Shown here: positions 1 through 64,000 of the stretch, piece by piece
How the letters are laid out: every line of letters starts with the position of its first letter
Position numbering within the stretch: the first letter of the stretch is position 1
From: Actinotalea lenta
GTDB lineage: Bacteria > Actinomycetota > Actinomycetes > Actinomycetales > Cellulomonadaceae
Assembly (NCBI RefSeq): GCF_030586465.1
Contig: NZ_JAUQYP010000001.1
Span: 434,001 to 498,000 of the forward strand
Length of the DNA stretch: 64,000 nucleotides
Reading direction: 5' to 3'
The notes under the pieces: model-generated
The model's input: the letters and a program-made list of their open reading frames with translations, nothing else
What the model was told of the DNA's origin: nothing
Databases searched by the model: none
Program-made: the position numbers and the translations under genes

Positions 1-2149
1 CGCCGCCCGAAGCCGCCGCACCGGTGAGGGCGTCGGCCGCCGGAGCGGCGGGGATCGTCGGAGAGACGGGCCGCTCGCTCGGTGCCTCGGCGGCGGAGTC
101 CGCGCCCCGCACGGTGCGGCGCCGGGGCAGGCCACGTCCGGTCGCGCCGTCCGTCAGCGCGGCGAGGTCCACGGGCCGCGCCTCCTCGGGCTCGGCCGTC
201 GGGGTGGCCGGCTCCGGCTCCGACGCCGTCTCAGGCTGGGCGGGCTGGTGCATCGGCAGGTCCGCGACATCGACGAACAGCGCGAGCGGGAGCCGGACCA
301 CGGCACGCGTGCCACGGTCGTTCGGGCCGGCCTCCAGCGTGACCTTGGCGCCGAGGCGCGCCGCGATCCGGCCCACCACGAACAGACCGAGGCGCTGAGC
401 GCCGAGCACGTCGCTCGCAGACGTCGACTCGATCTTCGCCTGCGCCTCCGCCCGCTCGGCGTCGGTCATGCCGAGGCCCTGGTCGACCACGGCGATCAGC
501 ACGTGGGTGTCGTCACGACCGGTGGAGACGTGCACCGGCGAGCCGGGCTCGGAGAACATCGTCGCGTTCTCCAGGAGCTCCGCGAGCAGGTGCGCGGCGG
601 GCAGTGACGTGTGACCGAGCATCCGCGGGTCGACCGGGAGGTCGATCTGGACGCGCTCGTAGTGCTCGATCTCCGAGGACGCGGTACGGATCACGTCGGA
701 GAGGAGCAGCGTCTCGCGCAGCTTGCGACCGGTGTCGATGCCTGCAAGGACCAGCAGCGACTCCGCGTTGCGGCGCATCCGGGTCGCGAGGTGGTCCAGC
801 CGGAACAGGTCCGCGAGGGTCGCAGGGTCCTCCTCCGACCGCTCGAGGGCGTCGATGAAGGTCAGCTGCCGGTTGAGGAGCACCTGGTCGCGGCGCGCGA
901 CGTTGACGAACATCTCGGCGATCGAGCCACGCAGGGCGGCCTGCTCCTGCGCGATGCGCAACGTCGTGGAGTTCACGTCGTTGAACGCGTCCGCAAGCCG
1001 GCCCACCTCGTCGTGACTGGTGACCGGGATCTCCGCGATGGACAGGTCCGGCGTCTGGCCCGGCACGGCCGCCTGCTCGACGAGGGACGGCAGCCGGTCA
1101 CGCACGGAGGCCGCCGCGGCCGTCAGACGCCGCACGGGCAGGGCGATCGAGCGCGCGATCGCCAGGGCGATGATCACGGACAGCAGCACCGCACCGGACG
1201 CCAGGACGACGGTCAGGATCGCCTGGCGCTGCGCGTCGGCGGACACCGTGTCCGCCCGCGCCGTCGCGCGGCCGTCGAGCTCGACCTGGGCCGGGGTGAT
1301 CAGGCCGATCTCCTTGTAGGCCGCGCTGGCCCACGTGCTCGGCTGCAGGTCGTTCAGCACCGAGTCCTTCATCGGGGTCACGGCGGTCCGCATCGCCCCG
1401 TACGACTGCGGTTCGGTCGCCAGCGCGACCTCGGTCACCGGGTGCTCGAGGTTGAAGTCGTACAGCTCGGCGCTGAGCTCGAGGCGCAGGTCGTCGTCGG
1501 ACGACATCAGGGAGAGCAAGGACTGCTCGAGGGCGGCCGACCGCTCACCGGCCAGCACCTCCTGACCGAGGACGAGCTCGTGCCGGTATCCCTCGATGAG
1601 CAGGGAGACGTCCGCGTTGGTGCTGATGATCTTGGCCAGGGGCCGGTCACCGATCGCCTCGGCGACCGTCTTGGGCAGTGAGGCGATCGCGTGCAGGAGG
1701 CTCGCGTAGGTGTTGTCGACCGTGGTCAGGGCGACCTGACCGGCGTCCACCAGGCTTCGGGCGCTGTCCAGGATGCCGAGCTGCGAGGAGACCGTCTCGA
1801 GCGCACCCCCCACCGCGCTGTCCAACGCCTCCTTGTCGAGCGCGTCGATCGACGTCGAGAGGCGCTTGATGGCGGCGTCGGTGGTCTTGCGCTGGGACTC
1901 CAGCTGCCCGGGCCGCACGGTGCCCTTGCTGGGGCCGAAGAGCCTGTCGGACAGGGCCCGCTCGTCCTGCAGCGCGGAGGTCAGCTGGCGGGACAGCGCC
2001 AGCGTGTCGACCAGGTCCTTCGACGCCCTCGCCGTACGGGCCTCGTTGACCGCCTGGAAGGACAGCGCGCCGGCGAGGACGAACAGCACGAGCACGGGCA
2101 CCGACAGGGCGGCGAGGATCTTGCCTCGGATGCCGAACCTGCGAAACAT
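1..2149 (-). CDS. Conservon-type sensor histidine kinase with nitrate-sensing-like input domain (3' end cut by window)
   Basis: The gene is partial because its 3' end runs off the left edge. The start ATG follows TAGGAG at a good distance. Residues ~10-32 form a membrane segment, ~35-308 an all-helical extracytoplasmic region of the NIT (nitrate/nitrite-sensing) kind, and ~309-333 a second membrane segment followed by HAMP. Then come a LDHLATRMRRNAESLLVLAG stretch typical of actinobacterial conservon (CvnA-like) kinases, an N-box LAELLENA and a G-box DQGLGMT of the HATPase fold. A Pro/Ala/Glu-rich tail continues to the edge. The classic H-box is replaced by DHLATRM, as is normal for this family. 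CvnB/C/D partners, if present, would lie beyond the left edge. Ligand unknown. Confidence 0.85.
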   Translation of the reverse strand, partial: MFRRFGIRGKILAALSVPVLVLFVLAGALSFQAVNEARTARASKDLVDTLALSRQLTSALQDERALSDRLFGPSKGTVRPGQLESQRKTTDAAIKRLSTSIDALDKEALDSAVGGALETVSSQLGILDSARSLVDAGQVALTTVDNTYASLLHAIASLPKTVAEAIGDRPLAKIISTNADVSLLIEGYRHELVLGQEVLAGERSAALEQSLLSLMSSDDDLRLELSAELYDFNLEHPVTEVALATEPQSYGAMRTAVTPMKDSVLNDLQPSTWASAAYKEIGLITPAQVELDGRATARADTVSADAQRQAILTVVLASGAVLLSVIIALAIARSIALPVRRLTAAAASVRDRLPSLVEQAAVPGQTPDLSIAEIPVTSHDEVGRLADAFNDVNSTTLRIAQEQAALRGSIAEMFVNVARRDQVLLNRQLTFIDALERSEEDPATLADLFRLDHLATRMRRNAESLLVLAGIDTGRKLRETLLLSDVIRTASSEIEHYERVQIDLPVDPRMLGHTSLPAAHLLAELLENATMFSEPGSPVHVSTGRDDTHVLIAVVDQGLGMTDAERAEAQAKIESTSASDVLGAQRLGLFVVGRIAARLGAKVTLEAGPNDRGTRAVVRLPLALFVDVADLPMHQPAQPETASEPEPATPTAEPEEARPVDLAALTDGATGRGLPRRRTVRGADSAAEAPSERPVSPTIPAAPAADALTGAAASGG

Positions 2150-2329
2150 TGCGTCTCCTAGCTGCTCGACGCGAGCGCCGAGCACGGTGGCGTACTCAGC
2201 GAGGTCGCCTCAACCTCACTGTCGTTCACACATCGGCCACCCCCGCGCCGACCATTAGCCCGTTCGTGCATCGGGATACGGCCGACTCGCCGGATCGCCC
2301 CTTTTTCACCCACCTGAAAGACTCAGGTC

Positions 2330-3295
2330 ATGCTGGTCGTCAATCCTGACACGCCCTCCCACGACACCTGGGCCCTTGTCCCCAAGCCCGATCCGGAGCC
2401 CGGAGCACGCGAGGTGATCGTCGACGTCGCGGCCGCCGGGGTCAACCGTGCGGACCTGCTCCAGGTCGCCGGCAGCTACCCTCCGCCCCCGGGCGCACCC
2501 TCCTGGCCCGGCCTGGAGGTCTCCGGCACGGTGAGCGCCGTCGGCCCCGGATCACGCTGGCAGGTGGGCGACGAGGTGGTCGCGCTGGTCGAGGGCGGCG
2601 GCTACGCGACCCGGGTGCTGGTGCCCGACGCCCAGGTGCTGCCCGCTCCGCACGGCGTGCCCCTCGTCGACGCCGCCGCCCTGCCCGAAGCGGTCTGCAC
2701 GCTGTGGTCGACCCTCGGCGCGGCACGGCTCACGGCGGGCGAGTGGCTCCTGGTGCACGGCGGCTCGGGCGGGATCGGGACGGTGGCGATCCAGCTCGCC
2801 ACCGCGATGGGCGTGCACGTCGCGACGACGGCCGGAGGCCCGGACCGCACCGCCCGGTGCGCCGAGCTCGGTGCGGAGCTCGCCATCGACCACCGCTCGG
2901 CGGACCTGGCCTCAGAGGTCCACCGGGTCGCGCCCGACGGGGTCGACGTGATCCTGGACGTCCTGGGAGCGGGGAGCCTGGCGACCAATCTCTCCTGCCT
3001 CGCCGTCGAGGGCAGGCTCGCGATCATCGGGCTGCAGCAGGGCAGCCGGGCCGAGCTCGACCTGGGGTTGCTGCTGTCCCGACGGCTCACGGTGCTGGCC
3101 ACCACCCTGCGCTCGCGCCCGCGCACGCAGAAGGCGGAGATCGTCGCCGGGGTCGCCGAGCACGTCTGGCCGCTCGTGGAGTCCGGCCAGGTGCGCCCGG
3201 TGGTGCACGACCGCGTCCCACTGGCCGAGGCCGCCCACGCGCACCGCCGGCTCGCCTCGGGCGAGGTGTTCGGCAGCCTGGTGCTCGTGCCCTGA
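2330..3295 (+). CDS. NAD(P)H:quinone oxidoreductase, zinc-independent MDR (PIG3-like)
   Basis: At 321 residues this fits zinc-free medium-chain dehydrogenases of the quinone oxidoreductase/PIG3 type. The GroES-like N-terminal half includes GVNRADLLQVAGSYPPP, characteristic of PIG3-like members. The Rossmann nucleotide loop is HGGSGGIGTVAIQLA at about residues 143-157. Structural-zinc cysteines are absent. It presumably reduces quinones or enones with NADPH in the cytosol. It is transcribed divergently from the sensor kinase, with a 180-base gap that holds a GTTCACA element at 2224. The assigned ATG has no obvious ribosome binding site and the N-terminus is slightly unusual for the family, so the start is less sure than the identity. 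Confidence 0.88.
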   Translation: MLVVNPDTPSHDTWALVPKPDPEPGAREVIVDVAAAGVNRADLLQVAGSYPPPPGAPSWPGLEVSGTVSAVGPGSRWQVGDEVVALVEGGGYATRVLVPDAQVLPAPHGVPLVDAAALPEAVCTLWSTLGAARLTAGEWLLVHGGSGGIGTVAIQLATAMGVHVATTAGGPDRTARCAELGAELAIDHRSADLASEVHRVAPDGVDVILDVLGAGSLATNLSCLAVEGRLAIIGLQQGSRAELDLGLLLSRRLTVLATTLRSRPRTQKAEIVAGVAEHVWPLVESGQVRPVVHDRVPLAEAAHAHRRLASGEVFGSLVLVP

Positions 3296-3324
3296 GCGCG
3301 TCCGGCCCCGGGGCACCGCGGGGC

Positions 3325-4191
3325 TCAGGCCGGCGTGCCCTCCTCTGGCACCGGACGCCGTGAGGTGAGAGCGATCGCTGCGGACACCGCCACCAGGCCG
3401 ACGACCTCGGCCGGGTGCGGCCACTGGCCGAGCACCACGGCGCCGATCACCACGGCCATCGCCGGCAGGGTGGCGAGCAGCACGGCGAACGTGGCGGCGC
3501 TCACGGAGCGCAGCACCACCTGCTCGATCCCGTAGGGCACGACCGAGGAGAGCACCGCGATCCCCAGCACCGCGCCGAGCAGCGGCGCGGAGCCCAGCAC
3601 CGGGGCGCCCGGCGGCGCCAGCACGGGTGCCAGCACGAGCGCTCCCGCGGCCATCCCGACCCCGAGCCGGGTGACGCCGTCGCCGGCGTGCGCGACGCGC
3701 CGGCCCAGCAGGATGTAGCCGGCCCAGCACGTGGCGGCGGCCCCGATCGCGAGCAGGCCCGGCACCGCCTGCGACCCGCCGACCTGGAGCGTGACCCCCG
3801 CCAGCAGCGCGACCCCGGGCGCGGCCAGCAGGATCCCGAGGCGCTCGCGTCGACCCCCGGCCACCGCGGCGACCACCACCGGGCCGGTGAACTCCACCGC
3901 GACTGCGGTACCCATCGGCAGCCGGTCGATCGCCAGGTAGAAGAACGTGTTCATCAGCGCCAGCGTCGTCCCGAACGCGCCCATGAGGCCGAGCTCGCGG
4001 GCGCTCCAGCGGCGTCGCCACGGGCGTCGCCACGCGAGCAGGACCACCGCGGCCACCGCGACCCGCCACCACGCGACCGACGCCGCCGGCACCTGGGCGA
4101 ACAGTCGCACGGCGAACGCCGACCCCAGGTACATGCTCAGCCCGGACAGCGCGAACAGCGCCGGGGGCGGAACGGCAGGGGAGGTACGCAC
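3325..4191 (-). CDS. EamA/RhtA-type inner-membrane exporter (DMT superfamily)
   Basis: This 288-residue protein has about ten hydrophobic segments arranged as two EamA repeats, for example LALMNTFFYLAIDRLPMGTA in the first half and VLSSVVPYGIEQVVLRSVSA in the second. The latter resembles the RhtA threonine/homoserine exporter signature. A GTG start lies 9 bases after the stop of the LacI-type regulator, so the two are almost certainly one transcript. The substrate may therefore be the metabolite, or a product of the sugar, sensed by that regulator. It converges with the upstream quinone oxidoreductase gene with 29 bases between stops. Specificity cannot be read from sequence. Confidence 0.87.
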   Translation of the reverse strand: MRTSPAVPPPALFALSGLSMYLGSAFAVRLFAQVPAASVAWWRVAVAAVVLLAWRRPWRRRWSARELGLMGAFGTTLALMNTFFYLAIDRLPMGTAVAVEFTGPVVVAAVAGGRRERLGILLAAPGVALLAGVTLQVGGSQAVPGLLAIGAAATCWAGYILLGRRVAHAGDGVTRLGVGMAAGALVLAPVLAPPGAPVLGSAPLLGAVLGIAVLSSVVPYGIEQVVLRSVSAATFAVLLATLPAMAVVIGAVVLGQWPHPAEVVGLVAVSAAIALTSRRPVPEEGTPA

Positions 4192-4200
4192 CGCGCGAGC

Positions 4201-5217
4201 CTAGGACGCGACCCCACGCGGCGCAGCGGTGGAGGTCCGCTCCACCAGGCGGGCCGGGAACACCACCCGTCGGGGCGGGGTCTTCCCGTTGATCATGTCG
4301 AGCACGAGCTCCGCAGCGGCCCAGCCCTGCTCGTCGACCGGCTGCGACATCGTGGTCAGGCCCACGAGCTCGCCGAGCTCGTGCCCGTCCACACCCATCA
4401 CGGAGACGTCCTCGGGAACCCGCAGGCCCAGGTCCCGCAGCCCGAGGATGGCACCCATGGCCATCTCGTCGGATGCGGCGAAGACCGCCGTGAGGTCCGG
4501 GTGCCGGGCGAGCAGCGCCTTGACGGACGCGCGACCACCGGACACCTCGAACCCGCCGCTCTCCATCAGGCCGGCGTCGGGTTCGAGACCGGCCTCGGTC
4601 ATCGCCTCCCGCCAGCCGGTGGCCCGGTCGGCCGGTGGGGACCACGGGTGGACGTCGTCCGGCGTGCCCGTGACGTGCCCGATCACCCGGTGGCCGAGCC
4701 GGATCAGGTACCGGACGGCCTCGAGCCCGATCACCCGGTCGTCCAGTCGGACCGTCGCCTCCTCCGACCCGCCCCAGCCGATGCAGACCAGCGGGTAGCC
4801 CAACCCCTGCAGGGCCTCGAGCTCGTCGCGGGCCAGCGGGAGACCGACCACCAGGATCCCGTCCACCCGGCGGCGCAGCACGTCGGGGTCGATCCGCGGT
4901 CGCTCCCCGGAGCGCTGGATGTCGAAGGTGTACAGCAGCACGTCGTACCCGCGCGCTCGCAGCGCGCGCTCGGCGCCGTCGATGATGTTGGCGAAGAACC
5001 AGCGGTTGACCCACGGGCTGATGAGGCCGATCGCCCGGGTCCGTCCGGACGCCAGGCTCGCCGCGCTGGGCGACGCGACGTACCCCAGCTCGGTGGCCAC
5101 GGCACGCACCCGTTCCCGGGTCTTCGCACTGACGTTGGGCAGGTCCCGCAGCGCCCGGCTCACCGTCGCCGTCGAGACGCCCGCTGCACGCGCCACGTCA
5201 TCGATGCCCGCCGCCAT
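4201..5217 (-). CDS. LacI-family transcriptional regulator
   Basis: The N-terminal LacI helix-turn-helix is textbook: IDDVARAAGVSTATVSRAL at residues ~4-22, followed by a hinge helix and a periplasmic-binding-like sugar domain of ~280 residues. Total length 338 residues is usual. I chose the ATG at 5217 because the helix-turn-helix begins immediately after it; a reading 13 residues longer adds only low-complexity residues. A LacI-type palindrome centred on AGCGCT lies about 40 bases upstream, suggesting autoregulation. The EamA exporter gene follows 9 bases downstream. The effector is unknown, and no sugar-catabolic gene sits next to it. Confidence 0.92.
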   Translation of the reverse strand: MAAGIDDVARAAGVSTATVSRALRDLPNVSAKTRERVRAVATELGYVASPSAASLASGRTRAIGLISPWVNRWFFANIIDGAERALRARGYDVLLYTFDIQRSGERPRIDPDVLRRRVDGILVVGLPLARDELEALQGLGYPLVCIGWGGSEEATVRLDDRVIGLEAVRYLIRLGHRVIGHVTGTPDDVHPWSPPADRATGWREAMTEAGLEPDAGLMESGGFEVSGGRASVKALLARHPDLTAVFAASDEMAMGAILGLRDLGLRVPEDVSVMGVDGHELGELVGLTTMSQPVDEQGWAAAELVLDMINGKTPPRRVVFPARLVERTSTAAPRGVAS

Positions 5218-5251
5218 GGTCAGACAGTCTGCCACGGGAACCGGTCTGCGC

Positions 5252-5265
5252 GGCAAGCGCTGTCA
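5252..5265. promoter_or_regulatory. Candidate LacI-family operator
   Basis: The sequence GGCAAGCGCTGTCA carries the central AGCGCT palindrome at 5256-5261 and flanks that fit the LacI-family half-site pattern (NNCAANCG-like). It lies 35 bases upstream of the start of the LacI-type regulator, so it is best read as an autoregulatory site. Binding is inferred. Confidence 0.5.
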
Positions 5266-5352
5266 TGCCAGCCACCTGCAGCGATGCGGCGCGCACCCGA
5301 CCCTGGTGCCCGACCGGCCCGGGCAGGGCCGGGTGCGTGACCTGGGATGCGG

Positions 5353-6159
5353 TCAGGAGCGGCCCGGCAAGGACTCCAGCGCAGCGACCACACCGTCCGC
5401 GTCGACGGCGCCGGTGACCTCGTCGGCCGCGGCCCGGACGTCGGGGGCGGCGTGGCCCATCGCGATCCCCCGGGTGGCCCAGCGGAGCATGTCGACGTCG
5501 TTGCTGCCGTCCCCCACGGCGACCGTCCGGCCGCCGACGCCCAGCCGGTCCCGCAGCAGCTCCAGGGCGCTGGCCTTCGTCACGCCCTCCGGCGCGACGT
5601 CCATCCACGCCGTCCAACCGATCGCGTACGTGACGTCGTGCAGGCCGACCTGGGCCACCAGGGCGTGGAACTCGTCGGGCGTGTGCTCCGGGCTGCGCAC
5701 CACCAGCCGGGTCACGTGCTCCGCGGCCAGGTCCTCGATACCCACGATGGTGTGGTCACCGTGCAGCTCCCCGGGCGGGAACGGCTTGTTCATCCGGAAC
5801 CCGACGCCGATCTCCTCCACCGCGAACAGCGCGTCGGGCAGGTGCGCGTGCAGCAGGCGGATCGCCGGCCCGGGGTCGAAGGTCACCATCTCGACGACCT
5901 CGTACCCGAGCTTGAGCGCAGGATCCATCCGGATGGTCAGCGACCCGTTGGAGCACACCGCCCACCCCTGGCTGATCCCGAGCGCCCGTGCGACGGGCAG
6001 GGTGGCGGTCACCGAGCGTCCGGTGGCCAGCACGACGTGGTGGCCCGCTGCGCGGGTCGCGGACACCGCGTCGACCACGGCCGCGGAGAGCCGCTCCTGG
6101 TAGTCCAGGACCGTCCCGTCGAGGTCCAGCGCCACCAGCCAGGCGCCGTCGGCGGTCAC
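5353..6159 (-). CDS. HAD-superfamily Cof-type phosphatase
   Basis: Motif I is [12 protein letters not shown] near residues 9-20, motif II is the ATGRS segment, and motif IV is [11 protein letters not shown] near the C-terminus. This order with a central cap domain is the class IIB (Cof/YidA) HAD pattern. These enzymes dephosphorylate small phosphorylated metabolites. The GTG start overlaps the serS stop as GTGA, so translation is probably coupled to serS and I prefer this start to longer readings. Length is 268 residues. Pairing of serS with a downstream HAD phosphatase is common in actinobacteria; the substrate is not known. Confidence 0.9.
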
Positions 6160-7433
6160 GGCGACGCGGGGGCGAGGACCTCGAGACCACCGAGGTAGGG
6201 CCGCAAGGCCTCCGGGACCCGCACCGACCCGTCCGGCTGCTGATGGTTCTCCAGGATCGCCACGATCCAGCGGGTCGTCGCCATCGTGCCGTTCAGGGTC
6301 GCGACCACCCGGGTCCCGTTCTCGGTACGCTCCCGGATGCCGAGCCGACGTGCCTGGAACGTCGTGGTGTTCGACGTCGAGGTGAGCTCCAGGTATCGCT
6401 GCTGGCTCGGCAACCAGGCCTCGCAGTCGTACTTGCGCGCCGCGCTCGACCCCAGGTCGCCGGCCGCGGTGTCGATGACCCGGTACGGCAGCTCGACCTT
6501 GGCGAGCATCTCTTCCTCGGCGGCGAGCAGCCGGGCGTGCTCCGCCTCGGCGTCCTCGGGGGTCGTGTAGACGAACATCTCGACCTTGTGGAACTGGTGC
6601 ACCCGGATGATCCCGCGGGTGTCCTTGCCGTAGGAGCCGGCCTCCCGCCGGTAGCAGGCCGACCACCCTGCGTAGCGCAGCGGTCCGTTCGACAGGTCGA
6701 CGATCTCCCCCTCGTGATACCCGGCGAGCGCGACCTCGGAGGTGCCGACCAGGTACAGGTCGTCGGTGGGCAGGTGGTAGACCTCGTCGGAGTGCTTGCC
6801 CAGGAACCCGGTGCCGCGCATGACCTCGGGCTTGACCAGGGTCGGGGTGATCATGGGCGTGAAGCCGTGCGCGATCGCGGTGTCCATGGCGGCGTTGAGG
6901 AGGGCCAGCTCGAGGCGCGCTCCGATGCCCGTGAGGTAGTAGAAGCGAGCACCCGACACCTTCGCGCCACGCTCGGTGTCGATCGCACCCAGGCCCTCAC
7001 CCAGCTCCAGGTGGTCACGGGGGTCGCGGCCCAGCTCGGCGACCAGGTCCTGCGGGGTCCCGACGGTCTTGAGGACGACGTAGTCCTCCTCACCACCCGC
7101 CGGGACACCGTCGACGATGACGTTGCCGATCGTCATGAGCAGCTCGTCGAGCTCGCCCGCGAGCGCGGCGGCTTCGGCCTCGCGCGCCTTGACCTGCGCC
7201 GACAGCTCCTTGGCGCGGGCCAGCACCGCGTCCTTCTGCGCGCCCGAGGCCTGAGCGACCTGCTTGCCGACCTGCTTCTGCTCGGCGCGCAGCTGCTCGA
7301 ACTCCGTCTGGGCCGCGCGCCGACGCGAGTCCAGGTCGAGCACCTGGTCGACGACGGACTCGTCGTCCCCGCGGGCGCGTTGACTGGCTCGGACGACGTC
7401 GGGGCTGTGCCGCAGCAGCTGGAGATCGATCAC
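6156..7433 (-). CDS. serS: Seryl-tRNA synthetase
   Basis: This cytosolic class II synthetase charges tRNA-Ser. The GTG start gives [20 protein letters not shown], the normal N-terminus, and 425 residues, the normal bacterial length. Residues ~25-105 form the antiparallel coiled-coil arm rich in Ala, Glu and Lys. Motif 2 appears as [20 protein letters not shown] and the motif 3 region as [20 protein letters not shown] longer reading from 7490 adds 19 non-conserved residues and was not used. The HAD phosphatase gene overlaps its stop codon. It is divergent from the lipid kinase gene with a 106-base gap. Confidence 0.97.
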
Positions 7434-7539
7434 CCTCAGAGGGTATCGACCATCCTGGATCCCACCGTACGCACGACCGCGGCCACTCATGGGCGGCCCT
7501 CACCGCACACGACCGGCCGCGCGGCCCTACGGTGGTCCC

Positions 7540-8688
7540 ATGAGCTGGCAGGGCTGGGTGAGCCTCCTGGCCGTGCTCGTCGCCCTGGTTGCGGTGACGA
7601 TCGCCGTGCAGAACCGCCGGCACCTGCACGGCCTGGCGCGTCGCACGCGCGCCCCGGAGCACGTGCTCGCCGCGGGGGTGGACCGTCCCCTCGTCGCGTT
7701 CGTCGCAAACCCCGTCAAGCCGGGCGCGGCCGAGCTGCGCGAGCGCGCTCTGCAGGCCTGCGCCGACCGGTACCTGCCCGAGCCGCTGTGGTACGAGACC
7801 ACCCCGGACGACCCCGGGGTGGGGCAGGCCCGCCAGGCCCTGGCGGACGGCGCCCAGGTCGTGGTCGCCGTGGGCGGTGACGGCACGGTCCGCGCGGTCG
7901 CGGAAGGGCTCACCGGCAGCGAGGCCGCGATGGCGCTCCTGCCGCAGGGCACCGGGAACCTGCTGGCCCGCAACCTCGACCTGCCGCTGAGCGACCTGGA
8001 CGCCCAGCTGCGGGTCGCGCTCGGGGGTCACGACCGGGCCATCGACGTGGGTTGGCTGACGGTGCTGCGCGACGAGCGGGACATCAGCGACCCGGTGTCC
8101 GAGTCCGACCCGCGCGCCGCGGCGCCCGACGCCACCGCCCCGGAGGCGGAGGACCCGTCCCGGCGGCACATCTTCCTGGTGATCGGCGGCATCGGGTTCG
8201 ACGCGGCGATGGTCGCCGACGCCGACGAGGACCTCAAGGCCCGGGTGGGCTGGATCGCCTACTTCTTCGCGGGCATCCGGCACCTGCACTCCCGGCGCAT
8301 GCGGGTCGAGGCCCGGCTGGACGATGCGGACTGGTACCCGCTGCGGCTGCGGAGCCTGCTGATCGGCAACTGCGGTCGGCTGCCGGGCGGCATCACGCTG
8401 CTGCCCGACGCCGTCCTGGACGACGGCTGGCTGGACGTGGGGGCGATCGACACCCGCGCCGGCCTGCTCGGCTGGACGCAGCTGTTCGGGGAGGTCGTCG
8501 TGCAACGCTTCGGCGTCCGCGCCGAGCTGCCCGCGTCGATCGGCCACATCGACCACGCGCGCGCCCACGTCGTGCGGGTGCGCAGCCGGGACTCCCAGCA
8601 GGTGCAGGTGGACGGCGACATCGTCGGCTCCGCGTTCGAGCTCGAGGCGCGCGTGGACCACCGAGCGCTGCGGGTCCGCGTGCCCTGA
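7540..8688 (+). CDS. Diacylglycerol-kinase-family lipid kinase
   Basis: The DAGK catalytic signature is clear: NPVKPGAAELRERALQ, then VVAVGGDGTVRAVAEGL and LPQGTGNLLARNLDLP. The GGDGT loop binds ATP. An N-terminal hydrophobic segment (LAVLVALVAVTIAV) anchors the protein, and the C-terminal part is the beta-sandwich half of the fold with a VQVDGDIVG turn. Length is 382 residues. The likely substrate is diacylglycerol or another membrane lipid, in phospholipid or glycolipid turnover; a sphingoid or undecaprenol substrate cannot be excluded. It is transcribed away from serS and converges with pheA. Confidence 0.9.
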   Translation: MSWQGWVSLLAVLVALVAVTIAVQNRRHLHGLARRTRAPEHVLAAGVDRPLVAFVANPVKPGAAELRERALQACADRYLPEPLWYETTPDDPGVGQARQALADGAQVVVAVGGDGTVRAVAEGLTGSEAAMALLPQGTGNLLARNLDLPLSDLDAQLRVALGGHDRAIDVGWLTVLRDERDISDPVSESDPRAAAPDATAPEAEDPSRRHIFLVIGGIGFDAAMVADADEDLKARVGWIAYFFAGIRHLHSRRMRVEARLDDADWYPLRLRSLLIGNCGRLPGGITLLPDAVLDDGWLDVGAIDTRAGLLGWTQLFGEVVVQRFGVRAELPASIGHIDHARAHVVRVRSRDSQQVQVDGDIVGSAFELEARVDHRALRVRVP

Positions 8689-8709
8689 GCCGGGTACGAG
8701 GAGCGGGGC

Positions 8710-9648
8710 TCAGGTGGCCGAGGCCTCGCGCAGCGCGGTGACCCACGCCCGCGCGTCGCGGAAGTCCGCGTCCGACGTCCCTGGCCGGACGTCGCCGTAC
8801 GGCGCGTCGACCCGCGGGTACGAGCCCAGGAACCGCACGTGCGGGCACACCCGGTGCAGGCCCATGAGCGCCTCCGCCATCCGCTCGTCGGCCAGGTGGC
8901 CCTCGGCGTCGATCGAGAACGAGTAGCGGCCCAACGAGTCGCCGATCGGCCGGGACTCGATGCGGGACAGGTTGACGCCGCGCGTGGAGAACTGCTCGAG
9001 CATCTCCAGGAGGGCACCCGCCTGGTTCGAGGGTAGGTGCACCACGAGCGTCGTCTTGTCCGCGCCGGTCGGCTCCGGGAGCCTCCCGGGCCGGCCGACC
9101 AGCACGAAGCGGGTCACCGCGCTCTCGTTGTCGGAGACGTGCTCCGCCACCACCGCCAGGCCGTAGTGCTGCACCGCGGGGGGCGGCACCAGCGCGGCGT
9201 CGAACCCGAGGTCGGTGCGCTCGCCGGCGAGCAGCGCCGCGGGTGCGGTGTTCGAGGTCGCCGGGACGTGCACCACGCCGGGCAGGTGATCGGCCAGCCA
9301 GTGCCGGCACTGCGCCCAGGCGTGCGGGTGGGCCGAGATGCGGCGTACGTCGGCCAACGCGGTGCCGGGCCGCGCGGCGAGCGTGAAGGTCACCGGGACG
9401 AGCATCTCGCGCAGCACCACGAGGGGGTCACCGACCGCGAGGGCGTCGAGGACGGCCGTGACACCACCCTCGACGGAGTTCTCGATCGCGACGACCGCGT
9501 AGTCGGCCGATCCGGTGCGCACCGCCTCGATCGCAGCGACGACGTCGACCTGGGGCAGGTACGTGGCCTCGTCGGGCGCTGCCACCTGACGCAGGGCCGC
9601 CTCGGTGAAGGTTCCGGCCGGGCCGAGGTAGGCGTAGCGCGCGGACAT
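8710..9648 (-). CDS. pheA: Prephenate dehydratase
   Basis: This converts prephenate to phenylpyruvate in phenylalanine synthesis. It starts MSARYAYLGPAGTFTEAAL, the typical PDT opening. Conserved catalytic segments include VVAIENSVEGGV and ESAVTRFVLVGR with the TRF motif. A C-terminal ACT regulatory domain carries LSRIESRPIG with the ESRP motif, which binds phenylalanine in this family, so feedback inhibition is expected. At 312 residues it is the stand-alone actinobacterial form without chorismate mutase. It lies 57 bases after the stop of the large duplicated membrane protein on the same strand and may be cotranscribed. Confidence 0.96.
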   Translation of the reverse strand: MSARYAYLGPAGTFTEAALRQVAAPDEATYLPQVDVVAAIEAVRTGSADYAVVAIENSVEGGVTAVLDALAVGDPLVVLREMLVPVTFTLAARPGTALADVRRISAHPHAWAQCRHWLADHLPGVVHVPATSNTAPAALLAGERTDLGFDAALVPPPAVQHYGLAVVAEHVSDNESAVTRFVLVGRPGRLPEPTGADKTTLVVHLPSNQAGALLEMLEQFSTRGVNLSRIESRPIGDSLGRYSFSIDAEGHLADERMAEALMGLHRVCPHVRFLGSYPRVDAPYGDVRPGTSDADFRDARAWVTALREASAT

Positions 9649-9705
9649 GGGGCCTCCCTCCGACCGGCGTGGCAGCCGGCAGACCGACGTGGGGCGGCCC
9701 CGAGC

Positions 9706-12700
9706 CTAGTTGTCCGCCCTGGGGGACCGGGGGCGATGTCCACGGTCGGGCGTGGACCGCAGGGCGAGGAGGCCGACGAGGGGTACCGCGGCCGCGAGCA
9801 GCACGGTGGCGATCCGCGTGCCGTAGTCGTTGACGAGCGAGCCCGCGACACCAGCGATGAGGAGGCCGATCAGCAGCCCCCTCGTCACCGGCCACCGAGT
9901 CTCCAGGCGCGCCAGCCAGGCCGGCCGCCGCCCCGTCCAGATCACCAGGACGGCCCCGACCAGCACCGCGATCGTGATCCAGGCGATCGGTCCGGACGTG
10001 ACCGTCGCGGCGGCGTAGCCGGCCTTGCGCGAGATCGTCTCCCAGGCGGTCCCGTCCAGCACCGACTGGACGAACCGGCCCAGGTGGGTGCGCTGGTCGG
10101 GCGGCCGCAGCCAGTCCAGGACGCCGATGCCGGCCACGAGCAGCACACCCACCGCCCCGATGAGCCCCGCCCTGGTCCACGTCACCCGGATCCCGCCGAC
10201 GGCCAGCACCACCATGCCGGCGGCGGGCAGCAGCACCAGGCCGCCCCCGACGTCCGCCCCCAGCCCCGGGAGCAGGTCCACGAGCATGGCGACGAGCCCC
10301 ACCACACCCGCGGCGAGCATCGCCGCGACCCGGTGCCCGCGTTCACGCAGCCACCACCCGAGGGCAGCCGCCCCGATCAGGGCCCCGACGACGTAGATCG
10401 AGTACGTCGGGTTTCCGAACCCGTAGTACCGCCCGCCCAGCGTCGGCGACGGGCCGAGCGGGCTGCCCCGGTGCAGCGGTGTGCCCAGCAACGCGTCGAG
10501 GGTGAGCACCACGAACGTCAGGCTCGCCAGCAGTCCCGGGGCTGCCCAGACCGGCCGTCGCGGAGCGAGGGCGGCCACGCCGGCGACCGTGACGGTCGCA
10601 CCGGCCAGGGCCAACCACATCGCGGCTCCCGCGTCGGCGGCACGCCACCAGGCCCAGGTGGTCATCACGTACATCGCGACGGGCAGCGACGCGAGCAGCA
10701 CCAGGACGGCGTCCAGGCCGCGCCGTAGCACGCGGGCTGCTCCCCGGGTCAGCCACCGCCCGCTCGCCCAGGCCAGGCCGAGCAGGAGGAGCGCGATCAG
10801 CATCGGGGTGCCCGTGAGCCAGCCGGACAGGCCCCGCAGGGCCTGGTCCCGGGTACTCAGGTCGGCGAGCCCGTCGACCACCGCCGTGACGTCCGCGGGC
10901 CGGGCCCCGGCAGCCGTGAGCGTGGCGCCGGTGAAGTCCGCCGGGTTGGCGATGCCCTGCGAGGCGAGCACGGTGGTGGGCACGTCGAGCAGCCTGCCGA
11001 CGCCCTCCCACCGCGTCGAGGGCGAGGAGAGGAACCGCGCCCCGAGCCCACTGCCCGCTTCCACGGCCCCGACCCCGAGCCACGGGCGCCCCGCCCCGGG
11101 GTTGCCGACGTCGACCAGGAGGACGGTCGCGTTCGACGGAGCGGCGGCGAGCACGCGCCGGACCGTCGCGTCGAGGGCCATCAGGGCGGCCGTGCGGGAC
11201 TGCCCCGAGGTGGTGGGCAGCGGCGCGGCCGGGTCCGTGGGGACGTCCTGGAGCGAGGCGGGCACGTACGGGGCAGCCCCCGCGTCGACGAGCGTCACCG
11301 GGCAGTCGAAGGCGGCGCCGGGCTCCGCCAGCGCCTGGTCCAGGCTGAGGTAACGGTCGACGGTGCCGTTCTTGCGGGCCAGGGCCAGCGCCGCGCCGGG
11401 GCCCACCGCGGTGCTGCACACGCCCGAGCGGTCCAGCGTGTCGCCCAGCACGCCGGGGTGCGGGTCGTAGGCCGAGCTCCGCTGGGCGGCCACCAGGTCC
11501 GGCCAGCCCTGCACCTGGGCGCCGCGCGCAGTCGGGGCGACGGTCCACGGCTCGCAGTCGAACGACCCGTCGCTCCACGAGCCGGTGATCACCGACCGGC
11601 CGGCCGACAGGGCCAGCCACCCGGCGGCCAGGCACCGGCGGTCGGTGGTCGTCACACCGGGTGCGACCCCGCCCACCACGGCACCGTCGCGCACCATCGC
11701 CCAGATCGTGGGAGTGACGGTGCGGTCGACGTCCTGCCAGCGCAGCCCCTGCGTCCCGACCACCACGAGTCGCGTCGACGCGCGCACCACGGGGGTACCG
11801 GGACCGTGCGTGACGTCGCCGGCGGACACCTGGCTCGGCAGGACGGCCGATCCCAGGAGCATGGCCGCGGCCATCCCGCCGGCCACCCCGAGCAACGCGA
11901 GCGGGGTGGCCCGCACCAGCGCATCCTCCGGGTCGGCGCCCGCCGGCCGGCTCGCGGCGAGCTGCGCGGCCCAGGAGAGCGCCAGGAGCCCGCCCCCGAG
12001 GCCGAGCAGCACCGCGGCGACCGCGACGCCGGAGTCGTTGAGCAGCGCCCCCAGCACGGCCGCGACGACCACCGCCACCACCGTGCGCCACAGCACCGGC
12101 CAGCGGTCGTAGGCCCGTCGCAGGCCCTCCGGCCGCCACCGGGGCGGGCCGACCAGGACCAGGACGGTGGCCGTGCACGCCAGCGTGGCCAGCGCTCCCC
12201 AGGGATTGGCGACCGTGGCCCACGCACCCGACGCCTTCTCCGCGACCAGCGCCCACGCGTGGCCGTCGGCGACGCGCTGGACGAACAGCCCGAGGTGCGA
12301 CGCGGGCCCCGGACCCGCCCAGTCCCAGATCCCGATGGCTGCGACCACCAGGACGGCCAGCCCGAGCGCGGCCAGCACACGCCGCCCCGTGACCCTGCGC
12401 CCCGTGAGGCCCAGCAGCAGGACGGCGAAGGCCGGCACCAGCGCCAGGATGCCGCCGATGTCCGCGCCGTAGCCCGGCCAGCCGTCGACCACGACGGTGA
12501 CGGCCCCGACGGCGCCCACGGCAGCGACTGCCGCGACGCGTGACCGTGCGGCCGCCGCCAGCGCCCCGGCCAGGACCAGCGCGCTCGCGGCGTACACCGC
12601 GAAGGTCAGGTTGCCGAAGCCGTAGAACCGGGCACCCACGGTGGCGCTCGAGCCCAGGACCGACCCCTGCTGGAGGGTCGTGCCCGTCACCCCGTCCACG

Positions 12701-14109
12701 GTGAGCACCAGCCAGGTCACGGTCGCGACGGCACCGCCGAGCAGCCACGGCTCGAGACCGGGGCGCCGCACGGCCGCAGGCCGCAGCGCGCGAGCGAGCA
12801 GCCAGGCCGCGAGGGCGCACCCGAACGTCGCGACCACCGTCCACAACGTCGCCGCGACCGTCGGAGCGGGCGCCACCCACCACCGGAACAGGGCGGCCAG
12901 GAACGCGCCGGCCGGGGAGCTCGACGCGACCAGCAGCACCGCGCGGACCACGCGCCGCCCGGCGGACCCCCGTCCGCCGCCGGTCAGCAGCGCGAGGCCC
13001 GCAGCGAGCCCCGCGAGCACGACGACCCCGCCGAACACCGGGAAGAGGTGGGTGACCGTGGTGGTCAGCTCGGTGAGATAGCGCCGGTTCTCCACGGTGC
13101 GCTCGGTGCTCATCCGCCGCACGGGGCCGTCGGTCAGCGGCGCGCCGTCGAAGTCCGTGTCGTCAGCGCCCGCGGCCGCCGCAGCGGTGGCAGGCAGGTC
13201 GGTCAGCGTGACGAGCCCGGGTCGCCGGGTGGAGGCCGACGTCAGCCAGGTCACCGGGCCACCGCCGCCGACGGTCCAGTCCACGACCGCGGGCAGACCC
13301 TGCTCGCCGACGCCGCCGGACAGACCCGCGATCACCACGTGCCAACCGTCCGGGAGCCGATGCGTGAGCAGGGTCAGGGCGCGGTCCAGCCGAGCCAGCG
13401 CCTGCCGTCGCCCCTCCGGCTCGAAGCCGAGCTGGCCGAGGTCGACCACGTCGACCGGACAGGCCACCAGGTCCGCCTCGGTGACCGCGGACAACGTCTC
13501 GGCGTAGCGCTCCACGGTGCCGTCCGCGCGGGCCAGCGCCACCGCGGCACCCGGACCCACTGCGGTCGAGCACGACCCGACCGCGGCGATCCGCTCGCCG
13601 AGCGCACCGGCGCGCCCCACCTGCCAGGCCTCGGGGTCGCCACCGTCCGCCGCACTCGGCTGCTCGGCGACCAGCCCGGACCACCCCGGGACCGCGGTCG
13701 GCCCGACGCCCTGCGACGCGGGCACCTGGGGCAGGGGCACGCAGTCCAGCGCCGGGTCCTGGCCGGCGTCCTCAGGCGTGGGGGCCAGGGTTCGTCGTGC
13801 GGCGGAGAAGGTCAGCCAGGCGTCCACCGGGCAGCTCTGGGTCCCCCCCGTTCGCACCGAGACCGACCCCACGGACCCCGTGGAGACCATCCGCCACAGG
13901 GTGGGCGTCGAGGTGCGGTCGATGTCCGTCCACAGCAGCCCACCGGTGCCCACCAGGACGACCCCGGCCGGGGACGCCGGACGCGGGTCGTCGGTCGGGG
14001 CCGGCTGCGCGGCGGACGCCGACGGGGCCGCGGCCAGGACGGCCAGCAGCGTCACCGCGAGGGCGAGAGCATGCCGCACGACCGTCGCGGTGGGACGGTG
14101 GGTACGCAC
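9706..14109 (-). CDS. 1467-residue membrane protein made of two fused copies of one ~670-residue unit
   Basis: No family name is recognised with certainty. A signal-like helix (residues ~12-34) precedes unit 1 (~49-716) and unit 2 (~780-1455). Each unit has an extracytoplasmic domain of ~300 residues that opens with a V-G-T-x-G-L-x-W element, ends its core with a [10 protein letters not shown] motif (Cys180 and Cys898), and then a multi-spanning membrane part. Paired motifs include GARFYGFGN / [17 protein letters not shown] / GLGADVGG and ALLNDSG / SLVNDYG. The extracytoplasmic domains vaguely recall alkaline-phosphatase-like folds, but metal ligands were not identified. A GTG start sits 9 bases after a GT2 gene, suggesting a shared envelope role. 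One uninterrupted frame, no frameshift. Confidence 0.85.
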
Positions 14110-14118
14110 CGGCCAAGG

Positions 14119-14892
14119 CTACGTGTCCGCGGAACCGCGCAGACGTCGTCGCACGCCCCGGGCGAGCGAACGGACCTTGCGGGCGTTGACCGCGAGCAGC
14201 ACGTCGCGGTACTGCCCCGCCCGGTGCATCTGGCTCGCCAGATCGGTGCCCGAGGCGCGGTGCCTCAGGTCGCACGGCACCTCGACAGCGACGTAGCCCT
14301 GCGCGACCAGGTCGATGCTCAACCCCGTCTCCACACCCCAGCCGTGCGCCAGCGGCGTCGCGGCGTCGAACGCCTCGCGGGTCAGGCAGCGGATCCCGGA
14401 CAGCGGCTGCGTCGGCGACCAGCCGGTCATCGACGCGATCGACCGGCGCGCCAGGCCCACCACGATGCCGTGGCCACCGGCACCGGCCTGGCGCGGGAGC
14501 AGCGCGATGGACATGTCGGCGGCGCCGTCGAGCACCGGGGGGATGAGCGGGGCGGCGTTCACGGCGCTCTCCCCGAGGTCACCGTCCAGGAAGAGCAGGA
14601 GGCGGGGCGCGGCGTCCTCGGCGTCGCGCATCGCGACGACCGCGGCCCCGGTCTCCATCGCCGAGGCCTTGCCGCGGTTGACCGAGTGCCGGACCACGAC
14701 CGCACCGGCATCCCGCGCGACGTGCTGGGTCGCGTCGGTGCTGCCGTCGTCGACCACGAGGACGAGATCCACGTTCGGGATCGCCTTCGCGGCCCGCACC
14801 GTCGTCGCGATCCGCGCCGCCTCGTCCTTGGCCGGGATCACGACGGCGACACGCTGCCGCCTCGCGGCGGGGTCGGGACGAGAAGCGGCCAC
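14119..14892 (-). CDS. Family 2 glycosyltransferase
   Basis: The GT-A fold is clear: [20 protein letters not shown], then [13 protein letters not shown], and a DGD metal-binding motif in [12 protein letters not shown]. The sequence [11 protein letters not shown] resembles glucosyl-3-phosphoglycerate synthase-like and polyprenyl-phosphate glycosyltransferases. There is no C-terminal membrane segment. GTG codons at 14901 and 14892 can both start it; I prefer the latter because AGGGTGG precedes it at a suitable distance. It is the first gene of a transcript with the 1467-residue membrane protein, whose start follows 9 bases later. The sugar donor and acceptor are unknown. Confidence 0.87.
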
Positions 14893-14979
14893 GGGGACCA
14901 CCCTAGCGAGGTCCGGGACCCACGCCAGAGTTCGGGCACGGGCCGGTCAACGTCCGGTCATCCGTGCGGGTCAGCGGGA

Positions 14980-15813
14980 TCAGCGCAACGTCAGCTGGCG
15001 TGCCACCAGCCCGGCGCGCGCCCGGCGCTGGGTGGCGTCCAGCGGCTCGGTCACCGCGAGCGACCCCTCCAGGCGGGCGGCCAGCTCGGCGAGCGGCTCC
15101 TCGACCATCTCAGGCTCCGTGCCCGGCGCCAGGTCCCACACCGGGACGACGATCCCGCAGGACCGGAAGGCGCCCACGTACCGCCCGTCGCGACCCTGCG
15201 GCCCGAGCCCGGACTCCCGGCGCGCGTGCAGCCGGGCCAGTGCGTCCAGGAACGCGTCCTCGTCGTGCGGCAGCGCCCAGCGCAGGAACTCCTTGTCGCC
15301 CATCCGGGCCCAGTAGGCCGACGGCGCGGCGGCCAGCCTCGCCGTGGGCACGACGGACTCGTTCATCCGGTCCAGCGAGTCCCGCATGTCCTGGGTGAGC
15401 TCGACGCCCGCGGCGGTCCAGAAGTCGAAACCCTCGTGCACGGTGACCTCGAACGGCGCGTCCAGGTCCAGCACGTCCTGCAGGCGCGGGCCCGGCTCGA
15501 TCGGGCCGAGGTGCTGCACCGGGGTGCCCACCGGGGCGTCGAGCGCGGCGAGCAGCGCCACGGCCAGGTCCCGCGACGCGTCCCCGGAGCCGGCGTTCTG
15601 CTGGAGACCGACCATGACCGCGCCGTCGCCGCGGTGCAGTGCGGGCCACGCCATCGGCAGCACGGTGGCCAGCACCACGTCCCGCGCGCCGAGCTCGGCC
15701 GTGGTGCGCGCGGTCGCGGTCGCCGCCGGCACCACCTCGCGCAGCGCGACCAGGTCGGTCTCACCGGGAAGTCCCTCGAACGGCCGCAGGACGAAGTCGA
15801 CACCCTTGCTCAT
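14980..15813 (-). CDS. DUF5926 family protein
   Basis: This 277-residue soluble protein matches the actinobacterial DUF5926 family as I know it, especially the opening [23 protein letters not shown] split over residues ~7-29 and the [14 protein letters not shown] region. No catalytic motif or membrane segment is visible. The family is widespread in actinobacteria but its function has not been established. The ATG follows the family-typical position; homologues often carry a short basic extension before it that is absent here. It is divergent from pgm over a 108-base gap. Confidence 0.85.
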
Positions 15814-15921
15814 GGGCGCGAGCCTACCGGCGAGCCACCGCTCGACCCGGGCCGTGCGGCGCGCACCGTCCGATGCGCCGCTCACCTGGGCAGGCCGTCG
15901 GTGCGGTGCGAAGATCGGAGC

Positions 15922-17604
<1,683 letters not shown>

Positions 17605-17651
17605 CACCAGGCCCGTCCTGCGGCGGTCCGCGAGGACGCGATGATGGGTCC

Positions 17652-18944
17652 GTGCTCCGCCCGTACCGCGACGTCCTCGCACGCCCCGGCGCGCTCGCGT
17701 TCTCGCTCGCCGGGCTGCTGGCCCGCCTGCCGATCTCCACGGTGGGGATCGGCGTCGTGCTCGCGGTGTCCGCCCGGTACGGCTCCTACGCGCTGGCGGG
17801 ACGCGTCGCGGCGGTCGTGGTGCTGACCCAGGCGCTGTGCGGGCCGCCGTTGTCCCGGCTCGTCGACCGCCACGGCCAGGCCCGTGTCATGGGCCCGGCC
17901 GTGGTCAGCACGGTGCTCGGGCTCGGCGTCCTGGCGGGGACCGCGACCGCCGCAGGGCCGGTCTGGCTGCTGTACGTCGGCGCGGTGGTGGTGGGCGCGA
18001 CGGCCGGCTCCGTCGGTGCCCTCGTGCGCGCGCGGTGGTCCCACCTGCTCACCACGCCCGCTGAGGTGCACACCGCCTACTCCTGGGAGTCCACCCTCGA
18101 CGAGGTCGTGTTCATGGTTGGCCCGGTGCTCGCGACCGTCCTGGCCACGAACGTCGTCCCCGCCGGCGGCCTGCTGCTGGCCGCCGGAGCGGCCGGCGTG
18201 GGCGGCTGGCTCCTGCTCGCCCAGCGCGACACCGAGCCGCCGTCGTCCGCCGGGGCCGACCACGTCGGCGGACCGAGCGTCGTCAGCGGGTCGCTGCTGG
18301 TGCTCGTCGGCTCGTTCGTCGGGATGGGGGCGATCTTCGGCGCGACCGACGTCGCGGTGGTCGCGTTCACGCAGGAGCTGGGCCGCAAGCCGCTGGCAGG
18401 GGTCGTGCTCGGGGTGATGGCGCTCGGGTCGGGACTGGCCGGCTTCGCCTACGGCGCCAGGAGCTGGACCGGTCCCCAGTGGCGGCGGTACGGCGTGGGG
18501 ATGGTTGCGCTCGGCGTCGGGGTCGGGCTCTTCGGCACCGTTGGCACCATCCCCGCGCTCGGCGGCGTGATGCTGGCCGTGGGCATGGCGATCGCGCCGA
18601 CCCTGATCGCGGGCAACGGCCTGGTCGCCGAGCTGGTCCCCCGCGGCAGGCTGACCGAGGGGCTGACCTGGGTGGGAACCGCCCTCGCGGTCGGCGTCTC
18701 GGCGGGTTCGTGGGCAGCCGGCACCCTGGTGGACCGGTCCGGGTCGTCCGGCGGCTTCGCGGTGGTCATGGTGGCCGGGGGTACCGCTGCGGTGACAACC
18801 CTGCTCGCACTGCCCACGCTGCGCCGCGCAACCGCGGGAGCCCCGACGACCCTCGCGGTCCCGGACGACCGGGCGGGACGCCCCACGGCGGCCGCCGGGC
18901 TCAGCCGCCGCTCGCGCCGAAGGCGGCGCCCAGACCGTACGTGA
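17652..18944 (+). CDS. Major facilitator superfamily transporter
   Basis: A 430-residue protein with about twelve hydrophobic segments starting LARPGALAFSLAGLLARLPI, a form common in small actinobacterial MFS permeases. The loop SRLVDRHGQARVMGP corresponds to the G-x-x-x-D-R/K-x-G-R element after helix 2. The second half contains VAELVPRGRLTEGLTWVGTA, also typical. The substrate is unknown. The GTG start lies 48 bases after pgm, so cotranscription is possible. Its last 44 bases overlap the 3' end of the convergent VIT gene, so no separate terminator exists between them. Confidence 0.86.
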   Translation: MLRPYRDVLARPGALAFSLAGLLARLPISTVGIGVVLAVSARYGSYALAGRVAAVVVLTQALCGPPLSRLVDRHGQARVMGPAVVSTVLGLGVLAGTATAAGPVWLLYVGAVVVGATAGSVGALVRARWSHLLTTPAEVHTAYSWESTLDEVVFMVGPVLATVLATNVVPAGGLLLAAGAAGVGGWLLLAQRDTEPPSSAGADHVGGPSVVSGSLLVLVGSFVGMGAIFGATDVAVVAFTQELGRKPLAGVVLGVMALGSGLAGFAYGARSWTGPQWRRYGVGMVALGVGVGLFGTVGTIPALGGVMLAVGMAIAPTLIAGNGLVAELVPRGRLTEGLTWVGTALAVGVSAGSWAAGTLVDRSGSSGGFAVVMVAGGTAAVTTLLALPTLRRATAGAPTTLAVPDDRAGRPTAAAGLSRRSRRRRRPDRT

Positions 18945-19998
18945 CCGCGGCGGCCCCGATCCCGATCGCGAGCTGGCGCACCGCCCGGCGCACCGGAGGA
19001 CCACCGGAGATCAGGCCCACGACGGCGCCCACGAGCAGCAGGGCCACCCCGACGGCACCCACCGCGAGGAGCAGCGCCGCGGTCCCCGACATCCCGAACG
19101 CCCACGGCAGCACCGGGATCGCGGCACCGGAGGCGAAGAACGTGAAGCTGGACAGCGACGCGCCGATGTCGGTACCGACCGCGGCATGCTCCTCGGCGGG
19201 GTGGTCCCCCCGGAACGCCGTGGACGCCTGCCCGAGCTCGGCGATGTCCGCCAGGACCTCCTCGGCCCGGGCCTCGGCGTCCTGCGCCGACATGCCGCGC
19301 GCCCGGTACACCAGCGCGAGCTCGTTGGCCTGCCCCAGGTGCGGCAGGGCGTGCTCCGCCCCGGTCCCGAGCGCGGATGCGGCCAGCAGCTCGCGCTGGG
19401 ACCGCACCGAGATGAACTCCCCGGCACCCATCGACAGCGCGCCGGCCAGCAGGCCGGCCAGGCCGGTCAGCAGGACGGTCCGCGTGTCGACACGGGCGGC
19501 GACCACCCCGATCACCAGGGCGAGGTTGGACACCAGCCCGTCGTTGGCGCCGAACACCGCTGCGCGGAACGTCCCCGACAGGCGCGTGCGGCCGCGCGCC
19601 GCCAGACCCCGGACGACCTCCTCGTGGATCCGCTCGTCCGCCGCCATCGTCGCGGTCGCGTCGGCGTCCACGTCGGCTGAGGCGCGCGCCTCGGCCCGCT
19701 GGGCCAGCGCGAGCACGAACACCGACCCGAACCATCGGGCCATCCGGGCCAGCACGCGGAACTGCCAGCTCGGCCGCACGGGCTCACCGACGCGGTCGCC
19801 GAGCAGCTCCTCCCAGTGCGCGGCGTGCCGGCCCTCGGCGTCGGCGAGGGCGAGCAGGATCTCGCGCTCCTCTCCGGTGCGGTGCCGCGCGAGCTCGCGG
19901 TAGACCTGCGCCTCGGCGCGCTCGTCGGCCAGGTTGCGTCGCCAGCGGCGGACGTCGGCGTGGGCGGTAGGGGCCATCGGGCCAGGGTGCCGGATCAC
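18901..19998 (-). CDS. Ferritin-like domain fused to VIT1/CCC1-type iron/manganese transporter
   Basis: Residues ~15-70 are a rubrerythrin-like ferritin domain with ERAEAQVYRELARH and ADAEGRHAAHWEEL, supplying Glu/His di-metal ligands. The rest is the VIT1/CCC1 membrane domain: AVFGANDGLVSNLALVIG, SMGAGEFISVRSQRE and five hydrophobic segments. Such proteins move Fe2+ or Mn2+ across the membrane; the ferritin-like part probably senses or oxidises the metal. A GTG start overlaps the metF stop as GTGA, so translation is likely coupled; an ATG 21 bases inward (19977) is the alternative. It follows metF on the same strand and converges with the MFS gene. Confidence 0.9.
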   Translation of the reverse strand: MIRHPGPMAPTAHADVRRWRRNLADERAEAQVYRELARHRTGEEREILLALADAEGRHAAHWEELLGDRVGEPVRPSWQFRVLARMARWFGSVFVLALAQRAEARASADVDADATATMAADERIHEEVVRGLAARGRTRLSGTFRAAVFGANDGLVSNLALVIGVVAARVDTRTVLLTGLAGLLAGALSMGAGEFISVRSQRELLAASALGTGAEHALPHLGQANELALVYRARGMSAQDAEARAEEVLADIAELGQASTAFRGDHPAEEHAAVGTDIGASLSSFTFFASGAAIPVLPWAFGMSGTAALLLAVGAVGVALLLVGAVVGLISGGPPVRRAVRQLAIGIGAAAVTYGLGAAFGASGG

Positions 19999-20933
19999 AG
20001 GGCGGGGCGACCAGTCGCGGGGCGTAGACCTGTCCGGTCGAGGAGCGCGAGGGAGGCCGGGGCCTGGTTGAAGGTGTAGAGGTGCACGCCGGGGGCGCCG
20101 GCCGCGAGGACCGCGTCGACGAGCTCGGCGCCCATCGCCAGGCCGGCCGCCTCGCGATGGGCCTCGTCCGGCTCGGCGTCGAGAGCGGCCAGGATCCGCC
20201 CGGGCACCGGTACGCCGGAGATCTCCTCCAGCCGACGCAGCCGGTTCGGGTCGGTCAGGGGGACCAGGCCCGGCACCAGCGGCAGGTGGACGCCCACCGC
20301 CCGCGCGGCGGCCACGTACCGGGTGTAGGACTCCACCTCGAAGAACACCTGGGTGATCGCGTACCCCGCTCCGGCGTCCTGCTTGGCTCGCAGCGCGAGC
20401 AGGTCGCCGCAGGTGGCCGCGTCAGGGGCGTCCGGCGCGAGGCAGGACGGCGTGGCCGCGACCCCGACGCCCAGCCGGGGGTCGGCGTCCAGCAGCAGCT
20501 CGACCAGCTCGCTGGCCCGCTGCAGACCCTCGGGGTGCGGCGTCCAGGTGATCGTCCCGGCGGGCGGGTCGCCGCGCAGCGCGAGGAAGTCCTGCACGCC
20601 GTCGGCGAGGAACCCCCGCGCCACCTCCCGCAGCTCGTCCCGCGGCGAGCCGATGCACGTCAGGTGCGCGACCGGTCGGACGGCGGTGTGCTCGGCGACC
20701 CAGCGCACCACCTCCCGAGAGGTCTCCCGCGAGGAGCCGGAGGCACCGTAGGTCACCGAGAGGAAGTCCGGTGCGGCCTCGGCCAGCGCCGGCAGGGTGC
20801 GCTGCCACAGCCGCTCTGCGGCACCCGGCGAGCGCGGTGGGTAGAGCTCGAAGGAGACCGTCGGCCCCAGCTCGCCCGACGCCCGGAGCCGGGACGGCAG
20901 CACGGCGGGGGGCGGGGCCGGGACGGTGGACAT
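19995..20933 (-). CDS. metF: Methylenetetrahydrofolate reductase
   Basis: This flavoenzyme reduces 5,10-methylene-THF to 5-methyl-THF for methionine synthesis. Family features are VSFELYPPRSPGAAERLW near the N-terminus with the active-site Glu, FLSVTYGASGSSRETS, FLALRGDPP, and QVFFEVESYTRY. The C-terminus GVHLYTFNQAPASLALL is also diagnostic. Length 312 residues is normal for the bacterial catalytic domain. A 122-base gap to the GH31 gene upstream holds a short perfect inverted repeat that may be regulatory. Pairing with a metal transporter gene downstream has no evident metabolic reason. Confidence 0.96.
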   Translation of the reverse strand: MSTVPAPPPAVLPSRLRASGELGPTVSFELYPPRSPGAAERLWQRTLPALAEAAPDFLSVTYGASGSSRETSREVVRWVAEHTAVRPVAHLTCIGSPRDELREVARGFLADGVQDFLALRGDPPAGTITWTPHPEGLQRASELVELLLDADPRLGVGVAATPSCLAPDAPDAATCGDLLALRAKQDAGAGYAITQVFFEVESYTRYVAAARAVGVHLPLVPGLVPLTDPNRLRRLEEISGVPVPGRILAALDAEPDEAHREAAGLAMGAELVDAVLAAGAPGVHLYTFNQAPASLALLDRTGLRPATGRPAL

Positions 20934-20970
20934 GACGCTCCAGTGAGGCGGGCGAGGGTGAGGAGACGGC

Positions 20971-20985
20971 GAGACGGATCGTCTC
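20971..20985. promoter_or_regulatory. Short perfect inverted repeat upstream of metF
   Basis: GAGACG-GAT-CGTCTC forms a 6-base-pair perfect inverted repeat about 40 bases before the metF start. It could be an operator or a small RNA hairpin. No known S-adenosylmethionine or S-adenosylhomocysteine riboswitch core was recognised in the surrounding 120 bases. Confidence 0.3.
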
Positions 20986-21055
20986 ACACAGCGGGCGGCC
21001 GGCCGGCGCAGCACCGCCGGGTAGCGGTCCCTGGCGGGCCGCACGCTCGCGAGGC

Positions 21056-23302
21056 TCACGGCCGGAAGACGGCGCGCCACCTCGGCCAGGCCTCCGCCCG
21101 GCACCACACCGGGACGACGTCGCGCGGGACCTCGCGCTCGACCACCCCGCCGCCGGTCACCGTCTCGCCGCTCCACACGTCGACCCACGCGCCCTCGGGC
21201 AGCGCGGTTCCCCAGCGCTCCACGCCCGGCCGGGTCACGGGGTGCACCAGCAGGTCGTCGCCCAGCTGGAACTGGTGCGGGAAGGCCCAGTAGCGCTCGT
21301 CCCGGGGGTGGTCCACGAACATGGCGCGCATCAGCGGTCGACTCGCGGCGATCGCCACGCGGGCCTGCTCGGCCAGGTACGGCACGAGGCGCTCCCGCAG
21401 GTGGGCGTAGCGACGGAAGACGTCGACCACCTCGGGGTCGTCGTGCGTCCGGGCGACGTTCCACGGTGTGCGGTCGCGCAGCGGGGGGCGGTGGTGGTGG
21501 AACTCGGAGTGGTACTGCATGACCGGCATGAACGTGGCGGCCGCGGTCGCCCGCAGGTACAGCTCGGGCTCGGGCACCGGACCGGAGAACCCCGCGAGGT
21601 CCCAGCCCCAGTAGACGATCCCGCACGCCGAGGCGCTGAGTCCGGCGGTGATGGAGTGCTCGAACGCCGCCCAGGTGGAGTCCTCGTCCCCGGCCCACAC
21701 GATGCCGTGCGCCTGGGTGCCGGTGAACCCGGCACGCGAGAAGGTCACCGGCGGCTTGCCGCACGAGCGCAGCAGGTCGCCGAAGGCCCGCGCGAAGTGC
21801 ACCGGGTTGAGGTTGTTCGCCTCGTCGCCACGGCGGCCGTCGGCGTAGCGCAGGTCGTGGCCCCAGGCGTGCTCGCCGCCGTCGGTCTTGAACCCGTCGA
21901 CGTCGAGGTCCTCGACGAGGTAGCGGCGGTACTCCGTCCAGACCGCCCGCCCCTCGGGTGTGGACAGGTCGGGCATCAGCGCGCGGGGGAACCACCAGCC
22001 CCGGTTGCGGTAGGCCGTGCCGTCGGCCTCGCGCACCACGTGACCGTCGCGCTCCAGGGCCGCGCCGTCGGCGAGCACCTGGCCGGTCTGGTCGGGGCGC
22101 CAGGGGGTGTCGTCGCGGGCGATCGTCTCGTCGGTCTTGAGCAGTGGGATCTGCCAGAGCACGACCTTGATGCCGCGCTCGTGCATGTCGGCCACCCAGC
22201 CCGCCGGGTCCGGCCACGGGCCGTCGGCGGGGAACGTGAAGTCCTCCGCCCGCCGGGGCGAGCCATCGGCGTGCACCGCCCAGCGCGCGCCGCCGAACTC
22301 GGTGATCCCCAGCTCGTCGCTCCATGCCTCGACCACGACGACGCCGACCGGGATGTCCAGGTCGCGGTGGGTGTCCATCCGCTGCGTCACGATCTCCTGG
22401 GTGTGCCACTCGTTGCCCGAGGCCCACAGCCGCAGCACCCAGTCCGGCAGCTCCTCGGCCCGGCCGACCTCGTCGCCGAACGCGGTGAGCACCGTGGCCG
22501 GGTCGCCCTCGTAGACCGCGACGTCCAGCTGCTCGCGCTCCGCCCCGCCGAGCGTCGCCTCCACGACGAGCAGGTCTGGCTCGGTGGCGCCCACGTCGTA
22601 CCAGGTGCGCCGCGTGGTGCGGACGTGGAAGCCCCAGCCGTCCCCACCGACCACGTGCGCGAACGGCATCGGCAGGTAGGTGCGGCGGTGCTCGCCCTGG
22701 GCCTTGTACTGCTCGAAGACCACCGCGTCGGGCGTCCGGCCGCGCTGGTCGAGCGCGTCGAACCGCTCGCCGAAGCCGACCACGTGCTCGCTCGGCTCCA
22801 GCCGCAGCGCGAACCGCACCCGGTGAACGCCGTCGTCGTCGCGCAGCCACCGCACCGAGCCGGGCACCAGGCGGGGGTGGTCCTCCCGCCCGCCGACGAG
22901 CAGCCGACCACCGTGCGGGGCCCAGGTCGCCACGTTCACGTCGAACCATGCCGTGGCCTCGTCGCCGGCGACGAACCGGTAGCGGTGACGTCCCGCGGCG
23001 AGCGGTCCGGTGGTCACGGCCCAGCCGCCCTCGTCGGCGAGCTGTGCCGCCTGCGCCTCGGCCAGGTGTCCCTCGCCGCCGGCGAGCGCCGCGGCGTCGG
23101 CCGACGGCCCCGCGGGCGCCAGGTCCAGCACCTGGACCGCGCCTGAGGCGTCCTGCCACTCGCAGCGAGGCGCGCCCGCGGGACCGTCCACGACGACCCC
23201 GAGCCGGACACGCTCGCCGGCCACCGGCAGCACCGGGGTGCGCTGGTCGGCCGAGGCGGCATAGGGGTGCTCGACCCCGTGGGGGCGGTGCTGCAGCGTC
23301 AT
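21056..23302 (-). CDS. Family 31 glycoside hydrolase (alpha-glucosidase/alpha-xylosidase type)
   Basis: At 748 residues this is a typical GH31 retaining enzyme. The nucleophile is Asp474 in DGFKTDGGEHAWG, and the acid/base Asp lies in the downstream VWAGDEDSTWAAF motif. An N-terminal beta-sandwich carries VVGFGERFDALDQRG, the usual substrate-pocket loop. There is no signal peptide, so it acts in the cytosol on imported alpha-linked sugars. Its ATG overlaps the stop of the GH15 gene as ATGA, so the two are translationally coupled and end the ROK/ABC operon. An alpha-1,6- or alpha-1,4-glucosidase role fits the operon better than alpha-xylosidase, but the sequence does not settle it. Confidence 0.93.
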   Translation of the reverse strand: MTLQHRPHGVEHPYAASADQRTPVLPVAGERVRLGVVVDGPAGAPRCEWQDASGAVQVLDLAPAGPSADAAALAGGEGHLAEAQAAQLADEGGWAVTTGPLAAGRHRYRFVAGDEATAWFDVNVATWAPHGGRLLVGGREDHPRLVPGSVRWLRDDDGVHRVRFALRLEPSEHVVGFGERFDALDQRGRTPDAVVFEQYKAQGEHRRTYLPMPFAHVVGGDGWGFHVRTTRRTWYDVGATEPDLLVVEATLGGAEREQLDVAVYEGDPATVLTAFGDEVGRAEELPDWVLRLWASGNEWHTQEIVTQRMDTHRDLDIPVGVVVVEAWSDELGITEFGGARWAVHADGSPRRAEDFTFPADGPWPDPAGWVADMHERGIKVVLWQIPLLKTDETIARDDTPWRPDQTGQVLADGAALERDGHVVREADGTAYRNRGWWFPRALMPDLSTPEGRAVWTEYRRYLVEDLDVDGFKTDGGEHAWGHDLRYADGRRGDEANNLNPVHFARAFGDLLRSCGKPPVTFSRAGFTGTQAHGIVWAGDEDSTWAAFEHSITAGLSASACGIVYWGWDLAGFSGPVPEPELYLRATAAATFMPVMQYHSEFHHHRPPLRDRTPWNVARTHDDPEVVDVFRRYAHLRERLVPYLAEQARVAIAASRPLMRAMFVDHPRDERYWAFPHQFQLGDDLLVHPVTRPGVERWGTALPEGAWVDVWSGETVTGGGVVEREVPRDVVPVWCRAEAWPRWRAVFRP

Positions 23303-24441
23303 CGGGGGTCCTCGCTCAGTGCGGTGGTCAGGATGAGCACCATGCCGTGCGACCACAGCAGCGGGGTCGCGACCGGACCCCACCGCCGAAGCCACTCGTC
23401 GCGGTGCTCGGGGTGCAGCAGGTGGTCGGGCACCTGCTCGGGCAGGTCGCCCTCGGCGGTGGCGGTCGCCAGCGCCCAGTCCAGGTGACGCTCGGCGCCC
23501 TGGCGGTCGCCGGCGGCGAGCAGGTTCCAGCCCAGCAGGCAGGACAGCAGCGGCCACTGGCCGCCGCCGTAGAACACGTCGGCGGCGAACCGGTGCACCC
23601 CGCCGTCGACGTCCAGGTCCCGCCCGATCGCCTCGAGGGTGGCGGTCGCCAGCGGCGAGCCCACGGGCACGAGCCCGAACGGCACCACGCACGAGGCCAG
23701 CGACGCGTCCACCGCGTCCGAGCCGACCCACTTGGCCAGGTGTGCGGCCGTCGGGTCGGCCGCCCGACCCCGCGTCACACCGCCGGTCAGGCCCGAGGAC
23801 TCGACCCGCAGCGCGGCCTCGCGCGCCCTGGTCGCGCGCTCGGGGTCGAGGGTCCCTCCGGCGACGGCGGCCAGCAGACCGGCGCGGACGGCGGCGAGCG
23901 TGGAGGTGTGCACGTGCTCGACGTGCTCCTCCCACCAGTCATAGCAGGGCCGGTCGCCCACGGCGACCAGGTAGTCGGTGGCCACCGCGACGGCCGGCGC
24001 CCACCGCTCGAGGGGTACGTCGTGGCGCCTGGCGTGCGCCTCGACGGCCCACAGCCACATGCCGTAGCCGTCGGTCTGGAAGTCCCACCACGGCTCCGAG
24101 CCGTCCGCCCCGTCGAGCGTGAACCGGGTGGGCAGCATGGCCGACGCGGGCACCTCCCGCCCGACCGCGGCGTCCGCGACGATCGCGGCCACCCGGTCGG
24201 CGCGATCGGTCAGGAGCCGCGCCGCCCAGTCGTGGAACGCGTCCGCGGACGCGACGTCGCCCCACCGCGACATCCCCTCGGCGACGAAGGAGCCGTCCCG
24301 CAGCCACGCGTAGCCGCGATACGCCGAGAACGTGGGGGAGGCGGGGTAGGCGCCACCGGGGTGCTGGAGCGCCGCGATGACGGCGTGGCTGCGGGCGGCC
24401 AGCTCGGCACGGGCCGCGACGCCCGGTCGGGGGCGGGTCAT
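23299..24441 (-). CDS. Short GH15 glucohydrolase (isomaltose-glucohydrolase-like)
   Basis: This 380-residue protein has the GH15 barrel signatures: YRGYAWLRDGSF near residues 41-52, CYDWWEEHVEHVHTS with the general-acid Glu at ~171, and LPEQ with the general-base Glu335. Ordinary bacterial glucoamylases carry an extra ~250-residue N-terminal beta-domain, which is missing here. Compact GH15 enzymes of this kind include the Kribbella isomaltose glucohydrolase, so release of glucose from isomaltose-type alpha-1,6 sugars is my inference. No signal peptide: intracellular. The start ATG at 24441 follows a strong hairpin in the gap after the binding-protein gene. Confidence 0.88.
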   Translation of the reverse strand: MTRPRPGVAARAELAARSHAVIAALQHPGGAYPASPTFSAYRGYAWLRDGSFVAEGMSRWGDVASADAFHDWAARLLTDRADRVAAIVADAAVGREVPASAMLPTRFTLDGADGSEPWWDFQTDGYGMWLWAVEAHARRHDVPLERWAPAVAVATDYLVAVGDRPCYDWWEEHVEHVHTSTLAAVRAGLLAAVAGGTLDPERATRAREAALRVESSGLTGGVTRGRAADPTAAHLAKWVGSDAVDASLASCVVPFGLVPVGSPLATATLEAIGRDLDVDGGVHRFAADVFYGGGQWPLLSCLLGWNLLAAGDRQGAERHLDWALATATAEGDLPEQVPDHLLHPEHRDEWLRRWGPVATPLLWSHGMVLILTTALSEDPR

Positions 24442-24471
24442 GGCGAGGTCACCTCTCGGGGCGGGATCGAA

Positions 24472-24510
24472 CCGGGGGACACGCGCAGCAGGGGTGCGCA
24501 TGTCCCCCGG
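24472..24510 (-). terminator. Strong intercistronic hairpin after the sugar-binding-protein gene
   Basis: Two 16-base arms beginning CCGGGGGACA pair with one mismatch around the 7-base loop GCAGGGG. It sits in the 80-base gap between the binding-protein stop and the GH15 start. No T-tract follows, so it may act as a partial terminator or protect the upstream mRNA 3' end. Confidence 0.6.
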
Positions 24511-24521
24511 CGGGGCGGGCG

Positions 24522-25793
24522 TCAGCCGGCCAGCAGGGCGTTGATCTGCTTGGCGGCCTCGGACACGGCCTGGGCTGCCGTCATCCGGCCCGCCGCAGCC
24601 TCGGTGAGCTGGTTGTTCACGATGTCGACCATCTGGTTCTGCTTCTCGCCGATCGTCGGCGGCAGGGCCACGTGGTCGAGCGAGTCGAAGACGGCCTGGC
24701 GGTTGGCCGGCTCACCCTTGTCGAGGTAGCTCGACAGCACGCTCTGGTCGGAGATCGGCGGCAGCTCCCAACCGGCGTCGAGGCGGACCTTGGCGGCCTC
24801 CTGCGAGCCGGACAGGAAGGCGGCGAACGCGGTCGCCTCCTTGACGTGCTTGCTCGTGGCCGAGACGCCGAGGGCGTTGGAGAACATCGCCGACGCCTGC
24901 GTGGTGTTGCCGGGCTCGACCGCGATGTCCCAGTTCAGCCCCGCGTCGGCGGCCTTGCCGAACATCCAGATGCCGGTGTGCCACATCGCGAGCTTGCCGC
25001 TCGTGAACAGGGTCGTGTCGAAGTCCGGCGTGCCCGCGCCCTGCTCGGCGGTCGGCATCGTCGTCCCGCTCTTGCCGATCAGCCACTGGGCCGCCTCGAC
25101 GCCCGCCGGGGTGTCGAAAGCGACGGACTTCCCGTCGTCCGACAGGAAGGGCACGCCGTTCTGCGCGAGCGCCTTGTAGAACTCGTAGTAGCTGATCGGC
25201 TGGTAGTCGCCCCAGACCCCGGCAGCGGTGTCGGTGAGCTTCTTGGCGGCCGCCTGCTCGTCCGCCCAGGTCCAGCTCGAGTCCGGGTAGGACAGGCCGG
25301 CCGCGTCGAACAGGTCCTTGTTGTAGAACAGCACGACGTCGGAGAACGAGCTGGGCAAGGCGTACTGCGTGCCGTCGGTCTGGTAGGCGTCCAGCAGCGA
25401 CGGGGTGTAGACGGACGTGTCCACGCCGTCGATCGGCGCGAGCACGCCCTCGGCCTGGTACGCCCCGTAGTTGGCGTACTCGACGTCGAAGACGTCCGAC
25501 GCCGTGCCGGCGGCGAGGTCGGTCTGCAGCGCGGTGCCGTAGTCGGCGTAGGCCATCGTCGTCACCTTGACGGTCACGCCCGGGTTCGCGGCCTCGAAGG
25601 CCTGCACGATCTGCGCGAGGTTGTCCTCGTTGCCGCCGTTGGCGATGAAGCCGGTGTAGGTGATCGTGACGTCCTGGGCGGCGGGGCTCGCCCCACCGGT
25701 GTCGCTCGGGTCCGAGGTGGACCCTGACGAGCAGGCCGCGAGCGTCAGCGCGAGCGCGCCGACCGCGAGGGTGGCCGGGGTACGGCGGTTCAT
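24522..25793 (-). CDS. Sugar ABC transporter substrate-binding lipoprotein
   Basis: The N-terminus MNRRTPATLAVGALALTLAAC ends in the lipobox LAAC, so the mature protein is a lipoprotein on the outer face of the membrane. The remaining ~400 residues have the extracellular solute-binding family 1 pattern, for example FEAANPGVTVKVTTM and VVLFYNKDLFDAAGL. It delivers an oligosaccharide to the two permeases encoded just upstream. The ATG at 25793 is chosen because GGAG lies 6 bases before it, while the ATG two codons earlier abuts that GGAG. Hairpins flank the gene on both sides. Confidence 0.94.
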   Translation of the reverse strand: MNRRTPATLAVGALALTLAACSSGSTSDPSDTGGASPAAQDVTITYTGFIANGGNEDNLAQIVQAFEAANPGVTVKVTTMAYADYGTALQTDLAAGTASDVFDVEYANYGAYQAEGVLAPIDGVDTSVYTPSLLDAYQTDGTQYALPSSFSDVVLFYNKDLFDAAGLSYPDSSWTWADEQAAAKKLTDTAAGVWGDYQPISYYEFYKALAQNGVPFLSDDGKSVAFDTPAGVEAAQWLIGKSGTTMPTAEQGAGTPDFDTTLFTSGKLAMWHTGIWMFGKAADAGLNWDIAVEPGNTTQASAMFSNALGVSATSKHVKEATAFAAFLSGSQEAAKVRLDAGWELPPISDQSVLSSYLDKGEPANRQAVFDSLDHVALPPTIGEKQNQMVDIVNNQLTEAAAGRMTAAQAVSEAAKQINALLAG

Positions 25794-25822
25794 GAGCATC
25801 TCCTTCGATGGTGCCGGGTCGG

Positions 25823-25848
25823 CGACCGGGGCGGGAGCGCCCCGGTCG
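25823..25848 (-). terminator. Perfect intercistronic hairpin before the sugar-binding-protein gene
   Basis: The arms CGACCGGGGCG and CGCCCCGGTCG pair perfectly over 11 bases around a GGAG loop, 30 bases upstream of the binding-protein start. It lies within the operon, so it may block exonuclease decay or attenuate rather than end transcription. Confidence 0.55.
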
Positions 25849-25851
25849 TGG

Positions 25852-26736
25852 TCACTTGAGTCCGGAGCTGGCCACGCCCTGGACGACGTAGCGCTGGGCG
25901 AGGACGTAGAGCGCGAGCATGGGCAGGATGCTGACGACCGAGCCGGCCATCACGACGTCCCATTGCGTCGTGTACTGGCCCTGGAGCGCCTGCAGCGCCA
26001 CCGGGAACGTCTGCCGCTGCGGTGAGCGCAGGATGATCAGCGGCCACAGGAAGGCGTTCCAGCTCTGCATGAACGCGAACACCGCGAGCGTGGCCAGCGC
26101 GGGACGGATGTTGGGCAGCACGATCCGCGTGAAGATGCGCCAGTGCCCGGCGCCGTCCAGGGTCGCTGCCTCGTCGAGCTCGCGCGGCACCTGGTTGACG
26201 GCCTGGCGCAGCAGGAACACGGCGAACGCGGTGGACACGGTCGGCAGCAGCGCGCCCAGATAGCTGTCGATCAGCCCGAAGGTCTTCATCTCTGCGAACA
26301 GCGGCACGATGAGCACCTGGAGCGGGACCATCATCGTGGCGAGGTAGACCGCGAACAGCGCGTCCCGGCCGCGGAAGTCCAGCCTGCTGAACGCGTACGC
26401 GGCCATCGCACCGGTGGTCATCTGGAGCAGGGTCGCCGCGACGGCGAGCCCCAGGCTGTTGAGCGTGACCCGGGCGAACGGCAGCCGCGTGAACAGCTCG
26501 ACGTAGGCGGACAGCGACGGCTGGTCCGGGATGAGGGACGGCGTGGCCGTCAGCCCGCTGCCCGGGCTGATCGAGGTCACCACGGCCCATGCGAACGGGA
26601 ACAGCATGACCAGGGCACCTGCCACCACGACGAGGTGCAGGGCGACGCGGCCGACGGTGATCCGCGGCCGCGGACGCGCGGGGGCGCTCGACCCGCTGGT
26701 GGTCGCAGGCGCCGGGCGGGTGGCGACGTCAGGCAT
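25852..26736 (-). CDS. Carbohydrate ABC transporter permease, MalG type
   Basis: This 294-residue permease has six hydrophobic segments and the EAA loop as REL-DEAATLDGAGHWRIFTRI (about residues 195-215), where the ATPase docks. The C-terminus YVVQGVASSGLK is typical of MalG-like CUT1 permeases. The start overlaps the stop of the MalF-type gene by 8 bases. No ATPase gene is in the operon, so a shared MsiK-like ATPase encoded elsewhere is expected, as is usual in actinobacteria. It forms the channel with the MalF-type partner. Confidence 0.94.
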   Translation of the reverse strand: MPDVATRPAPATTSGSSAPARPRPRITVGRVALHLVVVAGALVMLFPFAWAVVTSISPGSGLTATPSLIPDQPSLSAYVELFTRLPFARVTLNSLGLAVAATLLQMTTGAMAAYAFSRLDFRGRDALFAVYLATMMVPLQVLIVPLFAEMKTFGLIDSYLGALLPTVSTAFAVFLLRQAVNQVPRELDEAATLDGAGHWRIFTRIVLPNIRPALATLAVFAFMQSWNAFLWPLIILRSPQRQTFPVALQALQGQYTTQWDVVMAGSVVSILPMLALYVLAQRYVVQGVASSGLK

Positions 26737-27670
26737 AGGTCACCCACCGGCGCTGGCCCCGGATCTGCACGAGCGTGATCGCGAGGATGACGGCGAACAG
26801 CAGCCAGGACAGGGCGGAGGCGGACCCCGCCTCGCCGTAGCGGAAGGCCAGCTGCTGGATGCGCAGGACGACGACCTCGCTGGACCCGTTGGGGCCGCCC
26901 GCCGTCATGGCGTACACCTGGTCGAACACCTGGAACCCGTTGATCAGCGAGATGACCACCACGAAGAACGTCGAGGGCGACAGCAGCGGCAGCACGACGC
27001 TCCACAGCCGGCGCCACCAGCCCGCGCCGTCGACGCGTGCGGCCTCCAGGACCTCCGTGGGGATCGCCTGGAGCCCGGCGAGCAGGATCACCATGACGAA
27101 CCCGAGGTCCTTCCACGCCGAGGCGAGGACGACCGAGGCCATCGACCAGGCGGGGTCCGTCCACCAGCCGGGTCCCTGGACGCCCAGCTGCGCGAGCGTC
27201 CAGTTCACGATCCCGACGCTCGGGTTGAGCAGCCAGCGCCACACCAGGGCGACCACGATCCAGCTGGTCACGACCGGCAGGAAGTACACCCCGCGGAGCA
27301 GCGCACGGCCATGGAGAGCGGTGTTCAGCGCGAGCGCGAGACCGAGGCCGCCCCCATACACCAGTGGCAGGTAGCCGGCCAGGTAGCCCAGGGTGTGCCC
27401 GAACGCCGCGAGGGTCGCGGGGTCGCGCAGGAGCGCGGCGTAGTTGCCGAGCCCGACCCAGTGCATCGACCCGATGAGGTTCCACTCGTGCAGGCTGATC
27501 CAGCCCGCGCCGAGCATGGGCACGATCACGAACGCCGCGAGCGGCAGCGCGCTGGGCAGCAGGAACGCCAGCGCCCACCACCCGGTACGACGCCGCGCAG
27601 CGGAGCGGCTCCGGCCGCCCGTACGGGTGGCCCCTCGGGTGGGGCGGCGGCTGACGGCAGGGGCGGTCAT
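26729..27670 (-). CDS. Carbohydrate ABC transporter permease, MalF type
   Basis: A 313-residue protein with a basic cytosolic N-terminus (residues 1-30), then six membrane segments beginning [20 protein letters not shown]. The EAA loop is [19 protein letters not shown]. It pairs with the MalG-type permease. The ATG overlaps the stop of the ROK regulator as ATGA, indicating translational coupling of regulator and transporter. A longer reading upstream into the regulator is not supported by homology. Confidence 0.94.
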
Positions 27671-28860
27671 GCGCTCGGCCCTGCGTGCAGGCGCTCGCGC
27701 ACCAGCGAGCCCTGGTCCCCGGTGGCGCCGGTCTGGTCGAACGGCGAGGCGAGCACGAGGGCTGCAGCGCCCAGCGCCCACTTGTCCTCGTCCCAGGAGT
27801 CGATGCGGTACGGGGTCCCCCGGCGGCTCGGCATCAGGTGCCGGCGGAAGGACGCGGCGAACCCGACCTCCCAGTACTGCCAGGCCGTGATGCCCTCGCC
27901 GAGCAGGACGACGACCTCCGGATCCAGGGTGTGCACCACCCCCGCCAAGGCCTGGCCGAGCATCGCGCCGGCCTCGGCGAAGAGTGCTCGGGCGTCGGCC
28001 GAGCCCTGGTCGGCCGCGAGCCGCAGCGCGTCGATGCCGTCGTCGGTGATGCCGCGCTCGCGCGCGGCGCGCTCGAGCGCGGCCTGGCCGATGTAGGCCT
28101 CGAGACAGCCCTGGCCGCCGCAGGCGCAGGCCGGGCCGTCCACCGACATCGGCAGGTGCCCGATCTCACCGGCGCCGCCATAGGCGCCGCGGTACAGCGC
28201 CCCGTCGATCACGACGCCGCAGCCGATGCCCCGCCCGATCGTGGCGACCAGGTAGGAGCCGTGGTCCCGGCCGACGCCGTACACGCGCTCTGCGACCGCG
28301 AGCGTGTTCACGTCGTTCTCCACCAGGACCGGGACCCCCAGTGCGCTCCGCAGGGCGCGCCCCACACGCGCCTCCGACCACCCCAGGGTCGGCGCCTCGA
28401 CGGTGCCCGAGTCCTGGCTGTCGACCGCCCCGGGGATGCCCACGCCGACGCCGAGCAGGTGCCCGTCGTGCGACTCGACGGCGTCCCGCAGCAGGACGGC
28501 GAGCGCGTCGAGGGCGTGCGGGGCGTCCGGGTCGAAGGCGTGCACGCTGGACCCCGTCACGCTGCCGTCGAGGGCGACGTGCACGAGCGCGACGTGGTCC
28601 GCGGTCACCTTCGCGCCGATCGCGCCCCAGCCCGTCGAGGCCAGACCGAGCCGGCGTGCGGGGCGGCCACCGTGCGAGGGCACCTGGTCCAGCTCCACGA
28701 CGAGGTCGCGGGCGAGCAGCGCCTTGGTGATCTGGGTCACCGTGGCCGGGCTCACGCCCAGCTGCCGCGCGAGCTCCGCGCGGGACAGCGGTCCACGGGT
28801 GCCGAGGAGGCCGAGGACCGCCGAGGGGACCAGGTCCCCTCGAGCCGGCTGAGCTGGCAC
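27667..28860 (-). CDS. ROK-family transcriptional regulator of the alpha-glucoside operon
   Basis: Residues ~10-60 form a winged helix-turn-helix ([20 protein letters not shown]). The rest is the ROK sugar-kinase-like domain with the zinc site [14 protein letters not shown] and a DVNTLAV-type element ([15 protein letters not shown]). It is a regulator of the XylR/NagC type rather than a kinase because of the DNA-binding domain, although an intact ROK ATP loop could bind a sugar. A GTG start with AAAGGGG upstream. As first gene of the operon, autoregulation with the downstream transporter and hydrolases is likely; an AT-rich operator candidate lies just upstream. Effector unknown, presumably the imported alpha-glucoside. 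Confidence 0.93.
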
Positions 28861-28882
28861 CGCGCACCCCTTTGTTCGACGC

Positions 28883-28901
28883 TTTATTTAGTCGCAAACT
28901 A
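28883..28901 (-). promoter_or_regulatory. AT-rich promoter/operator candidate for the ROK operon
   Basis: TTTATTTAGTCGCAAACTA is strikingly A/T-rich for this genome and lies 23 bases upstream of the ROK gene start. ROK regulators bind AT-rich sites containing TTTA/TAAA-like halves with AGTTT elements, so this is a reasonable autoregulatory site. The half-site symmetry is imperfect. Confidence 0.4.
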
Positions 28902-29076
28902 TCTGCATGACGCGAGACCGTCAAGCCCCAGTCCCGACGATGCGGCGCACATCTGCACCGCATCCCCACACCGCGGACAGGCCGCGCACAGCCGGGGGAC
29001 GTATCCTCGCCACGGTCCGTGTCCGAGCGGACGCCGGGGCCAAGCCCCCGGGCAACCACGTCGAAGGACCCTGCTC

Positions 29077-30051
29077 GTGCGCCGACCGGCCACCCTCCTG
29101 CTCGCCGCCACCCTGCTCCTGCCCGCCGCCACCGTGGCGGCCTGCTCGGGCGGCTCGAGCACACCCAGCCCCTCGAACAGCTCCGCCACCGGCTCACCGA
29201 GCAGCTCGCCCACGACATCGGCCCAGGACGAGGCCGCGCTCGCTGCGGTGAAGGTCTCCGGCGACCTGGGCAGCGCCCCCAAGGTCACGTTCGACACCCC
29301 GTTCGCCGTGAGCACGACCGTCGCGCGCATGGACACCAAGGGCTCGGGCGACCCGATCGCCAAGGGCGCCATGGTGCAGGTCGACTACGCGGTGTTCTCG
29401 GGCGACGACGGCAGCAAGGTCGGCTCCACCTGGGACACCGGCAAGCCGGACGTCCTCCCGCTCGGTTCCCTCAACCCCGCTTTCGAGCCGCTGGTGTCCA
29501 CGCTGGTGGGCGCCCCCATGGGCAGCCGGGTCGTGCTCGGCATCCCCGGCGCCCCGGCGACCGAGTCCCAGGCCGCCCAGCCGTCCAGCGTCATGGTCCT
29601 CGAGGTCGACAAGGTGGTCCCGACGCGGGCCACGGGTACCCCGGTGACCCCGCCCGCCGGGCTGCCGACGGTCACCCTGGACAGCTCCGGCCAGCCCTCC
29701 ATCACCGTGCCGTCCGACGCGACCAAGCCCACCGACCTGGTCACCCAGACCCTCATCAAGGGTGACGGCGCCGAGGTGAAGTCGGGGGACACCCTCACGG
29801 TGCAGTACAGCGGGTGGCTGTGGGACGGCACGCAGTTCGACTCGTCGTGGACCCGCGGCACGCCGTTCCAGACCCAGATCGGCGTCGGCCAGGTCGTCAA
29901 GGGCTGGGACCAGGGCCTGGTGGGCCAGACGGTCGGCAGCCAGGTGCTCCTCGTCATCCCGCCGTCGCTGGGCTACGGGGACCAGGAGCAGGGCTCGATC
30001 CCCGCAGGCTCCACGCTGATCTTCGTCGTGGACATCCTCGCCGCGCACTGA
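29077..30051 (+). CDS. FKBP-type peptidyl-prolyl isomerase lipoprotein
   Basis: A signal sequence ends in the lipobox-like ATVAAC (residues ~19-24), followed by a Ser/Thr/Pro linker, so the protein is anchored outside the membrane. The C-terminal FKBP domain is well conserved: VQYSGWLWDGTQFDSSW, VVKGWDQGLVGQTVGSQ and IPPSLGYG. The preceding ~150 residues look like a second, degenerate FKBP domain (VQVDYAVFSGDDGSKVGSTW). It should catalyse prolyl isomerisation of exported proteins. The GTG start follows GAAGGA. A strong terminator hairpin comes 23 bases after the stop. Confidence 0.9.
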   Translation: MRRPATLLLAATLLLPAATVAACSGGSSTPSPSNSSATGSPSSSPTTSAQDEAALAAVKVSGDLGSAPKVTFDTPFAVSTTVARMDTKGSGDPIAKGAMVQVDYAVFSGDDGSKVGSTWDTGKPDVLPLGSLNPAFEPLVSTLVGAPMGSRVVLGIPGAPATESQAAQPSSVMVLEVDKVVPTRATGTPVTPPAGLPTVTLDSSGQPSITVPSDATKPTDLVTQTLIKGDGAEVKSGDTLTVQYSGWLWDGTQFDSSWTRGTPFQTQIGVGQVVKGWDQGLVGQTVGSQVLLVIPPSLGYGDQEQGSIPAGSTLIFVVDILAAH

Positions 30052-30073
30052 CCGCCGCCGCGTGCAGACACCG

Positions 30074-30107
30074 ACGCGGGCCCTTCCCCACGGGGAGGGG
30101 CCCGCGT
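30074..30107 (+). terminator. Rho-independent-like terminator hairpin after the FKBP gene
   Basis: ACGCGGGCCCTTCCCC pairs with GGGGAGGGGCCCGCGT (one G-T wobble) around a short ACG loop. It lies between the convergent FKBP and cellobiose phosphorylase genes and could serve both strands. Confidence 0.75.
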
Positions 30108-30153
30108 CGCGTCTGGCGGGGCGAGGTCCGCAACTACCCGCCCCGCCGGCTCC

Positions 30154-32622
30154 TCAGACCACGGCCGCCACCCGCACGACCGAACCGGCCGGAGCGTACG
30201 GCACGGTGGTGCCCTCGACAGGTGAGCCGTCCACGGTGAGCCGAGCGGTCGCGCCGTCGGCCCCCGTGTTGTGCACCGTGATCTCGTAGGTCGCGCCGCG
30301 GATCACGCGCCGGACGCGGAACTCCGGCACGTCGGGGCCGATCCTCGGGTCGACGACCAGACCGTCCCAGTCCGGCCGGATCCCCAGGAGGTGCTGGCTC
30401 ACCGCGACGAAGTTCCACGCCGCGGTCCCGGTCAGCCAGGAGTTCTTGGCCTCACCGTGCCGAACCGCCTCCTTGCCCGCGATCATCTGGGCGTAGACGT
30501 ACGGCTCCTGGCGGTGCACCTCGGAGATCTCCTCCCGGTACGCCGGGGCGATCCGCCGGTAGTAGTCGAAGGCTCGTGCGCCGTGCCCCAGCACCGTCTC
30601 CCCGATGATCACCCACGGGTTGTTGTGGCAGAAGATGCCGCCGTTCTCCTTGTACCCGGGCGGGTAGGTGGAGACCTCGCCGAGCTCGATCCGGTAGGTC
30701 GTGTAGGCGGGGTGCTGCAGCACCAAGCCGTGCGGGGTGGCCAGGAGCTCGTGCACGGACTCCAGCGCCGTCTCGGCGACCGACGGGCCACCGTCGGCGG
30801 GTCGGTCGGTGCCGATCCCCGCCATCACGGCGAAGCCCTGCGGCTCGATCCAGATCTTGCCCTCGGAGTCCTCGTCGGTGCCGACCTTGTGCCCGTAGTA
30901 GTCGTAGGCGCGCAGGAACCACCGACCGTCCCAGCCGTGCTCGAGCACCGCATCACGCATCCGCTGCACGTCCTCGCGCGCCGCCGCGGCGACGTCGGCC
31001 AGCCCGTGGCGTTCGGCGATCTGCGCGTACTGCTCCCCGTACAGGACGAACTGGGTGGCGATGAAGAGCGACTCCGCGACGCCGCCCGCCTGGTTCTCGG
31101 TGGTCTGGAACGACTCACCCGGCTCGGTCGAGAAGCAGTTCAGGTTCAGGCAGTCGTTCCAGTCCGCCCGGCCGATCAGCGGCAGCCCGTGCGGGCCAAG
31201 GTTCTCGGTGACGAACCGGAACGACCGCGTCAGGTGCTCGAAGAGGGGCGCCGCGAGGGCGTCGTCGTTGTCGAACGGCACCTGCTCGTCGAGGATCGCG
31301 AGGTCGCCGGTCTCCTTGAGGTACGCCGCGACGCCCGCGACGAGCCACATCGGGTCGTCGTTGAACCCCGAGCCCAGGTCGTGGTTCCCACGCTTGGTCA
31401 GCGGCTGGTACTGGTGGTACGCCGAACCGTCCGGCAGCTGGGTCGCGGCGATGTCGAGGATCCGCTCGCGGGCCCGCTCGGGGATCAGGTGCACGAAGCC
31501 CAGCAGGTCCTGGGTCGAGTCCCGGAAGCCCATCCCGCGCCCGATCCCGGTCTCGAAGTACGACGCCGAGCGCGACATGTTGAACGTGACCATGCACTGG
31601 TACTGGTTCCAGATGTTGACCATCCGGTCCAGCCGCGGGTCGGTGGAGCTCACCGAGTAGGTGGACAGCAGCCCGGTCCAGTACCGCTGCAGGTCGGCGA
31701 AGGCGGCGTCGGTCTGCTCCGTGCTGGCGAACCTGGCCAGCAGCGCGTGCGCCGGCGCCTTGTTGACCACCTGGTGGGCGTCGTCGGCCCACTTCGCGTC
31801 GTCGGGGTTCTCGAGGTAGCCGAGCACGAAGGTGTAGGTGGCCGACTCGCCCGGGGCGAGCGTCGGGCGCACGCAGAGCGAGCCGATCGGGTACCAGCCC
31901 GAGGCCACAGAGCCCGCCGACGTGCCGGCGTGCGGGACCGCGGCCTCGCCCAGGCCGTTGTACGGGCCGACGAACGTGTCGCGGTCCGTGTCGAAGCCCT
32001 CGGCGCGGGCGTTGACGGCGTGCACCGCGAAGTGGTCGCGCCGCTCGCGGTACTCGGTGCGGTGGTACACCGCCGACCCGTACGGACCGTCCTGCTCGAC
32101 CTCGACCTCACCGATCGACAGGTTGCGCTGGTAGTTGGTCTGGTCGTCCTGGGCGTTCCAGAGCGCGAACTCCACGAAGGAGAACAGGGCCGGCGTCTTG
32201 ACCGCGTCCGACGTGTTCGTCGCGGTCACCCTGGCGACCTCGGCGTCGGTGTCGACCGGGACGAAGTGCAGCTGCTCGACCCGCAGGCCCCCGCGCTCGC
32301 CGGTGATGCGGGTGTAGCCCAGACCGTGCCGGGTCTCGAAGTGGTCCAGGTCCGCCTTCACGGGCAGCCACGTCGGGGTCCACACGTCCCCCCCGTCGTG
32401 GACGTAGAAGTACCGGCCGCCGGCATCCGTGGGGATGTTGTTGTAGCGGTACCGCGTGAGCCGCCGCATCCGCGCGTCCCGGTAGAACGAGTAGCCCCCG
32501 CCGAGGTGGGAGATGAGGGAGAAGAAGTTCTGCGAGCCCAGGTAGTTGATCCACGGCGCCGGGGTGTGCGGGGTCGTGATGACGTACTCGCGGGTCTCGT
32601 CGTCGAAGTGCCCGTAGCGCAT
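30154..32622 (-). CDS. cbp: Cellobiose phosphorylase (GH94)
   Basis: This cytosolic enzyme splits cellobiose with phosphate to glucose 1-phosphate and glucose. The N-terminus [20 protein letters not shown] and the length of 822 residues match the Cellulomonas gilvus enzyme. The general-acid Asp falls at residue 490 in [12 protein letters not shown], the same number as in C. gilvus. Other conserved segments are [20 protein letters not shown] (residues ~356-375) and [18 protein letters not shown]. It is transcribed alone, without cellobiose transporter genes beside it, and divergent from the EF-G-like gene. No TGGGAGCGCTCCCA-type CelR/CebR box was seen in its 246-base upstream gap. Confidence 0.98.
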
Positions 32623-32803
32623 GATCGCCTCTCTGCCTGGGGGGTGAGACCGGTCCCACCGATCACCGTCAACGGTACTCGGGAGAAGGGTCGTGCCCCA
32701 AGGCCACGGCGCGACCGTACTGGTGCCCGACCGGCCCCGCCCGTCGAGGCTCGCCGTGCGCCGCAAGCCCGCCGTGCGGCCCGTCCACGGTCCTTGGTCA
32801 TGT

Positions 32804-32831
32804 TTGCCCGGCCGGATGTCGTGACTAGCCT
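32804..32831 (+). promoter_or_regulatory. Promoter candidate for the EF-G-like gene
   Basis: TTGCCC at 32804-32809 and TAGCCT at 32826-32831 are separated by 16 bases, and the start codon lies 38 bases further on. This fits the housekeeping sigma pattern of actinobacteria. Assigned by eye. Confidence 0.4.
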
Positions 32832-32868
32832 GTGGCCTCTAGGGCCCACTCCGACGAAGGAGAAGCAC

Positions 32869-34929
32869 ATGGGAACGGCGGCGACGCCTGTCATCCGGAA
32901 TGTGGCCCTGGTGGGCCACAGCGGTGTCGGTAAGACCATGCTGGCGGAGGCGTTGCTCCATCGCGCCGGCGTGGTCCCGCGACTCGGATCGGTCGAGGAC
33001 GGCTCGACCGTCTGCGACACGGAGCCCGAGGAGGTCAAGCGAGGCATCTCGCTGTCCCCCGCGATCGCCCCGTTCGAGTGGAAGGCCCCCGACGGCCAGA
33101 CCTACACGATCAACCTCATCGACGCGCCCGGGTACGCCGACTTCGCGGGCGGGATGGACCAGGCCCTGTCCGTGGCGGACCTCGCCGTCGTCGTGGTGAG
33201 CGCGGTCGACGGTGTCGAGGTCGGCACGGAGATCGCCTGGCAGCAGTGTGCCGAGCTGGGCATCCCGCGCCTCGTGTTCTGCACCAAGGAGGACAAGCAG
33301 CACGCCGACTTCCACCGGGTGCTCGACCAGCTGCGCGAGCTGGCCGGCTCGGGGATCGTGCCGCTCGAGCTGCCGATGGGTGAGGAGGAGTCGTTCCACG
33401 GCGTCGCCGACGTGCTCTCGGACACCGGCTACGACTACGACGCGGACGGCAGCCACCACGACGCGTCCATGCCGGACGACGTCGCGACCGAGGAGGCCGA
33501 GCTGCACGAGCAGGTTGCCGAGGAGATCGTCTCCGGCGACGACGAACAGCTCGAGCGCTACCTGTCCGGCGAGCAGGTGGACGCCGCCGAGCTCGAGCGC
33601 GCACTCGTCCACGAGGTGCGCGACTGCCAGGAGTTCCCCGTGCTCGTCGGCTCCTCGATCAGCGGGGTCGGCATCGACCGGCTCGCGGACTTCATCTGCG
33701 AGCTCGGCCCGGCACCGCGGGACACCACCGTGACCGTGCCGGGTGGCGAGACCATCGAGGTCGCGGCCGACCCGGCGGGGGACCCGCTCGCCTACGTCTT
33801 CCGGACGGTCGCCGACCCCTTCGTGGGCCAGGTGTCGGTGTTCAAGGTGCTGTCCGGCACGATCCGCAACGAGGACCGCCTCACCAACTCCGAGACCGGT
33901 ACCGAGGAGCGCGTGCACGGACTGTTCAAGCTGCGCGGCAAGGAGCACCTCGCGGTGGACGAGGTCCAGGCCGGGGACATCGCCGCCCTGTCCAAGCTGA
34001 GCGGTACGCCCACGGGATCCACCCTGTCCAAGAAGGGCACGCCGGTGACCGTGGCCGGCCCACCGCCGCGCCCCACGCCGTACGCCCTGGCCCTCAAGCC
34101 GCTCACCCAGGCCGACGACGACAAGCTGTCCTCGGCCCTGCAGCGCCTCACCGGTGAGGACACCACCCTGGTGATGGACCGCACGGAGCACCAGACGATC
34201 CTGCGGGGCACCGGAGACACCCACCTGGCCGTCGCGCTCGAGCGGCTGTCCCGGAAGTTCGGCGTGAACGTCGAGACCGAGGACGTGACGATCCCCTACA
34301 AGGAGACGATCGCCAGGCAGGTCGAGGTCGAGGGCAAGCTGAAGAAGCAGTCCGGTGGCCACGGCCAGTACGCGGTCGCGATGCTCCGCGTGGGTCCCAA
34401 GCCTCAGGGGTCCGGCTCGGAGTTCGTCGACTCGATCGTGGGTGGGGCGATCCCCCGCAACTACATCCCGGCGGTCGAGAAGGGCGTCATGGAGGCCATG
34501 GAGAACGGCGGCGCCCACGGCTTCCCGGTCGTGGACGTGCGCGTCGAGGCCTTCGACGGCAAGGCGCACTCGGTCGACTCCTCCGACATGGCGTTCCGCA
34601 CCGCGGCGGCCCTCGGGCTCAAGGAGGCCATGGCCAAGGCCGGGACCGTCGTGCTGGAGCCGGTGTCGATGGTCACCGTGACCGTACCGGTGGACCTGCA
34701 GGGTGACGTGATGGGCGACCTGTCCTCCCGCCGGGGCCGGATCGCCGGGACCGAGGTGCTGCCCGACGGACGGTGCACGATCCAGGCGATGGTCCCGGAG
34801 TCCGAGCTCTCCCGGTACGTGCTCGACCTGCGGTCCCTCACCGGCGGCCGCGGCTCGTTCACGGCGGCGCACGACCACTACGACGTGCTGCCGTCGCACC
34901 TGGTCGACAAGCTCCCCAAGCCCGAGTAG
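32869..34929 (+). CDS. Elongation factor G-like protein (EF-G2 type)
   Basis: All EF-G domains appear in order in 686 residues: GTP-binding with P-loop GHSGVGKT, then domains II to V ending RGSFTAAHDHYDVLPSHLV. The G3 motif reads DAPGYADF instead of DTPGH, so the catalytic His is Tyr, and the G4 motif reads TKED rather than NKxD. These are features of the non-canonical EF-G2 class; in mycobacteria EF-G2 is reported to bind but not to hydrolyse GTP with the ribosome. It is probably not the main translocase. AAGGAG lies 6 bases before the ATG. The YciO-type gene follows after 59 bases. Confidence 0.92.
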   Translation: MGTAATPVIRNVALVGHSGVGKTMLAEALLHRAGVVPRLGSVEDGSTVCDTEPEEVKRGISLSPAIAPFEWKAPDGQTYTINLIDAPGYADFAGGMDQALSVADLAVVVVSAVDGVEVGTEIAWQQCAELGIPRLVFCTKEDKQHADFHRVLDQLRELAGSGIVPLELPMGEEESFHGVADVLSDTGYDYDADGSHHDASMPDDVATEEAELHEQVAEEIVSGDDEQLERYLSGEQVDAAELERALVHEVRDCQEFPVLVGSSISGVGIDRLADFICELGPAPRDTTVTVPGGETIEVAADPAGDPLAYVFRTVADPFVGQVSVFKVLSGTIRNEDRLTNSETGTEERVHGLFKLRGKEHLAVDEVQAGDIAALSKLSGTPTGSTLSKKGTPVTVAGPPPRPTPYALALKPLTQADDDKLSSALQRLTGEDTTLVMDRTEHQTILRGTGDTHLAVALERLSRKFGVNVETEDVTIPYKETIARQVEVEGKLKKQSGGHGQYAVAMLRVGPKPQGSGSEFVDSIVGGAIPRNYIPAVEKGVMEAMENGGAHGFPVVDVRVEAFDGKAHSVDSSDMAFRTAAALGLKEAMAKAGTVVLEPVSMVTVTVPVDLQGDVMGDLSSRRGRIAGTEVLPDGRCTIQAMVPESELSRYVLDLRSLTGGRGSFTAAHDHYDVLPSHLVDKLPKPE

Positions 34930-34988
34930 CGGACCGCGGGTGCGGGTCCGCACGCGGGCCCGCACCCGCCGGGCATACCCTCGTCGGC

Positions 34989-35609
34989 ATGGCCCGGCTC
35001 GTCGAGATCCACCCGCTCGACCCCCAGCCGCGCGCGATCGCCCAGGTCGCCGCGATGCTGCGCGACGACGCCCTCCTGGTCTACCCGACCGACACCGGGT
35101 TCGCGTTCGGCGCCCACCTGGACAGCCACACGGCCGCGGACCGGATCCGGCAGATCAGACAGCTGTCGAGCCGCCACCACTTCACCCTGGCGTGCGCCGA
35201 CTTCGCCCAGCTCGGCCAGCTCGTGTACCTCGACAACATCCAGTTCCGGGCGATCAAGGCAAGCACTCCGGGCCCCTACACGTTCATCCTGCCCGCGACC
35301 AAGGAGGTGCCGCGTCGCCTCGCGCACCCCAAGAAGAAGACGGTCGGGGTGCGCATCCCGTCGCACCCCGTGGCGCTCGCCCTGCTGCGGGAGCTGGGCG
35401 AGCCGCTGCTGTCCTCCACGCTCCTGCTGCCCGGCTCGGACGAACCGCCGACCGAGGCCTGGGCCGTGCAGGACGAGCTGGACCACCAGGTCGACGTGGT
35501 GATCGACGCCGGGCCGGTGAACCCGGAGCTGACCACGGTGGTCGACTGGTCCGGGCCCGAGCCCGACGTGCTCCGGGTGGGTGCGGGCGATCCGGAGCGG
35601 TTCCGCTGA
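34989..35609 (+). CDS. YciO/Sua5/YrdC-domain protein
   Basis: A 206-residue YrdC-fold protein with VYPTDTGFAFGAHLDS near residues 34-49, RQIRQLSSRHHFTLACAD, and ASTPGPYTFILPATKEVPRR. The latter two, with SSRHHF in place of the K-R-P motif of true Sua5, match the YciO branch. YrdC/Sua5 makes threonylcarbamoyl-adenylate for tRNA t6A modification, but whether YciO proteins do so efficiently is less clear. It lies downstream of the EF-G-like gene on the same strand and might share its transcript. Confidence 0.88.
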   Translation: MARLVEIHPLDPQPRAIAQVAAMLRDDALLVYPTDTGFAFGAHLDSHTAADRIRQIRQLSSRHHFTLACADFAQLGQLVYLDNIQFRAIKASTPGPYTFILPATKEVPRRLAHPKKKTVGVRIPSHPVALALLRELGEPLLSSTLLLPGSDEPPTEAWAVQDELDHQVDVVIDAGPVNPELTTVVDWSGPEPDVLRVGAGDPERFR

Positions 35610-35657
35610 CGTCCCCCGGCCGCGGTCGTCGTCACCTCCCGTGGGCGCCCGAGCCGG

Positions 35658-36395
35658 TCAGTCGGTCCGGCCGATGAGCCCCTCGAGCGCGGCGATCTCC
35701 TCCGCCACGTAAGGGCTGTCGGGCATCTCGCCCGCCAGCACGCGCTGGATCTCGAGCGCCTCGGTCACGCGGCCGAGCTCGCGCAGGCACCGCGCCACCG
35801 CCCACCGGGTGAGACGCTCCTGCTCGGCCGTGCCGACCTCGACCGCGGCGTTGTGCGCGGCGGTGAAGTGCGCCAACGCCTGCGTGGTCCGCCCGACGCT
35901 CATCAGGTCCCACGCGCGGTTGTTCTGCAGTGCGACGGCCCACCGCCGCGTCTCCGGGTCGGCGGAGGCGGCCACGACGTCCAGCGCACGCCGGGTCCAC
36001 AGCTCGCCACGGTCGCCGTCCACCACGGCGAGCATGTGCAGCGCGTCGACCTGGAGCACCTCGAGACCGGCGCGCGCGGCCGCGACGGCAGCCGCCTCGA
36101 ACGTCGAAGCCGCCTCCGCGAGCCTGCCCTCGGTCCGGTACAGGCGGCCCCGTTCGAGCAGCACCCGGACGGCCACCGAGTGCGTGACCGGCTCGAGCGC
36201 GTCGAGCACGCGGTGCGCGTCCTCGAGGTGCCCCTGCAGGCCCATCGCGCGCGCGACCTGGGTCAGCAGCTCCGCCTGCCTGCCCGGCATCGTCGACGCA
36301 CCGTCGGCCGCCGCGCGCAGCACGGCCTCGGACCCCTCGGGGTCCGCGAAGTCCCACAGCGCCCGCAGCTCCGCCGGGGGCAGCACGTCGGTCAT
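35658..36395 (-). CDS. Helical-repeat (TPR-like) protein of unknown function
   Basis: A 245-residue, Ala/Leu/Glu-rich soluble protein that reads as consecutive helix-turn-helix pairs. Segments such as GHLEDAHRVLDALEP, GRLAEAASTFEAAAVAA, GRTTQALAHFTAAHNAA and GRVTEALEIQRVLAGEM recur at ~35-40-residue intervals, as in tetratricopeptide repeats. No enzymatic domain or signal peptide. I assign the ATG at 36395 because the upstream extension is low-complexity. It probably binds protein partners. Its neighbours give no functional clue. Confidence 0.75.
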   Translation of the reverse strand: MTDVLPPAELRALWDFADPEGSEAVLRAAADGASTMPGRQAELLTQVARAMGLQGHLEDAHRVLDALEPVTHSVAVRVLLERGRLYRTEGRLAEAASTFEAAAVAAARAGLEVLQVDALHMLAVVDGDRGELWTRRALDVVAASADPETRRWAVALQNNRAWDLMSVGRTTQALAHFTAAHNAAVEVGTAEQERLTRWAVARCLRELGRVTEALEIQRVLAGEMPDSPYVAEEIAALEGLIGRTD

Positions 36396-36484
36396 GTCAC
36401 GATCGTCGCCCCAGAACGCGCGCCGCGACAGCCCTCGTGCCTGCCGGACGACCGGAACGTGCGGCCCGCTGGGCGACGCGGCCC

Positions 36485-37459
36485 TCAGACCTCGTTCGCG
36501 AGCACCATGTCGATCATGGCCTGGTTGCCGCGGGCGTCCTCGAGCGACCACGGGTAGGGCGCGCCGGTGCGCACCGTTGCGACCATGTTCTGCACCTGCA
36601 GGACGTACTGACGCGCCGACGGGAAACGCTCCACGAGGGTGACGTCGCCGCGGACCAGGTGGACCTGCGCCTCCCCCACGACCCCGGCGTTGCAGGGCAC
36701 GGTCACCCGGATCATGCCGTCCTCCCCTTGGAAGACCGCCTCCTGACGGTCCGGGAGCCGGGTCGACGTGGTGGAGGCGAACGTGAACTCACCGGTGGCG
36801 CCGGCCATCGTGCCCATCGCGTGCGCCCAGACCTCCACGCCGTTCTCGCGGCGGATCCGGGAGGTCAGCTCGACCGGCTCGGCCCGTGCGGCGAACCTGA
36901 CCGAGCCGTAGGTGTAGACGCCGACGTCCGGGACCGAGCCCCCGCCGGTCTCGGCCCGGTTGCGGATGTTGTCGGCGTCCGCGCCCACGTCGAAGGTCTG
37001 CACGGTGTCCACGTGGCGCACGGCGCCGATCGCGCCCTCGTCCAGCAGCCGGCGGACGAGCTGCCACTGCGGGTGGTGCACGATCATGTAGGCCTCGGAG
37101 GCGAACAGGCCGGTCCGGTCGCGCGCCTCGATCAGTGCGTCGATCTGGTCCGCCCGCATCGCGATCGGCTTCTCGCACAGCACGTGCTTGCCGGCTTCGA
37201 GAGCCTTGAGCGTCCACTCCACGTGCAGGTGGTTGGGCAGCGGGATGTACACCGCCTCGATCGCCGGGTCCGCGAGCAGGGCGTCGTAGGACTCGTGCAC
37301 CCGCAGGTCGGGCGCGAACGCCCGGAACGGTTCCGCCTTCGCCGGCGAGGACGTCGCCAACGCCGCGAGTCGGGCCCCCTCCGCCTCGTGGATCGCCCGT
37401 GCGGTGTGTGCGAGCGCGAAGCTCGAGGCTCCGAGCACTCCGAAGCTGACCGGTTCCAT
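36485..37459 (-). CDS. Gfo/Idh/MocA-family oxidoreductase
   Basis: The N-terminal Rossmann domain begins VSFGVLGASSFALAHTARAI, and the family EKP motif is VLCEKPIAM at ~residues 95-103. The C-terminal alpha/beta domain follows, giving 324 residues in total. These enzymes oxidise or reduce sugars and cyclitols with NAD(P). GGAGGAGAGC directly precedes the ATG and fixes the start. Upstream lies a separate quinone oxidoreductase gene, with a hairpin between. Substrate unknown; a 1,5-anhydro- or inositol-type sugar is possible. Confidence 0.92.
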   Translation of the reverse strand: MEPVSFGVLGASSFALAHTARAIHEAEGARLAALATSSPAKAEPFRAFAPDLRVHESYDALLADPAIEAVYIPLPNHLHVEWTLKALEAGKHVLCEKPIAMRADQIDALIEARDRTGLFASEAYMIVHHPQWQLVRRLLDEGAIGAVRHVDTVQTFDVGADADNIRNRAETGGGSVPDVGVYTYGSVRFAARAEPVELTSRIRRENGVEVWAHAMGTMAGATGEFTFASTTSTRLPDRQEAVFQGEDGMIRVTVPCNAGVVGEAQVHLVRGDVTLVERFPSARQYVLQVQNMVATVRTGAPYPWSLEDARGNQAMIDMVLANEV

Positions 37460-37521
37460 GCTCTCCTCCGCCGTCGTGGACGGCACCCATCCTAGGAGTG
37501 CCGGATCGGGGCGCGGCGAGG

Positions 37522-37560
37522 GGTTGCCCGGACCGGTCAGGGGTCCCGGCCCGGGCAACC
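37522..37560 (-). terminator. Hairpin between the quinone oxidoreductase and Gfo/Idh genes
   Basis: GGTTGCCCGG and CCGGGCAACC pair perfectly over 10 bases with a 19-base loop that can itself fold. It is 86 bases downstream of the oxidoreductase stop and 63 bases upstream of the Gfo/Idh start, so it probably separates two transcripts. Confidence 0.55.
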
Positions 37561-37645
37561 CGGTCTCGGTGCCCGCCACCGGGAACGCGTGCCGGCTACC
37601 GAGGGAACGCGCGGGGCGTCCGGAAAGTGCCCGGCGCCCTGTCCG

Positions 37646-38575
37646 TCAGCCGGACGGCAGCAGGACGATCTTGCCGTGGGTGTGCTGCTCCTCGAGCACC
37701 GCGTAGGCGGTGCGCACGTCCTCGAGCGGGAGGGCGGCCGCGATCGGGACCTCGAGCTCGCCCGAGCCGATGAGATGGATGAGCTCGTCCAGGACGTGGG
37801 CCTGGGACGCCGACTCCTGCCCGCGGTTCTGCGCGCCGAGGCGCTGGGCGGCGACCATGTCGACCACCGTGTCCACGCGCCCGGGCTCGACACCGAGCTC
37901 CTCGATCGCCATCTGCACGTAGCCGTGGCCGTAGCAGTCCACCATCGCGTCCACGCGTCCGCCGGCGGCGCTGCTGACAGCCGCCGCGATGTCCCCACGG
38001 TGCTCGACGGGCGTGGCTCCCTGCTCGCGCAGCCAGGAGTGGTGGTGGTGCCCGGCGATCGCGACGACGCGCGCCCCGGCGCGGCGCGCCAGCTGCACCA
38101 CGAGGCTGCCGACCCCACCGGCGGCGGCCGTGACCACCACCGTCTCCCGGCGGCGCAGCTGGACCGCGTGGACGGCCGCCCAGGCGGTCAGCCCGGCCAA
38201 CGGGAGCCCCCCGGCCGCCTCCCAGCTCACGTTCGCGGGCTTGCGCACCAGGTGGTGCACGGGGACCGTCACGAGCTCGGCCTGCGCCGCGTGGTCGTGG
38301 GTGAACCCCACGACCTCGGCGCCGATCGCCATCCGGGTCACCCCCGGACCGACGTCCTCGATGACGCCGGCCAGGTCGCTGCCCTGGCCGGACGGGAAGC
38401 TCACCGGGAAGAGCCCGTCCAGCCAGCCCTCCCGGACCGGGACGTCGTCGGGGTTCACCCCGGCGGCCCGTACCCGGACCCGTGCCTGACCGGGCCCCGG
38501 CGCTGGAGGGTCCGGTACGTCGCGCACCTCGAGGACCTCGGCGCCGCCGTACCTGTCGAACTGGACCGCCCGCAT
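37646..38575 (-). CDS. Zinc-free quinone oxidoreductase-like dehydrogenase
   Basis: A 309-residue MDR enzyme beginning [20 protein letters not shown]. The N-terminal GroES domain has [15 protein letters not shown] and the nucleotide loop is [19 protein letters not shown] at ~residues 147-165. Zinc ligands are absent, as in NADPH:quinone reductases. It probably reduces quinones or unsaturated carbonyls with NADPH. Transcribed divergently from the deazaflavin-dependent reductase gene, with a 111-base gap that must hold both promoters. Confidence 0.9.
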
Positions 38576-38686
38576 CGCGGCTCCCCTCGTTCAGCGTCGG
38601 CGCCTCCCACCTCGATCTTCGCACGGGCGGCGGGCACCCGCCCCCCGCTGCGGAATCGGCCGGGCCCGCGCGCTGTTGTGGCGGAC

Positions 38687-39124
38687 ATGCCACTGCATGG
38701 GGAGTACGCACCGTCCACGTCCGACTGGGCCCGCGACCAGGCCGAACGCTACGAGGCCTCCGGCGGCACCGAGGCGAACACCCTCCAGGGCCGGCCGATC
38801 ATCGTGCTGACCTCGCTGGGGGCGCGCAGCGGCAAGCTGCGCAAGACCGCCTTGATGCGCGTCGAGCACGGCGGCGAGTACGCCGTGGTGGCCTCGAAGG
38901 GCGGCGCACCCGAGCACCCGGTCTGGTACCACAACCTCGTGGCGCACCCGCTGGCCGAGCTCCAGGACGGGCCGACGAGACGCGACTACACGGTGCGCGA
39001 GCTGTCCGGCGACGAGCGCGAGACCTGGTGGCGGCGCGCGGTCGAGGTCTGGCCGCCGTACGAGGAGTACCAGGCGAAGACCGACCGCCGCATCCCCGTG
39101 CTGCTGCTCAGCCCCGTGAGCTGA
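38687..39124 (+). CDS. Deazaflavin (F420)-dependent nitroreductase family protein
   Basis: At 145 residues this matches the DDN-like family common in actinobacteria (older name DUF385). The signature [20 protein letters not shown] at residues ~46-65 is followed by [20 protein letters not shown], which forms the F420-binding edge of a split beta-barrel. Such enzymes reduce quinones, nitro compounds or unsaturated ketones with F420H2. The start is ATG at 38687; a second ATG three codons in is possible but less conserved. No F420 biosynthesis genes are in view. Confidence 0.9.
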
Positions 39125-39514
39125 GCCGCGGGGACGCCGCAGACGTCTCGCAATATGAGATGCCTGGTGTCCATCCGCCTCAGGACGCGGCGCTGAACGC
39201 GGTGTCGGCACAGTTGTCCCCGGCCTGCATCGTCCGTGGCCAACCCTTTGCCGAGCCGACCCGATCTGCGGCCGTACCGCACTCTTGAGCTCCTGGCCGC
39301 CGCCCTTCCGCGCGCCTCGCTCGTCAGCGTCCTTGACGTTTCTTTGGCGGCTTTCTTGCCTCATTTGTCACGGGCTTGGTGCGGCCTCGTGTGACGACGG
39401 TGTGAACACTGTGCGAGCAGGGCGGATGAGGACCTTCGACCCCCTGAGATGTGCGGGTGCACTGCCGAGGATTGGGGTGTCAGCACGTCCGTTCAAACCC
39501 CGAAGGTGAGTCCC
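39125..39514 (+). other. 390-base gene-free region upstream of the micro-gene
   Basis: No convincing coding sequence. Its middle is less GC-rich than the surroundings. It contains the imperfect palindrome TCTCGCAATATGAGA at 39146-39160, just after the reductase stop, and an 11-base-spaced direct repeat of TGTGA at 39390-39407. The micro-gene promoter should lie between these repeats and position 39515, but no clear -35/-10 pair was found. Confidence 0.5.
39390..39407. promoter_or_regulatory. 11-base-spaced TGTGA direct repeat
   Basis: TGTGACG at 39390 and TGTGAAC at 39401 are direct repeats exactly 11 bases apart. On the other strand this reads GTTCACA-CCGT-CGTCACA, the spacing and look of OmpR/PhoB-family sites such as PhoP or MtrA boxes in actinobacteria. 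It lies 108 bases upstream of the micro-gene start. Confidence 0.35.
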
Positions 39515-39610
39515 GTGAACTCCCCCGCCGCCGTCGAAATCCTCGACCAGATCGATATCGAGCTCGAGCACCTCGACGACACGACCGACCCGTTCCTCTT
39601 CTGGGACTGA
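39515..39610 (+). CDS. 31-residue acidic peptide upstream of DUF4914 gene
   Basis: A 32-codon frame with a GTG start and AAGGTGAG 4 bases upstream. Nearly every codon ends in G or C, as in real genes of this genome. The peptide is strongly acidic, with no Cys, Lys or Arg. Its N-terminal two thirds can form an amphipathic helix (AVEILDQIDIELEHL) and it ends in DDTTDPFLFWD. A perfect 8-base-pair hairpin begins 6 bases after the stop. It may be a modified-peptide precursor, a regulatory leader peptide or a small protein partner of the DUF4914 product. I recognise no family. Absence of a signal or Cys argues against lantibiotic-type precursors. Confidence 0.65.
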   Translation: MNSPAAVEILDQIDIELEHLDDTTDPFLFWD

Positions 39611-39616
39611 TCGGTC

Positions 39617-39638
39617 CACGCCGGCCCCGTCCGGCGTG
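39617..39638 (+). terminator. Perfect hairpin directly after the micro-gene
   Basis: CACGCCGG and CCGGCGTG pair perfectly around CCCCGT, 6 bases after the micro-gene stop. It has no T-tract. It may stabilise or partly terminate the short transcript, leaving lower expression of the DUF4914 gene 127 bases further on. Confidence 0.5.
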
Positions 39639-39764
39639 ACCTGAACGTTCGCGCCAGCCCCTAAGGTCCTAACGACCCCCCTGGGGCCTGCTCCTACCGT
39701 CTCGGTACAGTGCCCGAGGTCTGCCCGCCTGGCGGGGAGGCCGCACACCGAGCGAGGAGCCCAC

Positions 39765-41675
39765 GTGACGACGATCGCCCATCGCCCCGTCCTGCCCGAC
39801 GTCACCCTGCCGCCGGCACTGCGGACCGCGCTGGACTCCTGCCTGGACATCACGATCCCGGCGACCCGTGAGGAGCTGTACTGGCTCTCGCTCGGCCCCG
39901 AGCGGGGGCCGAAGTACGACGTGTCGTACGACGTCAACGGCACCCGGGTCAAGGAGGTCGACGTCGTCCGCTGCACGAACGGCATCGCGGTCAACTACGT
40001 CGAGGACTACATGCGGCGCCGCGACCCGGACTGCATGCGGATCGCCGACGACCTGCCGAGCGACAAGCCGCGCTACCGCGACCGGCACGGCGCGGAGTTC
40101 GACCCGGTCAAGGCCGAGACCCTGCAGTGGTTGTCCGAGCAGTCGCTCATCCTGGTGCCCTTCAAGGCGGGCGGCCCGCGATTCGGCTCGCCGTCGCTGG
40201 CGGTCGTCCCCACCAACGCCGCGTTCTTCGCGCTGGCCCTGATGGACCTGCAGGGCTGGGTCACGTTCGACGAGATCGGTCCCTACACACCCCGCTCGAT
40301 CCTGTACGTGGCCCCGCCGTTCCGGCACACCCGCTTCGACGGCAAGCAGATCGTGGTGCACGACCGCACCGACGAGCTGCACGAGATCTTCGCCTACAAC
40401 CTCTACCCGGGCCCGAGCGCCAAGAAGGGCGTCTTCTCGGTGCTGCTGGACATCGGCGCGCACGAAGGTTGGCTCACGGCGCACGCGTCGTCCGTGCGGG
40501 TCACCACGCCGTACGAGAACGAGACCGTCGTCATGCACGAAGGAGCCTCGGGTGGCGGCAAGTCGGAGATGTGCCAGGACATCCGGCGCGAGGACGACGG
40601 TCGCATCCTGCTGGGCTACAACGTGGTCAGCCAGGAGCCGTACCACATCACCCTGGCGCAGTCCTCGCGGCTCGAACCGGTCACCGACGACATGACGCTG
40701 TGCCACCCGTCCGTGCAGGACGCCCCCGGCAAGCTGGTCGTCGCCGACGCGGAGGACGGCTGGTTCGTCCGGGTGGACAACCTGCGGGAGTACGGCGAGG
40801 ACTACGACCTCGAGAAGGCGTTCATCCACCCCACCCAGCCCCTGGTGTTCTTCAACATCAAGGGCGTCCCCGACGCCACGGCTCTGCCCTGGGAGCACAC
40901 CCTGGACTCCACCGGCAAGCCCTGCCCCAACCCGCGCGTGGTGATCTCCCGGCGGGAGTTCGGCGACGTGGTCGACGAGCCGCAGCCCGTGGACGTGCGC
41001 ACGTTCGGTGTCCGGATGCCGCTGTGCACGCGCGAGCAGCCCAGCTACGGGATCATGGGCATGACCCATTTCGTGCCCCCGTCCATCGCGTGGCTGTGGC
41101 GGCTGATCGCACCGCGCGGGGACAAGAACCCCTCGATCGGCGCCACCGACTCCGAGCTCTCGGCGGTCCACCACGGCGGCATGATCTCCGAGGGCGTCGG
41201 CTCCTTCTGGCCGTTCTCCACGGGCACGAAGGTCGGCGGAGCGAACCTGCTGCTGCGTCAGCTCGTCGAGGCCGACCGAACCCGGTACGTGCTCACCCCG
41301 AACCAGCACATCGGGGCATACAAGGTCGGGTTCTCCGCCGAGTGGCTGACGCGCGAGTACCTCGCGCGACGCGCCGGCCGGATCCGGCACGACAAGCTGG
41401 TGCCTTCGCGCCTGCCGTTGCTCGGCTACACCCTGGCGGACATGCGCATCGACGGCCAGGAGATCCGCCCGACGTTCCTGCGCACCGAGCGGCAGTCCCG
41501 GGTCGGGGTGGAGGCCTACGACATCGGCGCGCGGATCCTCGCCGACTTCTTCAAGTCCGAGCTGCGCCAGTACCTCACCGACGAGCTCGACCCCCTGGGC
41601 CGGCAGATCATCGAGCTGTGCCTGCGGGACGCACCCGTCGAGGAGTACGAGGCCCTGACGCCGATGTACGCCTGA
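39765..41675 (+). CDS. DUF4914 family P-loop protein
   Basis: A 636-residue cytosolic protein that I match to DUF4914, a family of unknown function. The only strong motif is a Walker A loop GASGGGKS at residues 260-267 followed by EMCQDI, similar to the ATP loop of PEP carboxykinase and HPr kinase. The N-terminal 250 residues contain many aromatic residues and a probable substrate domain. Asp-rich loops (VADAEDGW, DNLREYGEDYD) follow. GAGGAG lies 5 bases before the GTG start. The only close upstream neighbour is the 31-residue peptide gene. It converges with the acyltransferase gene over a gap of 6 bases. A kinase or carboxykinase reaction is plausible but unproved. Confidence 0.82.
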   Translation: MTTIAHRPVLPDVTLPPALRTALDSCLDITIPATREELYWLSLGPERGPKYDVSYDVNGTRVKEVDVVRCTNGIAVNYVEDYMRRRDPDCMRIADDLPSDKPRYRDRHGAEFDPVKAETLQWLSEQSLILVPFKAGGPRFGSPSLAVVPTNAAFFALALMDLQGWVTFDEIGPYTPRSILYVAPPFRHTRFDGKQIVVHDRTDELHEIFAYNLYPGPSAKKGVFSVLLDIGAHEGWLTAHASSVRVTTPYENETVVMHEGASGGGKSEMCQDIRREDDGRILLGYNVVSQEPYHITLAQSSRLEPVTDDMTLCHPSVQDAPGKLVVADAEDGWFVRVDNLREYGEDYDLEKAFIHPTQPLVFFNIKGVPDATALPWEHTLDSTGKPCPNPRVVISRREFGDVVDEPQPVDVRTFGVRMPLCTREQPSYGIMGMTHFVPPSIAWLWRLIAPRGDKNPSIGATDSELSAVHHGGMISEGVGSFWPFSTGTKVGGANLLLRQLVEADRTRYVLTPNQHIGAYKVGFSAEWLTREYLARRAGRIRHDKLVPSRLPLLGYTLADMRIDGQEIRPTFLRTERQSRVGVEAYDIGARILADFFKSELRQYLTDELDPLGRQIIELCLRDAPVEEYEALTPMYA

Positions 41676-41681
41676 CGCTCG

Positions 41682-42869
41682 TCAGGCCGCGAGAAGGTCG
41701 GCGAGCGCGTCGAGCACCGCCCGGGGGATGACGTCGCCCAGGAAGGCACGGTCGTACCCGAGCGTGACCTGCAGCGCCTGGCCGATCTCGACACCCATGA
41801 CCCCGAGACCGTCGGGCCGGTACGGGCGGATCGCACTGAGCAGGGTGGGCAGGCCGTCCCACGGCAGCGCCGCCGCCCCACGCAGCGGCCCCACGACCGA
41901 GTAGTCCGGTCGGACCCGGACCGGCGCGCCCGGCGCCACCGGGCGGACGGGCCCGTGCGGGAACCGCGCCTGGACGCTGCCCGCGACCAGGTGGAGCAGC
42001 GGACGCGCACGCTCCAGCGACAACGACACGACCCCGTCGACCGCCTCCGGGTCCGACCAGTCGGCCCGCAGCCCGACGCCGGCCGAGAAGTTCCCCTGGA
42101 CCGTGCGGCCGGCGGGCAGATACCGACGGCAGTCGACGACCACCGTGCGCACGTCGTCCACGGGGGCGATGCCGACCGTCCCGAGCGCGCGCTCGACGAG
42201 CGAGACCAGCAGCGAGGTGCGGCGCACCCCGAGCGACCGGGCCTGCGCCTTCAGGCGTCGCAGGGCGCTCGGCTCGAAGGTGGCGTGCACGATCCCCGGG
42301 GACGGGGTCCACACCTGGTCCTCGGCCCGCGGCAGGTCGACCGGGTGGCAGCGCGGCATCGGCCGCAGCGAGCGCAGCATCGTGCGGGCGACCGCCCAGG
42401 TCATCCCGGGCGACGTGGGCGTCACGAGGGCGTCGGGAAGCGGTCGCCCGTCCGCCGCCAGCAGCAACCCGGTGATCAGGGCGTTGGTGATCGACGCGTC
42501 CCCGATCACGTGGCGAGCGGTCAGCACGACGTGGTCGGGACCCACCAGGAGGCGGAAGGGCTGGCCGGCCGGCAGATCGGGTGCGCTCGCCGTCGCGGCG
42601 GCGACGCGCGCGTCGGTGCGCTCGCCCGGCGGCAGTGTGCCGGTGGGCTGCACCAGCTCGGCGGCGCGCGACGCCGGGTCGGGGTGCGCCTGCCGGACCG
42701 CGACGCCGCCGCGCACCCCGACCGCGGCCGGGCCGTCCGGGGCCGCCACGAGCAGGTCCGTCACGACCCGTCTCAGGTCCGCCAGCGACGGGGTCCGCAA
42801 CAGACCGGCGCCGGCGGACGTCGTCGCGTCGGAGAACCCCCGGTCCGGCCACCTGGAGATCACGCTCAT
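41682..42869 (-). CDS. Condensation-domain-like (PapA/CAT-fold) acyltransferase
   Basis: This 395-residue protein has the chloramphenicol-acetyltransferase fold of NRPS condensation domains and PapA-type acyltransferases. The catalytic motif is degenerate: TARHVIGDAS at about residues 117-126 gives HxxxD without the first His of HHxxxDG. A GNFSAGVGLRADW segment near residue 270 corresponds to the DFGWG-type structural motif region. It probably transfers an acyl group to a carbohydrate or lipid. It lies at the edge of the polysaccharide locus, which suggests decoration of the polymer or of its lipid carrier. It is divergent from the large membrane protein gene across 302 bases. Confidence 0.72.
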   Translation of the reverse strand: MSVISRWPDRGFSDATTSAGAGLLRTPSLADLRRVVTDLLVAAPDGPAAVGVRGGVAVRQAHPDPASRAAELVQPTGTLPPGERTDARVAAATASAPDLPAGQPFRLLVGPDHVVLTARHVIGDASITNALITGLLLAADGRPLPDALVTPTSPGMTWAVARTMLRSLRPMPRCHPVDLPRAEDQVWTPSPGIVHATFEPSALRRLKAQARSLGVRRTSLLVSLVERALGTVGIAPVDDVRTVVVDCRRYLPAGRTVQGNFSAGVGLRADWSDPEAVDGVVSLSLERARPLLHLVAGSVQARFPHGPVRPVAPGAPVRVRPDYSVVGPLRGAAALPWDGLPTLLSAIRPYRPDGLGVMGVEIGQALQVTLGYDRAFLGDVIPRAVLDALADLLAA

Positions 42870-43171
42870 CGTCGGCGCTCCCGCACAGGGCGCAGCCGCA
42901 CGCTCGCGTCCCGCTCCGCGCGGGCGTCCTGCCTACACATCCGGGCCTCCGGGCAGCTCTGGCGCGCTCGTGATCACGCACGACGGTACCGGCGTGGCGG
43001 TCCGGAGCCGCGGTCGGCCCTCGTCCCCGTCGGGCGGTCGGACGATCCGCACGACTCGCCGGGTAGCGCCCGAGCATGGCATGGTTTGTCCTGGTACGCG
43101 CACCTTGCGGGCCGTACCCGGGCACGCAGCGCCGCGACCTGTCGCCGCGTACCCGTCGATCGGAGGTCTGG
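42870..43171. other. 302-base divergent promoter region of the polysaccharide locus
   Basis: No coding sequence was supported here. It must carry the promoters of the acyltransferase (minus) and the RDD-containing membrane protein (plus). GGAGGTC precedes the latter's ATG. No clear -35/-10 pair or repeat was recognised. Confidence 0.4.
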
Positions 43172-45781
43172 ATGGCGCCCCCACCTCTACCGCGCCACGC
43201 CTCGGGTAGCGAGATCCTCGACGATGCCGCACCGGTCCACGCTCCGCCGCGCGAGGACCGCCCCGTCGTCCACCCCGCAGCGACCGGCGTCACCGTCGTC
43301 GTGGCGATGTCCGCCGCAGCCCTCGTCGCGTTCGACGGCAGCGGCGCCGCGCGGGGGATCGCGGTCGGCGCCGCCAGCCTGCTGGCCCCGGGCCTCGCGC
43401 TCATGCCCCGGATCGCCGCTGGCTGGGGTCGGGCCGCACGCTTCTCGTGGACCGTGGCCATCAGCATCGTCACGATGGCGACCCTCGGGCTCGCGATGGC
43501 GTGGAGTCACCTGTGGTATCCGCGCACCGCGACCGTGGTCGTCCTCGTCGTCGCAGCGGCGGTCGCCACACTGCGGCACCTGCGGCCCGAGCGACCGGCC
43601 CCGGCGCACCCCGACCGCGCCCCCACCGCCCTGCGCGTCGCCGCCGCGGTGCTGGATGCCGCGCCCGTGGTGGCGGTGGCCTGGGTTGCGGCCACGCGGG
43701 GCGCCTTCTCCGGGGACGACGGGCGTGCGCGGGCTGTCCTGGCCATCGCCGTGGGCGCCATCGCCCTGTGGGGCCTGGCGGATGGCGCGGCCGGCGCGCG
43801 CGGCGCGACCGTCGGCATGCGCCTGCTGGGCCTGCGCGTCGTCGACTCGCACGCCGGTCCCCTCGGCGCACGGCGCCTGGCGACCCGGTGGGGCACGACG
43901 GCCGGGCAGGTCGTCAGCCTCGTCGGGCTGACCGTGGCCCGGGGGAGCTCCGCGGCCGGCTGGGCGGACCAGCAGTCGGGCAGCACGGTGGTGCGCGCCG
44001 CCCGGGTCCCGCTCACGGGACCGCACGTGCGCGGGTCGGTGACCCGCCACCTGCTGCCCGCCGCGATCCTGGTCGCAGCGGGTCTCACCTGGGCGGTTGC
44101 CACCGAGACCGCCGACGTCAGCACCCTCGGGCCCTGGGGGCTGAACCCCTCCCTCGGCGTGGCGTGGTACGCGTCCTTCGCGGTGGTCCTGGCCATGGTG
44201 GTCCTGGGCCTCCTGAGCCGGATCCCGGAGGGCTGGATCGCCGCGCACCTCGGCCTGCTGGTGCTGATGCTGTACGGCACGCCCGGCCTCGTCGAGCAGA
44301 CCCCTCGCCTGCCGTGGGCCTTCAAGCACATCGCCGTCACGAGGTACATCGAGGCACACGGCGCGGTGAACGTGCACGGCGACATCTACCAGCGGTGGCC
44401 GGGCATGTTCGCGTGGACGGCGGTCCTCGGCGAGGCCACGGGCTACCCGAACCCCGTGCGCTGGGAGTACCTCGCCGAGATCGGGTTCGCGCTGTTCGAC
44501 GTGGTGCTCGTGCTCGCCCTGGCACGCGCGCTCGCACCGCGCTCGCGGTGGGCGTGGGCCGCCGCGACGCTGTTCGCCGCCACGAACTGGGTCGGCCAGA
44601 ACTACTTCGCCCCTCAGGGCCTCGCCTACGTCCTCTACCTGTTCGTCGCGCTGCTCGTGGTGCTGCAGCTCGCCGCGGAGCCCCGGGGCCCGGCCCGCTC
44701 GGTCGAGGTCCTCCTGCGAGGCCCGCGCAGACGCGGCTCGCCACCCGCCCAGTGGCCGTCGGCGGTGACCCGCCGACCGGTACCCGGGGCCGTCGTGGCC
44801 GCGGTGCTGGCCACGTTCGCGGTGATCGTCGCCTCGCACCAGCTCACGCCCTACGTCGCCCTGCTGGCCCTGGTCCCGTTGTTCCTGGTGGGGTACCTGC
44901 GGCCGTTCTGGGTCGCGGTCGGCATGGGCGTCCTCACGCTCGGCTACCTCGCCCCGAACCTCGGCTACATCAACGCCAAGTACGGGATCCTGTCGAGCCT
45001 CGACGTGGTCAACAACGCCACCTACTCGGCGGTCAACGTCGAGGCACTGTCCACGGCGGAGACCTGGCAACGGCGCGGGACGCTCGTGATCGCCGGCATG
45101 ATCCTGCTGCTCGGCCTGATCGGGGTCGTGCGCAGGGTGGTGCAGCACGAGCCGAGGCAGGCCCTCGTGGTGGGCTGGCTCCTGGTGTCCCCCGCGCTCG
45201 TCATGGCCGGCCAGGCGTACGGGGGTGAGGTGCGCCTGCGGGTCTACCTGTTCGCGCTGCCGTGGGCTGCGATCGCCGCTGCCTGGCTCTTCACGCCGCG
45301 CGGGCGTCCCCGGCTCACCCGGATCGGCTATCCGGTGGCGGCCGGCGTGCTCGCGGTGCTGTTCCTGCTCACCTACTTCCAGCCGGCAGCCGTCAACCGC
45401 ACGCCGGTCGCCGCGGTCGACGCCCTGGAGTGGATCGACCAGCACGCCCGTCCGGGCGACGTGGTGTTCACCTCAGGCTCCTCACCCGCGTCGATCGGCC
45501 CGCGCTACACGATCCCGGACTACAACTCGATCTCGCTCGCGAAGCAGTGGATCCGCGGCGACCTGACGGTCCAGGACATCGCGGCGCTGGCCAGGGCGAC
45601 GAACCCCGACGCCCACCGGATCCTCCTCGTCACCACCGACGAGGCCCTGAACGACCCCACTCCCGGGCCGTTCGCGCCCGGCGAGTTCGACCGGCTCTAC
45701 CACGCGATGCTCGCCACGCCCGGCGCCTCGATGCCGTTCGACGAGGGCGACGCGCACGTGGTGGTCGTCCCGCTCCCCTGA
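43172..45781 (+). CDS. Large polytopic membrane protein with embedded RDD domain (probable polysaccharide polymerase or GT-C)
   Basis: The 869-residue protein has two N-terminal membrane helices (~40-135) and then a complete RDD domain at ~153-275: the opening LRVAAAVLDAAP with R and D, GATVGMRLLGLRVVDSHAGP, and the closing WADQQSGSTVV. Ten or more membrane segments follow, with an extracytoplasmic loop HIAVTRYIEAHGAVNVHGDI typical of actinobacterial membrane glycosyltransferase/polymerase-like proteins in exopolysaccharide loci. A C-terminal ~130-residue soluble domain (ALEWIDQHARPGDVVFTSGS) lies outside. GGAGGT fixes the ATG at 43172. It probably polymerises or assembles repeat units at the membrane. 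The RDD part is unusual here. Confidence 0.82.
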   Translation: MAPPPLPRHASGSEILDDAAPVHAPPREDRPVVHPAATGVTVVVAMSAAALVAFDGSGAARGIAVGAASLLAPGLALMPRIAAGWGRAARFSWTVAISIVTMATLGLAMAWSHLWYPRTATVVVLVVAAAVATLRHLRPERPAPAHPDRAPTALRVAAAVLDAAPVVAVAWVAATRGAFSGDDGRARAVLAIAVGAIALWGLADGAAGARGATVGMRLLGLRVVDSHAGPLGARRLATRWGTTAGQVVSLVGLTVARGSSAAGWADQQSGSTVVRAARVPLTGPHVRGSVTRHLLPAAILVAAGLTWAVATETADVSTLGPWGLNPSLGVAWYASFAVVLAMVVLGLLSRIPEGWIAAHLGLLVLMLYGTPGLVEQTPRLPWAFKHIAVTRYIEAHGAVNVHGDIYQRWPGMFAWTAVLGEATGYPNPVRWEYLAEIGFALFDVVLVLALARALAPRSRWAWAAATLFAATNWVGQNYFAPQGLAYVLYLFVALLVVLQLAAEPRGPARSVEVLLRGPRRRGSPPAQWPSAVTRRPVPGAVVAAVLATFAVIVASHQLTPYVALLALVPLFLVGYLRPFWVAVGMGVLTLGYLAPNLGYINAKYGILSSLDVVNNATYSAVNVEALSTAETWQRRGTLVIAGMILLLGLIGVVRRVVQHEPRQALVVGWLLVSPALVMAGQAYGGEVRLRVYLFALPWAAIAAAWLFTPRGRPRLTRIGYPVAAGVLAVLFLLTYFQPAAVNRTPVAAVDALEWIDQHARPGDVVFTSGSSPASIGPRYTIPDYNSISLAKQWIRGDLTVQDIAALARATNPDAHRILLVTTDEALNDPTPGPFAPGEFDRLYHAMLATPGASMPFDEGDAHVVVVPLP

Positions 45782-45825
45782 CGGGGCCCGACGCGACGAA
45801 CCGGTGGGACGTCAGGGAGCAGGGC

Positions 45826-46833
45826 TCAGGCCGCACCCGCCCGACCCACGGCCCATGCCTCGGCCTCCGCGCGGGTCGCCGCGGTCGCGATCGCCGGCTC
45901 GCCGGGCCACCACAGGTCGAGCACCGCGGCGAGCTTCCCGTAGGTGTTGTCCACCCGGCAGACCGTCCGGCCCGTCATCAGGCCGAGCACGGCCCCGTGC
46001 AGGCGGTCGGTGACCAGCACCGGCGCGTCCGCAAGCAGCGCGATGCCGCGGCGCAGCTCGCGCGCCGCCATCAGGTCGCAGGCCAGCACCGCAGCGCGGC
46101 GGACGCCCCGCGGGGCCCGGAGCAGCACGTGCAGGCGCATCGCAGCCATGAACGCCCGGCGTGCCGGCGCGAGGTCCTCGGGCCAGTCTGTGCGCGTCAG
46201 CCCGGCGGCGGCCGGGCCGAGCTCCTGCCCCGGCCGCGCCTCCTTGTCCGAGCGCCAGACGGCGACGGCGCCGGTGCCTCGGGGCCGCGGGAGGCGGCGC
46301 GGCTCCGTCGCGAACGCAGCGTCCGGAACCAGCTCGGCGCGCACCCCGGCGGCGGTCGCCCAGGACAGGCTCGGCTCGTCGCGCACGAAGAGGGTGAGGT
46401 CCGGGTGCCCGGTGAGCGTGCGGACGGTCTCCCGGTCCCCGTCCGGCGCCTCGAAGTGCACCGACTGGGGCAGCAGCAGCACGCGACGGTCGGGGAACCG
46501 CCGGATCATCTCGAGCCGCGTCGTGTGCGTCGCGGGCCACATGTCGCCGAAGTTCCCGCCCCCGTGGAACAGCACCGGCAGCCCGGCGAGCCGGTCGACC
46601 AGCTCGGGCCGCAGGTACTCGTTGGACGTGGCGTAGGCCACCCGGACGCCGAGGCGCCGCAGGCTGTCCCGGGTGCCGAGCCAGATCAGGCTGTCGCCGA
46701 CGTTGTCGTGGTTCGGGTAGTCGAGGATCACGACGTCGCGGTCGTCGCCGAGCCAGGCCGCCAGCGCCCGGTCGAACCTGTCCCGCAACGCCGCCAGGCC
46801 CCGGGCGCGCTCCGTGTCACCCAGCTCCGGCAC
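45826..46833 (-). CDS. Polysaccharide pyruvyl transferase family protein
   Basis: The 335-residue protein has the family signatures DYPNHDNVGDSLIWLGT near the N-terminus, VLFHGGGNFGDMWPATHT, and LVTDRLHGAVLGLMTGRTV near the C-terminus. These enzymes add a pyruvate ketal to sugars of exported polysaccharides using PEP. The GTG start at 46833 is set by GAGGAGG at a good distance and overlaps the upstream GT2 gene by 17 bases, so both are one transcript. Pyruvylation would give the polymer negative charge. Related proteins include CsaB-type and WcaK-type enzymes; the exact sugar is unknown. Confidence 0.9.
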   Translation of the reverse strand: MPELGDTERARGLAALRDRFDRALAAWLGDDRDVVILDYPNHDNVGDSLIWLGTRDSLRRLGVRVAYATSNEYLRPELVDRLAGLPVLFHGGGNFGDMWPATHTTRLEMIRRFPDRRVLLLPQSVHFEAPDGDRETVRTLTGHPDLTLFVRDEPSLSWATAAGVRAELVPDAAFATEPRRLPRPRGTGAVAVWRSDKEARPGQELGPAAAGLTRTDWPEDLAPARRAFMAAMRLHVLLRAPRGVRRAAVLACDLMAARELRRGIALLADAPVLVTDRLHGAVLGLMTGRTVCRVDNTYGKLAAVLDLWWPGEPAIATAATRAEAEAWAVGRAGAA

Positions 46834-48118
46834 GCTCGGCCTCCTCGCGTGCCGCGCCGCGACCCGCCTCGCGACGGGCGCGCTCACCGGCACGGCTGCG
46901 CAGGAAGGCCCAGGGGCCGGCGGGCAGGCCCTTGAGCTCCCGCAACCAGAGCTCGCGCGGGAAGGACGGCTCGCCGCCGGACCCGCCCACACCACGCGCC
47001 CGCTGGATCGAGCCCACCACGAACGACCGCAGTGCGGGACCGAGGAGGAGCGCGAGGCCGATGAGGTGCCGGGGGTCTCGACAGACCAGCGCCGTGAGCG
47101 TTGCGGCATACCCCAGACCGTAGAACCGCATCTGGCTGGTGAGCTCGTGGTACTCGACGCGGTGCCGGTGTGCGATGACCGCCGCCGGCTCGTAGCCCAC
47201 GACCCCTCCGGACCACAGCAGGCGCATGAGCATCGCCAGGTCCTCGCCGCCCTTGGCGGGCGTGCCCAGCCCGAGGCTCTCGTCGAACCCGCGCAGCCGC
47301 ACGAGGGTCGAGCGCCGGAACGCCATGTTCGCGCCCGCTCCGAGCGCACCCGCGCCGTAGATCGCGATGCGCCTCTGCTCCCCGGTGTCATCCCGCACGG
47401 TGATGCGCGCGCGCCCCGGCAGTCGCCGCCCCGCGCGCGCGGTGAGCCGGCGATAGGAGCGCACGCCCGCGAACCCGCCGTAGTACCGCTCGAAGTACAC
47501 CTGTGCAGGGGTCTCGAGCTCGAACGGGAGGATCAGACCCGTGACGGCATCCAGGTCCGGCTGGGCGACGAACCTCCTGCCGAGCCCCTTCAGCCAGCCC
47601 GGGTCCACGAAGACGTCGTCGTCCGTGAAGGCCACGACCTCGCCCGTCGCTGCGCGGATGCCGACGTTGCGCGCGGCGGACAGCCCTGGCGTCGCAGCCC
47701 GGACCGCCCGGACCCGCGGGTGCCGGGCGAGCAGCGCCGGCAACGGGTCGTCGTCGGGGAGCGTCGGCCGGTTGTCCACCAGCAGCAGCTCGGGGTCGGG
47801 GTAGTCGAGGGCGTCGATCTGGGACAGGCACCGGTCCAGGTCGTCCACGCGGGACACGATCGAGCACACCACCACGGTGGCGCGCGGCAGCTCCGCGTCC
47901 GCGACCTCGTCCAGGGGCGAGGTGCCGACGTCGGTCAGCGCCGCGAGATCGCCCGCGGCCGCGTCCCGGGTGGTCTCCACGATCGCTTGCGGCACGCCCC
48001 GACGACGCGCGACGACCCACAGCTCCTCGTGCAGGGAGGTACGCGCGAGCGTCTGCTCGAGGTCGTCGAGGTCCAGGTCGAGGTCCACGACGCTGTACGG
48101 ACCCGCAGGACGTTTCAT
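46817..48118 (-). CDS. Family 2 glycosyltransferase with N-terminal extension
   Basis: An N-terminal region of ~80 residues precedes a GT-A domain: ATVVVCSIVSRVDDLDRCL, LLLVDNRPT, then GLSAARNVGIRAATGEVVAF and TDDDVFVDPGWL with the DDD-type metal motif. A GEDLAMLMRLLW segment carries the ED/GED acid. C-terminal residues are Arg-rich and may touch the membrane. It closely resembles the GT2 encoded at 49261-50553 in order of domains and in the C-terminal xRELKGLPAGPWAFLRSR element. The ATG at 48118 is preferred; one 13 codons upstream is possible. It shares a transcript with the pyruvyl transferase. Confidence 0.87.
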   Translation of the reverse strand: MKRPAGPYSVVDLDLDLDDLEQTLARTSLHEELWVVARRRGVPQAIVETTRDAAAGDLAALTDVGTSPLDEVADAELPRATVVVCSIVSRVDDLDRCLSQIDALDYPDPELLLVDNRPTLPDDDPLPALLARHPRVRAVRAATPGLSAARNVGIRAATGEVVAFTDDDVFVDPGWLKGLGRRFVAQPDLDAVTGLILPFELETPAQVYFERYYGGFAGVRSYRRLTARAGRRLPGRARITVRDDTGEQRRIAIYGAGALGAGANMAFRRSTLVRLRGFDESLGLGTPAKGGEDLAMLMRLLWSGGVVGYEPAAVIAHRHRVEYHELTSQMRFYGLGYAATLTALVCRDPRHLIGLALLLGPALRSFVVGSIQRARGVGGSGGEPSFPRELWLRELKGLPAGPWAFLRSRAGERARREAGRGAAREEAERAGAG

Positions 48119-48230
48119 GCGGTCCACCCCGGCAATGTACCGGGCGTTCCGGAACATTTCGCCCGATACCTCCGACGTCCCGTCTGCCGGACAGCCCTCG
48201 CTGGAGGCACGGATGGCCGCCCCGTGTCGA

Positions 48231-48260
48231 TTGTCCGGCCGACGCCTGGTTCCCTAGCCT
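48231..48260 (+). promoter_or_regulatory. Promoter candidate for the GT14 gene
   Basis: TTGTCC at 48231-48236 and TAGCCT at 48255-48260 are separated by 18 bases and lie 46 bases before the GT14 start. The same -10 form is seen before the EF-G-like gene. Assigned by eye. Confidence 0.45.
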
Positions 48261-48306
48261 GTGTCAGCCGGCCGGCCCGAGGCCGCGCGCCGCCCCGAGG
48301 AGCGCC

Positions 48307-49227
48307 ATGGATCCCGCCGACGAGTCAGCATCGGCCACCAGGAAGGCGGAGCTCGCCTGCGTCGTGCTCGCCCACGACCAGCCCGACCAGCTCCACCGCT
48401 TGCTCGCCGCGCTCGACCCGCTGCCCGTCTTCCTGCACGTCGACGCGCGCACACCGGACCCGGTCGCCGCCGCCATGACCCGCGACCTGCCCGAGCGCGT
48501 CCGGCTGCTGCCCCGGGTGGCCACCGCATGGGCGACCTTCGGGGCCGTGCAGGCCGAGCTCGCCGGGTACCGCGCTGCCGTCGCCGAGACGTCCGCCACG
48601 CATGTCGCCCTGCTCTCGGGCTCCGACTACCCGCTGCTGTCCACCGCGGACCTGCGTGCCGTCCTGACCCCGCTGATCGGCAGGTCGATCACCTACGTGG
48701 CCCCGCTGCCGATCCCGCAGTGGGGCATGAGCGGCGGCCTCGGGCGGCTGCGCTACTACCACTGGGCGTGGCGCCGGCACGTGATCCGCCTGCCGATCCC
48801 ACGTCGGTTGCCTCGGGGCCTGTCGCTTGCCGGTGGGCCGACGCAGAAGGTCCTGGCCCGCGAGCACGCCGACGCCGTGGTCCGGGCGGTCGACCGTCGG
48901 CCCGAGCTGGTCCGGTTCTGGCGGCGCGCCTGGGCTCCTGACGAGACGTTCGTCGCGACCCTCCTGTCCACCCCGTCCCTCGTGCCCGGGTACGCCGACC
49001 ACCACCTCCACGAGCTCGCCTGGCTGATCGACTGGCGACAGGCCAACATCAAGGGCCCGCCGTGGCTGACCATGGAGCACCTGCCGTTCCTGCAGGAGGG
49101 CCGAACGGTCCCGGCCGGGAGCCTGCCCAAGCTCTTCGCACGGAAGTTCCACAGCACGCTCAGCGCCGAGCTGCTGGACGCCGTGGATGCGCTGCGCCAG
49201 GAGCCACTGCGGACGACGCCCGCGTAG
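48307..49227 (+). CDS. Core-2/I-branching-type (GT14) glycosyltransferase
   Basis: A 306-residue soluble protein with the GT14 hallmarks: VFLHVDARTPD near residue 40, VALLSGSDYPLLSTADL at ~100-116, and WAPDETFVATLL at ~215. A WLTMEHLPFLQEG stretch follows. Metal-independent GT14 enzymes transfer beta-linked sugars, often GlcNAc or xylose, as branches. Its placement among GT2 genes, transcribed opposite to them, suggests it adds a side branch to the polymer. A clean promoter candidate lies upstream. Its 3' end converges with the next GT2 gene across 33 bases. Confidence 0.85.
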   Translation: MDPADESASATRKAELACVVLAHDQPDQLHRLLAALDPLPVFLHVDARTPDPVAAAMTRDLPERVRLLPRVATAWATFGAVQAELAGYRAAVAETSATHVALLSGSDYPLLSTADLRAVLTPLIGRSITYVAPLPIPQWGMSGGLGRLRYYHWAWRRHVIRLPIPRRLPRGLSLAGGPTQKVLAREHADAVVRAVDRRPELVRFWRRAWAPDETFVATLLSTPSLVPGYADHHLHELAWLIDWRQANIKGPPWLTMEHLPFLQEGRTVPAGSLPKLFARKFHSTLSAELLDAVDALRQEPLRTTPA

Positions 49228-49260
49228 CCGGTCGCCGGCGCACGGCGCGGACCGTGCGCC

Positions 49261-50553
49261 TCACAGCGCCGGTGGCACCGCCAGCGGGTGCGCGGCGCGC
49301 CGGCGACGCGCCTCGCGCCGCGACCGCAGGTAGAGCACCGGGCCGGCTGCGAAACCCCGCAGCTCGCGTCGTGCGAGGTCCGGGGGGTAGCCGGCCGATC
49401 GCTGGGAGTTCTTCTCCGACCGGGGGTCCAGGAGCCGCCGCAAACCGGTGGGCACCCTCGCCAGGACGGCGAGGGTGCGCCGGGGACCAGCCATCGCATG
49501 CTTGATCATCGCTGCGGAGTTGCCGCTGCCGTAGCCGTAGAGCTGCGAGGCCAGCTCCGCCATGCCCTCGCGTGCGCTGTGCCGCACGACAGCTGCCGGC
49601 TCGTAGACGAGAACCTTCCCGTCCAGCATCACCGCCAGGAAGGCATCCAGGTCCTCCCCGCCCTTCGTCAGCGAGCCCGCACCGAGGGCTTCGTCGAACA
49701 GCCCGGACGCCCGCAGCCACGACGCCCGGAAGGCCATGTTGTTGCCCGAGCCGTACACACCTGCTGAGTAGGGGAACAGGCCGCCGTGGCTACCGGTCAC
49801 GGCACGCACCCCGAGGGATGCCGGGCGCATCGACCACACCGTCCGGCTGAACCCCTTGTCGAAGCCGCCGAACTCCTCGAACAGGTGCTGGGCCGGGGTG
49901 CGGAGCTCGTCCGGGACCACGAGACCGGTGACCGCCACGACCTGGTCACCGCAGGCGAACCCCGCACTGAGCCGGCGCACCCAGTCGGGGTCGGCGTGCG
50001 CGTCGTCGTCGGTGAACGCGATGAGCTCGCCGCGCGCGTGAGCCACACCCGCGTTGCGCGCGGCAGAGAGCCCGCGAGCCGACTCGGGCACGATCCGGAC
50101 CCGTGGGTCCGCGATGCCGTCGAGGAGCTCGGGCACGCGGCCGGTCGTGGGCCGGTTGTCCACCACGACCACCTCGAGCTCCGGATAGGTCTGGCCGAGG
50201 ACGGACTCGACGGTGCGCACCAGCCGCGGGTCCTCGCCGAGGGTGCACACCACCACCGTGACGAGCCCGGAACCCTCCGGGGCGTCCCAGCCGCAGTGCG
50301 GCACGGGCGCCGGGTCGCCGGACACGAGCCCGTCCGCCGTCAGGTGCTCGGCGACCGGCCCGGCGAACGCCTCGAGCGCGGCCGAGCGGCCGCCGTCCGA
50401 GGCCCGGGCGTGCGCGTCCACCTGGAGCACGCCGAGGGGGTGCCCGTGCAACCGCACCAGCAGGTGGCCCGGCGCGCGGGGGCCGGGCTCGGGCGGCGCG
50501 GAGAGCTCGAGGTCGGCGCAGTCGATCGGCGCGTGCGGTGCGGGCTGCGTCAC
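49261..50553 (-). CDS. Family 2 glycosyltransferase, paralogue of the 46817-48118 gene
   Basis: The 430-residue protein has an N-terminal region of ~100 residues, then a GT-A domain: VTVVVCTLGEDPRLVRTVES, VVVDNRPT, GLSAARNAGVAHARGELI and FTDDDAHADPDWV. The GEDLDAFLAV segment holds the catalytic acid, and GSGNNMAFRASWL the acceptor region. A basic C-terminus (RSRREARRRRA) ends it. Domain order and several motifs match the GT2 at 46817-48118, so the two are probably duplicates with different acceptors. I take the GTG at 50553. It is divergent from the GH16 gene over 197 bases. Confidence 0.86.
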   Translation of the reverse strand: MTQPAPHAPIDCADLELSAPPEPGPRAPGHLLVRLHGHPLGVLQVDAHARASDGGRSAALEAFAGPVAEHLTADGLVSGDPAPVPHCGWDAPEGSGLVTVVVCTLGEDPRLVRTVESVLGQTYPELEVVVVDNRPTTGRVPELLDGIADPRVRIVPESARGLSAARNAGVAHARGELIAFTDDDAHADPDWVRRLSAGFACGDQVVAVTGLVVPDELRTPAQHLFEEFGGFDKGFSRTVWSMRPASLGVRAVTGSHGGLFPYSAGVYGSGNNMAFRASWLRASGLFDEALGAGSLTKGGEDLDAFLAVMLDGKVLVYEPAAVVRHSAREGMAELASQLYGYGSGNSAAMIKHAMAGPRRTLAVLARVPTGLRRLLDPRSEKNSQRSAGYPPDLARRELRGFAAGPVLYLRSRREARRRRAAHPLAVPPAL

Positions 50554-50750
50554 GACGGCATCGTGACACACGCCGATGGCGGGCACGCGTCGGGTAGTCT
50601 CGCCACGAGTCGGAGCCGGACCCCGGGCGGCCCACCTGGATCGCGTCCGCATCGCGAAACCCGACCGGCTGGACCTTCAGATCGACCGTGAAGGCGCCGA
50701 TCCAGACCTCAGCCAGACCGGCGACGAGGACCACGAGAGGGACATCGACC

Positions 50751-51959
50751 ATGTCCGACACCCACATCGTCACGCGACTGGCCAGGGGGCTCGCCCGCCG
50801 CCGGCCCCTCAGGGTCGCGGCGACGCTGGTGACGGCCTCGGCCGTGCTGGTCGGAGCCGGGTCCTCGGCCGCCGTGACGGGACCGCGGCTCGCGGAGAGC
50901 GCCGCGCTGCGCGCTGCCGACGGCGCCGGGTCGACCGCGTCGGCCACGACCCAGGCCCGCGGCCGCGCGACGGTCGCCGCCACAGCGGCGCCGAGCCCGA
51001 CGGGCACGACGACGACGGGCACGACGTCCCCGGCGCCGAGCCCGACGCCGTCACCGTCCCCCACGCCCTCGCCAACGCCCTCTCCCACACCGATCTCGGA
51101 GCCGTCGAGCCCGCGGACGAGCACGCCGCCCGGCGACCTCGCCGCGGCGGCCGCGGCGCCGGACGCACCCACGGACCTGGCCACCTGCCAGACCGATCCG
51201 TCCGCCACGCTCACGGACCCCGCCGGCCAGCAGAGCAGCACGATGCCGATCGGCGACCTGCCGGGCTGGCACCAGGTCTTCGCGGACGACTTCACCACGC
51301 CCATGGCGCGCGGCACGTTCTCCTCGTCGTCGTACGCGAACCGATGGTTCGCCTACGGCCCGTACCGCGACACCTCCGGCCGGGGCGTGTACGACGCCGA
51401 CAAGGTGATCTCGGTCTCGGGCGGCGTGATGGACTGGTACGTGCACACCGAGGGGGGCACCCACTACGTGGCTGCGCTGGTGCCGCACATCCCGCACGGC
51501 TGGGGCCAGAAGTACGGCCGCTACTCCTTCCGGTTCCGGTCCGACACGATCCGCGGCTACAAGATGGTCGGGATCCTGTGGCCCGACTCGGACAACTGGG
51601 GCGACGGCGAGATCGACTTCCCCGAGGTCAACACGTTGACCAGCAACGAGAAGATCTACGCCAACATGTTCCGTCCCGGCAGCACCGCCACCGGGACACC
51701 GGGCGCAGCGAGCCGGTTCACGACGGGGACCGCGCTGAGCGACACCGGCTGGCACGTCGCCACCATCGAGTGGGCGCCCGGGTCGGCGAGCTTCTGGCTC
51801 GACGGAACCGCGCTCGGCACGTTCACCGACGGTGTGCCGAGCACGTCGTTCCACCTGGTGTTCCAGGTCGAGACGAACCTGTACGACGGCGACCCGGCGG
51901 ACTCGGTGAGCGGGCACTTCCAGCTCGACTGGGCCACGATGTACACGCGCATGCCCTGA
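50751..51959 (+). CDS. Secreted GH16 glycoside hydrolase
   Basis: A 402-residue exported protein: twin basic residues plus RVAATLVTASAVLVGAG form a signal or anchor, then a long Ser/Pro/Thr linker (SPTPSPSPTPSPTPSPTP), then the GH16 jelly roll. The catalytic motif GEIDFPE places the nucleophile at Glu287, Asp289 and the acid/base at Glu292. Such enzymes cleave beta-1,3/1,4-glucans or exopolysaccharides. Inside a polysaccharide locus it most likely trims or releases the polymer, as ExoK does in rhizobia, although secreted use on environmental glucan is possible for this organism. It is encoded between GT genes on the opposite strand. Confidence 0.88.
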   Translation: MSDTHIVTRLARGLARRRPLRVAATLVTASAVLVGAGSSAAVTGPRLAESAALRAADGAGSTASATTQARGRATVAATAAPSPTGTTTTGTTSPAPSPTPSPSPTPSPTPSPTPISEPSSPRTSTPPGDLAAAAAAPDAPTDLATCQTDPSATLTDPAGQQSSTMPIGDLPGWHQVFADDFTTPMARGTFSSSSYANRWFAYGPYRDTSGRGVYDADKVISVSGGVMDWYVHTEGGTHYVAALVPHIPHGWGQKYGRYSFRFRSDTIRGYKMVGILWPDSDNWGDGEIDFPEVNTLTSNEKIYANMFRPGSTATGTPGAASRFTTGTALSDTGWHVATIEWAPGSASFWLDGTALGTFTDGVPSTSFHLVFQVETNLYDGDPADSVSGHFQLDWATMYTRMP

Positions 51960-51977
51960 GCCCTTGCCGCCCGTCGT

Positions 51978-53411
51978 TCACACGAGCCGGGCGCGGCGCA
52001 GCTCGACCACGAGCCACGGCAGGCAGGCGGCACCGAGCACGAACCGGATCCCCATCAGGACGGTGGTGTCCGGGACGAGGGTCGACGCCGCCGCGACCGC
52101 ACCGGACGCCCCCACCAGGGCCCACAGGCGCCACGGCGTGCGGGGCCAGCGTGGCTCGCGCGGCAGCACCGCGACCTTGATCGCGGACTGCAGGCTGAAG
52201 CTCAGCAGCGTCGCCACGGCGGCCCCCAGGATCCCCCACCGGGGGAGCAGCACCAGGTTGAGCGCGATGTTGGCCACCGCGGCGACAACGGTCGACGTCG
52301 CGATCGCCCGCCCCCGACGCAGCGTGAGCAGCTCCCGTCCGCTCGCGCCCCCGGCCGCGACCGGGAAGGCCGAGACCGCGATGAGGACCACCACGATGGC
52401 GAGGGTGCCCGGCTCGTAGCTGGCCGGCGCGAACACGCGCAGGGCGACCGGCGCCGCGAGGCTGATCCCGAGCACCGTCGGCGCCAGCATGCGGTACAGG
52501 CTGTTGCGCGCGGTGCCCTGCAGCGCGAGGCGTGCGTGCGGGTCGCGCAGCTCGGCGAACCGCGGCGTCCAGGACTGGTTCACGTAGTACATCAGGACCA
52601 CGACGACGTAGCCGATGGTGTACGCCACCTGGTAGCGACCGACCTCGACCGGACCCAGGGTGCGCTGGATCAGGATCCGGTCGCCCGCGTTGAGCACGTA
52701 CCCGGCGACCGCGTTCATGGTCATCGGAACCCCGAGCCGCAGTGCCCGCACAGTCGCCGCACGGTCCAGGATCCCCGTCCATCGCGGCCGGGTCAGCACC
52801 AGGCCGAGGACCACCGACACGAGCGTGATCGCGACGGCCGCCTCGAGGTAGAGGGCGGCCGTGGGCTTGCCCACGAGCAGGAAGACCAGCGCTGTGATCT
52901 GCCCGCCCGTGGTCGACACGAGGCTCAGGAGCGCGAACGGCCGCAACCGGTTCTCGGCGAGCAGCAGCGTCGCCATCATCAGCACGGGCGCGGCCGGAGC
53001 GGTCCAGGCCAGCGTCAGCCACACCACGTCGGACGAGTCGCCGAAGCCGAAGGCCGGGCCCCACCAGGGCGCCGTCGCCGCCGCGAGCCCCATGACGGCC
53101 GCGCTGGTCACGAACCCGGTCGCGACCAGGCCACGTGACGTCGTCGAGTTGCCGTCCTCGGCGCGTTGGACCATGACGGCCTGGTCGAGTCCGACGAGCG
53201 CCGCGGCCACGAGCAGCTGGTTGAGCGAGATCGCGGCCGACACCAGACCGAAGTCCCCGGGTCCGAGCAGGCGCGTCAGGATCGGCGAGATGACGGTCGC
53301 GGAGACCAGCGGGGTCGCCATGACGACGACGTAGAGCAGCCCCCGGCCGAACAGCCCGCTGTGCTCCGAGCGCGCGGTGGAGCCTCGGGCCTCGTCGGCC
53401 GGTCCGTCCAC
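51978..53411 (-). CDS. Wzx-type polysaccharide flippase (MOP superfamily)
   Basis: A 477-residue membrane protein with about 14 hydrophobic segments, beginning YVVVMATPLVSATVISPILT, with RLLGPGDFGLVSAAISLNQL (residues ~45-64). It belongs to the polysaccharide transport (oligosaccharide flippase) family and would turn the lipid-linked repeat unit to the outer face. The start is the GTG at 53411 because GAGGAGG lies 5 bases before it; an upstream GTG at 53456 lacks such a site. The GH16 gene converges with an 18-base gap. Together with the large membrane protein this suggests a Wzx/Wzy-like route. Confidence 0.88.
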   Translation of the reverse strand: MDGPADEARGSTARSEHSGLFGRGLLYVVVMATPLVSATVISPILTRLLGPGDFGLVSAAISLNQLLVAAALVGLDQAVMVQRAEDGNSTTSRGLVATGFVTSAAVMGLAAATAPWWGPAFGFGDSSDVVWLTLAWTAPAAPVLMMATLLLAENRLRPFALLSLVSTTGGQITALVFLLVGKPTAALYLEAAVAITLVSVVLGLVLTRPRWTGILDRAATVRALRLGVPMTMNAVAGYVLNAGDRILIQRTLGPVEVGRYQVAYTIGYVVVVLMYYVNQSWTPRFAELRDPHARLALQGTARNSLYRMLAPTVLGISLAAPVALRVFAPASYEPGTLAIVVVLIAVSAFPVAAGGASGRELLTLRRGRAIATSTVVAAVANIALNLVLLPRWGILGAAVATLLSFSLQSAIKVAVLPREPRWPRTPWRLWALVGASGAVAAASTLVPDTTVLMGIRFVLGAACLPWLVVELRRARLV

Positions 53412-53499
53412 CCGGACCTCCTCGGGATCGGTCAGCGCGCCCGGCCCTCCACTCACGCGACCCCTCGCCGGTCGGGCGCCGCCTGCGGGGCTGCCGGCG

Positions 53500-54522
53500 T
53501 CATGCCCCGCTCCGCTCGGCCGTGACGCCCAGCGCCGGCCGCGAAGCGAAGCTCGTCCGGCCGGTGGCCGCCGCCACCCGACCGCGAGCGTACCCGGCGG
53601 CGGTCGCCGCCAAGCAGGCCACGACGGCCGCGGCGCCCTCGGCGCCGTTCCGCCGGCCCGGGCCGCGGACGGCCCGGCCCAGTCCCCGCAGGACCGCTCC
53701 GGGCAGCACCCGCGCGACGTAGCCGCGTTCGGTCTCCAGGGCCTGGTCCTGGCCGACCTGGCCGGCCACCGTGGCCTTCGACAGACCCTCGGCGTAGCCC
53801 CGGTGCAGCAGATACGACCACGTGAGGCGGTCCGGACTGACCCGGTGCCGGACGCTCGCGGACGGCTCGAAGAGGAAGCGTCCATCCGGGCGACGCTGCT
53901 GCATGCGGATGCACAGCTCGGTCTCCTCGCAGCCGAGCGGCGTCCGGCCCACCCGGCCGAGATCCTCGGAGAAACCGCCCGCGTCGAGAGCAGGACGCAC
54001 CCGCATGGACATGTTGCAGCCCATGAGGTTGCGCACCGGTGCCTGCGACAGCGGCTGTCCCTCGTAGGTGCACCCCACGACCCAGTCGAGCACGCCCCGC
54101 CCGTGGCTCCCCTCCGGCAGCGTGGCGGGCCGCGAGAGGCCGGTGGGCCACCGCGGTGCGGCAGAGCCGCCCACACCGAGGACGTCCGGACGTCCGTAGG
54201 GCTCCAGCAGTGACGCGAGCCAGCCGTCGGAGGCGCTCGCGTCGTCGTCCAGGAACACGACGACCTCCCCGGAGGCCCGTTCCAGCGCCGTGTTGCGAGC
54301 ACCGGACAGACCCTTGCGGCGCTCGTTGGCGATCACCTCGAGGCCGGGGATCTCCGGCTGGAGCTCACGGCTCGCCCGCTCCAGGAGCTCCGGGTTGTGG
54401 TCCACGACCAGCACGAGCTCGTCCGGGGTGGGCTGCTGCGCGGCGGCGGACCGGACGGAGGCGACCAGGTCCTGCCAGCGGTCCAGGGTGTAGGCGCACA
54501 CCACCACCGTCACCGCGACCAT
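53500..54522 (-). CDS. Family 2 glycosyltransferase
   Basis: A 340-residue GT-A enzyme: VTVVVCAYTLDRWQDLVASV at the N-terminus, ELVLVVDHNPELLERA, KGLSGARNTALERASGEVV and FLDDDASASDGWLA with the DDD metal motif. The GCEETELCIRMQQRRP segment carries the catalytic acid region. The C-terminal ~80 residues (RGYVARVLPGAVLRGLGRAV) are shared with membrane-associated GT2s in actinobacterial polysaccharide loci. GAGGAGAG fixes the ATG at 54522. It lies 38 bases after the stop of the polyprenyl-phosphate-type GT2 and precedes the flippase gene by 88 bases. Sugar unknown. Confidence 0.88.
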   Translation of the reverse strand: MVAVTVVVCAYTLDRWQDLVASVRSAAAQQPTPDELVLVVDHNPELLERASRELQPEIPGLEVIANERRKGLSGARNTALERASGEVVVFLDDDASASDGWLASLLEPYGRPDVLGVGGSAAPRWPTGLSRPATLPEGSHGRGVLDWVVGCTYEGQPLSQAPVRNLMGCNMSMRVRPALDAGGFSEDLGRVGRTPLGCEETELCIRMQQRRPDGRFLFEPSASVRHRVSPDRLTWSYLLHRGYAEGLSKATVAGQVGQDQALETERGYVARVLPGAVLRGLGRAVRGPGRRNGAEGAAAVVACLAATAAGYARGRVAAATGRTSFASRPALGVTAERSGA

Positions 54523-54559
54523 GGCACTCTCCTCGCGACCCGGCGCGCCGACCGGCCGC

Positions 54560-55363
54560 TCAGCGCGTCCGCGCCGCGGGCGCCGCGGCCTCGGACGGCG
54601 CCTCGGCGGGCCGCGGGGCGGGAAGGTGCGTGAGACGGCGCGCGCGCTGTCCGCGCTCACGCAGGATCGTGCCGAGCACCCGGAAGCCGTCCCGGAAGGT
54701 GTTGAGGTTGCTCTCCCCGGAGCGACGGAGGTACTCGTAGCTGGGCACCTCGACCACGTCGAGTCCGGCCAGCACCACGCGCACGTTGATCATGGTCTCG
54801 ATCTCGAACCCGTCGCCGTAGCGCCCCGCGCCCTTCTCGTGCGCGGGGGCGAGCGTGAAGGCCTCGACGCAGTCCCGCGTGAAGGCGTTGTAGCCGTAGC
54901 ACAGGTCGGTGTACCGGCTGCGGAACAGCACGTTGGTCAGGACGTTGAGCCCCCAGTTGCCCGCCTTGCGCAGCGCGGTGATGTCGTCGCTGCCTCCCCC
55001 GGTGACGAACCGCGAGCCCTTGACGTAGTCGGCACCCTCGGCCAGCGGCTCCAGGAAGCGCGTGATCTCCGCAGGGTGCATCGACCCGTCGGCGTCGATC
55101 ATCACGATGAGCTGGCTGGTCGCGGCCTCGAAGCCCGCGGCGAGCGCGTTGCCCTTGCCGCGCCGCGTCTGCCGCACCAGCGTCAGGTCGGGGCGGTGCT
55201 CGCGCGCCACCTCGATCGTGTCGTCGACGGAGCTCCCGTCGACCAGCACGACCTCATCCACGTAGTCCGGGAGGTTGTCCAGGACCCAGCCGATGTTCTG
55301 CGCTTCGTTGCGCGCCGGAACGACCACCGTGACCGACTTCGCAACACCGTTGTGTTCGAACAT
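54560..55363 (-). CDS. Family 2 glycosyltransferase (polyprenyl-phosphate-mannose/glucose-synthase-like)
   Basis: A 267-residue GT-A enzyme of the dolichol-phosphate-mannose-synthase type: VTVVVPARNEAQNIGWVLDN, VVLVDGSSVDDT, RRGKGNALAAGFEAATSQLI and MIDADGSMHP with the DAD metal motif. GSRFVTGGGSDDI and CYGYNAFTRDCVEAFTL are typical of actinobacterial family members next to surface polysaccharide genes. There is no C-terminal membrane segment. It may make the lipid-linked sugar donor or initiate chains. The ATG at 55363 is the natural start. It is the first gene in the minus-strand run GT2-GT2-flippase. Confidence 0.88.
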   Translation of the reverse strand: MFEHNGVAKSVTVVVPARNEAQNIGWVLDNLPDYVDEVVLVDGSSVDDTIEVAREHRPDLTLVRQTRRGKGNALAAGFEAATSQLIVMIDADGSMHPAEITRFLEPLAEGADYVKGSRFVTGGGSDDITALRKAGNWGLNVLTNVLFRSRYTDLCYGYNAFTRDCVEAFTLAPAHEKGAGRYGDGFEIETMINVRVVLAGLDVVEVPSYEYLRRSGESNLNTFRDGFRVLGTILRERGQRARRLTHLPAPRPAEAPSEAAAPAARTR

Positions 55364-55765
55364 CCGGGGATGCCTACCTCTCGTGGGTCGTGAGCGGTCC
55401 CCGCAGCGCGAGGTCCGCGCCGTCGCACCGGACAAACTAGGACAAGCCACCGCGACGCAACACCGGACAGGATCCGATTCACCCGGTTCCGGCGGGCGCT
55501 CCCCGAGGCCTTTACAGGCCGTTCACATCCGACGGTGAGAGAGTTCACAAGCGGGGGCTGCGCCCTTCTCACCCTGTGGACGTCGTCCGGCGAGGCGACC
55601 GCGCCCATGAGCCCGGGACGTCCTTCCCCTGGTCACAGGAGGCGCGCCGCGTAGGCTTGGCGGGGTCGGGCGCGCCGTACCCGACTCAGCGCGGAGGGGG
55701 CTGCGCCACAGTCAGGCCGTTGCGATCGCTCAAGTCCCCCCGGGCATCGGCCGAAGGAGGTGTCA
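55364..55765. other. 402-base divergent region at the right end of the polysaccharide locus
   Basis: No coding sequence was supported. It lies between the minus-strand GT2 start and the small plus-strand gene. It holds the GTTCACA pair at 55521 and 55543 and the near-perfect AAGGAGGTG ribosome binding site at its right end (55754-55762). A weak TGGTCA/TAGGCT pair at 55630 and 55652 could be a promoter for the small gene. Confidence 0.45.
55521..55549. promoter_or_regulatory. Two GTTCACA direct repeats 22 bases apart
   Basis: GTTCACA occurs at 55521-55527 and 55543-55549, a spacing of two times 11 bases, upstream of the minus-strand GT2 start at 55363. The unit recurs (reverse complement) upstream of the micro-gene and once (2224-2230) upstream of the sensor kinase. 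It resembles OmpR/PhoB-family response-regulator sites. Confidence 0.35.
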
Positions 55766-55969
55766 ATGAAGACACATCCCGCCCTGCGCCGCATGGACGT
55801 CGTGCACCTCCACCGGCTCGGGCTCCTCCGCTGGCAGGCGTGGTCGTCGGGTCTCGTCAACCCGCGCTACGGGCTGACTGCGCGCCAGGCCGTCAGGCGC
55901 GCGAAGTCCGACCTCGACCACGAGTGGCGCACCGGACGGGTCGCCAGGCACCAGCGCCGCATCCGCTGA
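55766..55969 (+). CDS. 67-residue basic protein of unknown function
   Basis: A small gene with a near-ideal ribosome binding site AAGGAGGTG five bases before the ATG. The product has about 15 Arg and 3 Lys and no Cys; segments are MDVVHLHRLGLLRWQAW and LTARQAVRRAKSDLDHEW, each able to form a helix. It could bind nucleic acid or ribosomes, but no family was recognised. A second gene (PEBP-like lipoprotein) starts 11 bases after its stop, so they likely form one transcript. Starting at the GTG two codons earlier is possible but overlaps the binding site. Confidence 0.72.
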   Translation: MKTHPALRRMDVVHLHRLGLLRWQAWSSGLVNPRYGLTARQAVRRAKSDLDHEWRTGRVARHQRRIR

Positions 55970-55980
55970 GGTCGGCGCAG

Positions 55981-56526
55981 GTGCGCCACCGTCCGAGGAC
56001 GCCCGGCTCTCGCCGCACGTGCGTCGCGCTCGCCACGCTCGCGTCGGTCACCGGCGGCTGCGGTGTCCCCGGTGACCAGGTGACCACCCCGACCGCACCG
56101 GGAACCCTCAGCAGCACCGCGGTCGACAACGACGGAGCGATCGCGGCGCGGTACACGTGCGACGGCGAGGACGTCTCGCCGGAGCTGAGCTGGACACCCA
56201 TGGACCGCCCGGCGGCCGGGATCTACGTCGTCGTCACCGACCCGGACGCCGGCGGCTTCGTGCACTGGGTCGCCGGGCCGCTGCCCACGTCCACCACCTC
56301 CCTCCCCGAGGGTGCGTCCGGTGAGGGCGACCTCGAGCAGGGCACCAACGGCTTCGGGGACGTCGGATGGGGCGGCCCCTGCCCGCCGTCCGGCACCACC
56401 CACCACTACCGGTTCCTCGTCGTCTCCCTGGCCGCGGACCTGCAGGGTCCGCTCACCGCAGCGTCCGTGCTCGAAGCGCGACAGGTCCAGGGCGCGGCGC
56501 TGACCGCGACGTACACCCGGCCCTGA
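55981..56526 (+). CDS. PEBP/YbhB-family (Raf-kinase-inhibitor-like) lipoprotein
   Basis: A 181-residue protein with an N-terminal signal ending in TGGC (a slightly atypical lipobox) and the PEBP fold: ARYTCDGEDVSPELSW, YVVVTDPDAGGFVHWVAG and GGPCPPSGTTHHYRFLVVSL. DPDA and HW line the anion-binding pocket. Bacterial YbhB/YbcL proteins are of uncertain function and may bind phospho-ligands or lipids. The GTG start is 11 bases after the small basic protein gene. It converges with the DUF3054 gene over 24 bases. Confidence 0.87.
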   Translation: MRHRPRTPGSRRTCVALATLASVTGGCGVPGDQVTTPTAPGTLSSTAVDNDGAIAARYTCDGEDVSPELSWTPMDRPAAGIYVVVTDPDAGGFVHWVAGPLPTSTTSLPEGASGEGDLEQGTNGFGDVGWGGPCPPSGTTHHYRFLVVSLAADLQGPLTAASVLEARQVQGAALTATYTRP

Positions 56527-56550
56527 GCGAGCCGGCCCCGAGCGCCCGAC

Positions 56551-56979
56551 TCAGTCGACCGGACGGGTGCGCCGCACCTGCCAGGCCGCCGCAGCGCGCC
56601 AGCCGAGCAGGAACAGTGCAAGGAAGCTGCTCCCGACGAGAACGAAGGACCACGGCGTGCCGCCCCCGGTGAGGTGCCGCAGCAGCATTCCGCCCACGAC
56701 TGCGCCGGCCAGCACGACTGCCCCGGCAGGCAGGGATCGCCCGGTCCAGCGGCCGGAGACCTCGTCCCGGGCGCGCAGCCCCAGCACGGCCGCCCAGCCC
56801 AGGCCGGCGCCGGCCAGGAACGGCCAGGCCACCGAGAGCGTCCCGACGACCGCCGAACCCTCGTCGTGGGAGCGCCGGCCGAGGATGACGAAGAGCACCA
56901 CCGCAGCCACGTCGGCCGCCACGGCGACGGGGTCGGTCACGGGGCGCACGGCCGGTCCGGCAGGAGAGGTCGGGGTCAT
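56551..56979 (-). CDS. DUF3054 family membrane protein
   Basis: A 142-residue protein with four hydrophobic segments. ADVAAVVLFVILGRRSHDEG at residues ~22-41 and the SVAWPFLAGAGLGW segment are typical of DUF3054, an uncharacterised actinobacterial family. GGAG lies before the ATG. It is transcribed with the 165-residue membrane protein upstream, 12 bases apart. No functional hint beyond membrane location. Confidence 0.82.
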   Translation of the reverse strand: MTPTSPAGPAVRPVTDPVAVAADVAAVVLFVILGRRSHDEGSAVVGTLSVAWPFLAGAGLGWAAVLGLRARDEVSGRWTGRSLPAGAVVLAGAVVGGMLLRHLTGGGTPWSFVLVGSSFLALFLLGWRAAAAWQVRRTRPVD

Positions 56980-56991
56980 GCCGCCATGCTG

Positions 56992-57489
56992 TCACGACGG
57001 ATCGTCGGATACCTCCGGGCCACCGGTCCGGCTGACCCGTGCCGCGGCCGGGAGCAGCGGCACCCGCGAGGCCACGAGCGCCGGGACAGCCACGGCGAGC
57101 GCGGGCGCCGCCGTCGCCACCACGAGCTGCTCGACCGTCACGAGCCCGACCACGGCCAGCGCGGCGCCCAGGGCGAGGACGCCGCCGAACACCGCGCGCC
57201 AGCCCGGGGTGCGCCGCTCGGGCGGGACGTACCGCGAGGCCAGCACGAGGGCGGCCGTCAGCAGGCCGACGTATCCGGCGATCGCGAAAGCGGCGAGGGC
57301 CCAGACGATCGCGCCCAGGCCCGAGTAGTCCACGCCCGGGTCCGCGGTGGTCCACGCGATCCCGCCCGCGACCACGGCGACGATCACGGCCAGCGCCGAG
57401 GCCGTCACGAGAGACGCCACCCACCAGCCGATCACGGAAGCCCGGGACGCGGGTCGCCACTGCCACCACCGCACGCTCGCCTCGCTCAC
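56992..57489 (-). CDS. 165-residue membrane protein of unknown function
   Basis: Four membrane segments are visible: WWVASLVTASALAVIVAVVA, IVWALAAFAIAGYVGLLTAA, VFGGVLALGAALAVVGLV, and ATAAPALAVAVPALVA. There is a short cytosolic N-terminus rich in Trp and Arg (VRWWQWRPAS). No family was recognised. The start is GTG. It is the first gene of a two-gene transcript with the DUF3054 gene and is divergent from the SLOG-type gene. Confidence 0.7.
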   Translation of the reverse strand: MSEASVRWWQWRPASRASVIGWWVASLVTASALAVIVAVVAGGIAWTTADPGVDYSGLGAIVWALAAFAIAGYVGLLTAALVLASRYVPPERRTPGWRAVFGGVLALGAALAVVGLVTVEQLVVATAAPALAVAVPALVASRVPLLPAAARVSRTGGPEVSDDPS

Positions 57490-57549
57490 CGCGCCATGCT
57501 AGGACGGCGCACGGCGACGGGCGTCGTCGCTCGACCTGGGAGGTACCGG

Positions 57550-58032
57550 ATGGCCTACGTCGGGATCAGTGGGCCGAGCGCGGCGGACGCGGCGGAGGTG
57601 GCGGACGCCGTCGAGGTCGCGCGGTGGGCGGCGGCGCACGGGCACGTCGTGCTGTCCGGGGGCCTGAGCGGTGTGATGGCCGCCGCGGCGGACGGCGCCG
57701 CCCAGGCAGGTGGGGTGAGCGTCGGCCTGCTGCCGGGTTCCACCCGCGAGGGGGCGGCCGCGGGCCTCACGGTGGCGATCCCCACCGGGCTGGGCGAGAT
57801 GCGCAACGCGCTGCTGGTCCGCGCGTCCGACGTGCTGGTGTGCGTCGGAGGATCGTGGGGCACGCTGTCCGAGCTCGCGCTGGCCGTCCGCACCGGGGTG
57901 CCGGTGGTGGCCCTGCGCACCTGGTTGCCCCGGGGTGAGGGCGTGCGCGTGCCGGGCCGGGTTCTCGAGGTGGGCTCTGCCGCCGAGGTGTGCGAGGTGC
58001 TGGGCGACCACCTGAGCCGCTCGACGCCGTAG
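57550..58032 (+). CDS. SLOG/LOG-superfamily protein (TIGR00725 type)
   Basis: A 160-residue Rossmann-like protein with the SLOG pattern: MAYVGISGPS, VLSGGLSGVMAAAADGA, VGLLPGSTREGAAAGL and VCVGGSWGTLSELALAV (PGGxGT-like turn GGSWGT). The TIGR00725 subgroup is of unknown function; relatives include cytokinin-activating LOG enzymes and nucleotide-sugar binders. GGGAGGTACC precedes the ATG. It is followed after 27 bases by the DUF1349 gene, possibly in one transcript. It is not adjacent to a nucleotide-metabolism gene. Confidence 0.82.
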   Translation: MAYVGISGPSAADAAEVADAVEVARWAAAHGHVVLSGGLSGVMAAAADGAAQAGGVSVGLLPGSTREGAAAGLTVAIPTGLGEMRNALLVRASDVLVCVGGSWGTLSELALAVRTGVPVVALRTWLPRGEGVRVPGRVLEVGSAAEVCEVLGDHLSRSTP

Positions 58033-58059
58033 ACCGCGCGTCCGGCTAGCGTGACACGC

Positions 58060-58638
58060 ATGGACACCGTCGCCTGGACCAGCGGCAGCTGGACCACGCC
58101 GCCGCAGGACGTCCGCACGGACGGCGGCGACCTGCTGGTGACCGCAGTCGAGGGCTCGGACGCCTGGCGACACACCTCCTACGGGTTCGTGCACGACGAC
58201 GCGCACGGTCTGCTCACCCCCCTGCCCGTGGGCAGCGCCACCGAGGTCGACGTCGTCGTGGACTACGCCGAGCAGTTCGACCAGGCGGGTGTGCTGCTCC
58301 GCGTCGACCCCCAGACCTGGGTCAAGGCCGGCGTCGAGGTGTCCGACGGCGCACCGCAGCTCGGCGCCGTGGTCACCCACGGACGGTCCGACTGGTCGGT
58401 GGCTCCCGTCCCGGAGTGGACCGGCCGCGTCGTGACGATCCGGGTCAGCCGCGCGGCGGACGCGGTGACGGTACGGGCACGGGCGTCCGGCGCTCCGTGG
58501 CGGCTGGTGCGCGTCGCACCGTTCCCCGGCGATGTGTCCGCGAGCGGGGGGCCGTACTGCTGCGCACCGACGAGGGCCGGGCTCACCGTCCGGTTCCGGG
58601 CCTGGCGGATCGGACCGGCGGACTCCGCGCTGCACTGA
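58060..58638 (+). CDS. DUF1349 (concanavalin-like) domain protein
   Basis: A 192-residue protein with the DUF1349 jelly-roll pattern: SGSWTTPPQDVRTDGGDLLVT at the start (positions 58075 on), FDQAGVLLRVDPQTWVKAGV, EVSDGAPQLGAVVTHGRSDW and PFPGDVSASGGPYCCAPTR near the end. Related proteins are described as regulators or sugar-binding lectin-like domains. No signal peptide. The ATG at 58060 is preferred to the GTG three codons before it. It shares a plus-strand run with the SLOG-type gene. Confidence 0.82.
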   Translation: MDTVAWTSGSWTTPPQDVRTDGGDLLVTAVEGSDAWRHTSYGFVHDDAHGLLTPLPVGSATEVDVVVDYAEQFDQAGVLLRVDPQTWVKAGVEVSDGAPQLGAVVTHGRSDWSVAPVPEWTGRVVTIRVSRAADAVTVRARASGAPWRLVRVAPFPGDVSASGGPYCCAPTRAGLTVRFRAWRIGPADSALH

Positions 58639-58705
58639 GGTCGCGCGCGTGCCACCGATCGGTCCGATCGTCGGACCGCCCGCTCTCTTGACCGCGATTG
58701 CGTCG

Positions 58706-58715
58706 CGATATATCG
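58706..58715. promoter_or_regulatory. CGATATATCG palindrome upstream of the PadR gene
   Basis: A perfect 10-base palindrome in an AT-rich island 28 bases before the PadR start. PadR-family repressors often bind such AT-rich palindromes in their own promoter, so autoregulation is inferred. Confidence 0.5.
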
Positions 58716-58743
58716 TCAATGCATCGACAGAGAGGGCACCGAC

Positions 58744-59373
58744 ATGAGACACCCCTTCGACGACGCACGGCACTCACCGCGCTCCGCGGGCGGACGGCCG
58801 TTCCGTCCGGACCAGCACGAGCCCGGTCACCGCGGCCACCGACGCGGGCCGGGAGGCTTCGGGCCCGGCCTGGGCGGGTTCGGCCCCGACGCGGGGGCCG
58901 GCCGGCGAGGTCGCCGGGGCTGGGGCGGCCCACGCCCGCGCGGGGACGTGCGCGCGGCGATCCTGCTGCTGATCGAGGAGCAGCCCCGGCACGGCTACGA
59001 GCTGATCGGGGAGATCACCGAGCGCAGCGAAGGCGCGTGGACCCCGAGCCCCGGCTCCGTCTACCCCACCCTGCAGGCATTGGAGGACGAAGGCCTGATC
59101 CGGCTCGAGAAGGTCGAGGGTCGGCGCACGGCATCGCTGACCGAGGCCGGACAGGCGTGGCTGTCCGAGCACCGTGAAGAGCTCGGCGACCCGTTCGAGG
59201 TCGGCGGGCCGCCTGCCGCGGCCCTCGACCTGCGCCGCGAGCTCGGCGCGCTGCACTCCGCGGTCGGTCAGGTCGCCCGCGTCGGCTCCCCGGCCCAGCT
59301 CGCCGAGGCCACCGAGGCCCTGGCCGGCGCCCGCAAGGCCCTCTACCGCCTCCTGGCCGACGATCCGACCTGA
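58744..59373 (+). CDS. PadR-family transcriptional regulator
   Basis: Residues 1-60 are a Gly/Arg/His-rich low-complexity tail. Then comes the PadR winged helix: VRAAILLLIEEQPRHGYELI, SEGAWTPSPGSVYPTLQALE and DEGLIRLEKVEGRRTASL. A C-terminal helix of ~60 residues serves dimerisation. Total 209 residues. No efflux pump or metabolic gene lies next to it, so its regulon outside itself is unknown; it stands alone between convergent and plus-strand genes. GAGAGGG precedes the ATG. The long Gly-rich N-terminus is a feature of some actinobacterial PadRs. Confidence 0.9.
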   Translation: MRHPFDDARHSPRSAGGRPFRPDQHEPGHRGHRRGPGGFGPGLGGFGPDAGAGRRGRRGWGGPRPRGDVRAAILLLIEEQPRHGYELIGEITERSEGAWTPSPGSVYPTLQALEDEGLIRLEKVEGRRTASLTEAGQAWLSEHREELGDPFEVGGPPAAALDLRRELGALHSAVGQVARVGSPAQLAEATEALAGARKALYRLLADDPT

Positions 59374-59394
59374 CCCCTCCCAGGTGGTCAAGGT

Positions 59395-59448
59395 CGTTCC
59401 CGTGGCGCTGGCCCGCTACCCCGGACGGGCACGGATCGCACGGGAACG
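59395..59448. terminator. Inverted repeat between convergent PadR and repeat-protein genes
   Basis: CGTTCCCGTG and CACGGGAACG pair perfectly over 10 bases with a 34-base loop that contains a second GCCCG/CGGGC stem. It lies between two convergent stops and could terminate both transcripts. Confidence 0.5.
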
Positions 59449-59462
59449 CCGGGTGGCGCGGG

Positions 59463-60245
59463 TCAGCCGGACTGGAGGAGACCGCCCAGGGCCGCGAGAC
59501 CCCCGAACGCGACCAGGTTCATGCCGATCGCCACCAGGAGCGCGATGACGGACAGCGCAGGCGACACGTCGTTCTGCCTCGCTCTGTTGAGCGAGATGAG
59601 AGCCACCACCACACCGAGCGGTGGGAACAGGAACGCGAGCACGATGGCGACGACCGCGAGCGGGTCGAACGGCAGCGTGAATCCGGACGGCCGGGCTTGC
59701 ACGGGAGGGCGCCAGGGGCCGCCGGGCGCGCCCCGGTCACCGGGAGGCGGAGGTCCTGCCTGATCGAGACGACGGACCAGCTCCGGGGCGCGTCGCCGTA
59801 CGCGCTGCTCGACCTCGGGCGCCCAGCGCCGCACGGCCTGCTCGGCGCCGGGCAGCCAGCGCTGCACCGTCTGCTCGAGGCCCGGCACCCATCGTTCGGC
59901 CTGCTGGGCCCAGTCCGCACCGCTCACGGCGGCGGGTGCGCCCGGTGCACCGCCGACCCGCGGGGGTGCGGCCGGCGCCCGGTAGCGCTCCGGCACGGGC
60001 GTGGCCCGCGGCGCCGCCTGGGTCGCGGGCGAGCGAGGCGCGGACCGCGGGGTCGCCCGCGCGCGCGAGCCCTGGGCGCCCCCCGCCTCGAACCGCCGGG
60101 CGAGCTGCAGCGGGGCCATGCTCACCCGCTCGGAGGTCACCGGGCTCATCGACACCACCACGGACCGTGGGCCCGGGGCCGGGACGCGCCCGTAGGGCGC
60201 CCAGCTCATCCGGGGCGCTTCCATGACCAGCGGGTCCTCGCTCAC
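59463..60245 (-). CDS. Membrane-anchored protein with four tandem 11-residue repeats
   Basis: The 260-residue protein has a Pro/Ala-rich N-terminus (1-110), then four tandem 11-residue units at residues 118-161 of the form RWxPxxEQxV(Q/R): RWVPGLEQTVQ, RWLPGAEQAVR, RWAPEVEQRVR, RRAPELVRRLD. They are followed by a Pro/Gly linker and two C-terminal membrane segments (LAVVAIVLAFLFPPLGVVV and LSVIALLVAIGMNLVAF) like DUF4190-type tails. The GTG start follows GGGAGG. The repeat could form an amphipathic basic helix at the membrane. No family assigned; function unknown. Confidence 0.75.
   Translation of the reverse strand: MSEDPLVMEAPRMSWAPYGRVPAPGPRSVVVSMSPVTSERVSMAPLQLARRFEAGGAQGSRARATPRSAPRSPATQAAPRATPVPERYRAPAAPPRVGGAPGAPAAVSGADWAQQAERWVPGLEQTVQRWLPGAEQAVRRWAPEVEQRVRRRAPELVRRLDQAGPPPPGDRGAPGGPWRPPVQARPSGFTLPFDPLAVVAIVLAFLFPPLGVVVALISLNRARQNDVSPALSVIALLVAIGMNLVAFGGLAALGGLLQSG
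59763..59894 (-). repeat. Degenerate 33-base tandem repeat (four copies)
   Basis: Four consecutive 33-base units encode the 11-residue repeat of the host gene. Copies 1-3 keep the RW-P-EQ-V core; copy 4 is diverged (RR-P then VRRLD). Confidence 0.65.
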
Positions 60246-60309
60246 CACGGCACCTCCCGCAGGGTGACGATACCCGGTCACGAGCGGCATCCACCGGCAC
60301 CATCGGGCC

Positions 60310-61554
60310 TCAGAACCTGAAGCGCCCGACGTCGCGCGCCAGCTCCTCGGCGAGCCTGCGGAGCCCGTCCACCGCCTCGTCGGCGTGGCCCGCGGTCCGG
60401 TTCGTCGTCCGGGCGGCGCGGGCCACGTCGCCGATCCCGTCGGCGATCGCGCCGCAGCCCCCTGCCGCGTCGGACACCCCTGCCGTGATCGCGGCCGCGT
60501 CCAGCGCCTGCTGCTCGACCGCCGTCGCGATGGAGCCCTGCAACCGATCGATACCACCGATGATCGCGGTGATCTCGGTGATGGCCGCGACCGCCGACCC
60601 GGTGTCCGCCTGGATCGTCGCGACCCGGTCCGCGATGTCCTCGGTGGCACGGGCCGTCTGGCCGGCGAGCTCCTTGACCTCGCCGGCGACGACCGCGAAG
60701 CCACGGCCCGCCTCACCCGCCCTGGCCGCCTCGATCGTCGCGTTCAGCGCCAGCAGGTTGGTCTGCTCGGCGATCTGCGTGATCACCCGCACGACCTCGC
60801 CGATCTCGCCCGAGGACGTCCCGAGCCGCGCGACGCGGACGTTCGTGGCCTCCGCAACCTGCATCGCACGGGCGGCGACGGCTGCCGCCTCCGCGGCGTC
60901 ACGCGCGATCGCGTCGACCGAGCTGCGCATCCGTGCGGCGTCGTCGACCACCGCGCGCACGGTCTCGGCGACCGAGCCTGCGTGGCCGGCGGCGTCACCC
61001 GCCCGCGCACAGGTCGACTCCGCGTCGGTGACGATGCTGCGCGTCGACCCGGACAACGTGCTCGCCGCCCCCGTCACCGCGTCGGTCGACCGGGCCACCG
61101 CACCCAGCAGCGCCCGGAGGCTGGCCTGGGCGGACGTCAGAGAGCGGGACATCGCAGCGAGCTCGTCACGGGACCGGACCTCGACGCTCACGGTGAGGTC
61201 ACCGCGGCCCAGCGCCTCCAGCGACGTGGCCATCGCGACGACGCCCCGCGAGATCGTCGTGGCGGTCCACAGGGCCAGCGGACCGCCGACCAGCAGACCC
61301 AGCACCATCGCACCCGCGACCACAGCGGTCGCACGGCCGAGGTGCACGCCGGAGCCGTGCGCCGAGGAGCCGAGGACGAAGCCACCGGCGAGACCGGTCG
61401 CGATGGCGACGACGCCGAACACCGCGAAAGCGTTCCAGATCTTCGCCCGCACCGACTCGCCCCGGAGCCAGGCCAGCAGCGGGCCCGCGGGGCCGCGCCG
61501 ACCCGGCGAGCCAGGCGGAGCGATCCGGGCCGGGGCGACGGTTCCGGTCGACAT
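60310..61554 (-). CDS. Methyl-accepting chemotaxis protein without sensor domain
   Basis: Two membrane segments ([20 protein letters not shown] and [20 protein letters not shown]) are joined by a loop of only about 12 residues, so the usual extracytoplasmic ligand domain is missing. A HAMP segment follows, then a long coiled coil with the conserved MCP tip [20 protein letters not shown] and [20 protein letters not shown] (each ~residues 265-305). It would signal to a CheA kinase; no che or flagellar gene is in view. The ATG at 61554 follows AGGAGAGG. Length is 414 residues. Divergent from asnB over 160 bases. Confidence 0.9.
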
Positions 61555-61714
61555 GGGAGCCTCTCCTGAGATGACCTTCCTCGGCACCGATCGGCACGCA
61601 GGTGCGCGGAAGAAGGGGATTTCGGCGGATCACCCGGACAGCCCTCCCGGGAGGCCGCGCCGACCGCGCTCGCCTACCGTGGACGGGCCCCCAAACCGAG
61701 GAGATGGCCGGTCG

Positions 61715-63238
61715 ATGTGCGGCTTCGTGTGCCTGTGGAACGTCGGGGACGAGGACCTCGCCGACCGGATGATCCGTCGCATCGCGCACCGCGGTCCGGA
61801 CGCCGTCGCCGTGGCCACCCTGCCCGGTGCGCCCGTCGTGATGGCCCACGCCAGGCTGTCGATCATCGGGCCCGAGGACGGCGCCCAGCCGATCCAGGTC
61901 ACGGACGACCTGCTGGTCGCCAACGGGGAGATCTACAACCACCAGGACCTGCGCGCGATCCTCGGCCCGTCGACGTTCACGACGGCCAGCGACTCCGAGG
62001 CGATCCTGCGCCTGTTCCGGTCCGGGGGCAGCCGCTGGATCTCCCGGCTCGACGGGATGTTCGCGTTCGTGCTGGCGACGCGCGAGCGCATCGTCGCGGC
62101 GCGCGACCCGCTGGGCATCAAGCCGCTGTACACCGCCCGCATCGGCGACGGGATGGCGTTCGCCTCCGAGCTCAAGGCCTTCGACGGCCTGCCGGTGGAC
62201 TCCGTCGAGGCGATCCCACCCGGGTCGCTGTACGACACCCGGGACGGGCTGCGGCGGTGGTACCGCACCCCGCAGGGTGCCGCCGAGGTCGAGCCCGGGC
62301 TGGACGTGGAGGCGACCGTCCGCGAGCTCCGCCTCGTCCTCGAGGAGGCGGTCGCCACCTGGATGGTCGCCGACGTCGAGGTCGGGTCGTTCCTGTCCGG
62401 GGGCCTGGACAGCTCGATCGTCGCTGCGCTGGCCCAACGCGTACGGCTGGGCGCCGGGCGCAGCCCGCTCAAGACCTTCGCCGTGGGGCTGGAAGGTTCT
62501 GCCGACCTCGCCGCGGCGCGCGCCGTCGCGCAGCACATCGGCTCCGAGCACCACGAAGGTGTCTTCACCGCCCAGGACGTGGCCCGGGCGTTGCCGCGCG
62601 TCGTCTACCACCTGGAGTCCGCGGACGTGGACCTGGTGCGCAGCGCGATCCCGACGCTGTTCGCCGCGCGGCTCGCCCGCGAGCACGTCAAGGCCGTGCT
62701 CACCGGGGAGGGGGCCGACGAGCTGTTCGCCGGCTACGCCTACCACCACGACTACGTCGAGGACCCCCGCGCGCTGGCCGACGAGCTCACCCGGTCGCTG
62801 GGCACCATGCACCACATCAATCTCCAGCGCGTGGACCGGATCACGATGGCGGAGAGCCTGGAGGCCCGCACCCCGTTCCTGGACCGGGACCTCATCGACG
62901 TCGCGCAGTCCGTCCCGGCGGCGCTCAAGCTGTGCCGGACCGACCCGGACGGCGCGGAGTCCACCGGCGAGACGACCGAGAAGTGGGTGCTGCGCAAGGC
63001 CGTCACCGATCTGCTGCCACCCGACCTGGTGTGGCGCAAGAAGGCCCAGTTCGACGAGGGCTCGGGCACGGTCGACGCCCTCTCGACAGCGCTGGCCGAG
63101 GTGCTCGGCGTGACCGGGCCCGTGAGCCGGGACCAGGAGGCCGCGGTGTACGAGCGGCTCCTTCGCGAGCAGTACGCCGACCCCGACCGGGTCCTGGCCG
63201 CCGCCGGCACCTGGGCCGCCCAGCGCGTACCGGTCTGA
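61715..63238 (+). CDS. asnB: Asparagine synthetase (glutamine-hydrolysing)
   Basis: A 507-residue enzyme that makes asparagine from aspartate, glutamine and ATP. The glutaminase half begins MCGFVCLW with Cys2 as nucleophile after Met removal, then HRGPDAVAV and NGEIYNHQDL. The synthetase half has the PP-loop SFLSGGLDSSIVAAL, TGEGADELFAGY and EARTPFLDRDLIDVA. It is the compact form; large AsnB proteins extend to ~620 residues. GAGGAG lies 12 bases before the ATG. A class I amidotransferase gene follows 57 bases later. Confidence 0.94.
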   Translation: MCGFVCLWNVGDEDLADRMIRRIAHRGPDAVAVATLPGAPVVMAHARLSIIGPEDGAQPIQVTDDLLVANGEIYNHQDLRAILGPSTFTTASDSEAILRLFRSGGSRWISRLDGMFAFVLATRERIVAARDPLGIKPLYTARIGDGMAFASELKAFDGLPVDSVEAIPPGSLYDTRDGLRRWYRTPQGAAEVEPGLDVEATVRELRLVLEEAVATWMVADVEVGSFLSGGLDSSIVAALAQRVRLGAGRSPLKTFAVGLEGSADLAAARAVAQHIGSEHHEGVFTAQDVARALPRVVYHLESADVDLVRSAIPTLFAARLAREHVKAVLTGEGADELFAGYAYHHDYVEDPRALADELTRSLGTMHHINLQRVDRITMAESLEARTPFLDRDLIDVAQSVPAALKLCRTDPDGAESTGETTEKWVLRKAVTDLLPPDLVWRKKAQFDEGSGTVDALSTALAEVLGVTGPVSRDQEAAVYERLLREQYADPDRVLAAAGTWAAQRVPV

Positions 63239-63295
63239 GCCGAGCCGGGCACTCGGACTCGCGCCGGATCGTTGGGTCAGACGTCGGGAGGCGTC

Positions 63296-64000
63296 ATGGC
63301 ACACCCGGACGTGGTGGTGTGGGAGGCGGACGGCAGGCCCCTGCCGCGGCTCGGCTACGGCGCACGGCTCGCCGCGCCGCTGCGCGGTCTCGGCGCACGG
63401 GTCGTGGTCGTGCCGTACCGCCGTCGCGCCCTGACCGCGGCCGAGCTGTCCGCACCCGTGCACGTGCTCTCCGGCGGCGAGACGACCTCCTTCGCGGGCG
63501 ACCCGGCGACGCGCCGCACCCTCGCCGACGTCACCGGGCTGCTGCGCCGGGCCTGGCGGGGCGACGCGACAGTGATCGGGGTGTGCCTGGGAGCCCAGCT
63601 CATCGCCCGCGCCATCGCCCCGGCGCTGCCCCCGTCCTTCCCGACGAGCGGCATGGAGGTCGGCCTGTGCCCGGTCGACGGCCCTGGCGGCCCGATCGCG
63701 GTCGGCCAGCTGCACTACGAGCAGATCGACCCGGCGTTCGCCGAGGTCGACGGCGTCCGGCTGACCCACACCAACGACCACACCCGCGTGCAGGGCTTCA
63801 CGTGGGGGCCGAGCGTCGCCGGCTACCAGTTCCACCCGGAGTGGGACCCGGGGGACGTGGCCGCAGTGCTCGACCGGCACGCCGCACTGCTCGACCTGCG
63901 GCACGCGGAGCCGAGCACGGCCCTGGCCTCGGTGCACCTCGAGCAGGGGAGCTGGTCGGGACGGACGGTCACCGAGCTGCTGGTGGCCCCCGTCGCACGA
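63296..64000 (+). CDS. Class I glutamine amidotransferase-like protein (3' end cut by window)
   Basis: The gene is open at the right edge, with 235 residues visible. VIGVCLGAQLIARA carries the nucleophile-elbow Cys, and YQFHPEWDP supplies the His/Glu of the triad, so the GATase1 core is intact. GGGAGGCG precedes the ATG. The sequence after ~210 residues continues in the same frame, which could be a tail or a second domain. GuaA- or PuuD-type domains were not seen. It lies right after asnB on the same strand; an independent amide-transfer or glutamyl-ligand hydrolysis role is possible. Confidence 0.82.
   Translation, partial: MAHPDVVVWEADGRPLPRLGYGARLAAPLRGLGARVVVVPYRRRALTAAELSAPVHVLSGGETTSFAGDPATRRTLADVTGLLRRAWRGDATVIGVCLGAQLIARAIAPALPPSFPTSGMEVGLCPVDGPGGPIAVGQLHYEQIDPAFAEVDGVRLTHTNDHTRVQGFTWGPSVAGYQFHPEWDPGDVAAVLDRHAALLDLRHAEPSTALASVHLEQGSWSGRTVTELLVAPVAR

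Follow-up and report, generated by a model that had tools for sequence, protein, structure and literature searches.

An acidic FWD-tail microprotein of Actinotalea lenta and its probable place in a low-oxygen-type regulon

A micro-gene at positions 39515 to 39610 (+ strand) of the 64,000-nucleotide stretch of Actinotalea lenta DNA analyzed here (the window, taken from a genome of 3.3 Mb) is fairly likely to encode a stand-alone microprotein of a regulon under a DosR/DevR-type switch, a peptide that would act through its C-terminal tail. Its frame, its orthologues, and a family profile assign the 31-residue product to the FLFWD subtype of an FWD-tail microprotein family. The DUF4914 gene downstream is probably a fellow member of the same regulon.

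Conservation of the micro-gene and extent of the family

The product of the frame, VNSPAAVEILDQIDIELEHLDDTTDPFLFWD*, is read from a GTG start, and 29 of its 31 codons carry G or C at the third base. A Shine-Dalgarno-like AAGGTGAG (39503 to 39510, + strand) precedes the start and is kept in both orthologues, which were found upstream of DUF4914 in two other Actinotalea-type genomes (G001 and G015) and whose proteins are 77 to 81% identical to that of the window. All elements listed in a preliminary description of this DNA, namely a GTG frame with a Shine-Dalgarno sequence, G/C third bases, an acidic product, and a hairpin with an exact 8-bp repeat, were present, and the orthologues bear out its proposal of a conserved micro-gene. 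When the DNA of the three loci was aligned, the frame contained no gaps and aligned far better than most of its flanks, the alignment outside it being poor except where promoter-like islands precede the frame and DUF4914. Synonymous change exceeded nonsynonymous change among the three orthologues (pS/pN 0.39/0.10, 0.28/0.10, and 0.19/0.12), mildly so for the closest pair. Because it is conserved at the same place in two further genomes of the genus, the frame was counted as a gene, and it looks real, that is, more than a chance frame.

The first relative outside the FLFWD subtype was a divergent short frame next to DUF4914 in G014, ending PFWD. We scrutinized 150 genomes of the taxonomic family with an FWD-stop DNA pattern, which occurred at 38 places in 34 genomes compared with seven for the reversed pattern; within the genus, 15 of 17 genomes had a total of 16 places, and the reversed pattern had none. 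Translation revealed short acidic frames of one kind at 26 of the 38 places, the other 12 being dropped after judgement by eye, and these first 26 members were found by the very tail that defines them. A profile of 26 rows run against 200 genomes returned 31 places at E <=0.0055, consisting of its own 26 rows and five new members, while five more members were read by eye from weaker matches (E 0.059-0.28). Ten places beyond the profile's own rows were examined; 89 of the 200 genomes had a match at E <=10, the weaker ones mostly in long frames. The window frame, itself a row of this profile, matched it with E 2.1e-5.

The 36 members thus assembled carry six genus labels, are 19 to 53 residues long with net charges of -2 to -11, start with ATG (29) or GTG (7), and include several close pairs, hence they are not independent. 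A typical frame reads M...DEDDLPPFWD, the usual tail being [DE]LP[PEQ][FY]WD. Sorted by tail, 29 members end xPx[FY]WD, four HPFWD, and three, the window's included, FLFWD; one of the ten later-added members ends PPYWD. Of the eight member pairs computed, six showed a clear excess of synonymous over nonsynonymous change, whereas the excess was slight or absent in G169-G915 (pS/pN 0.10/0.11) and G012-G016 (0.12/0.11). Neighboring genes differ between clades and the loci are unrelated, as judged from clustering of 26 member loci, of which two were truncated by a contig end or short. Several features of single loci were also observed. One genome, G018, encodes two FWD-tail microproteins, ending ELPPFWD and ELHPFWD, at separate loci (L096 and L097). 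A further conserved stretch, TTFLA, starting 19 residues from the end, is common to six members of 36 to 44 residues (L105, L106, L159, L160, L161, and L164). In four genus genomes (L092, L094, L096, and L103) genes of a single cluster, represented in G012 by LuxS (PF02664), lie no more than ~2 kb from the microprotein, and G006 additionally has a PNP_UDP_1 nucleosidase-type gene nearby; other loci have different neighbors.

Beyond the taxonomic family, an LPxFWD-stop pattern gave three matches in 396 genomes of the phylum against six when reversed, and four matches in 396 genomes of the order against none when reversed, three of these four falling in the window's family. A wider spread of the LPxFWD form was rejected, the three phylum matches and the one order match outside the family not being acidic microproteins on translation. 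This pattern is blind to the FLFWD and HPFWD subtypes, so that spread outside the family was tested for the LPxFWD form alone, and in the phylum sample the window's genome was the sole representative of the family. The plasmids searched yielded no match. Scans with 25 of the first 26 members gave no match in NCBIfam and, in Pfam, one weak member match to each of three models (best E 0.022), none of them convincing. A PDB search with the peptide profile returned three matches at E 0.59-2.9 that were read as chance, and the string LPPFWD occurred in no paper of the searched literature. As judged from these sequences the family is lineage-restricted, with an acidic C-terminus ending [FY]-W-D-COOH as its constant feature, and in view of the NCBIfam, Pfam, and literature results it is apparently undescribed so far.

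Promoter elements and the putative regulon

A DosR/DevR-like box, AGGACCTTCGACCC (39429 to 39442, + strand), was recognized upstream of the micro-gene from the three-locus alignment and from its enrichment and position in the family; the two orthologues have GGGACCTTCGACCC and GGGACCAAAGACCC. Scored against a GGGAC-N4-GTCCC-like pattern, the window box reaches 8/10 and both orthologous boxes 9/10. Located 22 nt 3' of the box is a putative -10 of the ANNNT type, CCGAGGAT (39465 to 39472, + strand). Both orthologues have this element at the same spacing, leaderless members have a similar one, and transcription is predicted to start near 39479. The FLFWD subtype has the box and -10 spacing of the family, but displaced ~37 bases farther from the start codon, which is preceded by a leader and a Shine-Dalgarno sequence.

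Across the family, the palindrome GGGACNNNNGTCCC (at least 8 of 10 positions) was found upstream of 22 of the first 26 members compared with 20% of 235 control regions, which lie upstream of the other genes at these loci (p 7e-11). Its half-site was found upstream of 18 of the 26 compared with 10 of the 235. Four of the first 26 members scored only 7/10, and no recognizable box was found upstream of the G923 microprotein. A box of at least 7/10 begins at -49/-50 from the start codon in 24 of the 36 members, although the -49 lock of the last ten members is partly choice, since the box was already visible when their starts were chosen. Of these 24, 20 have A-11 and T-7, as would suit the -10 of an mRNA that begins with its AUG. 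For the first 26 members, whose starts were chosen by eye once an AAGGTCC motif had been noticed but ahead of the box statistics, the corresponding counts are 16 with the box at -49/-50 and, among those, 12 with the -10.

The box is short and GC-rich, and the window's genome contains 18 perfect copies compared with seven of the reversed pattern. Fourteen of the 18 lie inside ORFs as crudely called, two of which, before cydA and near whiB, are barely inside possibly over-long 5' ends. The former, GGGACCAAGGTCCC (L179:1501-1514; G000:C1:2762369-2762382), is followed 24 bases on by TACGGT and lies upstream of cydA, encoding cytochrome bd subunit I (PF01654, E 7.9e-161). The cytochrome bd subunit I gene is a classical low-oxygen gene, and the box before it suggests a low-oxygen regulon. 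An identical perfect box (L185:4145-4158; G000:C2:276144-276157) precedes a small minus-strand WhiB gene (PF02467) by 219 nt and could serve either this gene or the divergent one.

The box fits the published DosR consensus GGGACTTNNGNCCCT and the mycobacterial ANNNT -10 (PMC6448022), the proximal site of the Dev boxes overlaps the -35 element (PMC3029386), and OsdR sites in Streptomyces are similar to the box described here (PMC5069765). Likeness to the DosR/DevR regulon of Mycobacterium and the OsdR regulon of Streptomyces consists of a palindromic GGGAC/GTCCC-type box at -35, an ANNNT -10, leaderless-type starts and, further, cydA behind a perfect box in the window's genome. Two features of DosR/DevR-type membership were found, a box in the promoter and its position over the -35 with a correctly spaced -10. 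The present regulon is a putative one, proposed from promoter sequence, and the search for FWD-tail peptides in those other regulons consisted of the phylum-wide LPxFWD pattern. No paper in the searched literature combined Cellulomonas, DosR, and hypoxia.

The same type of element precedes the DUF4914 gene (39765 to 41675, + strand), whose 636-residue product matches PF16260 with 1015.8 bits and, as the preliminary description had it, carries a Walker-A-like GASGGGKS, which is invariant among 11 aligned relatives. A box half-site, AAGGTCCT (39663 to 39670, + strand), is followed 24 nt on by a putative -10, TACCGT (39695 to 39700, + strand). The half-site was found in 16 of 18 DUF4914 upstreams, the count excluding two of 20 loci (G009 and G019) that are cut at contig ends. 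A TANNNT 21 to 26 nt past the half-site was present in 13 of the 18, one of which (G029) depends on a half-site far upstream, compared with none of 248 control upstreams. These elements suggest that DUF4914 is probably its own transcription unit and a co-member of the micro-gene's regulon. The preliminary description likened this loop to those of HPr kinase and PEP carboxykinase; a PDB sequence search found no relative of DUF4914, the AF2 model obtained from a three-sequence alignment was unusable (mean pLDDT 27.7), and DUF4914 is named in no paper of the searched literature. In a long frame elsewhere in the window (37589-39124), only residues 380-508 belong to an F420H2-dependent quinone reductase domain, and the true start of this gene is probably near 38.7 kb.

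A possible mode of action through the tail

An acidic body combined with an invariant aromatic-acidic C-terminus suggests docking on a partner by a short linear motif. Building on the computed conservation, family, tail, box, and -10 spacing, we propose that the micro-gene would be switched on from its own promoter by a response regulator, presumably of the DosR/DevR type, responding to low oxygen, NO, or a similar signal. A soluble acidic peptide would then be translated under oxygen limitation, possibly in abundance, and could dock via its C-terminal motif on a housekeeping protein. The leading specific candidate for such a partner is SepF, the FtsZ anchor, whose binding site for the FtsZ C-terminal tail would be taken by the peptide, so that division would be held back in dormancy-like states. 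Carried further, the family might consist of soluble FtsZ-tail decoys, in which an often leaderless acidic peptide of 20 to 45 residues occupies SepF and stalls division while leaving FtsZ untouched, the FLFWD and HPFWD forms being re-tuned variants.

FtsZ tails read LD[VIL]PDFLK in all 31 loci of the taxonomic family that were read, some of which, the window's genome included, add two or three residues. The SepF pocket of Corynebacterium accommodates the conserved D, P, and F of this tail (PMC7118173). Similar to this C-terminal peptide, which serves SepF, FtsA, and ZipA as a landing pad, 21 of the 36 microproteins present an acidic run and then D-x-P-x-[FY] in the FtsZ-tail spacing. However, FtsZ has L-K where the microproteins have the invariant W-D-COOH, and D-x-P-x-F in register was found neither in the window's FLFWD subtype, which has no P-x-F register, nor in the HPFWD subtype. 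We regard the decoy version as doubtful, and the broader reading of a regulon peptide acting through its tail as reasonably probable, because comparisons with FtsZ, and with SSB (below), fit the FLFWD subtype less well.

Relation to DUF4914 and alternative readings

Among 19 genomes of the genus, the peptide was found in 16 and DUF4914 in 13. All six genomes without DUF4914 have the peptide, and in three with DUF4914, one of them 83% complete, no peptide was found. A [FY]WD-stop frame occurs within ~1.5 kb in four of 20 DUF4914 loci, on the opposite strand in G014, with two of the 20 loci cut by contig ends. An obligate peptide-DUF4914 pair was rejected on the genus-wide counts, and the functional pairing first suggested, as precursor and modifier or as peptide and regulated enzyme, finds no support as a general arrangement. 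The expectation of a short FWD frame near other DUF4914 genes held for a minority of loci, the same tail being commoner elsewhere, and the 127 bases originally given as the distance to DUF4914 are correct from the hairpin, whereas the stop-to-start gap is 154 bases. The two genes are adjacent mainly in the window's subclade, and the link between them is probably a shared hypoxia-type regulon; given the shared box-type switch, the neighbor is probably co-regulated and not a modifier of the peptide.

It is improbable that, in this subclade, the peptide is a specific partner of DUF4914, such as a small subunit or inhibitor, with the rest of the family working otherwise. An adjacent same-strand pair does occur in the window's genome (G000), G001, and G015, the peptides of all three share the unusual FLFWD tail, and the G001 and G015 DUF4914 proteins are 93% and 89% identical to that of the window compared with at most 75.3% for the other 16 compared. 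Yet the promoter elements are separate, none of the other ten genus genomes with DUF4914 has a same-strand [FY]WD frame in the adjoining stretch (one being cut by a contig end), and co-regulation could account for the adjacency. Just as improbable is a precursor of a modified peptide or cofactor, matured by an enzyme encoded elsewhere, with DUF4914 possibly a kinase-like modifier. The precursors PqqA and MftA combine a conserved C-terminal core with an acidic leader, and the FWD-tail peptides resemble them in being very short, with an acidic N-terminal part and a strongly conserved aromatic C-terminus; the Walker-A loop of DUF4914 would also suit such a role. Unlike with PqqA and MftA, no linked maturation genes were seen at the FWD-tail loci, the peptides have no NCBIfam match, and there is no constant neighbor gene among 26 member loci (two short or at a contig end). 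The peptide is moreover kept in the six genus genomes without DUF4914, and its last seven residues contain no conserved Ser, Thr, or Cys.

The tail was also compared with the acidic C-terminal tip of SSB, which resembles it about as well as the FtsZ tail does. Of 30 SSB loci, 27 encode a D[DE]PPF end and three appear to be misread frames; four further loci, that of the window's genome included, have the same end. The microproteins likewise have acidic residues followed by L-P-P-F. SSB partners require the terminal Phe carboxylate, however, and SSB stops at F where the microproteins end F-W-D. With FLFWD and HPFWD also fitting poorly, mimicry of the SSB tip in competition for repair and replication partners appears very unlikely.

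A perfect 8-bp inverted repeat (39617 to 39638, + strand; arms 39617-39624 and 39631-39638, loop of 6 bases) begins 6 bases past the micro-gene stop and is a possible terminator lacking a T-run. The energy of its fold does not stand out from that of mononucleotide shuffles (z -0.8), and the repeat sequence is not conserved, although both orthologous loci still have an inverted repeat right past the stop, as judged by eye and from folds. A claim of strong terminators in the family was likewise rejected, the mean folding-energy z after the stop being -0.9 over 35 of the 36 loci (one being cut) and clear hairpins occurring in a few. Despite the position of the frame, its 31 codons, and the hairpin right past its stop, the earlier suggestion of a leader-peptide attenuator, with read-through into DUF4914 governed by the hairpin and by translation of the frame, was set aside as highly improbable, since a half-site and a -10 belonging to DUF4914 lie between the hairpin and its start codon, other members precede unrelated or opposite-strand genes, and the hairpin sequence is not conserved.

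Conservation of the tail at unrelated loci, combined with a promoter element at constant distance, speaks strongly for a real function of the regulon microprotein favored here, and direct synthesis and testing are feasible with peptides this short. DUF4914 is placed, probably, in an anaerobic regulon. These data add an apparently undescribed microprotein family to an apparent low-oxygen regulon of cellulose-degrading actinobacteria.
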